64,000 nucleotides of DNA, from positions 52,167,762 through 52,231,761 of the forward strand of contig NC_053042.1 of assembly GCF_003473485.1 (NCBI RefSeq). Direction: 5' to 3'. The position numbers were made by a program, and so were the translations under genes. Source of the DNA: Medicago truncatula (taxonomy: Eukaryota > Streptophyta > Magnoliopsida > Fabales > Fabaceae). The notes beneath the pieces were generated by a model that was not told the origin of the DNA, searched no databases, and was given only the letters and a program-made list of their open reading frames with translations. Below are positions 1 through 64,000 of this stretch, in pieces. How positions within the stretch are numbered: position 1 is the stretch's first letter; the number at the start of each line of letters is the position of its first letter.

Positions 1-14
1 TAGAGGCTCTTCAG

Positions 15-251
15 TTGTTGACTCGAAGAAATGAGTTAGAGTTTCATGAATACAGTTCGTTACTGCTAAGGATTACCAGTTTGATCGACTATGCTCCAGA
101 TTTGGTCTTACATCATATATTTCGAGAAGCTAATCTTAGTGCTGATTGGTTGGCAAAATACGGAAACTCTTCCACTATGGGTGTCACGACATGGTCCTCT
201 CCGCCTTCTGAGCTCCTAGATCAGCTGTCTAGGGATTCTTTGGGCACTTAG
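15..251 (+). pseudogene. RNase H-like domain remnant of a LINE-type element
   Basis: An open frame of 78 codons reads like the C-terminal end of the plant RNase H-like (RVT_3) domain carried by LINE-type retroelements and their derivatives: a hydrophobic helix, the segment HHIFREANLSADWLAKYG with the typical 'R-E-x-N-x-x-A-D-x-L-A' signature, then a divergent tail ending in a stop. The N-terminal catalytic part (first Asp, Glu) is not in the window, so this is a fragment running in from the left edge. It could be the last exon of a host RNase H-like gene, but these are usually dead retroelement pieces. The family match is from recognised motifs only. Confidence 0.65.
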
Positions 252-560
252 TTTGTCTTTTGTTCTTTTCCTTTTGATTTTTTCAATTCACCAAAAAAAA
301 AATCAATAGAATTAAAAATTCAAAGAAATTACGAGCCCATTTTTATATTAGATCGGATACTAAATTTTTAGACTAATTCTTAAAAAAAAAAACATTAGGC
401 TAATCGATTTTTAGACCTAATACCAAATTTTTAAAAGGGGTGCATATAAGAAGTTGAAAGGTAAACCTTATCAATTTTTATAAAATATTATATTATCTAT
501 ATTTGAAGGCCTTTAATAGATAAACCTAATACAATTCAGCCGATCCTTTGCTCATTGTTT

Positions 561-936
561 GACCAAACCCTAAAATGTAGAGATACAACAATTTACGGTT
601 AAAAGTTCATTTCTTTCACTCACGCTCTCAACTGTCGACCATCTTCTTGTCTGCAATCCGATAACTAATCAACTTTTATCTAACTAGACCAAACCCTAAA
701 AATTAGAGATACAATATTTTACCTTAGAAGTTCCTTTCTTTCACTCACGCTACCAACTGTCGACCATCTTCTTGTCTGCAATCCGATAACTAATCAACTT
801 TTATCTAATTAGACCAAACCCTAAAAATTAGAGATACAATAATTTACGGTTAGAAGTTCCTTTCTTTCACTCACGCTACCAACTCGTCCGTCTTCCTATC
901 TGCAATCCGGTAACTAATCAACTTCCACCTAATTTA
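561..936. repeat. Three tandem copies of a ~126-bp unit
   Basis: A unit starting GACCAAACCCTAAAA begins at 561, 687 and 812, so the period is 125-126 bp. Copies 2 and 3 are the most alike; copy 3 diverges towards its end. Each copy has an AAACCCTAA motif (a plant telo-box) about 6 bases in, followed by a C/T-rich stretch. No coding potential is seen. From 252 to 560 I see only AT-rich sequence. Confidence 0.85.
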
Positions 937-1795
937 AGAATTATATCTCTTAGTTCTTTTATTTTTATTTTTAACACTGTTATTTTTTTTTTTTGACAAG
1001 AACACCGTTATTGTTCGTTCGTTTTTTTTTTTTTTTTGAGGGACTTATTGTTCGTTCTTGTCTGTTTTTATATTTTGTCATGCATCCTTTTAAATTTTTT
1101 TTTTTCTCTTTTTGTTTTTGTTGCGATGTTTTTATTTTTTTTTATTTTTTTGCTGTAATGTTTAGTATAAGTAGAAATCACAGCTAAATCGTAGCTGAAT
1201 TGCAACATCGCTCAATGTTATTTTTTTCGCCATCTTTAATTCAATCATCATTGGCCATATATGTGGGTGGGTATATCAATAAAAACGTTATTTTGTTGTA
1301 AAAAATCGAAAATTTATTATCACACATAAACGAAAGTTTTTAATTTTTTTTTTTTTGTGGTGCAATGATAATTTTATTCACGTAAAATGTTTCTGTGTAT
1401 TTTTTTTATTGGATTTAATTGATGGATATTGAAAGTGTAAAAAGTTACCAATCATAATCGTGTTGGATCATTAAGTATTGATCTTAAAAATCATACAAAC
1501 TATGGTTTGTGATTGGTCTATTTTTTTATTTTTTCCGCGTTGAAATTGCCTGCCACCATATGCATTGATTCACTTCCATAATTTGTAACTTCGCAATTAT
1601 CATCGCAAGCAAGAGGATGTTGGGACGTATGAAAACATGTAACCAAATGAATACTATTTAGAGTTAAATATACGTTTTATTTAGATCACAAAGTTAATTT
1701 TTTCTATATTACTTTCACTATTAATGTCTGAGCTATGTGATTAATCTCAAAGCTGAAATTTTGTTAGACACTATATCATCATCATTCTTCTGAAA
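937..1795. other. AT-rich intergenic stretch, upstream of the 1796 gene
   Basis: Long T runs (985-995, 1023-1037, 1098-1106, 1346-1356) and AT-rich sequence. The short open frames are low-complexity Phe-rich translations of T runs and are not genes. Nothing else recognisable; the promoter of the gene at 1796 would lie here. Confidence 0.5.
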
Positions 1796-4265
1796 ATGGG
1801 AAAAGCCCAAGTTGCTGCAAATTCTAAGATGGAGAAGAGTTGCAAGAAGACTACTTCTCCAGACAATGTATGTATCTTTTATATTTCTCTTCTTACTCTT
1901 CCTCTACTTATTTCGTTTCTCAGTTGTGTTTATTTGCATTGTTGGAATTTTTGTGTTGTAGAATTGAAGCTGTAGCCATCCTGCAAGTATGATAATAATA
2001 AGTAGGAGTTATTTAAAAAAAAGTATGAGTTATGTTTTCTCTAAACTTGATTAAAGGATCATGCATGCCACAATTTAACTTGAAAATTCAATCATAACAT
2101 AGGAAAAAAGGTATATTATTAGGCAAATTCTATGGTATACCCAATGAATTTGGGTGTATCGGTACACCAAGTCGTAAAATTAATAATAAATCAGTTGTTT
2201 TTTTGAAGAAAAATAATTATTTTCTATCATTGACAACTAAGATAATTAAATTTTATTTACCAAAAGTTTCGACGAAATAAAATTTAATTTTTAAGAATTT
2301 TTATTACTCATAACAATGAATATTGATTATTTTTATGACAAAATGTAATTTTTTTAATATAATCCTTATAAACAATGAAATGATGGTTTTTCTTATGAAA
2401 TGATGTTTTCTAAAATATAAATATTGACAAATACCTTTTTATTTCATTAAAGTGATCGTTAATTTATAAATTTTGTGCAACAAGAGTACCGGTACACTCA
2501 AAATTGTGGGTGTACCATAGAAGTTCCCATATTATTAAACCATGAAAGAATGTGTTGAAGTGATGAGTTTTATTTTAAATAAAAGAAGGAGAAGAGAAAT
2601 AAGAAAGACTTTGAATATTTTTTGGTCAACTAAAATTAAAGACTAACCCCTTAATGTAACTGAGATTTTTTTTTTTTTTTAAGGAATAGAATGAGTGAAT
2701 CTTGAAATTTTCATTTCGGATTTTAAGTTTTTCTCTTAACCCTCAAAAATTCTTTTAGCGTGAAACCAAAAAATGCAATGGGAGAAGAAAAAATCAATCA
2801 ATTAATAGACATTTATTATTTTGTGGTAATGAGTGTTGACTATAATAGAAAATGGAATTAAAGCCTACCATATCAATTAATCTAAGTCATTAATCAAAAT
2901 TGAAATTAAATATCAAGATTTGAAGTAAGTTATTACACTTACTCTTGGAGTCAAAATATCCCCCCTCATAACTTAATATACTAACCTGATAAATAATTTG
3001 GTACAAAATACTAAACATTAATCCCTATTTATAGCGACACGATAATCCTTTTATAGCTCATTGTTGAATCAATGGTGTCTGTAATTTTCTTTGGATCTTG
3101 TTCGCTACTAGATCTAGTGTGTACATGACATAATTAGACCATCACATTTTTACTTCTTAACCCATAGATTATCCATCGAAAGTACGATATTTATGGCTGC
3201 AGTTCAGCCTATATTATCAAACCCATAAATATCTCGTTTTTAATCGAGTCCTGGTAGCTTCTAAATAGATATTATATTCTACATTTTTGTAGTCTTGATT
3301 TGTTGGTACTATTGGTATGATTTGTCTGAAGCCAAGTATTTTGTATGATTTTGGTTCCCTAACAAATCAAAAATATAATTATTTTTCTATATGGCAAATA
3401 GGTTTTCAAATCTTATTTTTCTTTTTGTTCAAATCCTGTTTTAGTTTAATTGCAAGAGAGAGTCTGAAGGTTCTCCTCGGCGTTCAAAACGCTTAGCCGG
3501 AGAAAAACCTGAGCTGACCATCGATGTCACCTCTAAAAGAACTCTAGAATATACAATCAAAAAGACTAGAGCTGCCAATGCAAATTTGCAACAAACAGAA
3601 GCTACAAAAGATACACAATCAGAAGCTACACAATCCTTCGCTTCCCCTCACTCCTCGTCTGACTCATGCTTGGAATCAACAACTAATGAGACTGGCCAAG
3701 AAGTTATGTTGTTTGGGGTTGTCATAGGATTTAGCAGCAACAAAAAGCTTCCACATGGAGTGTCTGAGGTAATGCAAACTGAAAGAGCTCTCATGGTAAT
3801 ATCTGCATTTTCTCTCAAACTCCTTACTCTTTTTTCATATTTGTTGGTTGGTGTACCTTGTTTAAACTTAGTAACATTAAGATCTCTTTACTTGTAGTCT
3901 ACAATATCATAATGTAAAGGCTCATATACAAGTATTGTTTACAATGTTGGTCCCCAAACATATCAGAATACTTATTTTTCGATGAGGCAAATGAGTTTAC
4001 AAATCGTGTTTTCTTTTTGTTCAATGTAGGTATCATCTGCAAATGAAAAGCAGCATATCGAGAACACTACAAGCAACCAACGACCTTTTGTAGGTAAGTA
4101 GTCTTGTATGATTATATTAAGAATTGGATTAGCTGATAAATTGTTTTACAAGTTTTTCCAAAATACAAGGACGAGAAATATGATATTGCATCTAAAATCT
4201 ATTTCTTTCTTGTTATTGCAACCAAAGGCATGTATGATGAAAGCACCAAAGAATCACAGATGTAG
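1796..4265 (+). CDS. Small basic Ser/Thr-rich protein of unknown function (4-exon model, uncertain 3' end)
   Basis: Four exons join in phase with GT-AG borders: 1796-1867, 3445-3795, 4030-4093 and 4228-4265, giving 174 residues. The start lies in a run of Lys-rich codons (MGKAQVAANSKMEKSCKK). Exon 2 carries a basic patch, SPRRSKRLAGEKPEL (about residues 31-45), typical of nuclear or DNA-associated proteins, then a Gln/Thr/Ser-rich linker. I do not recognise the family. The last exon is doubtful. Just past the modelled stop, another frame reads APAPKRSSN, a TGA, then LASKKPVVVSNGRALKHA before TAA, which looks like a second copy of the RSxRLAxKKP patch interrupted by a stop. So the 3' end may be differently spliced, or the gene may be decaying. 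A 407-bp MITE sits in intron 1. Confidence 0.5.
2122..2528. mobile_element. Mutator-type MITE, 407 bp, with perfect 9-bp TSD
   Basis: Inverted ends GGCAAATTCTATGGTATACCC (left, one base truncated here by choice of boundary) and, on the other strand, GGGAACTTCTATGGTACACC (right). The direct repeat ATATTATTA flanks it exactly at 2113-2121 and 2529-2537, the 9-bp TSD length of Mutator-like elements. It is non-coding and sits in intron 1 of the gene at 1796. Confidence 0.85.
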
Positions 4266-4926
4266 CAGTGTCTTCTGAATTGATGGTTGCTCCTGCTCCA
4301 AAGCGGTCCTCAAACTGACTTGCTAGCAAGAAACCGGTTGTCGTGTCTAACGGAAGAGCACTCAAGCATGCATAAAAATCATGCATTGAGATATTTGGGA
4401 CTACATTGGTGGATTTTTATATACTTTATAGGCTAAACTGACGGACTTTATATAGTTTAAGGACTATTTAATATATTTTATAATGTAGGGATTAAATTGA
4501 AGAGTGATAGTTTAGAGATTAAATTGATGGTTTATTCTTGAATTATACAGTAATCTATAATGAATTCTTAAATTATGCAGTAATCTACGACGAATGATGA
4601 TGATATCTCGAGCAACTTCCCTCCTTCGGTTAGTATTGCTCGGCATTTGGTTCCTAATAATTTTCTAATCTTGGATTAATGGGTCCAATAACAAATAGTA
4701 ACAAACGACACTAATATTCACACCCAAAACAACACAAAAATTGCTTTAACAAAATGCTTCTCCATTAAATTACATCTTCCGAGACTAAATGACTCGTGGA
4801 GAATAATTATAGGAAACAAGAAAATATACCAATACCATGATCCGGCAGACTATGTCCAATAACAAATTGTAAAAAAGTTATGCATGTCACTTAAAACTTT
4901 ATTGGAAAATTGGAAGACAAAAAAGA
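4266..4926. other. Intergenic region between convergent genes
   Basis: Contains coding-like remnants of the upstream gene's second basic motif up to about 4374, then AT-rich sequence and the 3' flank of the minus-strand GH95 gene. No other feature seen. Confidence 0.5.
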
Positions 4927-7900
4927 TTAAAGATTCACCTCATTAAGGGGGTATGTTTTAATACACCTCAACCAATTATTATACGAGTAAACTTTGCCTG
5001 GTGATAAATTTGTCACGACCATGCTCCCTTTATAATGTAGTCTCATTTTGGAATTCTGGTTTTGACACCAAAGGCCAACTTCATGCAAATTTCCTTCTTT
5101 CCAACAGATGTTGACCGTAACACCGCCACGCGCTTTTAATCCTTTCACACAACCATTTGCCCATTTATCACGAGGTAATGCAGGAAGTAAGTAGAGGTCC
5201 TTTGTTGTGCTCTGAACAAGCATTTCTGCAATTGCAGATGAAAAACTGACACCAAACAATGATGATTTTCTCAGCGAAACTAATTCAAAATTATGAGCAC
5301 AATTGCCTAGTTTCATCACATGCAAGATATCTAAGTGAACATATTTCAGCTCAAGTTTTCATACGATGAAAGTGAAACCAACAAGATACACAAACAATAC
5401 CGTTAAAGATGAGACTTACCCAAAGTTTGCATCAATTTGGAAAGGAGGATGTGCTGTGAACAGGTTACTATAAAGTCCTCCTTCGAAATCTTTTTCACGC
5501 TCAGGGTCCACCAATATAATCAAATGTTTTATCATGCGATACGCATGCTCACTGTTATGGAGATGAGCCCACAATGCAGCTTTCCAAGTTGTTGACCACC
5601 CAGGACCTTCGTCTCCTGTAACACAATGCAAGAATGAAGATTACTGTTGAATTAATTTCCAGTACTAAAGCTGAAAAATACAGCCTTATCTCATTCTGGC
5701 ATACAAGGTTGTACATGACCATGGTAATACTTAATTTGAGAATGCAATATAATTGTTGTGATAATCTTCTACATTACCAGAGGTATTCACACATACAATA
5801 ACTTAATATTTTCCCTAAAAAAAAAAAATTAACTATTCAAAACCAACATATATAGTTCCATTACGCTACAAAATATATAACTAAAATAACTATTTTGTCG
5901 TGAAAAAAACAAGTTCAGTATTTAAAGCTCGCGTAAAATACCTCTTTTAATTAGACTATAATCCACAGCTTTACAGAGATCTGGAGTTTTCTCAAGATTT
6001 ATTGTGTGCCCCGGAAACAAACCAAACAGATGTGAAACATGCCGATGATGTACATCTGGGTCCTGGAAATCTTCAGCCTGTCAAATAAATAAGGTGTTAA
6101 ATTCAACATGGAATTCCTATTCTATTCTACCGTCCAAACAATTTCATTGAAAATGAACAAGATATTATATGACATAAGTTGGACAAATTGACACTTGAGA
6201 GATGAAGAGAAGGAAAGCAAATATTGAATATGATTGCATACCCATTCCATAATGGACCCATCCCTAGCAATTTTTGTAGGAGGAAGCTTGGACTGAGACT
6301 CAATTACTCTTTTGATAATAGCATCATCATGTTTTCCCAAAACCTGTTTTTGACAAACTCAGTGACCAAGATAAAAATAGATAACTAGAAACCGGTATCT
6401 AGTATTGGTTTGAGAACTAAGATCAGTTCACCTCAGCAGCAGAAACGACTATAGAGAAAACTTCTTTTATGATTGAAATGTCCATGGTTGATGAGTAGCT
6501 CACACTAGCTTGCTTTTGATCTGGTGCAATGAACATGTGCTCTGGTGAAGTTGATGGGTTAGTTTCCAATAATCCACCAGGGCCTTTGATCAACCAATCC
6601 AACAAAAATAATGTACATCCTTCCAGCAAAGGATATGCTTTACTTTTAAGAAATTCCTATAATAAAAGAAAAATCAACTATCACTTCACTGAGCCAATAA
6701 CCGGTATTTGGTGTGTGAGTAATAGCACAAAGCATAGAGCAAATCTAATTTATGAGTACATTACTATTATTTGCAAATAAAATAATGCATATAGTATTTT
6801 TTTTTGAAAGAATAATGCATATAGTATGTATCATCATAATATATTAGAATTTTCATCCCTCAACAGGTTGTATGCCTTAACTGTTGCATATGTATATAAT
6901 CTTGAAGGTTTGTTGATAACAGCAGTAAATAAGTTGACCATTATACTCATAAAATGAAACATGAAGTTAATTATACTATTAATAATCATAGCTAAACAAG
7001 GTATTTGTTGGACTAATACCAGTTTGACATCTCATTTTGTAAGTTAAACATAATAACCAAAAATTGCTCAAAGGGGGTTATATTTCCATCATCTCTAGTA
7101 CAACTTATAGCAATGCCATGGAAATTGAAGGTTAATTTGGCATGTATGGAATATTTAGCTCTTCGAGGTAAACTTGATAGATCCTCCTTTAGCAATAAAG
7201 TTGTTTCTACAAGATTAATTTTGAGACAATCATATAAGGCTCGGATAGTTTATTAAAAAACTTGAACTTACCTTGTCCATTGTATAACTGTAATGCTCCC
7301 ATAGATGGGTACAAAGCCAAGCTCCACCCATCGGCCATAAAGCCCAAACAGCCTCACCTCGATCTGGCGATGTTTTAGCCCATAAGTCAGAAACTTGATG
7401 TGCAACCCAACCATTTGCTTCATAGTTCACCTGCATGCCAGATCAAATGAAATTATGTATAGAATATATAAGAGTTACAACATGGTGGTACAAAGTTATG
7501 ATAGGTACTGACAGATATGAATAACTAATGGGTGGAATATAGTAATAATATTGGTAATATAATTCACACTGCTCCAGGGATAACTTCCTGCAGAGTTGGT
7601 TTCATGAAGCAGAGAGAAATACAAACTGCTGTATCCTAATAAATAATTGATGGAAACTAACACAACCTCTGGGAATTACTCTGCCAACCTACCCCAAACA
7701 TAAACTACCCAATTGCAGTTCCATTCCTATCATTATTCTGTTTGAAACACACACAATTACACTAAATTGGGAATAATTACTTGGGCTTGCGCCTCACATA
7801 CACTTGATTAATAAGAGGTTTACTAACAAGTTACTGATATCTGACAAGCATAATTATAAATGATCCTTTTCTTACATAGAATGTCAAAACTTATAGGAAA

Positions 7901-10343
7901 GAGTAAACAAGCAAAATACCTTTGCAGTTTTACTACCGGCGACAGACAAAGAGGAAATATAATCAAATAATGGCTCTTGACACTCATGTAGGTTGCAAGA
8001 AAGAGATGGCCAATAATTCATTTGAAGATTTATGTTCAAGTGCTGAGCCCCACTGGAAGACAAAAAAAAAGAGATTACAAAATCTCACAAATTCTTTAAG
8101 AAATTACTTCTAGGTCTTTATTCCATACTCCTTATCCATATAGAAACTTTAATCCTTATGATCTAGAAACTGTTGAATCAAATTTCTTTACTTTGTTTTT
8201 ACATATTTATTCATTGCTAGAGAAAGGATGAAAAGAGAAGGGAAAACATACTCCCATGCAGGTGCAACTTTATTGTTCCATATACCCTGTAGGTTTGCCA
8301 CCTGAGTTCCAGGACGTGAACAAGCAATTAGCAGATATCGACCATATTGAAACAAAAGTTCCACAAAGGAAGGATCTTCATCATTTTGAAACGAATTGAC
8401 TCTCGATGAAGTTGGAACAGCAGAATCACCTCCCAATTGAGAGATGTTAGTTTGACCAGAAACCAATTTTTCATCCAAAATAGGTTTTCCTAAAACCGTC
8501 TTGGAACTTTTAGAGAGTTGCAATGAGACCCGATGAAATAGATTCTGATAGTCATCCAAGTGACGTGCGTAAATATCATCATATGAAAAGCTTTTTGCAG
8601 ATTTCATTTTACTCAAGGACTCAGTAGTAGGATCCTTCTTTGAGTCTTCAGGATTAGTAAATGGACCATCAAAGGACGAGGAAGCTGTCAGAAGCAAAAT
8701 AGCCCAATCTGAACCTTCAACTCTAAACTTCTTGTCGTCTAAAACATGTATAACACCTTTGTCATTACTAATCTGCATATCAAGAACTGCACAAAACTGA
8801 ATTCCTTTTTGTTCACCACTTGAATTCATTTGTGGCGCGATCCTTTTGCCAGGACAACTTCCTTCCATTATTATCTGATTTTGGCCGCTTACCCGCGAAT
8901 TGTGATGTAACTCGCTATCCAAAGATACTGTAAATGATAATGAACCCGACTTGCTTGTGGAAAACTTTGTCGCTAGCACTTGGTCCGGTTTAGAAGCAAA
9001 ATGCTCTCTGGTAAATTCTATATCACCTACATTGTACTTTATTTTTGCTGTAGCACTATCCAAATCGAGCTCCTTGTGATAAGATTCTTCCGAATATTTA
9101 ATATGAGAATCGTCGAACTCTAATTTAATATCGCCAAGAAGTTGGTATACCTTCATAGAAAAAGAAAGAAGTAGTTATGACTATACAAGGTTCCTTAACT
9201 CATGCACCAACACATTTTAAGGAGTGGAATGGGGCGAGGGAGTAAAAAATCCATGAATGAGAACACTAGTAAACTGAAAGCATGTGATTTATATCATAGA
9301 AAATAGCTACTACTTGGATTCCTCTGTTTATATATCACGTTCCTTGGTTTTCAACCCCTAACATTATTAGTCTAATAAATTGAATAGTTGCTCATAAATT
9401 ACAGTAAGGGTTATATCAATTTATAGTGCGTTACATACTTCAGAAGGAGCTCCTGACAATTTGACAGCAGCTGTTGTAGCTTCAGGATATTTTTTGTCAT
9501 CAACAAGTTTTCGGACTTCAGCCAGCACTTCAGGAGCATTTTTGTCGGTGTAGTTGCCAGGTATCCCAGTCCATAGCGTGTCGTCTATGAAAAACAATTG
9601 AATCCTCGTGTTAGTATGTTTTAAATGAGAAAGACTGATAGACATATCTAATTGTTTGGCTATGGGAAATGCAGCATGAACTTGCCTCTGATATGATTAT
9701 AAATATAAATTTGCAAGTAGAAATGCCTATAGTACTATGATCCCCTTTATGCAAAAGTTGAACTTGCAGTACACAAAAAAGATCCTAAACGAACTACAAA
9801 ATGATTGATGTTAAATTTAGTACAGAACAGTCTTCCCTTCAAATCGGAAGTATCTACAAGTGATGTGTCTCTCAGTTATTGTCCGAAATAACAATTGACA
9901 GAGTCGAAAAGAAAATCAAGCAATACCACAGTCTACAACCTCTGCTGCTCTTGTTAATTAAAGTTTCTAGCAACAAATGGCAACAAGAAGGAACCTTCTA
10001 ATCGATCGTTAAATTGTTTACTACCATGAAGTATGACATTGATTTCACATTTGGATAAAAATAAAGAGAAAATCTGAAAGATTGGAACGGAAAACAAAAA
10101 AAAAAATGAAAGGTTGACTGATTTACCATTGAGCTGGAGAAGTTCAGTTTGAACACCACCCCAAACCATGGCACCAAGACGACCATTTCCAATGGGGATA
10201 GCATCAGTCCAATACTTTGCAGGCGCAGAAAAAGTAAGTTTCAAGGGTCTTGAAGGTTCATTATCAGCAGCATTTGGTGAACTTGGGTTCCATAAGTCTT
10301 TCTGTGAGGGGCTGCGTACCAGAACCCAATCTCCATCTTCCAT
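4927..10343 (-). CDS. FUC95A: Alpha-L-fucosidase 2-like, glycoside hydrolase family 95
   Basis: Ten exons join in phase with GT-AG borders: 10343-10127, 9584-9439, 9150-8252, 8052-7920, 7430-7272, 6656-6432, 6343-6242, 6077-5942, 5615-5420 and 5245-4927. The product is 843 residues, as I recall for Arabidopsis AXY8/FUC95A, which removes alpha-1,2-fucose from xyloglucan in the cell wall. Landmarks: the N-terminal [22 protein letters not shown] near 410, [11 protein letters not shown] with Asn427 and Asn429, TNPSTSPEH with Glu557, and FQIDANFG with Asp734. By motif these four correspond to the catalytic Asn, Asn, Glu and Asp of bifidobacterial GH95. No stop or frameshift interrupts the model. 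The start MEDGDW has no obvious signal peptide, although the family is reported to act in the apoplast. A 5' partial tandem copy lies upstream at 12371-16440. Confidence 0.93.
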
Positions 10344-10579
10344 TGTTGAGAAAAGAGAGTGAGATGAATTTGGAAGAATGAATGAAAGAGTCGGTGAAAG
10401 TGAAGTGAACAAAGTAACGTGATAGTTGTGTACTAGTTTGTAGAAGTAGGTGGTTTTAGCTTGAATGGGAGACACAAAAACATTTTTGTTGTAACTATTT
10501 ATGTTTTGAGGGCCCCACATCGTCCTCATTTACCTCACGGAACAATTAAGAAAAAGAGGTATTTATATATTTTAATTTT

Positions 10580-10920
10580 GAGTTATGATACATAGACACT
10601 GGCAATACACCCTGGACATCCACACAAAAATCTGACATGTGGTCACGTGGATCCCGCACAAGCACATTTTCTATTTTCTCACCTCTTCTCTCTTCCTAGT
10701 ATATAGGGTGTATAAAAGTTGGGTAATGATACATAAATCACCTTAGGTGGCATATACCACTTGTACATCCATATATAATTGTGACATCTGTCCATGTGGT
10801 CCCTACGCACACAAGAAACTCATCTTTTGTGTCTCTCAAACACTATCACATGGAAGTGGTACAATGTATGTATAGAGAAAATGGTGTTCATGAAACATTA
10901 TCTATAAAAGTTTATGAAAA
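10580..10920. mobile_element. Two adjacent related MITE copies
   Basis: Two neighbouring units share 'tgatacat..', 'acatccacac/atat..' and 'tgacat.tgt..' blocks. The second (about 10725-10899) has inverted ends ATGATACATAAATCACC and, on the other strand, ATGTTTCATGAACACC, flanked by TA. The first (about 10580-10724) is similar at its left part only. A third relative is at 20141-20332. They lie just upstream of the fucosidase gene, in its probable promoter region. Confidence 0.6.
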
Positions 10921-12370
10921 TAAAGGGTATTTACGTAACATTTTCCTTTACTTTTATCTTATAAATCATCAATCATTCACGTGCAACACTGTCATTTTCA
11001 TTAAGGCCTCATTTTCAAGATACATTTTAATAATAAATTAACATGCATAAAAAGTGTTTCAGTTATGTCTTTTTTTTTTTTTGTTAACATCTCTCAAAGG
11101 ATAAAAATGACGATTTATCTTCTACTTGGCAGTAATAATCTTATGACAGAAAGTTTTGTAGACCAATATTCATTTGCCAGAATAACTTGAGATTTTTCTT
11201 TACTTTGCACACAAGCTGTTTGATAGAATGTCTACTTCATAGATCACTAAATTCTCACCAATATTGGTATGAACCTAGGAGTCAGGTTTGATTTATTGAT
11301 CGCGTGGCAAAATAACTAAGGTGTTTTATTCATGATTGATACTATACAATTTGTTAAGACTTTTACTCCTATATGATCAATGCATAATGAAATCTTTTCC
11401 AGATCTTTCAGGTATATGTCTTGAAACTTGAAAGTTAGAAGTGTTGGTGCCAATGAAGAGAAGCAATACCCAGACACCAAAACTATTGTGGAACCAACAA
11501 ATGGTTCATCTGGTAAGTAAATTATGTTTTAGTTCCAAAGAAAATAATGGAATGTTTGAATTAAGTATTTTTACATTAAAGTTGTAGTTTCTTGATTTCA
11601 CATTAACGTTGGATTCTTCTTAAAAGCATTTTTCATGCCAATTTTCATTATGTTAAATGATGGTATTCTTTGCTGAGTTGAAAGGTTAGTATTTCTGTAT
11701 ATAAGGATGGATGCTTATGTGATTGTGGAAAAGAGTACTTATACTATAGCTTTATAAGGGTCTCCGGCATACAATTGATTTTAACATGTTTGAGTATTCT
11801 TCGGTATAATTGATTTTGCATCCAGAATTGATTATAACTCGAAGTTAGAATTTGAAACTTTTGCCTTCCAAATTGATTCTTTTATTGAATATTGGAAACC
11901 TTTCAGATTATAGGAAAAGAAAGCATAATATATTGGAAAACAATTAGTTGCTCTCCAATATTTGTTTTTTCAGAAGAAGAAAAAAAGTTATTTCATATTA
12001 TTAAAATATAGTATCAAACATAGATAAACATAACCTTGAATATGACAACTTGTTATAGATATGACCACCATACTAGAGAACGACACCAAATTAGAACACA
12101 TCTTAATTATGATTTTGATACTATCCACTACCAACTTAAAATCAAATTAAAAAATTACATGATCCATTTCTGCGACCCACCCCAATTTCAACGCAAATAG
12201 GAGAGTTCAAGCATTTCCTTCATGAACCAGTAGGAGTGTCTGATGTGAGTTTGTCAATGCTTGAACAAGATGCCCTGAACCGTCCCTGGAGCACCTTCTA
12301 TCCCATGGCAAGGGTTATCAAACTTTGAGTTTTCTATTTTTGGATTGAAAAGGATGCGTAATTTAAAAAC
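10921..12370. other. Intergenic region with two exon-like pieces (+)
   Basis: Mostly AT-rich. Two short plus-strand pieces look codon-like. One, 11440-11512, reads VGANEEKQYPDTKTIVEP and ends at a good donor (TG|GTAAGT). The other, about 12205-12328, reads FKHFLHEPVGVSDVSLSMLE and onward to a TGA. I cannot assign either to a family or join them into a gene; they may be remnants. No other gene seen. Confidence 0.3.
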
Positions 12371-13998
12371 TTAGGCGGGGTTTGTGCAATTTTACGAAGG
12401 AACTGCAACGTAATTGATGGTAAATTAAGTACACAACACTGTCTTCTCTTCACATCAAAGTATCTAAGAGTGTTACTCAGTCGTTGTCCCAAATAACCAT
12501 TAACATGACATTGCACAAAAGAAAATCAAGCAATACCAGTCTAATATTTCCAATACCCTTGTTAGTTAAAGTTTCTAGCAGCAATATGCAGCTCATATAG
12601 ACAGCAACATTGTATTGTATCAACCAAAGACTACAAGAAGAAAGCTTCTACTGTCACAAACTAAAGAAAGAAGTGGCTGATTGATTTACCATTGAGCTGT
12701 AGTTTTTCTGATGGTACACAACCCCAAATCATGGCCCCAAGACGGCCATTGCCGATGGGGATGGCATCGACCCAGTACTCTGCAGGCTCAGAAAAAGTAA
12801 CCTTCAATGGCCTTGGAGTTTCATCATCAGCATTTGGTAAACTTGACGGGGCCAGACAAAAAAGTTTGGGATGGCCGCCATCAAAATAAACTAAAATATA
12901 TAAATCATATTGTTTACAACACACTTAAGTTGTAATAAACATAAAGTCAATTATGATGTTGTATTCAATAACGGCAATTTCATATATGGAATCATGTAGT
13001 CGGATTAGAGATAGAACAGAGAGCATTTCAAATAGGAAATCACCTAAATGCAAAGAATAAAGCTAGAGTAAACGGTGATATCACCCCTTGTCCAAATAGG
13101 AAAACCTCGCCCAATCTCCACTAACATAAAGAGCAGCTACCAGGACACCAAGATAGCACATAAAGAAACAAATCCTTAACTGTCTTACTGCACTTGAATT
13201 GCTCCTAGGAGAGACAAAAACAAACACGATAAGCCCTCCATCTCAATTTTGAAACAACCAAAATATCGACCACAAATCTAAGCTACACAACAACCAAACT
13301 CCAGAAGATTCTATCATTCGGAAGCTGCTAATAATCACCACACAGTCCAAAAGCAAAAAAACCAAAACAGAATACTACCAAAAATGCTGCAAACCCAACA
13401 CACTGATGAGATATGACACAAAACCAAGAGAAATAACAAAAGAAATGCATTAGAAACTAGGGAACATATACAACCATTGATTGCTAGCTAAGAATCCATC
13501 CAATCTAGCTTTTATGTGATGAAAATATCCCCAATATAGCCCAAACCAGTTAAGCCACACTGTTGGATAGTGTCTTTGAACCGGTTTGTAATACTACTGT
13601 CAGCAAGATTACCTCCATTTTTTTTTTCAGCTTGACCCAAAATCAAATCGAAATCACCAAAAACTAACAACCTATTTCTAGAATTATCCCTGTATATCTG
13701 ACTAAAAAGATCACAAGCAAGTTATTAAAAAAAAGCACATTGTCTAAGAACACAAAACAAAGAGTAGTAAACAATCCATAATAATTAGAATCAAGCTAAG
13801 AATTAGAGCTGTTAGTAAAAAATTGATCAATTAACCCTCATATTAGTAAAAAATCCATCTGATAATACAAGAAAAACATGAGATAGAATTAGAGCTGTTA
13901 GTCACTGAGTCACATAAGATTCTGATTCCTCAAATTAACCCTCACTTTAGCAAATTAAAAAGGGAAAAATTAAGCCAGAATTAGAAACAATTAAAATT

Positions 13999-15664
13999 GG
14001 CTTAATTAAACCTTTGGTCCTCTAACTTATTTGTTGTTTTCATTTTGGTCCCATAACTTTAAAATTTTCCTTTTTGGTCCCTCAAATATGCTCCGTCAGT
14101 CAAATTGATCCAAGTCTGTTAACTTTTAACTCCAAATGTCTATGGTGGACCAACATTATAATGGTCCACCGTAGATCTTATTAATTTTGTTAATTTTGAC
14201 CCCTTGATTTTTTTATCATAAAGGAGACCATTAGATCATGTAGATCCATTATATCTTATGATGTACCGTCTATAACAAATTTATTTACCAATCCTTCTTC
14301 TTCTTCCTCCCTAATCGCCATATCATATTCATCATCATATCATCTTAAGATCTAAACCCAGAAATCATAAAACATAAATCTATCAAAATCCACAAATCAG
14401 TAATCACAAAACACACATAAAAGCTTTCTCTTTCATACACACTGCAATTTCTAAGATTCAAAATTTTCCCTTTCAAAATCAAAATCCATAAAAGCTTTCC
14501 CTTACATCTGACAACAATCGAAATCCATAAAAACTTTCCCTTTCACGCGTATAACCCATACACTTCTTGAATTCACCCAAATCCCTAATCGCTCATGGAT
14601 TTCTATCAACCTTTTAACCTCAGATTGACGCCTCATATTAAACCCATATTCAATTCTCCAGCTGCATTCACAAAACCGCTTCCCATGTTAAAAGAAGTAG
14701 GTGGAGTTTGGCTTAGATCTGGAAAGGCATATGGTTGCTGAGCCATTATTGGTCCACCACTCTTGTCATTCTGAGATGCAGTAGTTGAAAGTGCATAACC
14801 AATGGCAGCGGGACTGAAATTTGGAAATTTTTGCTTAATTAGCGCAACAAGACCTGTAATATGTCGCGTCTCCCTTTTTGTTTTTGATTTGGATTCAACT
14901 TTTGATTTAGATACAAGGTTTGTATTTTGTTGTTGATTTTGAGTTGGATTCTTCATCTTTTGTGTTTCATGATTGATTCTGCGTTTGGATTTAATCTAAG
15001 AAGGAGAAGTTTGGGATGTTGTTGATTTGGATTTTGTAGATTATGAATTAACTATTTGGATTTGATGGAAATTGTTTCTGTTTTTTTTCTTCTTCTGAAT
15101 TTCTTTGAATGTTGGATGAATATACGATGATAATGATGAATAAGAAGAGGGAGGCTGGGTTTGAAGATGAACATGAAGGGAGCAATTAAATTGAATTGAA
15201 AAGAAAAGGGTGGCTGAGATTTTAATTCAAGAAGTGTATGGATTTTTAATTCAAGAAGCTTATTTTTTTCGTTTGATATCAATATGCAATAAATTGAATT
15301 GAAATCCATAAGTTGAAGATGATGAAATCTATAAATTTGAGATTTAAGTGAAGGATTCGATCAATTCTAGCATTTTTTGAGTTTTGTTGTTAATTTTTTT
15401 TTGGGTTTATGTGAATAAAATGTTGAAGATGATGAAGATCAAGAATAGATTGAAGGAGATGAATAAAAGTCAAAAGATTAGGTGTTGATGGTTCACCATT
15501 AGAAACAATAGACAAGCAATCAAACGGTTAAAATTACATCATGAAAATTATGCATTTAAAGACTAACGGTGAGGACTACGAGGGACCAAATTGGAAAAAT
15601 TTAGAGTTATGAGACCAAATTGAAAACAACAAATAAGTTGAGGGACTAAACGTTTAATTAAGCC
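13999..15664. mobile_element. Pack-MULE, 1666 bp, with perfect 9-bp TSD
   Basis: Long terminal inverted repeats begin GGCTTAATTAAACCTTTGG (left) and GGCTTAATTAAACGTTTAG (right, other strand). They continue well matched for some 70 bp through TTATTTGTTGTTTTCA. ATTAAAATT flanks the element exactly at 13990-13998 and 15665-15673, the 9-bp TSD of Mutator-like elements. No transposase is present. Instead the interior holds a fragment of a subtilase gene on the minus strand (14863-14633). A related element with similar termini is at 48970-50453. Confidence 0.9.
14633..14863 (-). pseudogene. Captured subtilisin-like protease fragment
   Basis: Within the Pack-MULE a minus-strand frame of 107 codons (start 14956) contains, from residue 32, HITGLVALIKQKFPNFSPAA, then ALSTTAS, GGPIMAQQPYAFPDLSQ and FNMGSGFVNAAGELNMGLI. 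This is the segment just after the catalytic GTSMAxPH motif of plant subtilases and looks closest to the SBT2 group. The catalytic Ser motif itself is not present (the residues before HITG read TKRETR), and the frame ends at LI where the family continues. It is a piece of one exon region, not a protease. Confidence 0.85.
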
Positions 15665-16440
15665 ATTAAAATTTATTCATGGGTATAATGGAATTAAGCC
15701 CTTTTGCTTTCAACAAACGAAATAATGGAAGCAAGGGTTCAAGTTTCCTACAATTGAATCAAACAACAATGGAAATAAAGGGTTCAAGTTTCCCCCAATT
15801 TTTTATTAACATAGAATAATTTCATACCAATGTTGAATTGAACCAAACGATAATTTTAAAGAACAAATTATTAGCAGACAATAACAACAACAACAACAAA
15901 CCAACACATTGATTCTAAAATCGAAATGAAAAAAGGGAAATCAAATGTTGAGATTGAAAAAAATAACTTACAATTAGAGTTTTTGGTTGTGTAACGGACG
16001 AAGAGAGATGGATAGAGAGAGAAGATGAATAAGTATCAGGTGAGCTTCAACAGAGATGGAGGGCGTCGCTGCGCCGGATTAGTCCAGAGAGAAGAAGGGT
16101 GAACTTGGGTGGTCATCGCCAGAGTAGAGAGATGAGTGCGTTTCAAGAAAACTGAAGGTGGCATGGTTGTAAATTTCATATTAACTCAAGGGTATTTTGG
16201 TAATTTTCCACAAATAATGGGACGATCATGGCCATCCCCTGTCCCCACGTGGTTCCGCCACTGTGTGGAGGGCTATGCACCATAACCCATTCTCCATTTT
16301 CCATTGACAGAAAAGAAAATGATAGTGAGATGAATTGGAAAGGAATAGAATGGTGTAACAGAAAAAATAATCAAAGTGATGGTTGTCACTCTTAGATTTT
16401 TCAAGCTCAAGTAGGTGATTTTAGCTTGAAATGGACCACA

Positions 16441-18427
16441 TTACCTTCCGGTCCAGATAATACTGAAGTGTCTATTGAGTTGATGTCAAACATGCCATGA
16501 AAGAGGTTTGATAAAATAACAAGGAAAAATGGACAATTCTCCGTTTTTGGTATCAAAGGAAACGTATCTCTTACGAAACAATCTCCTTATAAGTTACATG
16601 AAGACAAAGTATATATTTATTTCTAACATGATTTTTGTGTGGAATTTAATGAATTTATGATGTTTAATTTTTTTTTTTCTTTCTATTTCATATCAATGAC
16701 AAGATAAGATGAGATAATGACAAATCTAGTGATAATGATAAATTTAGTGACAAAATTTGTAATTATACTAATAATGATAAGATTTTTTTGACGATTAGTA
16801 ATAGTGATAATATAAGATAATAGATTTCGAAAAAATCTTACTGTGTTGTGGCTATTATTTCAACTCCTCACTTTTCTTTTCTTTTTTTGCCTTCGTCCAA
16901 AAAAGTACATGAATTTTATGATTCTGTATAATTTTATATTGAATTTTTTAGGAAAAGAACTCATGTAGTTGCTCGTACTTTTTGATAAGGGTCGATAGAA
17001 TCATAGAGAGATATGGCTGGTGGAAATCATTGTTTATCATGGTGACATACACTGTGTCAAAAAAAATGAGACAAACATCAATGACTATTTTACGATTGTT
17101 TGACGTCGGATTTTAATTTTATTTTTTAAAATTACAAAGTTCATTTTTTACCACCGACATCTTTTAAGACCAATTATACCGAGGTTTCAATTATCAATTA
17201 AATAGTGTAACACTTCTTTATAAAAAAACATTATCCTATGAAAAATAATAGTTTCTTTGGATAATTTTGTTATTAACAAATCAATATCAGTGTCAATATT
17301 TAACCATTTACTATCAATTTGTACTCTGGTATATTTTTTGAAGGACTAATATGAGTAAAACTTAGCAGAATCAAGATCTTTTTAAACATTCATAAAGTCG
17401 AGGACCTATTTGATAGCGCTCTACTAAAATTAAAGATCTGATTAGATATTTTACTCTTAGCAGAATCAACTTCATTTATTTTTTAATTAAAAGAGGGTCG
17501 AAAGCAAAAAAAGGCATGATGCAAACAAATATCTCGAGGCATTAGTTAAAAAATATATATATATATATATATATATATCTCAAGGTAGTTAAAAAGACAA
17601 ATATAGTAAAATTTATTCATTCTAATAAGCTTTTCGGAATCAAACATATCAATTTTTTATAAAAATAAAAATAAAAATGTGCATTATACGACACCATTAG
17701 AGTCGCCATTACTAGTATTAATTTCTCCTTCCTCGATTCTATTATAATTTTGGCTTATTTATGTAATTAGTCCTGAAAAATATACGTCATTTGAGTGTTC
17801 GTACCTAAACTTATTAATCCTTCCAAGCAGTTGTTGTAAATATTAATCATTTCGCTTTTGGTTTTAATCTCGTTTGATTACTAATGTGGATTGTGATTAG
17901 AGTTGTGGCACAAGCTGATTCGAAAAAGACCATGGCGAATTACATAAATAAGCATTAAGTTTTTTTAGTAGGCTAGATTACACTTTTTATCTCTTACTCT
18001 TGTGGATATATTTTCTTATGTTTTGTTTTGTTGATTAAATTAATCGATTCCTCAAACTTTTGTTTAGGTCAAATATTTCTCCAATCTTTTAAGTTAAATG
18101 TTTATAATAAGTTAGTCTTTTTAATATATTTTTTTGTTATAAAGTGGTCATTTATATTTGTTTTGGTTACAAATTGATCATTTAAGCTAAGTTATAAAAT
18201 ATTTACACTATTAATCATTATTTCAGTCAGCTTCGTTAAAAAATATTTATGAACCATTTAACATTGAGGTGGTAGGTTCAAAAGGGCTTATGATATCAAA
18301 TAGGATTACTTACACAAATTTTATTCTTATTGTTTTTGAATTCAAGCTTAATTTTAGAGATGAATATTTTATCAACAACTTTATAAATCAAATAATCGAT
18401 AATGATACAAATATGAACTCTAGTTTT
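16441..18427. other. AT-rich intergenic region
   Basis: No gene recognised. Holds a (TA)n tract at about 17549-17578 and several short degenerate repeat pieces. The first part is the upstream flank of the broken fucosidase copy. Confidence 0.5.
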
Positions 18428-18442
18428 GAGAGTAGTGAATTT

Positions 18443-18587
18443 TATTTTATTTTATTTTTGGTCAAGTAGCCTAGTGGCTAGAGAAATTTACCTTAAAGAT
18501 GAATAAATGGAGTGTCCGGGATTCGAACTCCGGCCCCTGCACATATTGTGCATTATCCCTTACCAAATGAGCTAAACTCATGGGAAC
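18443..18587 (-). mobile_element. tRNA-derived SINE with perfect 15-bp TSD
   Basis: Read on the minus strand: GTTCCCATGAGTTTAGCTCA (A-box-like), then GGAGTTCGAATCCCGG (B box of a Pol III promoter), then a short tail rich in A on that strand. The direct repeat GAGAGTAGTGAATTT flanks it exactly (18428-18442 and 18588-18602), as expected from LINE-assisted insertion. It is not a functional tRNA: no complete cloverleaf or acceptor stem. Related copies are at 20958, 30240, 35150 and 52212. Confidence 0.9.
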
Positions 18588-19060
18588 GAGAGTAGTGAAT
18601 TTAAACCTCCCAACTTAACATTAAACGTCAACATTATCACTTTTTAATTGAGTTCGATTAAAACATGATAATGATGCAGATATTCTATAACTTAAAACAA
18701 TTTATTAAAAAAAAAAACTTTATGACTAACTTGTTGTAAACTTCTAACTCAAATGATATATTTTGTTTATGTAAAGTTAGTTGTGGCTGACCAAAACCAA
18801 AATTAGAGGATTTATGCAATTCTCACTTTCTCATTTCTTCTCAAAATTAGAGGATTCTACTGTTCATCTTATTCCTCTTAATTCTACTTATCTTCTTCTT
18901 TTAATTTCGTCTCCAAAACCAAAAATTGTTACATACGGCCACACTGTTGCTGGTGTGAGATTTGCAAATACTTGAATACCTTCTCGTATAGCTGAAGCAG
19001 TTCTTTCTCTAGCTTAAAATGTTTCTTGTATTTATCCCATTTATAGCTTTATTGATTAAA

Positions 19061-19531
19061 GGCTTAAATGCTTTTTTGGTTCCTTAAGTATTTAATTGGT
19101 ATCGCTCCGGTCCCTTAACTAAAAAAAAGATTGTTTGAGTACTTTAAGTTTTTTTTTAAGTCTCGTTTTGGTCCCTTCTGTTAGATTTCCGTTAGGTTTA
19201 ATAAAAAATGTTTAGTGTGGGCACGTGTCACCTTGTCATTGGCTCTAAGAATATTTTTTTTATAAAAAAAAATATTTTTCATTTTTTTTATAAAAACATA
19301 TTTTTCATTTTTTTTAAATATATATTTTTTTTTAAAAAAAAACTCAGCCAATGACAAGGTGACACGTGTCCAGGAGTTAACTTTTTTTTTTAAACCCTAA
19401 CGGAAACCTAATAGAAGGGACCAAAACGAGACTAAAAAAAACTTAAATACTCAAACAATCTTTTTTTTTAGTTAAGGGATCAAAGCGATACCAATTAAAT
19501 ACTTAAGGAACCAAAAGAGCATTTAAGTTTA
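19061..19531. mobile_element. Foldback (long inverted repeat) element, ~470 bp
   Basis: Almost the entire element is two complementary arms of about 200 bp around an A/T-only centre (about 19255-19340). The arms share 'ggttccttaagtatttaattggtatcg', split here by position, and 'caatgacaaggtgacacgtg' near the centre. GATTAAA flanks both ends (19054-19060, 19532-19538). The termini (GGCTTAAATG) resemble the MULE termini GGCTTAATT in this window, so it is probably a Mutator-derived foldback MITE. Transcribed through, it would form a long hairpin. Confidence 0.8.
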
Positions 19532-20140
19532 GATTAAACAAAACGATTTATATAAATCAAAGAGAGAGGAAAAAAAAAGTAACAAATATGAAATTGATAA
19601 GGTAAGCACCCTCCAATGAAACCAAGAAGAACGTCATCAGATTGCTTAGCAATAGAAAGGGTATCAACCACATACGGAAAATACTTGGGTGACATAGAGT
19701 TGGGTGACATTTGTGACATTGGTCAATCATAATACCACAATGTTTGTGTTTCTCTCTCTTTCACAAGCATGGTAACATTGTGATTGGTCAATGTCACCAA
19801 CTCTATGTCACCCAAGTGCTACCCCATCAACATACATGTAGAGGGACTCTAGTGGCTTCAAGTGCAGCTCCACCCAATAGCTTCTTTGGGAATTGCAGTA
19901 GCGACAAGTCCAAACTAATTCCACTTTATGAAAAGTTAATTCGACGGAAATGGCTACCTTGACTAACAAGTTTAAGTTTGAGAACTAAAACGGAACAAAA
20001 TATATTTATGGGAACAAAGTGAAACCACAAAATAAATTAAGAGATCAGTGTAATTTAACCCTTTTAATATAGTAAAATCAAATACTTCGGCTCCCTTATT
20101 ATATCCCAAAAACAAATCAAATACATACAACTTCAAAAAT

Positions 20141-20332
20141 GAGTGATGATACATGTACCACCCCATGTGGCAATACACCCTTTACACCCACATAAAATTC
20201 TGACACGTGGCAACTTGGACCCCACACAAATAGAAGATAAAGTGTGGTTGTGAGATGAACTTACCAAAATATCCCTAATACATGAGGTGTACAATGGAGT
20301 GTAGAAATAAAGAGTGTTCATGTAACATTTTC
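20141..20332. mobile_element. MITE related to the pair at 10580-10920
   Basis: The left end GATGATACATGTACCAC is complementary to the right end, which on the other strand reads ATGTTACATGAACACTC. The interior shares 'caatacaccctttacacc' and 'tctgacacgtgg' with the copy at 10600. Non-coding. Confidence 0.6.
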
Positions 20333-20957
20333 CTTCAAAAATTGATGGTGATGCTCTCAATGGTCTTGTTAAGAGGTGTTTATCAAAAGTCCTTTGCAAA
20401 CATATGCATCGTCAATCGTTATGATCTTAAAGTGCGCATATTTGCTATATTTACGAAGAAATCATCTCTTGCGCGGATGTTCTTTTTAATATTGGCTGCT
20501 CTCAAGCTACTCGTCTGTTGATTTATGACCATCCATGAGTTCAAGTGAGGCATGCCCTCTGTGATATTATGGGAGTTGCTACTCCCTGAACTTGTTTCGT
20601 TTTTATGCAGTTTTCTTTTTGAGCTTCAAACTGATCCTTCCATATAAAAAAAATATATATGATGTATCCTTTCTTTATAAGGATGTTTTTCTCCAAGCAT
20701 AAACTCACAAAACAATTCAAATTCAAGTGTTTGAAGTTTTTTTGTAGGGAAAATGCATACGTAGGGTTTCAAGTATTTAAATAATTTGGAATAATTCGTG
20801 ATGAATTTCACTTAGCACCGGGTCAAATATACATACGTTAGTTCAAATTCTCATTTCCTCCTTTATTAGTTTGGCCAACATGCATGCTACACGTATTAGC
20901 TTTGTTCCTTGGTGCCTAGGCCCCTCAAAACCACAAAAAGAAAACACCGATTCTAAT

Positions 20958-21036
20958 TTTTTTTTTGGTGACCAGGTTTAAACCTCAGACCTTTCATATA
21001 TTTATACATTGTTCCTATCAGCTGAGCTAAGCTAAC
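20958..21036 (-). mobile_element. Short tRNA-derived SINE with TSD
   Basis: A tRNA-like head on the minus strand (TTAGCTTAGCTCAGCTGATA; B-box-like GGTCTGAGGTTTAAACC) ends in an A tail (T run 20958-20967 on the plus strand). It is flanked by AACACCGATTCTAAT (20943-20957) and AACACTGATTCTGAT (21037-21051), 13 of 15 identical, an aged TSD. Confidence 0.8.
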
Positions 21037-21051
21037 AACACTGATTCTGAT

Positions 21052-21532
21052 TTAAAACTGCATATTGTGCGCTTACAAAAAAAAATTGTATATTATACTG
21101 CTAATCGTTCAATTAAAAGCAGACAATCCATATTTAAAAGATATTTTCTTTATTGGTTAAATAAAAAGTACGTGTTCAAAATTTAAACCACCAACCTTAG
21201 TTAGGCAGTTAGGAATGACCCGATTGTCGGATTATATGTACTCTAATAAAGTATATTACACTTGATCAGATGAGTAAGTATATATTATACATCCAGTACA
21301 GAAAAAGTCCTTATAATATGTTATATACATGATAAATAAAACATTTATTTCACTAATGCAGCACCAACGGCTTGCATACTACTAGCTAAGACCTAAACCA
21401 TAGTATCATACACTATAACATTAACCTTGCCTTTCTCGTCGCACAGCTTCCTTCAATATAATCCACAAACTTTCCCCCTCCTTTTGTGGTTGATTTAATT
21501 TGAAAGGAGGTGTTTCATATAATTATTCACAT
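21052..21532. other. 3' flank of the unknown gene; nothing recognised
   Basis: AT-rich, with no coding frame. A degenerate stretch near 21140-21200 ('aaccaccaacctt') hints at another worn SINE. The 3' UTR of the minus-strand gene ending at 21533 would lie at its right end. Confidence 0.45.
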
Positions 21533-23107
21533 TCAGGGTAATTTTCCATGAATTAGAGGCAAATCAACTTCATCACACCACTCAATACATCTAGTTTCAA
21601 AATGACTCCCTTTTGCTTGGTCCGGCAAGTAACTAACCCAAAATTCTCCCCCTATCCTCCACTTCAACACACTCCCTTCCATCTCTTTACTTAACCTCCA
21701 CCCTACTTCTTCTCCGTATTCATCCCCTGCTATTACAACCGACCCGCTCTTACTAAACGGTCTATTTGCCCCGACATATCGCCCCCTCAACCCATGAATC
21801 GGGTCATCACCTGTGGGCTTCCACGAGCCCACTTCTTGGCCCGTCATATTATCATGCAAAACAACATCAAATATAGCTGCGTTCCCCTCCGCGTCTTGAT
21901 CCATTCTCCAACTCTTTGTTCTCATTCTCCTTGAAGACTTCGCCGAAGCTTTCACCTTTGAAATATCTGATTTCTCGAAATTACCATTAACAACCTTCTC
22001 AATTTCCACTTCTCTTTCATTATTCTCCGTAGACCGACCCAAACTCAAGCCTGCCACATAACTAGCTCCAATTTCCGGGCCCACCCAAACCCGAGCCCGG
22101 GAAGGAAAATGTTTCTCGTCAACAAAATCCACATCATCACCGTGTTTAAAACCTAACCTCGCCACATGGAGACGCATATTATCAACACGTGTATTAACCC
22201 GAATGAATCCATCATAAAATCCAACTGTATATTCCAACTGCACGTGTGCTTCCAATTGGTGGTGAGCTAGACCGTACCTGATTATTGACTCCTTAGCATC
22301 AATACCTTGAAATTTACCATTTTGCCCATAGTTTCTCGCCAGTTTCATCGTCATAACCGGCGCGTAGCCTTTCAGAATCCAAAAACCATGAGACTCCGTC
22401 GCGTAAGAGAATTTCGGATTCGATGGCACGAGTGTTTGTAATCCTACACCCAATTCTCTTATAATGCACCATTTTGCTATTATGTACCCAAGGGTGCGCA
22501 TGAAACAGAGTTCAGTGTCTACACCTACGGTAATAAAGAAGGTTCTTAGCACCGAAGCTAGTTTCTTTGACAACGCAGTTTCTAGAACCGGAGCGAGTAA
22601 CGAGTGGAAATAGAGTGAACCTGCTTCGCTAGGCGCGTCGCAAGCACATAGCCAAAAGAGACGAATGGTGAAAACAAGGTTGAAGAAAATGGAGAGAGAT
22701 TCTGGTGTGTGCGAGTCTATGATCCATGCAATGGGCTCTGGTTTGAGTTTTTGAAGCTGGGATCTAGGGCAAGTGCTATCGTGCGCTGTGGGTGAGTTGG
22801 ATATGATTTCTTGGAGGAGTTGGAGAAGGAGTGGGAGGAAATTAGGGTTTTCTGAAGAGAGTGTGCATTTCTCGGAAATCCAAAGAGGTTTTTGAGTGTT
22901 GAATGGATGGAAGCCTTGTAAGAATACCATGAAGGTTACTAAGGCTTCTGAGTCTGACCCAGAAGTTCGCTCTGCTTTGAGATAAATAGAACGAGTTGAA
23001 TCGTTATGTCCATCTCTAGCAAGTTCGAACTTTGGTGGTGAGTCAAACTCATAATTCCTCCACTCTACTGAGTTGGGGAGTTCAGATATCCATGACCAAA
23101 TATCCAT
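21533..23107 (-). CDS. Intronless conserved-looking plant protein of unknown function, 524 residues
   Basis: A single long frame encodes 524 residues from MDIWSWISELPNSVEW to IHGKLP. An in-frame ATG 35 codons upstream (23212) would give 559, but its extra residues are a generic hydrophobic stretch. I prefer 23107 because a uORF (23231-23130) overlaps the 23212 ATG and stops 22 nt before 23107. The protein has a Leu-rich stretch (about 95-105), a hydrophobic segment IFFNLVFTIRLFWLCACDA (about 140-158), a Tyr/Gly-rich central part, and a C-terminal part with WRMDQDAEGNAAIFDVVLHD and IHGLRGRYVGANRPF. It has no motif I can name. Its length, composition and lack of breaks argue for a real gene. 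A possible TATA box on the minus strand lies near 23300. Function is not assigned. Confidence 0.85.
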   Translation of the reverse strand: MDIWSWISELPNSVEWRNYEFDSPPKFELARDGHNDSTRSIYLKAERTSGSDSEALVTFMVFLQGFHPFNTQKPLWISEKCTLSSENPNFLPLLLQLLQEIISNSPTAHDSTCPRSQLQKLKPEPIAWIIDSHTPESLSIFFNLVFTIRLFWLCACDAPSEAGSLYFHSLLAPVLETALSKKLASVLRTFFITVGVDTELCFMRTLGYIIAKWCIIRELGVGLQTLVPSNPKFSYATESHGFWILKGYAPVMTMKLARNYGQNGKFQGIDAKESIIRYGLAHHQLEAHVQLEYTVGFYDGFIRVNTRVDNMRLHVARLGFKHGDDVDFVDEKHFPSRARVWVGPEIGASYVAGLSLGRSTENNEREVEIEKVVNGNFEKSDISKVKASAKSSRRMRTKSWRMDQDAEGNAAIFDVVLHDNMTGQEVGSWKPTGDDPIHGLRGRYVGANRPFSKSGSVVIAGDEYGEEVGWRLSKEMEGSVLKWRIGGEFWVSYLPDQAKGSHFETRCIEWCDEVDLPLIHGKLP

Positions 23108-23129
23108 ATTGATATTGTATGGTGTGTTG

Positions 23130-23231
23130 TTAACGGAATATGGATTGAAAGAGGATTGAGTTAATGGGGTTAGTTTTAAGGAGAGAATGAATGATAATGT
23201 GATTGCCAACATGGAAGGATTTTGAAGCCAT
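23130..23231 (-). promoter_or_regulatory. 33-codon upstream ORF before the 21533-23107 gene
   Basis: On the minus strand the first ATG in the probable leader starts MASKSFHVGNHIIIHSLL and runs 33 codons to TAA at 23132-23130. It ends 22 nt before ATG 23107 and overlaps the alternative ATG 23212 in another frame. Ribosomes would meet it first, so it could lower translation or force reinitiation at 23107. This assumes a transcription start near 23270, about 30 bp downstream of the TATA-like sequence near 23300. Confidence 0.5.
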
Positions 23232-23811
23232 GAAGAGAAGAGGAACGGGTGGTTGTAATAAGGTTTTTCTGTCTTATTTGAGACCTAGTTTGGATTTATA
23301 GATAGTGTTTGTAGTGAGTTTTTGTACTTGTTTGTTAGATGTATAATTGAAAGGAAATTGTTGTCGTATTCATGTACGCAGATTGGCATTGTTTCGGTTA
23401 GTTTATGGGGTCTGGCGCATTACACGTATGTAGTGATTAAATAGTAGTAACTCAAATGAATCACAAAAAATATTTTTATTTTGAGAAGCTACATCTTTTA
23501 AAAGAAAAATTGGTTTGAATTGCTTCTAATAAAAAGTGGTTTTAAGTATTTTATTCTTTTTGTACAACTATTTTTGGATGATAAAATTTTAAAAAGATCC
23601 GGATTCCAGTTGCAGCGTTGATCAGATAACTGGTAATTATATGTATACTTGCTAGCTTGATATTGTGATTAAGTTATGGATGTCACCCACTGGTTTGTGG
23701 TTTAGAATCTTTAGACCGATTGAACAATGTGGCACTGTTGAGTGTGGACAACGAAATATATTCATTTTCTCAAACATTTATAGTTTTCTTGATGATAAAA
23801 AAAAAATGAGA

Positions 23812-23985
23812 ATGTTAACCCGTATCTCCGGAGCATTGGTTAAGTAACCTAAAGAGGTAAAATTTTATTAAAAAGTTGTGTAATAATTAGTTAGTCAAAA
23901 GTAACAGCTTATATTTTCAAGACAATTTTTCTACTTTTAAAATTTTTTAGATTTTTTAACCAGTGCCCCGGTTAACAAGACCTTA
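23812..23985. mobile_element. Short inverted-repeat MITE
   Basis: Left arm GTTAACCCGTATCTCCGG...GCATTGGTTAAG is complementary to the right end, which on the other strand reads CTTGTTAACCGGGGCACTGG followed by TTAAAAAATC. About 175 bp in all, AT-rich centre, no TSD confirmed. Confidence 0.6.
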
Positions 23986-25270
23986 AAAAAAAAAAAAAAA
24001 AAAAGACATATTTAGTTATTTTCTTTTCAATAACGCCGAACAAAATTTGATAGCTTTAGGTTTAGCATGGTTCACTCAGTCCAAAAAAAAAAAAAAAGGT
24101 ATAGCCTGCATGGTTCACCACAAAAAAAAAATAGAGTGATAATTGATTGTACTAACGATAAGCGGAAGGGAACAAACTTATTTTTGTGATAAAGGAAGAA
24201 GAAAGACCCACACAATAAACTTGGTACAAGGACTTTTTATAATTATGGCTGATCCTCCTTCAAAAAAAAATATATGGCTGATCCAATATATATTTAGCCT
24301 TGATTTAAGCGAACATATTCATTAATTATAGATGTTTTTTTAGCTTAATTGTTTAATAAAAATTGAGAAACAGATAAACTATTATCAATTAAAATGACAC
24401 TTATGATTATTTGAATCATAAATTTGTAGGGGTTAATATGAAATTTTTTTAAAATATGGAGACCAATTTGTATAATTTGAACAAAAAATTATATGAAGAG
24501 AGAAATTTAAAATTTTTAACTTTTATGTGTCATTTGAAATTCTCTAATAAAATTAAGTTGGACAAAATACTTTATAAGTTGACGTTATTTTGATAATTCT
24601 CCAAATTAATCATCCAAACTCAAAATTTACCTAAAAGTATTTGAACTCACTCAAAAATTACATTACTTTAAAATATTCTTTTATTCAAACACACTCCAAA
24701 TTTTGCACTATTTTTTTTTATCTACAGATAATTTGCTAAATAATACATTCAAAAAAATAATACTTTGTTTCAGTGAAGCTTTAGTTTGTTGGCGAATTAT
24801 TTTTAATATTTGATTATAAGTTGTAATTTTTCTTGCACGTTGGTTATGGTGCACTGAACAATGAATATCAATATAATTTAACTGCATGCAAACACACCCT
24901 TGATGCTTTGTTTTATCAATAATAGGTTTAAACACCTTTTTGGTCTCTTGTCATTATTTTGGGGTTTATATTGATCCATTATTGAAAAAAATATTTAAGT
25001 AGGTCATTTAATTTGTTTAATTGTTACCACAATAGACCTTAGCGAATTCGTGGTAGATCCATGCAAATTTGTGTTGGATCAACCCTTTGCATAATTGTTC
25101 AACGATTTCATAAAGAAAGTTGATGAGAAACCTTATAAATTTGACATGTTAGCTCGGATGGGAAAGAGGATTGATTGCGATCTCTAAAGAGGTATTCTTC
25201 CATGTTCATAAGACCAAATCAATAATATTTGGACACACATATAAAAGGATTCTCATCAAAATACTCAATC
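23986..25270. other. AT-rich intergenic region
   Basis: A runs at 23984-24004 and 24082-24096; otherwise AT-rich, with no coding frame. The segment 24925-25030 ('tttttggtctcttgtc') looks like a worn MULE end. Confidence 0.45.
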
Positions 25271-28021
25271 AACTACAAGAATTTTGGTTTTTATTGGGGG
25301 AAATAAACCCTCAATAATGTAAAATTTCCCTCAGTAACACACATTAGTGGCAGATTTGCATCCTTCAGTAATACTGGCGTCAGTAATGTTACTGACGGAA
25401 TTTTCCCTCAGTACTGATGATGCTATTGTGACAAAGCATTACTGAGGGATTATTCCCTCAGTAATTACTGACAGAAAAGTCCGCCAGTAATTACTGGCGG
25501 AATAATCCTTCGGTAACGTTCTTATCAAATTCGTCACATTATTACTGACGGAATATTCCCTCAGTAATGTTTGGATAGATCTGCATTTCTGACGAAAAAT
25601 TCCGCCAGTAATGTAATGGACCTTTTTTTTTTCTTTTCATTTTGATCACTTCCTACTTTTTAATTCTAATTAATGAAATAAAATTAATTCAACACAAATA
25701 AATAAAAGAAATAAAATTTTAATTTAATAAGACACAAATTAATTAATCGATATATCATAATATTTGTACAATCCATAAATAGTTTTCGTAAAAAATCATA
25801 AATATTTAAATAATACTCATACAATCTAGAGAACTAACATAATAAGCTAATGATAATAATATTCAAACAAATTTGATCGTGGTCTCCCTCCTGGTAATTT
25901 GCAGCTCGTATTTCCTCTTGGTGGCATCAGAACAAAGGATGAATGATGGATTGTGAGTTTAGGTCCTCTTCTATATGGCTTTGGTGGCGGGGTGGTGGTG
26001 GCGGCTCTTCTTTGTCCATCTATAGATAGCAAAGGCAAAATCAACCCGAAGACAATTTTGCAGACATAAACAATTGTACACAAACACACTCCAAGAAAAA
26101 TACAATTTATACATAAGCATTTATCATGTATATCCAAGTCAAACTGTAATTGAGATAGTGTAATTGAAATCTAGTTGTTAAAGGGAAATATCAAAACCAT
26201 TAGCATCAAAACAGAGCCAAACCATATTTATTCACAAGCATTTATCATGTTTATCCAAACTATAATTGAGATAGTATAATTGAAATCTCTTTGTTTTTTT
26301 TAAAGGTAAGCCAATTGCATTAAGATAAAGAAAGATGAATACTTGACAGTAAGGCATCAGAATAGTCTAGGACAAGCCCCATCCATTTCTTAATCCTACT
26401 AATTTTGCTATACCCACTAGCTTATGGGCTTCACCATTGTTTTCTCTACTAATATAACAAACAGAAGCTGAAACAAAAGTGTTTAAATACTCAACACAGT
26501 CAACAATAATAGGATCTAAATTAGCATTTGAACTCTTGCCTGAGATACAATCTGCTATCACCAGAGCATCAGTTTGGATTTCCAATTTTTGAAGACCTTG
26601 ATCACGCGCCAATTGAAGACACTATCTAACACCAAGCGCTTCTACCATACAAGGATCAGTCGCAATACTTTCTTTCTTGCACACAATCATCGAAATGTCA
26701 CCAGAATTGTTTTTAAACACACAACCCCCAAGTAGTGTAGCCATCCGAAAAACATCCAGCATCCACTTAAGCAATACACACATCAGTATCACCTATGCTT
26801 GCAATCTTCTTGTACTTTGTCTCTTTGGATTGGCCTGGTTGAATTTAAAAAGGGGAAAATACAAATCTCTTTGTTAATTATATCTAAAAGGGGAAAATCA
26901 AAACCATAAGCATTTATATATTAGCATCAAAACAGAGCCAAACTATATTTATACATAAGCATTTATCATGTTTATCCAAGAGCCCACTTTATATCATAAT
27001 ACAATACCATTAATCTCACATTCTATTGCATTCAATTAGGGTTTCAATTAGGAAAAATACAACCTGCTAACAACACAAAAACAAAAAGGGAAAATCAATT
27101 AGGGTTTCAATTAAGGAAAATACAACCTGCTAACAACACAAAAACAAAATGGGAAAATCAATTAGGGTTTCAATTCTCATTCTATTGCATGTCAATTTTC
27201 TTAATTATAATTGCTAATTCCAATTCCCTTTTGCTTAAATTACAACCTAATTTAAGAAACTCACCTCAACAGATCCCTCAAGAATGAACACGAGCCCTTT
27301 ACTCCTTCACCAAGCTCCAAACCTTCATTCTTTTGCCATTTACTCCTTCTTCAACACGAGGAGGGAGCGGAGTCACTTGAGAATCACAATCCACTGCCAC
27401 TGCTTGCGCGAACGATTTCCTTGAAACTTCCGGCGCCACCGTCGCCGGTGATGCAAGAACCGGCCACGGACAAATCGATGAAGCCATCAGAAACAACAGA
27501 GATATTTGTGAAGGAAGAAAGTGTAGAGAATGTGAGATCCGAACAAACTGGGTTCCAGATCAAAGATGAAGGTTATGGATCGATTGGAAGAATTGAGGGT
27601 TTTGGAATTTCGATTGAAGATGAGGATAGAGGAATCGATTGGCAAAATTGAGGGTTTCAGAATTTCTATTGAAGATGGGTTTTAGAGGAATCAACGTGTT
27701 TGAAGCTTTGGGTGTCATCTAAATCATCCTGATACTCACCAAGCATATTATAACTTGAACTAATAATTGGGTACTGGCGGAATTAAAGAATCACCGGCGG
27801 ATGTGTTTTTTGAAATACCGTCGGAATTAGTGAATTACTAGCGGATTCTTAATTCACAGATTACTGGCCGACTTTAATGGGTACTGGCGAATTGTTTATT
27901 ATTACTGACAGATTTCATCCGCCAGTAATACGATGCCATGTGCAGCTGTCATGCACCATCATTATTGACGGAAATGATCCGTCAGTGATGTAAGAGAGAT
28001 TTATCCATCATTCTTGTAGTC
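25271..28021. mobile_element. Non-autonomous CACTA-type element, ~2.75 kb
   Basis: Termini AACTACAAGAATTTTGG (left) and, on the other strand, GACTACAAGAATGATGG (right) are one base off the CACTACAAGAA end of plant CACTA elements. Just inside both ends are many short direct and inverted copies of ATTACTGACGGAATATTCCC-type repeats (25300-25620 and 27770-27990), the subterminal repeats expected for this group. No transposase was found. A 3-bp TSD is not seen. A GC-richer block at 27330-27650 has open frames on both strands and may be captured host sequence; I could not identify it. A LINE is nested at 26296-26862. Confidence 0.7.
26296..26862 (-). mobile_element. 5'-truncated LINE with perfect 13-bp TSD
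   Basis: AAATCTCTTTGTT occurs exactly at 26283-26295 and 26863-26875. Between them, read on the minus strand, is the 3' end of a LINE: an RNase H-like frame (26612-26367) with QTDALVIADCISGKSS and SRENNGEAHKLVG, a short 3' UTR, then an A tail (26296-26301). Only about 570 bp of the element is present. The Asp of the 'TDA' motif is kept; the full catalytic set is not. It inserted into the CACTA element, so it is younger than that element's arrival. Confidence 0.9.
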
Positions 28022-29373
28022 TTTTTTATCATTTTCCTCCTTATTATTAAAAAAATACTTCTTTATATGTGTGTGATCAAACACTATTTCTTTAGTCAGG
28101 TGACCATATTAGAATTTCTCATCTCTAAATTGGGAAAAATTGGCTTCAATGAACCCTAATTTTGATTTGTAGGAGAATTTGTAAAGTCGGAAGAAGGTGA
28201 TGTTGACATACATGCCACGCGTATATTGCAGTTAACATCATTAAGAATGTAAACTTAATTTCTCATGAATATTTTATTTGTTCTAATCATATTTGCTTAA
28301 ATCATATATATCTACTTGGATGAGTATAATTATAAATAATGTTAATTTTGCACGTGTATATAATAGATTTATTGCTATCTTTCGATAAACATTTTTTAGT
28401 TTGCACATGTATATTATAGATTTATAGATTTATTGCTATCATGTTAGAGTATATAATCAAAATAATACTTTTGTTAAAGCTAAGATAAGGAAAACAAAAA
28501 TTGTTGTCTCTGATTGAACTTTGAAGGGTTTAAGATGAACCTTGTTTACTAATGCATTTGTTAAGCTACATGACTAGAAAGGTTTGTTACAGTGAAGTTT
28601 CTATAAAGTCCTACTTGTAACTTAAAATGCAAAATTGTTGAAATACTAGTGAATTTGAAAAGGTCATCAACCATAATTGAGGTTCTTCATACTTCATAGG
28701 CATATATAGCAAGAATTTGATGCTGGGAGTGGGAACTAAACTTAGAAACTATACGCCACATTTGATTATTTCAAATAAGTTGGTTTATCATGGGTGTTTT
28801 TGCATATTAGTTTCCATATAATTTTTATGTCATTGTGACAAACTTCAAAGTGAGTTTTAATTTGCTATGCTAATGCTATTATTATGTTATAACGTTGTAA
28901 GTTTATGTACAAGTTTTATTAGAACGTATATGTATGTTTGGTTTTGCAATGATAAAAATTAATTTTGAGTGATTTGATTATGATGAAAAGTGAGTTGAAT
29001 TTTAAATTTTTGTGTAAATAAAATTAATTTTGCATCTCTATGATTCTAGAGACCATACAATTCATAGTCTCAAATAAAATCAATTTTAAAGACAAAATAA
29101 ATTATACTCAAAAGCAATCAAATATGTTTGAATCAATCCTACACATCCATGATTAATTTTGACCATTTCTAAAACACTAAGAATGTGTATCTATTTATCT
29201 ATTGAATGTCTTTTGGTTACTATGTCTTATTTGACTCTGGATCATATTAGCCTAAAATTTAATTTTTAAAGTGAATAAGTGGGATGTACTAAATTTAAAC
29301 TCTGGTCTTTGTATACTAACAATACATTGTCCATGTCAATTTAGCTATAATCGCGATGACACTTCAAATTTTA
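28022..29373. other. AT-rich intergenic region
   Basis: No gene recognised. 29275-29360 resembles a worn SINE head ('gtactaaatttaaactctgg'). Otherwise featureless. Confidence 0.45.
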
Positions 29374-29652
29374 TACTCCCTCCGTTCCTTTTTAAGTGTC
29401 TATTTTGAAGAATTTTTATGTTCCTATTTAATTGTCACTTTACACAGTTCAATGCAACATTAAAAGTTATTTTACTAATATTACCCTTATTTATTATTGT
29501 GGAGAGAGAAATATATGTAATGAGATATTAAATAAATAAGGTTATTATAGTAAAAATAAAAATTATTGTATCAAAAGTAACAACATTTATTGATTATTTT
29601 GGTTTGTATAAAATGTCAAAATGTGACAATTAAAAAGAAACGGTGATAGTAT
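29374..29652. mobile_element. Stowaway-like MITE (CTCCCTCCGTTCC end)
   Basis: The left end TACTCCCTCCGTTCCTTTTT is the classical Stowaway terminus; the right end ('aaaaagaaacggtgatagta') is its degenerate complement. Flanked by TA. 'ttaagtgtctatttt' and 'atgtgacaattaaaaag' are complementary interior parts. A second truncated end of this type is at about 29808. Confidence 0.7.
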
Positions 29653-30239
29653 TAGCTAACTTATTTAATATTTTTTATAAAACTATCCACTACTATATGC
29701 TAATAACTACCTTATGTCATGTGTTACTTTTTTACCAAATATAACCTAAAATCAAATCAAATTAATCTAACATAATTTTTTTTAAAAAGTCATCCAAACT
29801 AAATCATATACTCCCTCATGTCTTAATTATAAACAAGTCAAATGTATTTAGTATAAATTTGAATCAAATATATTTGACATTTTTCTTACGTGAAGATCTT
29901 AATTAGTACTTTTTTATTCTCTATTTGGTGAAAAATATAAGATAATTTATAAGCTTGCTTCTTGCATTTGAACTTACGACGGATAGTGATTAATAGTAAA
30001 TTGAATTTACAGTATTTAGTAGAATTATCGGTTGAATTAGTTGATAAATATAAAAAAAAATATTTTCTTTCAATTAAGATAATAATGGTAAAACTGATAG
30101 AAAAATGATATCTATAAGATATAATCTCGAACACCTTTTTAATTAGTTTATAAAAAAAAATTCTAAGTCACTAAAATATTCCATAACTTCATAAAAAAAA
30201 ATGTTTAAGTTAGTAAAAAATGTACCAAATGATAATTAA

Positions 30240-30330
30240 TTTTTTTTGGTGTCTGAGGTTCGAACTTCGGATCTTGCATATGTTATGATTGTGCATTGTT
30301 CTTATCAACTGAGTTAAACTCACGGGAACA
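30240..30330 (-). mobile_element. Short tRNA-derived SINE with TSD
   Basis: Minus strand: CGTGAGTTTAACTCAGTTGA head, B-box-like GAAGTTCGAACCTCAG, then an A tail. Flanked by ATGATAATTAA (30229-30239) and ATCATAATTAA (30331-30341), 10 of 11 matching. 29653-30228 and 30342-30963 hold no other feature I can name. Confidence 0.8.
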
Positions 30331-30963
30331 ATCATAATTAACTTTCATAAGAGTGTAGTGAACATTCTTTTTCTAATATTCACTTTTTTATTTGACAAAC
30401 TTACGTGAGTCTCATATTTCAGAAATTGATCCACATAAAATGGTCAGATGTGCATGAGTTTTACTAAATAAAAGAGTGAATATTAGAAGAAAAAATATGG
30501 TCATATTCATTGCATTCTCTTAACCTCATAATTGATTTAGCCTATATTTGGTTTCATTGTTGGAGAAGTCAAAATTGTTTCTTGGTGTAAAATTAATTGA
30601 AGAACACTAATGAATACTATTGGAGCATCGATTAAAGTATTAAAATAAGCAAGGCAAATGTTAACAAGTATTATGAAACTCAATAAAAGTCTGTGTAATT
30701 AATGCTAAGATAAAAATAAAAAATTTATATTTCCAAGACAAATTGTAGTAATGAATTTCATAATCAATACACTTAAACATTGGTTGTAAAATCCAAATTA
30801 ATTTTGATATGTTTAACTGTTCTCGAGTGAATTTAATTTTACCTACAAACTTTCATTCTATCCCGATGCACAGATTAAGGAGGAAAAAAAATGTTTTAAA
30901 TTGTAAATGACGTTTTTTTGACTTTTGAAAGATTGACTACACAATTTCTAATTAATGGCTATT

Positions 30964-31240
30964 ATTCCCTCCGTTCCAAATTGTCGCTTTAAGGAAAAAA
31001 TTGTCATAAATTATATGTCGTTTTATAATAGCAATGAAACATTTTGTTATTTTTTCTATTATAATTTTAACTATTTATTACTTACTCTTCTTTCAATTTT
31101 TTATTTATCTTTTCCATATTATTTATTAAGGACAATTTTATAAAACAACTCATAATATCTCTTTTCTACATAATATTAATTGCATTTCTTAATATGTGTG
31201 AAATACCCAAAACGTCATACAATTTAGGACGGAGGGAGTA
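30964..31240. mobile_element. Stowaway-like MITE, both ends intact
   Basis: Left end TTCCCTCCGTTCCAAATTGT and right end ACAATTTAGGACGGAGGGAG (plus strand) are near-perfect inverted repeats with TA at both outer edges. The interior is AT-rich and non-coding. Confidence 0.85.
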
Positions 31241-32851
31241 TATTGCATCTTTAAACACTGCTTATAACATTACCCTTAAATTTATCGTTGAATTCACTTT
31301 TAACCGGAGTCAATCTTAGTGTCTCTTTGGTTGAGTGTTTTTGCTCACCAAACCTACGTTTCCACCTCCAAACGTGACTTTATCACTTTTTGTGATATTT
31401 GGATACAATTAAAAGCAAATCTGAAAACGCAGGTTTGAACCCAAAACGTGGGTTTAGAAGAAGCCAGAAAACATAGCTTCTGCGGCAACTCAAACTTGGT
31501 TCAAAATTTGTTTTTAGCTGACAAATGTATTTTCCCTATTTACCCATGCTTCTCAAGCTCCAATTTTTCCCCCTCAATTTTCAATTTTTTATTTCTCTAG
31601 AACAGTTTCTACTTATTTTTTCAGATCTGGAGAAAAACAAAAATGAGTGAGGAAGAATAATTAAATCACTCAATCTCCATGAAAGCTTCAACCAACACAA
31701 TAATAAAAAATTAGAAATTTTAGGAAAGAGATGAAGGAATTAGAGTGGTAAAAGAATATTGAAAGATGATAGAATGAGGAACTATTAAAGAAGAATAATG
31801 AAAGATTTGGAAGGAGATTGAAATGGAAGCAACCATAGAAGACTATGGAGAAATGGAAGTGAGGCTGTGAGAGCCGCGTGACTTTTTTAACAAGAAAGGC
31901 ACACTTATTTGATTTTTTTAATTGCATTTTTTTATGCTCATGTTCTATTAAAAATCACCCGATTGATAAAAAAAATTATTAAAAAAAAAAACTCTTATAA
32001 ATTCTTAAAAAAAAAAAAAAAACTCTTATAAATTAATATTATTTTAAAATGAATTTTTGAAGCAATAAAATCAATTTATAATAAGCTGAAATAATTATCT
32101 AATCAGAATGAGATATTTACTTTTAAATATAATCAAAAGGATAGTTTGATCATTACACACTTAAAATCAATTTTGATACATACTATTCAAACAACATCAA
32201 TTCATAAGAATCACTTTTAAGCAAGTGTATCCAAACATAAATCAATTCACATTCAACTCACTTTTAACCAAAATCAATTATCTCAAACTCAATTCAATCA
32301 AAATCAATTCTCGCCGCCGCCATACCAAACACACACTTAATAGATCAATTAACTTAAAATCAATTTTGATCACCGGCAGAATCAAATATTCACTCGAATT
32401 AAGACACGAAAATCGAATATTAGTCTAAGTTAGAACTTAGAAGTGATGTCTATTGTCTGGTGTGATGATGGTGGGGGAATTGAAATGAGTCATTGGAGAG
32501 TAAAACACACAGTTTTCTCGGGCCAGGTGGGTTTGACCGTTGCTTTGCCGAATACCGAAACTCTTCTTGGAAACAGCCCACTCAGCCAACCCAATTCTTT
32601 CTTGTAACGCCTCTCTCATTTACTACTTACTAACTTCACATTTTTTGATTTTGAGTATAGTTTCACTTTCACACATATATCATCACAAACACAAACGTGC
32701 TTACAAATGTCTCTCACCCTCACTGCCACTTATTAACACTTTGTTTTTCTCTCTTTTAAATAACCCTCTTGTTCTTTCATTTTCTCTTCCATAAAACCCT
32801 CCTACATTTCCTTTTCAACCTTTGAAATCATCAATCCCATTTCAACTTGTA
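31241..32851. other. Intergenic region and bHLH upstream region
   Basis: AT-rich, with A runs at 31979-31990 and 32007-32022. 31320-32340 contains 'accaaacc' and 'ccaaacacacactt' ends reminiscent of a worn MITE. 32600-32851 is C/T-rich like a plant 5' UTR and probably holds the bHLH leader. No other gene seen. Confidence 0.4.
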
Positions 32852-34611
32852 ATGGAAACCAAAGATGAACTTCAAGTAATGGACCATTTGACCATACCAA
32901 CAACAACATCTGGGACCAGTTTCTCTCAGTTACTATTAGGTGATGATGATAATGATCATAATCCATTAGGTCTTGATGTGGACCAAACTTTTTCCACCTC
33001 TCTTTTCTCTCTTCACAACACACCCAAAATGCTTTGTTTTGGTGACTATCAAAATGAAATTCATGAAACAACCACCAACTTAATATTAACTCCTCAGAAA
33101 TCTATTATCACTTCAAGTGATTCTTCTTCTGCTTCTTCATGCAACCACCAAACCAACACTGGTTTCAATTCTTTGACAACAACTAAATCCAATGTCTGTG
33201 TTTATTTATTTATTTAAGAATGATGTTGGTGTTGATTGTTTTAGTATATAGTATATATTTTTCTCTCTCTAAAATCTATTTTTTTTTATTAAAGAGTTTG
33301 CAGAAAAAGCGGAATGGGTCAGGAGGACAAGAACTTGGGACAAAGGCAGGTGTTGGAGGGCAGAAAGGTCCTAAAAAGACCAAAGGAGACAACCCCACCT
33401 CAACTGGACATGCAAAGGTAAACATAAAAATCAACTATGAATATGTGTTTGCATGTCTCTCTCATCAACACAACAATATTCTTAAACAAAGATGACAAGT
33501 CCTTTTCTATATTAAAAAAAATGTAACATATTTTTGATTTAATGTTTTTTTGACTAAATTTGATTTTGGTATTATGTTATTATTAATTTGAATAGCCGAA
33601 AAAAGAGAAGCTAGGTGAACGAATTGCAGCGTTACAACAACTTGTTTCACCCTTTGGCAAGGTAAATTAGATATATTTTCCAGTGTTATTAAATTATTGT
33701 TTGGGAATTTAGTTTTTGAAAATTGTAAATTGAAATTGCATGTGCAGACTGATACAGCTTCGGTGCTTCACGAGGCTACTGGTTACATAAGATTCTTACA
33801 TGATCAAGTTCAGGTTCTGTGCTCTCCATACTTGCAACCTTCACAAGTTCAATTTCAAAATCACCCTGTGAGTCCTATCTCTCATTCTAAATCTCATATT
33901 CTTCGTAATTCTATGTTAATGTTATTTATGGTCAATGGATGGTCAAATCAGTGATATTATTTTCGAGAAAATAGTTGTAAAATGATTATTCTTTTCGTAA
34001 CAAAATATAAACAAATTCATATATGAAATCAAATGTACTTGGTTCAAATTTCGGACAAAAATATTTGACTTTAAAATATTTTGGAGTAATAACTTCTTTA
34101 TTTGATGGCTGAAAAAAAACTTAATTAATTTTTTTATTTAAAATATTTAGTCTAGTACACTTTATTTATATATTTATGTTGTTTTATTATAAATGAACAA
34201 ACAAAATATGTACCTCCCCTCAAAAAAAAAAAAAAAATATGTACCTAGCTAGTTGAAGGGAGGGTCCACTTGATGGGGACAATACTGAGTGAGCATAGCC
34301 TTACTTAAAATGTTCACATTGAGCAAAGTCTTGTTTGTGACAGTTTATCCATTTAAGGTAATACTTGATGACATAAGATTATAATTGTGTATGCGTTATT
34401 TCAGGGGGACGGAGATAACAATGTCAATATCAATGTCAATGAAATTGAAGAGATAGGAGAAGAAGTGAAGAATGATTTGAGGAGCAGAGGTTTGTGTTTG
34501 ATCCCTGTTGGATGCACCTTACACGTGGCAAGTAGTAACGGTGCTGATTTTTGGTCACCTGCTTCAATAGGGAACAATGTTTCATCTTCAACTATTACTA
34601 CTAAGCAGTAA
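32852..34611 (+). CDS. Atypical bHLH transcription factor (bHLH113/bHLH110-like), 5 exons
   Basis: Exons 32852-33193, 33295-33417, 33596-33661, 33748-33867 and 34405-34611 join in phase 0 and give 285 residues. Residues 1-114 are acidic and Ser-rich ([24 protein letters not shown]). The HLH spans about 158-205: [20 protein letters not shown], a loop TDTASV, then [17 protein letters not shown]. The C-terminal exon has [20 protein letters not shown] and ADFWSP, typical of the subgroup with bHLH110, bHLH113 and bHLH123. The basic region lacks the Glu that contacts E-boxes (HAKPKKEKL where canonical proteins have AERRRREKL), so it probably does not bind canonical E-boxes and may act as a dimer partner. 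The exon 1 donor (AAT|GTCTGT) is weak but in phase. The start MKSS... upstream lacks an ATG, so METKDE is the start. Confidence 0.88.
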
Positions 34612-35573
34612 TAATAAATCATCAAATAGTATAAATCATCAATGAGTACTTTTTATATAAAAAAAAAAAAAAAAAGTTGAATATTTTGAAAAATGGGTTT
34701 CTATGTCTGCTCAAATTGGAGTTGTACTCAATATGACATTGACAGCTTATTTTGATATGGAAAGGAAGGATGAGAAGGTAAAGTATTTAGAAAAGGTAAA
34801 GAGGGATTAACAATTAACAAGAATAGTTTAAAGTTCACACATGGGGTACAAATGAAATGTCATGATTTTGTCCTTAATCATGTATCATCAGTTTTTTTGG
34901 GGTCACCTCTATATATTCCTATAGAAAGAAGGAAATATTTTATGTAGGATTTAGGTATGTGTGTAGCCTTGAACTAGGAGTTTAGGATGCCGATATATTT
35001 TACTTTGTCTATGTATATTTCGGTAGGCAATGAAAAAGAAATACAACTATGAAGCCTTTAAAATGTTTAAATTTTTCATTTCATGTATGTACGGCGAATT
35101 AGTTTAGTTTATTTCCTAATGTTGGAGCTCACATCATAAATATGGAGAAGTGTGGAGTGAGATTTGAAATCCAACCTATACACACATTATGTAATGTCTT
35201 TATTAACTGAGTTAAACTCACGTGAATCAGTTTTATAATATCCAGAATTTAACGTGATAAAAGAAGGGAATAATGTGATTAAAAAATTACTGTATTTTTT
35301 TTTTGTGTGTCGTCATATATGACAGAGATTGGCGTGTATATTGTTGGCGTCTTGTACAAATTAATTTGGTGGGACAAAGATGAATGACTGTAGGTTCATC
35401 GTTTGAATACGCGTGCTCTTATGACCCAATTAATATGTTTTCGTACAAAGGGTGTTCATGATTTCATTGGTGTGAAATTGGTATATTAGATAGCAATTTG
35501 CTTGGCACATTGTTGAAATAGCAAATCACCATTTATTTTTTTGTTTTGTTTTTTTTTTTTTATTATTAGTATT
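34612..35573. other. bHLH 3' flank; worn SINE inside
   Basis: The 3' UTR side of the bHLH gene, with an A run at 34660-34675. At 35150-35226 lies a degenerate copy of the SINE family (minus strand: ACGTGAGTTTAACTCAGTTA, then a B-box-like GGATTTCAAATCTCAC). No gene seen. Confidence 0.5.
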
Positions 35574-35581
35574 AGTATTCA

Positions 35582-36254
35582 GTAGGGATGGCAATGAGTA
35601 CTTAATGGATAGGGTACTATAGTATCCATTCCCATACCCGCGTTTGTAAAAAATGCTCGTACCCGTGTCCGTACCCTCGTGGACAACAACTTTAGTGCTC
35701 TTTCCCATACCCTATGGGCACTTAAGTGCCCATAACCGTACCCATTACCCGCATTTTAGCCATGAAAAGATAATAAAAATCACCATACTTGAAATAACAC
35801 TATGATCCAAAAAAAATTAAATCAACTTACGAAATAATATGAATCGTAATATTTAGCCAAATAAGAAAACATCCAAAATATTTATGGAAAGAAAAAAAAA
35901 ATAGATACCCTACATCAGTTATAAGTTAAAAAGTTATAGTTGGATGTTAAAATCATAATAAATTGTTACTAAAGTTTTTATTAAACTGTTTTAGGTTTAA
36001 GGTTAGACTTAAATAGTTAAATTTATTAATTAATTTTACACCAAAAATAAATAAATTATTTATAATATATATAAATACATATATGCGGGTTGCGGGGCTG
36101 GGTAGTACAGTGCCCAAACCCGTGTCTATACTCATACAAATTTGCGGGTAATTACTCATATCCAAGCTCGGATCCATGAAAGCGGGGTTTTACCCTATCC
36201 ATAGCGGATATTTTTTGCGGGTGTCTATAGGATCTGGATCCAATTGTCATCCCC
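35582..36254. mobile_element. hAT-type non-autonomous element, 673 bp, perfect 8-bp TSD
   Basis: Ends GTAGGGATGGCAATGAG (left) and GGGGATGACAATTGGATCC (right, other strand). AGTATTCA flanks exactly (35574-35581, 36255-36262), the hAT TSD length. Subterminal stretches repeat 'tacccg' and 'gcgggt' on opposite strands ('cccatacccgcg', 'gcgggtaatt'). No transposase. Confidence 0.88.
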
Positions 36255-36262
36255 AGTATTCA

Positions 36263-38890
36263 CCTTCCGTTTATAGTTTGTTTATAGGCTTATAGCAACT
36301 AAATTTTATTTACTCAATTCATTACAATTACAAAACATAAAACTAAGGCAAAATTACACATGTAGTCACAAACAAACAATCATTGGTTACAAAAATAAAA
36401 TTTAAAACAACCACAAGAACAAAAACTTCAAGTATGATTTAAATAGGTTGGTCTATCATTTTTATTTTTTGACAATAAGTTGGGGTCTATCCTCTTTGTT
36501 GTCTTGGTAGTGTGACTTGTTAAAGTAGTCTTGATGTTTTGTCATACCTCTTTCCTTTTGTTGATCTATTCTTAGCACACTTTGTGCTCATATTCATTTG
36601 ACTTTCTCAAATATAGAACAAACGATATATGGAATGAAGGGAATAACTACAAAATGAGTTAAGTTTTTGTCCCTTTTTTCAACCCAGATTTTAAGGATAT
36701 TTTTCTAATTTTTAATTTCTCTTCTCCATTCATTCACTTAAATTTGTTATAGGTCTCCTTTTAATGCAATCAATATTCAATAAGTCAACAATTATAATTC
36801 AACACATATTAATAACGTCATCTCTTATTAATGCAATCAATATTCAATCAGTCAACAAGTTTTTATTCTAGCACATACTACTGTATTACCAATACAGCTT
36901 AAACGTTTCACAACACATGTAAGAAAAATTGCCCTTGATTTTAGTCGATTTTCATGCATCTTTAGTGTCTTACAATTTGTTCTAATTTCAATCCATCTTA
37001 TGGATTGTCAATGTTTCAACTATTTTGGATATCTTCGCAAGTAGAAGTAGTTCCACTAAAAAAAACATAATAATCACATGTGTATTTTGCTCAAATGATT
37101 GATATGCACAGTCGGTGTGTTGTAAATTATAAATATCAAGTTCATTCTTAACAATGAGAATGTAATAAATCAGCTAGTATTTTATTTTGAAATATTAATG
37201 AAGACTTACTTGAGAGTAGTAGTAAGGTGACATGATGGTTTGGGCAGGAATATAAAGGTTGGAATGATAAGGAGATCACAAAATTACATATGATAAGGAG
37301 GTCGTGACAACTATGAATGAAACTTCACCCACAACCACAAACAAAAGAACAACTAATCGCTAATATTTATCATTTAAAAAAACTTAAATTTATCCAAACA
37401 ACATGGTATTTACAGAGTATACATATGTTTCTAGTTATTAAATTGGTAGAATTGTATTAGGCCACTTGATCAAAAGGCATTAGATCTAAAAGACACTCTT
37501 GGAACAATGTATGCAAATCTTTGTGAAATTCAAATGTGAGATAACTTGATCGGGAAACAAAGTGTTGGTCGTTAAACCAAGTTTCACTCCCATATATCTC
37601 ATGCAAGATTGGAAACATCGTGGAGCCAACATTTTTTTTTTCTTTTTGTGTGTTATCCGTCCGGCTGGCTCTCTGAGAAAGAGCCACTGATAATTCAGAG
37701 TTCGGCCATGAGTTAAGGATAGTGTGATAAAAGATTGTTCCAACCAAGAATGAGACTCAGATTCTCTTAAACGGTTGTTTATGGTTAAACTCATTAAACA
37801 CTTAAATCCAATTGCTTGGTTTGGAGCCAACAAATTTTGACCCACCACACTTTTAATAATTACTTAACATCCTCATGAGTCACTAGCAGCTAATTCAGTT
37901 TGGCTTGTGAATAGCCTTAAAAGTTAGTAAGTTCGTTGCTTAAAAAAATCTTTTAAATTTCTAGATTGTTGATCATGATTGACTAATATATACGAATAAG
38001 GACATCATATTCATATTGTATCAATATGTTTGGAATTGGAAATATGAGACTTTAGAGAGTCTGAATCTCCAACAGACTTCTGTTATATAAGAGTTTACCT
38101 TAGACCACTGACTTGGATTTGGATAGCGTAAATATTAAGACACAGTACAAACATTTTATTTCTTAAGAATAGATCAATTCAAACGCACTTTCCAGTCTTC
38201 TCCAATATGGATCATTGATTAAGGCAGCTCTATTAGGAAACTAGTGCTTGAGTAGGCGGCATGCTTTTATAGTTACAGAAATCTTTTATTGTATTAACAC
38301 AAAGTTTCAATTTTTTTTGAATGACTTTTAGCCATTGCAACAAAATTAAAATAATTTGTTAGATGATCTTGTTGGGATCGGTATGATGGCTTCCAACGAG
38401 CGTCGGTGGTGCGAGTTGGGAATACCTGCAAAAACTTTGACACTCAAATCAATAAAAGAGCAAAGAGTGAGAGGATAAAGAATGGATAAAGTGTACCTTA
38501 TAACGACGACAATGAGTGCCTTTAAATTTATAGGTGTGTGGGCATGAAGCCTTCCAAAGTATTGATGGGAGGCTGTTATGATCGGTGCCCATCAATGGGT
38601 TTGACGGCGTCGGATCAAGTAATCTGATTTAAAATGTTATTAAAAAAATATCAAACAATAATTTGATTTGATTTTGAAATATGATTTTACATTTAAAAGT
38701 AAACAAGAATAAAAGACTAAGATGAAAAATAAATACTCTCCTTATTCAAACTTTAAATTCAAAGCACTACACATAATGAATAACCTTATAATTCCGCTAC
38801 CTAAGTTGCCATAATAACTAAAGTCAAAGAACATATAACATACTTAGTATCAAATTAATTCAATTGTATTGACCTTCACACACACAAACT
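36263..38890. other. Gene-poor intergenic region
   Basis: Two overlapping minus-strand open frames (37848-37457) of about 100 codons have no recognisable motif; I do not call them genes. 38380-38650 is less AT-rich and looks like a piece of a dispersed repeat ('ccaacgagcgtcggtggtgc'), without visible ends. Nothing else seen. Confidence 0.4.
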
Positions 38891-38891
38891 G

Positions 38892-38899
38892 TATATAAA
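38892..38899 (+). promoter_or_regulatory. TATA box of the PIPL peptide gene
   Basis: TATATAAA sits about 130 bp upstream of ATG 39029, a normal distance for a plant promoter with a leader of about 100 nt. Confidence 0.6.
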
Positions 38900-39028
38900 T
38901 ACTACATTCACCATACTCCATCCTGCAGTTTTGCAAAACAGTCTTTGTTTATTTGCCTCTTCCCCTCCCTAACATTAATTTGTCCTAATTAGTAAAGAAG
39001 CTTAACAGCTACAAGACTGTATAAGAAA

Positions 39029-39214
39029 ATGAAGGGTTACTCTCTTATAGTAGCACTTAATGAAATTTCTCTTATCATCTTCCTTCTCCTGGTCTCGTAC
39101 TCCATGAATGTTCAAGGCATGAGACCTCTGAAAGATCAATCTCCTCCATCATTCTTAAGTTTAATAATCAACCAGGCTTATTCTGGACCAAGTCGCAGAG
39201 GACGCGGTCACTGA
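39029..39214 (+). CDS. PIP/PIPL-type secreted signalling peptide precursor
   Basis: Single exon, 61 residues. An N-terminal hydrophobic segment (about residues 14-27, IIFLLLVSYSM) serves as the signal peptide. A variable middle follows (MRPLKDQSPPSFLSLIINQ), then the C-terminal AYSGPSRRGRGH at the very end. SGPSxxGxGH is the core of the PAMP-induced peptide (PIP) and PIP-like family of plants, related to IDA and CEP peptides; the mature peptide is expected to be cut from this end, with Pro hydroxylation. PIP1 is known to signal through RLK7 in Arabidopsis; that this copy does so is inference. The TATA box is at 38892. Confidence 0.85.
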   Translation: MKGYSLIVALNEISLIIFLLLVSYSMNVQGMRPLKDQSPPSFLSLIINQAYSGPSRRGRGH

Positions 39215-39377
39215 GAATTAAGACTTTGAATTAAAATTCTTAAAACTTATTTTTATTTTATTTTCTCCATAGTATACTACAAGCATAAATGTTGCAGTAG
39301 TTTTGATAATTCTGTTAAATATTGTTATTATGACTTGAAACTTCATAGAGTTGGAAGTTAGCCAAGGGGAGACATTA

Positions 39378-39603
39378 TGTTAGTTGCTTATAACAGAATG
39401 TAACCAAGTTAGTTAGTACGTTACTAGTTAGTGATAATTGTTAGGCCTACATAAGGATTGTAATTGTTCATCAAGGAAATAATAAAGATAATCCATTCTA
39501 CAATTTACTCTCTCTAAAGTCTCTCAATTCTTTATATAATTGCCACTATATTCTTGTTCATGTTTGTCACTGCAATCAAGTTGCAGGTTTTGTTTATATA
39601 ACA
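39378..39603 (+). repeat. Possible Copia-type LTR with primer-binding-like site
   Basis: Starts TGTTAGTTGC and ends TTTATATAACA (TG..CA with short inverted ends), with an AATAAA at about 39478. It is followed at once by GATTGTTATCAGCAGCTCTGG-like sequence (39604 on), which resembles the TATCAGAGC-type initiator-Met tRNA primer site. No second LTR or gag/pol is seen, so this is an isolated or truncated end. It lies 160 bp past the PIPL stop. Confidence 0.45.
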
Positions 39604-40100
39604 GATTGTTATCAGCAGCTCTGGTTAATGTTTCAGGGTAATTCATCAAAGGCAAGGACGGGTTCTACTAAGTTCTAGGTGGAGAAATTCAAGAACAATA
39701 ATGATTCCAGTCTTTGGAGAATGAAGATGAGGATTTTCTTGGTTATTAATATTAAATTTATTTAGTGTAATTAATTTAAAAAAAAATCGTAATTAATATT
39801 GTGTGAATGATTAGGTAGATGAGATCACATTATTATTAATAAGACTTAAATCTAATCCATTAAATTTAGATAAAATAGAGGGTGACGATTTAGAGTTACT
39901 CTTGGAGTCAATATATCCCTCCCGTAATTAAATAAGTTAAGGGGTTGAAAATGGGTTAATTAATTTTAATGATTACTTTTTGATATTAATTACAGGATAA
40001 AATACAATAACTAATATTAAAAAATTGATTAAATATTAGTAATTACAAATTGATATTTAGATTTACTGGATGTCGTTATGTTTTGGCCAAGATTTAATGG

Positions 40101-40409
40101 ATGTCTTCGCTTTTTGATGTGGATTTTGGTGAGGTTTTAGGTTTATTATCAGTCATGTACTGGGTTCGCGATCTGCAGTTAGGTATTGTGGACTTTGAAC
40201 TTGATTCCAAAATCGTGGTAGATATTCTTTGCGGCAGTAAAAGTGACGTCTCTGATTTTAGCGCAATAATCAATGACTATAGACGTCTGTTAGCTTCTGA
40301 TTTAGTAATCTCTGATGTTATGTGTAACACTCCGTTTTCCCAACATAAAAATTTCATAAAAATAATCAGAGTTCTCTACTTAAACGGAATGCTACACTTC
40401 TTTTCTTAA
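40101..40409 (+). pseudogene. RNase H-like domain remnant
   Basis: A frame containing DFELDSKIVVDILCGSKSDV and INDYRRLLASDLVISDV fits the middle of the plant RNase H-like (RVT_3) domain: 'E-x-D-S' strand, helix, then the second helix. After about residue 75 the match is lost. It is a LINE-derived remnant; 39604-40100 before it holds no other gene. Confidence 0.6.
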
Positions 40410-40555
40410 AATCATAAACGGAATAATTAACTAATTATCCATTAAAGTTTAATAATAAAATATTCAATGTTTTGCAGCGGAATTTATTCAACATCTAAAA
40501 ACAGTCTTTGGCACAAAGGCCTCATCATTAAAATCTCATAAAATCAAATCAACAA

Positions 40556-40841
40556 CTTGTTCTTGAAAATTCATAGAGTAATACGTAAGGAATAGAAAAT
40601 AGCAACAAAATCCCATCCCGTTACGTATCAGAGCACCTAAGACACACGAGAGAGAAACATCACACGACATCAACTATTCTTGGTTACCTGCAAGTTACCT
40701 TGTTCTTGAAAATTCATAGAGTAATACGTAAGGAATAGAAAATAGCAACAAAATCCCATCCCGTTACGTATCAGAGCACCTAAGACACACGAGAGAGAAA
40801 CATCACACGACATCAACTATTCTTGGTTACCTGCAAGTTAC
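40556..40841. repeat. Exact tandem duplication of 143 bp
   Basis: The segment starting CTTGTTCTTGAAAATTCATA at 40556 repeats at 40699 with no difference I can see over 143 bp. The unit contains TACGTAAGGAATAG and ACACACGAGAGAGAAAC. Such perfect identity in an otherwise decayed area points to a recent duplication, or to an assembly artefact. Confidence 0.9.
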
Positions 40842-40999
40842 CCATGGTGGGTAACATTTCCAAGCAGAAGGGGTGAGATTTCACAAACAATAATATTAAG
40901 CATATAATTCATCAATTACATTTAACAACTTAAACATCATCAATTTATAATAATAATTCTTCGTATAGTACTTCATTAAATCATCAATCAACTTCTAGT

Positions 41000-41800
41000 C
41001 ATCATTAATATCATATTCATCACATCATATAACAACATAATCATCACTTCATAAACATCATCATAATCAGCATCATAAATAACATAACAACATCATAATC
41101 AATATCATAAACAACATAGCAACATCATAAATAACATAACAACATCATAATTAACATAACAACATCATAATCAACATCATAATTAACATAACAACATCAT
41201 AATCAATATCATAAACAACATAACAACGTCATAATCAATATCTTATAATCTTCATAAGCACTTCATTAACAACACGTGGATAGAAGACAACTCAACAACT
41301 TAACAACTCATGGATGACAACTCGTCAACAACCTAACAACTCATGGATGACAATTCATCAACAACTTAACAACTCATGGATGACAACTCATCAACAACGA
41401 CTTTGACTCAGCAATGCAACTTCGACTTGACTATGCAACTTTATCTTCTTAATCATGCATGTGGTACCAATCCAGAGCATTAAACCTCCAACGTATTGAG
41501 CGTAAATAGACTCCCAGAGCATCAAGCCCTCAACTTATTTGAGCATTAATATACTCCCAGGGCATCAAGCCCTCAACTTAATTGAGCAAAGGCTCCAGGG
41601 CATCAAGCCCCCAACGTGTTGAGCAAAGACTCCAGGGCATCAAGCCCTCAACTTAAATGAGCATGCATGGACTCAACAACTTACAACTTGGACAACATCG
41701 ACAACTTAAGACTCCAATACTTTGGAACGGCAACTTACAACTTAGACAACATCAACAACTTAAGACTCCAATACTTTGGAACGACAACTTGCAACTTTAC
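41000..41800. repeat. Cluster of different minisatellites
   Basis: Four tandem arrays follow one another. 41020-41240: AACATCATAATCAACATCAT-type units. 41285-41395: about three copies of 'cttaacaactcatggatgacaact', period about 39. 41500-41660: CTCCAGGGCATCAAGCCCTC units of about 45 bp, four or five copies. 41670-41800: two copies of a 54-bp unit (GACTCCAATACTTTGGAACG). The frame at 41657-41947 is only a translation of these arrays. Confidence 0.8.
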
Positions 41801-42087
41801 AATTTAGACCAACACCTGCAACTTGATCAATATTCAACGGCAATAGAAACAGCACAAGCAATTCACAACATATCAATATTAATGAGAAGCATCAACAACT
41901 TAAACATTATACATTTTCCACATAAGGCATATAAATATTTCACATAACCAACAGCAGCAACATAGGTAGAACATGAACATCTCAGATATAACAATATCAA
42001 ATAATAAACAACATCAACTTAAAACATCTTATATAATTCACATAATGCATATACAACTATATCACATTATTTATAACATCAATTCAT

Positions 42088-42088
42088 A

Positions 42089-42150
<62 letters not shown>
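42088..42150. repeat. (TA)n tract
   Basis: Alternating TA with two or three ACA interruptions. No TE end visible nearby. Confidence 0.9.
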
Positions 42151-42273
42151 ACAAGCTCACAGAACATCAGCAGTACTATAATCAACCTCCATTCCTACCC
42201 CAATGATCAACTTATAACATCTCGTGCAAAAAGAATCGCAAAACCCTAAACAAGGTATTCTGTCTTACATGAG

Positions 42274-42577
42274 CTCGCGAGGCGAGGGACATTACTCGCT
42301 ATGGCGAGTTCAGAAAAGTGGCTATTCGCCTTGGCGAGTAAGCTGCTCGCCTTGGTGAACAAGAAATGGGTGCTCTCGGGAACTTGACATTTTTCACCCA
42401 AAAATCCCATTTTTAACTTCCCCATGTTCAATCTCAATCTAAAAACTTGCCTAATCATTATTATACATATTCAGGTACTCAAAAACATCTAAATCTTGAC
42501 TAAAGGAGTTAAATCACAACATCCGGTTTTCTCACTGATCAACTCGCTATGACGAGTGATCTGCTCGCTATGGCGAG
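42274..42577. repeat. Six GC-rich CTCGCnnnnGCGAG palindromes
   Basis: Copies at 42274-42286, 42295-42308, 42325-42338, 42346-42359, 42543-42556 and 42564-42577: CTCGCTATGGCGAG twice, plus variants such as TTCGCCTTGGCGAG and CTCGCTATGACGAG. Each is a 5-bp stem with a 4-base loop, in strongly AT-rich surroundings. 42150-42273 and 42578-43025 hold no gene; the latter ends in a C/T-rich stretch. Confidence 0.85.
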
Positions 42578-43023
42578 CGATGAATGCAGGCTCGGGCAAA
42601 ATGCATATTTTTACGAAAATCCACCTAATCTCAAGGTTCAAAGCTTAAAATTGATTCTAAACATCACCCTATGAATTATCTAAGGTCTGTAAACACTTTC
42701 TACATAAATGTAACACTTTTTCATCATCTAATCATCAATTCCTCACTCTTAACCTAATTCTCCAATTCTCAAAACTAAACCTCCAACATGTTAAATCTAA
42801 TTATCAGAATCACAGGCTTAAGAAGATTGAATGTTAGTCCCACCCTTACCTTAATCAAAATCGATCAGCAGACCTCTCTTGGTTCTTCTCTCCACTTGTT
42901 CTCCCTTTTTCTCCAAAACTGGTTGTACGTAATCCTCCTTTTCTAATTCTAACTCTCCCTTTTAAATAAATCCTTAACCTACTTATTTTCTCTTATTTCC
43001 AAATCTGCCCTCCAAGTCTTAAT

Positions 43024-43029
<6 letters not shown>

Positions 43030-43122
<93 letters not shown>

Positions 43123-43400
43123 ATATAATATAAAATATTTCTATAACAATTAACATATATTTTTACACCAAATAAGAAATATATTTCCACAACAAATAAC
43201 ATATATTTCTACAAGAAATAACATATATTTCTACAACAAATCATATATATTTCTACAACAAATTAATAACATATATTTCTACAACAAATCATATATATTT
43301 TTACAACAAATAACATATATTTCTACTACAAATCATATATATTTCTACAACAAATAACATATATTTCTACAACATATAACATATATATTTCACTAATAAA
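43030..43400. repeat. Long (AT)n tract followed by a ~22-bp minisatellite
   Basis: 43030-43117 is nearly pure AT repeat. 43140-43390 holds about ten units like ATATATTTCTACAACAAATA with small variations. 43401-43935 shows no gene. Confidence 0.9.
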
Positions 43401-43935
43401 TATCAACATATAACATAACAAAATATCACTCATCTAGTTTCCAAAACAGCTCCCACAACTTAATCTTATTTTATTTTCAAATCCTATTCTATTAAATAAT
43501 AAAATAAGCCACTTAATAAATCACATAATAATCATATAAATATATTCTAAACCTATTAAAACAATCAAATAAATCAAATAATTGAAAGAGAGTGTTACAT
43601 TAGGTTTATTCGGAGACAAGTCAACGAAGTCGCTCATAGCTTTGCTAGAGTGGCTTTGCGTCATGCTAGTTTCCATATTCATATTAAGATTCCATCTTAT
43701 ATCTCTACTATTATTATAAATGAAATGCAATAAGTTTCTTCTTGTTAAAAAAATTGATATTTAAAAACTACAAGAGTTGTTCTTTCAAAAGAAAACAAAA
43801 AAACTACAAGAGTCTTGTTAAACTTGCCGTATGGGTTTTAATTGATTTTTGCATTGGAGTGAAATATACTTAGGTGATATGGTAAGGATGATTGACCCAC
43901 TAAGGTTTAAACACATTACCCTGTTAACTTTTACA

Positions 43936-44095
43936 CACTACTAAAAAAATAAAAATTAGTGAGGGATATGTAGTGAGGGAAAACATGAAATTCCTCTTAA
44001 ATTCCGTCACTAAATTTTGCGACCAAAAAATTTGTGAGAAATTTTATTTTTTCTGTCACTAATTTTCCTCGCTAATTTTGCTTTTTCTAGTAGTG
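43936..44095. mobile_element. CACTA-type MITE, 160 bp, with 3-bp TSD
   Basis: Ends CACTACTAAAAAAATAAAAA (left) and CACTACTAGAAAAAGCAAAA (right, other strand). ACA flanks both ends (43933-43935, 44096-44098), the CACTA TSD length. The interior is largely complementary ('attagtgaggg', 'ccgtcactaa'), so it can fold. It sits about 240 bp upstream of the secretory protease TATA box. Confidence 0.88.
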
Positions 44096-44333
44096 ACACG
44101 TCATAAAGATCATGGCCAAAACAAAAAATATAATCTTGTAGACCAAGTTCTCCCCTTCCCTTGACATTTCTTACTAGAAGATTTGACTTGGTCATGAGTC
44201 GGGACCATACCACACAGCAATTAGTTGGAAAATTCAATAGGTAGCTACTTAACAAACAAGCATTTAAAACAAAATCAAACAATGACATGATTATACATCA
44301 TTAAATTTTCCACCACTTGCTTCCCCGTTTTTC

Positions 44334-44340
44334 TATATAA
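44334..44340 (+). promoter_or_regulatory. TATA box of the basic secretory protease gene
   Basis: TATATAA lies 96 bp upstream of ATG 44436, leaving a leader of about 65 nt with no ATG that I can see. Confidence 0.65.
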
Positions 44341-44435
44341 AGCACTACTCGTTGCGCATTAATCAACCACAAACTCATCCTCCAACAGAAATTAACCTTA
44401 GAGCTCTAAGCACAAGCACAAACACAAACACAATC

Positions 44436-45207
44436 ATGCATACTCTCTATTTTTTCTTAGTACTCCTTGCTATAATACATGGAATTCAAGCAGTTGATTA
44501 CAGTGTCACCAACAATGCCCTCTCTACTCCAGGTATTACTATTTTTTTATAGAAGTTATGATAAAAACTAATTAATCTAACTACTAGTGTAAGTAATTAA
44601 TGTAACTAATATTTTACATTTAATACCAGGTGGAGTACGTTTCCGTGATCAACTAGGAGCACAATATGCGACACAAACATTAGATTCTGCCACACAATTT
44701 ATATGGAGAGTGTTCCAACAGAACAACCCTGCCGACAGAAAAAATGTTCAAAAGGTGAGTTTATTTGTGGACGACATGGATGGTGTAGCATATACAAGCA
44801 ACAATGAAATTCATTTGAGTGCAAGGTATGTTAATAGCTATGGGGGTGATTTGAGAAAGGAGATTACAGGGGTATTGTATCATGAAATGACACATGTATG
44901 GCAGTGGAATGGTAATGGTCAAGCTAATGGTGGATTAATTGAAGGTATAGCAGATTATGTAAGATTGAAAGCTAATTATGCACCTAGTCATTGGGTCAAA
45001 CCAGGGCAAGGAAATAAGTGGGACCAAGGTTATGATGTAACTGCTAGGTTTTTGGATTATTGTGATACTTTAAGAAGTGGGTTTGTGGCAGAGTTGAATA
45101 AGTTGATGAGGAATGGTTATAGTGATCAATTCTTTGTTCAACTTTTGGGGAAGACGGTTAATCAGTTGTGGACAGAGTATAAGGCAAAGTATGGCAATAT
45201 AGCCTAA
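44436..45207 (+). CDS. Basic secretory protease family (plant BSP, Pfam PF04450)
   Basis: Two exons, 44436-44532 and 44630-45207, joined in phase 1 by a 97-bp intron, give 224 residues. Residues 1-19 form a signal peptide (LYFFLVLLAIIHGIQA), so the product is secreted. The body has the family's order: VDYSVTNNA, GGVRFRDQLG, FIWRVFQQN, DDMDGVAYTSNNEIHLSARY, then the zinc-type motif HEMTHVWQWNG (His117, Glu118, His121), GLIEGIADYVRLKANY and the C-terminal QLWTEYKAKYG. The family includes tobacco NtPRp27 and is tied to defence; proteolysis is predicted from HExxH. Start chosen at 44436 because the upstream in-frame frame from 44352 only adds leader-like residues. A nonsense-broken relative lies at 52990. 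Confidence 0.92.
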
Positions 45208-45927
45208 TTAATCAAGGGATGAATAAATTATGTAATAGTATCTTTATATTAATGTAAGAATAAGCGACGTTTTGTCGTTATATCTATGTAAGTTTGTATG
45301 ATATTCTAAATAATTCAAACTTATATGAGTTAATTTATGATCTATAAAAAAGAAAACGTATGGCTTACACTGTAATATTATTATTTTATACATGATGAGA
45401 AAATAGAACTTTTAAAAAATAATCATTGGGAAAATAATTTTAATATTAGAGTGAATCAAATATAAGGCAATAGTTCCATAAAAAAAATGCATTAGACAGT
45501 AGTAAAGGTGAGAAACGTATGCCTCTTGTTTTTCTTGTTTTTATTTTTATTTTGAAGGGCGTATGTGTCATGTTTTATTGAGCTTGAGCAAACAACCAAA
45601 TTACAAGTCTTCTTTAGTGTAACGACATTATAAGACTTGACGGTATATTGGATCATGATTCTAAGGAATTTTAAAAGACTTTTTATCATAAAAAAGTTTT
45701 GCAGTATTCAATCAAGACTCTTTCCAATTTAAAAAAAGTCTTGTGTTATTCAATCAAGATTTTTTGTCATTTAAAAAAATTCATGTGGTATTTAATCAAA
45801 ACTCTTAATCACTTAAAAAAAGTCTTGTGATATTCAAAATCATTCAAATTTTGAAAGATTGTTTAATAAATCAGTTTTTGATGGATTTTGTGGGATTTTC
45901 TAGTGAAATTTTAACATGAAAAAGTCT

Positions 45928-46243
45928 TGGCAAGATTACACTTTTAGTCCCTTAACTTAATTTCAGTTAACAGTTTGGTCCTTTATCTTTTTTTCATTTC
46001 AATTTGATCCTTTTTGTCCATTTTTATATACATTTTCAATCTTCAAATCTAATATTTTTATGCAAACATAGATGAGGATCATAGATTTGAAGATTGAAAG
46101 ACCATAAGAAAATAAAATCATGAATTTTAAGCTTAAAAATTCATATGAAAATGGACAAAAAAGACCAAATTGAAATGAAAAAAAGATAAATACCAAACTG
46201 TTATCTGAAATTAAGTTAAGGAATTAAAAGTGTAATTTTGCCA
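45928..46243. mobile_element. Inverted-repeat MITE, 316 bp
   Basis: Ends TGGCAAGATTACACTTTTAG (left) and TGGCAAAATTACACTTTTAA (right, other strand) continue as complementary arms ('tcccttaactta', 'gtttggtcc', 'tttcaatttgatcc'). AAAGTCT flanks exactly (45921-45927, 46244-46250). Non-coding. 45208-45927 is the protease 3' flank, with nothing else seen. Confidence 0.75.
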
Positions 46244-48960
46244 AAAGTCTTTCATGAAAACATGAGATTTGTTAGGATTGGTTTTTTCTTTTAAGATTTT
46301 ACTCCCTCTCCCTCCCTCTCTCTCCCTCTCTCTCTCTCTAGCTCTCCCGTAAAAAATAAAGTAAAATAAATAAGAGAGTCTTTTTTGAGATTTTGTGAAA
46401 GAGAATGTGTTATGATATTTTTCAATTATTAATTAAAATCTGTTGAAATCTCTTGAAATCCATAAAATCATTTCAAATCCTTTAAAATCTTATGAATTAA
46501 ATCTATTGAAATTCTTAATAGTCTTTTAAAATCATCAAAATCCTGCAAAATCTTTTAAAATCCTCAAGTCATTTTTAAACAAAAATTATCCTTTAAAATC
46601 CTAATCCAATACACCCTCCTACATTTATTATCAATAAAACAAATTTAGTGATCAAATCGACTAATGAAAAAGATATTTGTTGATGTATTTACCATTTAAA
46701 TACATTTAAAAATTTATACTTATCAGGCCTCACATATTCAGGGTTTAAAATTGTGGTTTACTCTATTTTATTTCATGAGTGCTGATGATTTATGGTGTAT
46801 ATAATATAATTTCCTCTTGCCGACAATACTATATTCGGCAATCACCACAAAACAAAAAAAAAAAACACTATATTTGGCAACCAGCATTCATTCTTTGTTG
46901 TAAATTCTTGACTTTGACTTCAAGTCAACCTCGTAATCACCCGGGAGCATTATAAAATTTATTTCAATAAAACACCATTAATCGCTTTACTATCTAACAT
47001 TTCCCCAATTTGATCTTTTAAGTTTTACTATAAAAATATACAAACTACTCCCAGTTATATAAATTCCATCAATTCTCCTTCAAAAAAAAAATCCATTAAT
47101 TTATTGTAAAAAAAAATATAAATTCCATCAATTTAATTTTAGTATATTTTTAATAATTTTTGGATTAAATTAAAGAGAGAGCGATACTTTAGAAACTAGA
47201 TTGACGAATAATTCAAATTTGTTTCAAGGAAAAATTTCAAACTTTCTAGGCTTTTTTTTAAACGAAATGACCAAATTATTAAGATTAACAAAGAGCATCT
47301 AGAAGAATTTATGTCAACCAACTTTTTTTATAATCATTAAATGTATCATTTTGTTTATAGACAAAATTTAGATGTATTTTCTTAGGTGTTTTCGTACGGT
47401 TCTTAACTTAACTATCCATGATTTTCTTAAATCTATAATTATTTTTAAGTTTGTTATAACAAAAAAAAAATAGTTAAGAACCATACAAAAATACTTGAGG
47501 AAATGCACATAAATTTTATCCTTTTTTTATTTATAGACGGAGCGACAAATATCGGCTGAACTAGATGACTAAAAAATGTCTAACCTAGTAATTTTGGCAT
47601 TAACATACGACCTCATGAACTTAAATGCATTTTGAGTTTGAATAGTTTTTTGGGATGGACCAAATGGTTATAAGTTATGACACACATGATATACAGGTAC
47701 TGTAGATTAAATAAGCAAAATTTATTGTTGGTTTAGTTGTAAGGTGATCAATGCTTGCGCAAGGATGATGATACACAAATTGAGAAATTGTCCAAATTTT
47801 AACACCATAAAAAAGAAAAAAAACATTTTTACATTCTTTTCGGAACATTGTAGTTTGAGATTTAGAATACTTGTCATGTCTAATAGTTGCTTTTATTAAA
47901 TTTCTTTATTAATGTTTGCAAACCGTGGGTGGATTCATAACTTAGGTTGTTTTTTTATCCGATAGTTAATCATAGTTATCCATGCAAGCTTAATTGTCGG
48001 TTCATTGATTAGTTTTGCGATCAAATTAAGCATGAGTAGAACCATGAGAAAGTGAATTTGTCTTTTGTAATCATAAGGTTTGGCTTGTTTAAATGTGAAG
48101 ACCAAGGTTTGAATCATATTTTCAAACGTTTTGTTTTAAAATATATTTCACCGTCAACTACTTTAGACATGTTAATACACTACTTTGTAAGTTAATATTT
48201 TCAATTATCAAAAGTAGATTTTTTTTTAAATATTTTGAAAATGTGTATATCAAAACAAATTGAATATTTTATATTACATACTAACATTTATATTTATAAT
48301 ATTAATTAAAAATATGGTCAAAGTAAATCATGTAAATAATGTACATTGCAAAAATGCAATATCTATTTTGAAACAGAGTGTAAAGTTTTGCGTAATTTTT
48401 GGCTGGTTGAAGAAGAAAAAAACAAATGAAAAATTTAAAATGTTACAAGAAAGACTCAATCTTTTGTAAAAAAAAAAAAAGGACTCGATCTTCTCTCCTA
48501 TTAGGAGGAGAAAGACAACTTAACCATTGTATTATATTCGGTTCAGAGCGAAGAATCCTTCCAGTTCTTGTATGCCCAATGGATTTTTCGACGGTGAAAA
48601 CTCTAAACATATATTATATTAAGATAAATTCTTAATTATCCTGAAATTTGGTTGAGTATCAATACTCTATAGGTAAAACTCAATAAAAAATTTGATTTGA
48701 TTTTTAAATTAATTAACTTAAAAATATGAAATGACATTGAATAATTGAATGATTAATACATATTCAACCAAACTTTAAGGGGCCGGTCGTTTGATGATTA
48801 TGGTATGTAGAAAGGATATGATATATTTATCATATCTTGCTTAAATTTCATGTTTGATGCATCAAAAAGATATGATAAAATAAACAATTTTCATATTTTA
48901 TACTGACTCGCTTGATAACTTTGTTAGAAACTATCCTAATAGGATTAAAATTTTATTTCT
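46244..48960. other. Gene-free AT-rich region
   Basis: Contains a C/T tract (46303-46343), a hairpin-like pair of arms (about 47369-47412 with 47471-47520; 'cggttcttaactta' complementary to 'tagttaagaacc') forming a possible MITE of about 160 bp, and a truncated MITE end at 48780 ('ggggccggtcgtttgatg'). No coding frame is credible. Confidence 0.5.
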
Positions 48961-48969
48961 TATTTATTA

Positions 48970-50453
48970 GGCTTAATTGGATTTTTGGTCCCCTAAGTAA
49001 TTTGTTGTTTACATTTTGGTCCCATAACTCGTAAAATTAACATTTTGGTCCCTTAACGTTTGCTGTGTTAATCAAAAAGGTCCCTAATTGTTAACTTTAA
49101 CTCCAAATGTCTATGGTCGACCAACTTTAAGAGTGGTCCACCATAGATCTTATCAATTATTTTAATTTAAACTGTTTGATCTTTTTTTTAAATGATGACC
49201 ATTGGATTATGCAAGTGTATTTTATCTTCCGGTGAGTCAATAACAACTAATTAATTTTTCTTTTCTTCATCTTCTTCCTCACTCTTGTTCATCATCTTCA
49301 ACATCACATTTATCAACACCATCATCATCTTCATCATTTACCCAGAAACATCAACCATGAACAACTACAACATCATCACCGTTGATTTCTATCAATTCCT
49401 AACCCCACTAATTCAATTAAAACTCATCACCATTATCAAACACACGGTCAGTTTAAGGAAAAGAAGGGAAATTTCAAAATTCAGTCCCACTCCCAAATTA
49501 TTAACAACCCCAAATTTTCCTTACGTTCAATCCAAAATCTGAATCATGAAACATAGATGAAAAAACCAAATCAAAATCAATAACAAAATCCAAACCCAGT
49601 ATTGTCCCACAACAACAAAATGCAAATTCAGTATTGTTTAATTTTAATTTAAACAAGGAAAAAAAAGTCAAATATAATGCAATGTTGTTCTATAAGACGG
49701 AAACCAATCCTTCCTCTACAAACTCTCGCCACCACCGTTCTCACACAACCACCGGCGTTGTCAAACAACCACCGACGTTTTTTTCCATCTCTAAACACCT
49801 TTTTGGATCTGGGTATGAAAGAAAGAATGAGGAAAGTAAATATGGGTTTGGGCATGGGAGCTGGAACCAAGAATCTGGATATGAGTATAATTATGGTGGG
49901 ATAGAAACTTGGTGGTGTTTAAATAAGAAAGTGAGAAATAAGGAAATTGTATGATGAAGAAGCAAAAAATACCATTAAGTAATTGATTAGAGTTAGAGTG
50001 GGGTCTGAAGCAAACAAGGAAGGAAGGATAGAGTGTATGCTTTGAGATTTTGGTTCGGTGAGAGAAGAAAAGGATGGTGGTTTGGTGGATGAGTCTGGAG
50101 AGGACATGGTGGTGTGGTTTGGTGGGTGGTTTTGGAGAGGATGAGTGGGTTTAGAGAGATCTGGAATAAATGACGGTGTTATGAAGATTACGTTGAAGAA
50201 GATGAATAAAAAGAAGAGAGAAGATGATGAAAAGTGAAAATAATTAGGTGTTGACGGTTCACTATTAAATACAATGGACATGCAATCTAATGGTTTAAAA
50301 TCAAATCAAAAGTTTTAGATATTAAAAAACTAACGGATGGGACCAAATTGACTAACGGAGAAAAATAAGAGGGACTAAAATGTTGATTTTACGAGTTATG
50401 GGACCAAAATGTAAACAACAAATTACTTGGGGGACCAAAAGTCCAATTAAGCC
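48970..50453. mobile_element. Mutator-like element, 1484 bp, 9-bp TSD
   Basis: Ends GGCTTAATTGGATTTTTGG (left) and GGCTTAATTGGACTTTTGG (right, other strand) continue as long inverted repeats (TTTGTTGTTTACATTTTGG). Flanks TATTTATTA (48961-48969) and CATTTATTA (50454-50462) match at 8 of 9 positions. It shares termini and subterminal sequence ('aactccaaatgtctatgg') with the Pack-MULE at 13999, so the two are one family. The interior has several overlapping open frames on both strands (49634-49954 +, 50281-49919 -). None is recognisable, and they may be captured sequence. Confidence 0.88.
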
Positions 50454-50574
50454 CATTTATTATCATGATATTATGTTATTTTTATGCGTTGAGCAACCCA
50501 AATAGGTTGAGATATGAGAGCAATTGTGTGTATGTCATCAGTCTTCTATCTACAACATGCAGTGTGTATTCATG

Positions 50575-51370
50575 CAGGGGCGGAGCCCCTCAAGGGTCAA
50601 GGTGGGCCATGGCCCACCCCCAAAAATATAAATTTTAGCGGGTATATATATGCATATTGTATCTTACATGTATATTATATATATTACTTTTTGTGAACCA
50701 TACATTGATTTTGTAACTTGCTGTAGCGGTTGGTACCCCTTTTGCCAAGCTTAATGTGCTTGGTTCTACTCCTGCCCAAACCATTTTCATTTATTCTTTT
50801 ATTTTATTTTAAAAAAAATCTTCATCCGTGATCCTGCAGGTTGGAAATTGCAAAATCTAAACTTAAAATTCATAATTGTTGATAAAACATAACTCCTTTA
50901 TTCTATTTAAAACAATCTTTTCTTACTTACTCTTATTTTTGGATACAATTGTTTCTTCACTCTTTTTTTTTTTTTTTTTTATACAAAGGGGACTTTAACT
51001 CTCTTTTTTTTTTCTTTCAAAAAATACTCTTTTTTAAACTTTTTATGCCATGAATTTTATTTTAACTTTTTTTTTTTGACTTAGTCGTTTGATTCAATTT
51101 GATTTAATACTAGTACTTTTGTTTATAGAAGTCGAGTCATTCAATTCAGTCGTGAGGTTCAATCGATGACCTAGTTGTGCGATCAATTATCTTATACTTT
51201 GTCTTAGTTGATAATCGATTCAGATTTTAAAATGCTAGCTTGAACTATATTCAACAAATAACAAGTCTATAGTTATTCGAACTAACCAATGATAAAATGT
51301 ACTTATAAGAAAATTAAGTTGCATCACTATTTATAGCCCACCCTATCTTTTTTTCCTGACTCCGCCACTC
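50575..51370. mobile_element. hAT-type element, 796 bp, perfect 8-bp TSD
   Basis: Ends CAGGGGCGGAGCCCCTC (left) and GAGTGGCGGAGTCAGG (right, other strand). TATTCATG flanks exactly (50567-50574, 51371-51378). Near the left end is a palindrome GGTGGGCCATGGCCCACC. AT-rich interior with T runs, no transposase. Confidence 0.88.
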
Positions 51371-51378
51371 TATTCATG

Positions 51379-52200
51379 GGATGCTGAAAAATTGCAAAAA
51401 TGTATAACGCTTCCAGCTCCTGATGAAACAAAGGGCTTATGATCGATTGGTGTTTTAGTTGAGTATCTTGCATATTATACGCCGTGTCATTTGTGGCATT
51501 GTGTTTCAACCTATTTTCTTTTTGTTTAGGAATATAAGTATTGATGATATAAAGAAATACATTGATTAGTAGTGAGAATAATTCAGATCTGCATAAGAAT
51601 TGAATGTGTTGAACATAATAGTTTATTGATTGTGTAATTATTGCTCTCAAATGATATCTCTTACTGTATCAACGATGAGGAAATCATAAAATATTTACAG
51701 AATATGAAAAGTAACTTGTGATTATATACAATTTGTAGAAGCATTCCTAGAACAAAAATACAATTTGTAGAAGCATGTTTATGAGTACTTTGTCATAAAA
51801 TTATGTACTTTATAGAAGTTTATAATATTGCTATTCATTGAAAAAGTTACAAAATATTTTTGTCCCGATCAACATATTTGACATTGCCATTGAGTTAACA
51901 ATACACATTCTTTTTTGTCAATAGTTTAGTAGATAGGGTCAATGATTTTAAATGTAGAGAAGTGGAAATTCTAGAACCTCAACCTCTGCATAATATTATC
52001 ATTGCACTTACTAATTGAGTTGTGCTTATATGATACACACACTCTTTCTATTTAGATAGATAACCCAACACTTTCTTTTGTACCTCGATATATTGATTTA
52101 AATATTTTAGTTTTTTTTTTTTTTTGCTAATAATGAAATTGTATTAACCGCCGAAACTTCTTTTTTTGAACAAGCCAAAAATGAATTATATTACTATAGA
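51379..52200. other. AT-rich intergenic region
   Basis: No gene. A T run at 52112-52125. Short worn fragments only. Confidence 0.45.
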
Positions 52201-52211
52201 GAACAAAATCT

Positions 52212-52307
52212 TTTTTTTTTTTTTTGTGGTGGCTGGGGTTTGAACTCCAGACTTTGCATATTTATGCATTGTTCCTTTCAACTGAGTTAAACTCACGAGA
52301 ACACAGG
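52212..52307 (-). mobile_element. Short tRNA-derived SINE with 11-bp TSD
   Basis: Minus strand: GTTCTCGTGAGTTTAACTCA (head with A-box-like part), GGAGTTCAAACCCCAG (B-box-like), then an A tail (T run 52212-52225). GAACAAAATCT flanks exactly at 52201-52211 and 52308-52318. Confidence 0.88.
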
Positions 52308-52318
52308 GAACAAAATCT

Positions 52319-52941
52319 ACTCTCTAGCACAGCAAGGTGTGCAAAGAAGAACAGAGCAAGAGTACAAAGGAAAAGACAGTCAACTAATCCCTAAACAAAT
52401 GACAATCTCTAATAAAGGAAATAAAATCGACATATTTATTCGTCTCACAACCAATATGATGTAAATCAAGACCGGAGGGGAATGCAAAGGATGTCTACAA
52501 ATACATGTTGCACATATGGAATACTTATAAAAATAGCTGATCATATTTTTATGTTCTTTTTTAATTCATTTCAATCAATTTTTCAACATAAGTTGTTAAT
52601 AAACTCTCAAATGACAAGTATATATGAGATATTTTTAGACAATATTAATTATATACTGTAGAAATGACAGATTAATTAGATATACCAACAGTTTAAACTC
52701 GATGGTTTGTGCTAGGTCGCCATATGCCAACATCAATAGAGTGGCATAGTGAGACATGAATCATGATCTCATTTTATTTTTTTATAAGAGAAAATATAAA
52801 GTAGGAATTTGATTTATTTTGCTACTTGTCTCTGAAGTCTGAACGTAACTCCTTTCACAATTATCAATTGATAATATGTGTCATGCTCCCAGCACCCCCT
52901 TACTCTCCGCTAGTTTATAACTGCACAACCCTCCAAACTCC
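52319..52941. other. Upstream region of the broken BSP copy
   Basis: AT-rich, no gene. The last 100 bp are more C-rich and lead to the TATA box at 52942. Confidence 0.4.
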
Positions 52942-52948
52942 TATAAAA
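52942..52948 (+). promoter_or_regulatory. TATA box of the second BSP gene copy
   Basis: TATAAAA. ATG 52966 is only 18 bp downstream of it, too close to lie in a leader starting about 30 bp after the box, so ATG 52990 is the likely start. Confidence 0.55.
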
Positions 52949-52989
52949 ACACCTCAAATGGCCTGATGCAAAATACACCTAAAACAACA

Positions 52990-53673
52990 ATGGATCAAAA
53001 ACACCTTAAGAATGTCCTGTTCTTCCTACTTGCTCTAGCAGCTGCTCATTGCGCTAAGGCAATCAACTATGTTGTGTCCAACAACGCCGAAGCCAGCACC
53101 GGTGCTGCCCGTTTCGACAAAGAAATAGGTGGAGAGTATGCCAAGTAAACACTCAGCTCAGCCGCAGAATTCATACAGAAGCTCTTTCAACAGAACAATA
53201 GTGCTGACATCAAAACTGTCGAAGAAGTCGGCGTAATTATAGAGAACATTGATGGACTGGCATTTGCTAGCAATGACATTATTCATATAAGTGCGGGTTA
53301 TATCGAGAAATATCGTGAAGATGTCAAAAAAGAGATTGCTGGGTTGATCTATCATGAAATGGCTCATATATTGCAATGGGATGGCAACGGCAAGGCTCCT
53401 TCGGGACTCACGGAAGGTATAGCTGATTTCATGAGGATGAAGGCTGGTTATGCTTCAGATCTATGGAGTCCTGCAGGTGTAGGGGATCAATGGGACCAAG
53501 GATATGAAGTCACAGCTCACTTTTTACACTACTGTGATAATCTCAAAAATGGATTTGTGGCAGATTTGAACAAGAAGCTGAAGACAGATTATAGTGAAAG
53601 TTACTTTAATGACCTGCTAGGGAAGCCAGTTGCTCAGCTGTGGAGTGACTACAAAGCCATGTATAATAATTAG
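52990..53673 (+). pseudogene. Second basic secretory protease gene, broken by one in-frame stop
   Basis: One continuous frame of 227 codons (from MDQKHLKN) encodes a BSP-family protein except for a TAA at 53146-53148 (codon 53). There the family has a residue between 'EYAK' and 'TLSSA'; the other copy here has Gln (YATQTLDSA), so a single CAA-to-TAA change explains it. Signal peptide: VLFFLLALAAAHCAKA. After the stop all family parts are intact: DGLAFASNDIIHISAGYI, HEMAHILQWDG (His122, Glu123, His126), GLTEGIADFMRMKAGY, QLWSDYKAMY. Unlike the copy at 44436 it has no intron. With only one lesion and a good TATA box, it may be a very recent pseudogene, a null allele, or a sequencing error. Confidence 0.88.
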
Positions 53674-53676
53674 ATC

Positions 53677-55024
53677 AACTAAGGAAATAAGAAACCATAT
53701 CTGGTTCTAATAAGAATAGAGATGATGCCATATGTAATAACATAACAAAGCTGTGTAAGCTAAAAAGGAAAACAGTATGTGGTAATGGAACTTTATCCTT
53801 CCTTAACAATTTATATTATGAATGCCAATTTTTTATGGTTAGCATCTGAAGTATAACTAGCAAGGTGTTGAAGTGGGGAAAATCTAAGCTTTTATTTTGC
53901 ACAAGATCTTGTTGAATGTTGATCGATTATATAACTCATTAAAGGTTTAAATATATCTTTAATCTTTGTAGATATAGCAGTTATTGCACAAGATCTTGCA
54001 GAAAAATTCCTAGACCTTTTTTATGGGATTACCTCCCTACAAAATAAGATTCCATTATTTTTGGTCTCAACCTATTTCAAAAAACACTAATATGGCCGAA
54101 TAACGCCTCTTTTGTGTACGGCTGTGAGCAGTGGCGGTCGGACCCTTTGTTTTGTTTGGATATCGGCTGATGCCTGCCTTTGTAATTATTTGACAAACAC
54201 TTTGTGCTCGAGTGCCCTCTTTAGTACACCTTGTGCTTAAGAGGCGTCTCTGTTTTTGTTAATATATCCCATTTTAGTTTCTTAAAAAAAAAAAACACTA
54301 ATATGGAAAATGGATGTCTATTTGAGTATTTGGCAATGCTGGCTCAGATTAATGAGCAAACATGACACTGCAGTCTCAGATTCCCTTTTAAAAATATATT
54401 CAACAAAAAAAAAAAAAATACTTGCAAAATTTGGATTTTCCCCTCTTCCCTTTCCTTCCTATGTCGCCCCAAATTTTCTGTACAACCCACCATGACAATA
54501 CCATGTAGACACACATCCATAATCCAACAGCCATATACTTTACTTCCACTAACTAAAAGTTAGAGGATAATAGAGAGAAGGCAGTGAACAAGGAATTAGA
54601 GAACCAATGAAAAGGGAAAATTAGCACCATTGCAACCATTGAATATTATGTAAAATATACTATCTAAATCCGAGAGCATTAAAGTTAAAATATTAAATCG
54701 GTAGAAGCAGCGCCGGATCCATCATACTTGATAATTAAGTATCGTAATAAAAATAACTTCTAATGGAATCTTAAGTAATCACACGAAACTCCAGAACAAC
54801 ACATTTAATGATGGGGTGTACAACAATTAGAAACTGTTATGCTATCAGTACCATCTCCCAGCTTCCCATGGAGAGGAACCGAGAAAGTTTATTCACTATA
54901 CATAATTTGATAGGGAAACAGCTATCAAGTAGTACTCACTCGGGAAAAATCTAAGAGATGATATATTTTGAAAACAGATAAATGATGGATGTCAAGGTAT
55001 TGATATAGCAAAACCTTGTCACAA
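53677..55024. other. Intergenic region between BSP copy and MTK
   Basis: Holds 3' flanks of both genes and A runs (54283-54295, 54405-54417). 54100-54280 is less AT-rich ('cagtggcggtcggaccc'), possibly a piece of another repeat. No gene seen. Confidence 0.45.
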
Positions 55025-59033
<4,009 letters not shown>

Positions 59034-59788
59034 GGTAACGTGGTTTGAGCAATGGTGTTACAGAATGTTAGATTTTACTTTTGGAAGAGAGACGCTGCTG
59101 TGTCTGTTGTTGTTTTACAGTTGGGTCAGGAAAGTGTAGTGAATTGACTGGAAGTGTGAATAACTGGCGTTCATTGAACCTGGTCATATTATAATATTTT
59201 GTTTTATTTTTTCTCAAAGGCGTGCGTGATTCTTGTTTGTAGACACGCTACAATAATAACGTCATTCAAAATGGAATGCAATTTTATTTTTTTGAACAAG
59301 ATGGAATGCCGTTAATATATCTGCCAAATCAGATTGAATTTGAAGGATTTTCTCCACTTTGATTTGGTTTAGGTAGGTTTGAGTTTTTTTCGATTTTAAA
59401 ATATGTCCGAACTCATACTCAAATTCATCATGAATATAAAAAATTAATTTATTATCTTTTTATAACTAAAAATGCAAACCTTAAATTATTTCAATCACAC
59501 GATCAACGTCTCGGTCTTTCAGATAACACTTGTTAATTATAGCCATCTTTTTTCTCCTTCAATATTTCACACTCTTGGCATCTCTTCTCCATCATCATGG
59601 TCATCGATCGTCATCATCTATTTGCTAGATAATGTATTACAACATTATGCTCGGGACTGCAAAATACTTTTATTTTTATTATAAAAAAAAATATCCACTT
59701 TGAAGATGGGATGTGAGATATCCGAACCCGAGACAGGATGAGATTCGATTTCCCATCCTTACTAAATGAGTATGGGTAGGATAACAGA
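59034..59788. other. MTK upstream region
   Basis: Holds the MTK promoter and leader (minus strand) in its left 200 bp; the rest is AT-rich, with no gene. Confidence 0.45.
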
Positions 59789-62836
<3,048 letters not shown>

Positions 62837-63189
62837 ATAATGGATATGTATATATGGTTGGATATGGGGACAGAGAAGGTAAAACTCGTCCCCACCCCTC
62901 GAAAAAAGTTAAGTAAAGTATAAATTTCCCTAACCACCATTCACGAAGATCCAATTTAGTCTCTAATAAATTTCTCCCGATTAAACTAGCTCATGACATT
63001 TTTAAATTAGGGACAAACTAGTCACTATGTTATAATGAGTTGGAGGTTAATTCGTCATCATATAAAAATGTTAAAAACTAATTTGATTATTATTTTTTTA
63101 TAAATGATTAAATAATAATTTTATAAAATTCGTTTGTTACTTTATTAAGAATGATTTTGATATTCAATAATTTTTAGTTAGTAAAATAA

Positions 63190-64000
63190 GATTGGTGTTA
63201 GTGACACAAAAAAAAAACAAATTACACCCCAGAATGACTAATATACCCTTTAACTAAAATAAAAATTTCAAATTAATAAATCATTTCATCTATCGCTTAA
63301 TCACCAAAACCTGAAAAACGTAATCCTAATTCACGTATTCCTCTTTCCAAACACTCACACCGCGTTTTTAAACGTAATCCTAATTAATGTAAATTGAACA
63401 TAAGTAAACTTAATTTACATGAACCTAAATTGAACGTAAGTAAACTGAATTTACACTAACCTTTTATATACATACTATATACATACGTAAACTAAATTTA
63501 CATTAACCTAAATTAAACATAAGTAAACTTAATTTACATTAACCTAGATTGAACGTAGGTAAACTGAATTTACACTAACTTAAATTGAACATACGAAAAC
63601 TTGAATTTACATTAACCTACATACGTAAACTACACTAACCCCTTTTATATACATACACGTAACTTAATTTACACCAACCTCTCACGTAAAATCAAATTGA
63701 CAGACATATCTCATACCAAAACAAACAATAAACAAATAGAAACTCATCGAAAATGAAATTCATGAAATTCACTAACCTTTATGAATACAGTACAGATCAA
63801 TAACAAATATGTTGATTCAGATATTTGTTGCACATCTATGGTGATTTGTGGATGAAAGGGGGTAAGGGTTCAGAATGATCATAAAAGATGTGTTTTTAAA
63901 AATTTACATGAAGAGGGCAATTTTGGTATTATTGTAAAATTTTAAATAAATTTGGGTGTAACTTTTTTTTTTTTTTTTTGTGTGACTAGCACCGGTCATA
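63190..64000. mobile_element. Terminal-inverted-repeat element at the window's right edge
   Basis: Left end GATTGGTGTTAGTGACACAA. The right end, on the other strand, reads GACCGGTGCTAGTCACACAA from about 63997. Both continue with an A run and 'ttacaccc'. The length is about 800 bp. The right TSD would fall at or beyond the window edge, so the superfamily is open. Confidence 0.6.
63361..63680. repeat. ~38-bp minisatellite
   Basis: About seven units of the type AACGTAAGTAAACTGAATTT followed by ACA(C/T)TAACC(TAAATTG), with small changes and a few truncated units. It lies inside the TIR element above. Confidence 0.75.

Follow-up and report, generated by a model that had tools for sequence, protein, structure and literature searches.

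In the window, i.e. the whole stretch of 64,000 nucleotides of Medicago truncatula DNA analyzed here, the segment 13999-15664 can with high confidence be assigned to the Pack-MULEs, i.e. non-autonomous Mutator-like transposons, as one that took up a copy of 228 bp from a subtilase exon and has since moved along with this cargo. Support comes from the terminal inverted repeats (TIRs), exact 9-bp target site duplications (TSDs) at two unlinked copies, the donor exon, two empty sites and the nesting of the element in a hAT-like element. The locus is a clear yet ordinary case of a known phenomenon, gene-fragment capture by a Mutator-type transposon. Its features are as follows.

12397-12845, minus strand: fucosidase-like copy, with exon 2 at 12397-12584 and the 3' part of exon 1 at 12656-12845, from matches to the neighbouring gene
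12846-16263, no strand assigned: hAT-like element holding the Pack-MULE, from its C7 paralogue; left end eroded, boundary approximate
13990-13998, no strand assigned: left TSD, ATTAAAATT, exact repeat, single in two element-less paralogues
13999-15664, no strand assigned: Pack-MULE, 1666 bp, from TIRs, TSD and a further copy, on C7, flanked by a TSD of its own
13999-14083, plus strand: left TIR (pair 13998-14083 / 15580-15665, 86 nt, 87%)
14633-14956, minus strand: chimeric frame of 107 codons, counted from the first ATG, with a leader derived from the MULE plus the subtilase piece, within frame 14633-14995
14637-14864, minus strand: captured 228-bp piece of a single subtilase exon, 93.4% ungapped match to C2:20565988-20566215
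15580-15664, minus strand: right TIR (same pair as the left TIR)
15665-15673, no strand assigned: right TSD, ATTAAAATT, exact repeat
16264-16430, minus strand: split fucosidase-like copy, 5' part of exon 1 and upstream sequence, 70% match to 10303-10465

Insertion borders and empty sites

The original prediction described a 1666-bp element with an exact 9-bp TSD, and both were found. ATTAAAATT stands unchanged on either side of 13999-15664, as read from the sequence and also as reported by an end-finding script. The element starts with GGCTTAATTAAACC, and its other end is the inverted complement of this start with one change in 22 bases. The TIRs, expected to be about 70 bp long, are present and slightly longer, with arms of 86 bp at 87% complementarity. 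Allowing up to three mismatches, the 22-base TIR pattern matched the window four times, and the mean over 100 shuffles was 0.00; these matches are both ends of the element and both ends of 48970-50453. Genome-wide, five matches at zero mismatches contrasted with none for the reversed control. As had been expected, the element encloses no transposase: all five listed stop-to-stop frames of at least 60 residues were without a Pfam transposase match, and their sole Pfam matches were sub-cutoff ones on the subtilase frame. A 9-bp TSD, TIRs, a host gene fragment and an interior free of transposase, the marks of a Pack-MULE, are found together.

The segment 48970-50453 is itself a second MULE of 1484 bp with a related TIR and a 9-bp TSD with one mismatch (TATTTATTA/CATTTATTA); two of its frames were scanned and gave no Pfam match. 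The window also holds a 143-bp tandem repeat at 40556-40841, with two copies of 100% identity, and MITE-like inverted repeats of 86 nt at 19043-19547 and 45908-46263, with spacers of 333 and 184 nt.

The right-hand flank of the element is found again at C7:39398738-39399321 (88%) and C1:54994058-54994626 (83%), which of 42 matches rank best after the window itself. Neither paralogue contains the MULE, and in both the target is single, as GTTAAAATT on C7 (one change) and as GTAAAAATT on C1 (two changes). The flanks align save for small indels, including one of 11 bases that in the C7 paralogue lies immediately to the left of the site. These empty sites are direct evidence of insertion. The same arrangement in related species without inverted repeats and TSD had been named as an observation that would speak against the prediction; this objection failed, and the paralogues have a single target, as insertion predicts.

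The Pack-MULE had further been placed inside a hAT-like insertion. The C7 paralogue of this surrounding element has CAGTGGCGG ends (CAGTGGCGGAGCC and GGCTCCGCCACTG) and the 8-bp TSD ATAACATG on both sides; such an end motif and an 8-bp TSD are marks of hAT elements. The window copy has kept its right end, which stops at 16263, and its left end is altered near 12846; no 8-bp TSD was found at this locus. Short TIRs with an 8-bp TSD are hence seen in the C7 paralogue and not in the window copy, so that the nesting stands by the paralogue and the outer TSD at the locus does not. An attempt to define the hAT ends from the window alone had failed (best local alignment score of 20, no 8-bp repeat), which the comparison with the C7 paralogue explains. 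A small deletion removing the left TSD would account for the missing repeat. The one frame of the hAT-like element that was scanned (13512-13721) gave no Pfam match. Within this element, 13368-13636 is absent from the C7 paralogue, and the pieces flanking it match at 94-95%. In C7:39398650-39400700, read on the reverse strand, ATAACATG followed by CAGTGGCGGAGC occurs twice within bases 316-366, 34 bases apart, at the left end of the C7 hAT paralogue; this end may have been duplicated in part.

That the hAT-like element splits a fucosidase-like gene copy was confirmed, as the match to the intact copy breaks off and resumes at 16264. The exon pieces 12397-12584 and 12656-12845 match 9788-9976 and 10094-10285 of the intact neighbour at 75% and 79%, and 17 exon bases (10286-10302 in the intact copy) are without counterpart in the split copy. 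Besides the two exons and the overlap itself, 10530-12899 had no further match to 1-10600, and the split copy therefore looks truncated. The name fucosidase rests on the original prediction and on the Pfam family Glyco_hyd_65N_2, which matches the copy with an E value of 1.8e-13.

The captured exon fragment

A minus-strand subtilase piece beginning just after the catalytic Ser had been predicted, and the capture indeed starts five residues past the catalytic Ser of GTSMAAP (GTS-MAAP-H); it ends at NPGLI. Similarity scores for the minus-strand frame 14633-14995 were weak. Pfam Peptidase_S8 just missed its cutoff of 21.8 bits (21.2 bits, E 2e-4), Cac1_C was also below cutoff (E 0.0039), and plant subtilases in the PDB matched with E values of 1.9e-4 (7eox), 0.0015 (3i6s) and 0.0092 (3vta). 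The doubt left by these scores is settled by a donor exon on another chromosome, C2, that matches over 228 bp, ungapped, at 93.4% DNA identity; a spurious subtilase match, a finding that would have told against the prediction, is ruled out. Of the span 14600-14960 proposed as subtilase, 14637-14864 holds and the remainder is not subtilase. Both breakpoints lie inside one donor exon, which rules out a captured intron, the other point to be checked at the donor locus. The junctions show only a handful of matching bases.

Searching the source genome at protein level gave 25 matches, led by the two full copies and the loci on C2 (C2:20565987-20566253, 76%) and C8 (C8:41150976-41151227, 65%). Seven minus-strand frames were scanned at the C2 locus: one matched Inhibitor_I9, three Peptidase_S8 and one fn3_6, arranged in subtilase order, and two had no family. 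From this domain order we take the locus for a complete subtilase gene, presumably of SBT2 type. The donor fragment has a G+C content of 0.447, the captured fragment one of 0.408 and the remainder of the element one of 0.313.

In both full copies, the 107-codon chimeric frame has stayed open. Between captured fragment and donor, dN is 0.068 and dS 0.080. With the C8 paralogue as outgroup, the 15 differences comprise 11 non-synonymous and one synonymous change on the element branch, no non-synonymous and one synonymous change on the donor branch, and two changes not assigned to a branch. In 20000 random placements of 15 changes, the subtilase part stayed open in a fraction of 0.675. Given dN and dS, the branch counts and this chance of staying open, the open frame cannot be taken to indicate selection. 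Such changes are typical of a fragment free of constraint whose donor is constrained, and those after capture look neutral.

Copies and relatives in the genome

A second full copy was matched at C7:51561874-51563558 and extends two bases further to its own exact 9-bp TSD, TAAAATGAC. It has the same junctions and the same subtilase fragment, and hence at least one transposition took place after the capture. Aligned to the window copy over 1663 bases, it shows 26 mismatches and 25 gap columns; 21 of these columns represent one insertion and two arise from an alignment slice two bases short; one change falls within the final two bases, at the extended end. Plant substitution rates lie near 1e-8 per site per year, and from this rate we roughly estimate that the two copies separated somewhat under a million years ago. 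Since the first genome search scored 40 of 1430 candidates, any family size is a lower bound. Of 24 regions submitted to automatic end-finding, 15 had paired inverted ends plus a 9-bp TSD (10 exact, five with one mismatch) and nine gave nothing; the script misses real cases, as the C7 full copy is among its blanks although its TSD can be read by alignment.

Four related elements without subtilase lie at C1:22.517 Mb, C8:34.340 Mb, C5:2.180 Mb and C8:2.296 Mb. They are 89.5-92.4% alike over 1512-1611 bases, and the script found an exact 9-bp TSD in three of them; the C5 relative has lost part of one end. Inside, they match the Pack-MULE at element positions 296-499 (74-91% to 96%, by piece) and 939-1209 (75-78%), and they hold different sequence at the position of the cargo. 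Their terminal sequences match the Pack-MULE at 69-76% over the outer part, and their ends read GGCTTAATACATC where the Pack-MULE has GGCTTAATTAAAC, so that they are relatives and not the direct parent. Given the differing ends and the other sequence at the cargo place, they are not simple pre-capture parents either.

Smaller modules of the element are common to many other MULEs. The leader 14865-14956 had 24 genome matches, made up of the two full copies, the four relatives and 18 others. In 13 of 14 examined among these 18, the match also takes in the element's terminal or subterminal part (in L043 only from base 25 on), and these regions therefore look like other MULEs. Region L044 matches 878-961 only, and no clear gene was seen there. 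The leader as a second captured gene is thus unsupported. Just past the end of one MULE, L037:1543-2766, a frame on the plus strand at L037:2915-3205 (about C7:49634414-49634704) has a reverse transcriptase-like RVT_3 match with an E value of 2.5e-6.

Discussion

The capture may have proceeded by DNA-based copying, through gap repair or template switching within the MULE. A MURA-type transposase encoded at another genomic site would have acted in trans to move the element, and the captured piece would since have drifted neutrally. Pack-MULEs are non-autonomous MULEs with genes or gene fragments, TSDs of 9-11 bp and TIRs of typically 100-500 bp (PMC3310237). TIRs of 86 bp, although above the 50-bp minimum of a screen in that work, are below this typical range and count against the assignment, as do the four relatives with their different ends and other sequence at the cargo position.

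The subtilase piece might have entered an existing MULE by another route than MULE capture, e.g. as filler at a DNA break that had nothing to do with transposition. The relatives, with MULE interior on both sides of the cargo place and other sequence between, and the few matching bases at the junctions would be compatible with this. We consider it unlikely, yet give it some weight because the related elements turned out not to be simple pre-capture parents. As both full copies have the same junctions, such an addition preceded the last transposition, and the element would still be a Pack-MULE; the difference is one of enzymology only, which PMC8277862 calls unsettled. That a pseudogene fragment lies between inverted and direct repeats by chance, with no transposon involved, is vanishingly improbable. 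An A+T-rich region does raise the number of chance matches, but the shuffle expectation for the 22-mer is zero to two decimals, and the second copy with a different exact TSD and the two empty sites already refute this reading.

Finally, the element could be a chimeric gene or regulator, i.e. its TIRs could drive the 107-codon protein, or its RNA could pair with the donor mRNA and lead to small-RNA silencing. Transcripts, if there are any, would be sense or antisense to the protease gene, as the original prediction suggested. The frame is open in both copies, and TIR promoters can express Pack-MULE interiors (PMC3310237). Exact 21-mers shared with the donor number 38 in the window copy and 59 in the C7 copy, and with the former, small RNAs are possible. 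Against this, the captured codons show no constraint and an open frame is what chance leads one to expect. We hold such a gene or regulator to be very unlikely, and it is similarly improbable that the frame or its small RNA is expressed and modulates the C2 subtilase gene; if true, the element would be a transposon-made trans-regulator of a protease gene. Most likely, the Pack-MULE has no present function beyond being carried.

The Pack-MULE at 13999-15664 leaves the current view of these elements unchanged. It offers a well-resolved capture, with donor exon, cargo-less relatives, post-capture transposition and empty sites all in one genome, and contributes a clean example from plants to a process already known, as well as a locus for testing capture models across accessions. 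Among the matches listed, no title of the Pack-MULE and Mutator-like literature named a subtilase Pack-MULE, and one may still be in print.

Pack-MULE tallies stand at 220 in tomato, 2853 in rice, 276 in maize and 46 in Arabidopsis (PMC3310237). Like those elements, e.g. tomato PM-ZIBP, the one described here is non-autonomous, with TIRs, a gene fragment, 9-bp A+T-rich TSDs and more than one copy moved after capture. Unlike them, as far as that work describes them, it holds a single piece of a subtilase exon between 86-bp TIRs, one per end, and was found in two copies. The origin of Pack-TIR-type elements remains perplexing, and multicopy ones moved post-capture (PMC8277862). With the animal Pack-TIRs of that work our element has in common that a TIR transposon encloses a duplicate of host sequence and becomes multicopy by transposition after capture; it differs in being a plant MULE with its donor on another chromosome. 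For the MULE-derived putative genes of Oryza, G+C-rich and lowly methylated parents were described (PMC4858842). In contrast to these genes, our frame is putative and shows no constraint, and like them it is a chimera of MULE and captured frame in which the captured piece is the G+C-richer part (0.408 vs 0.313).
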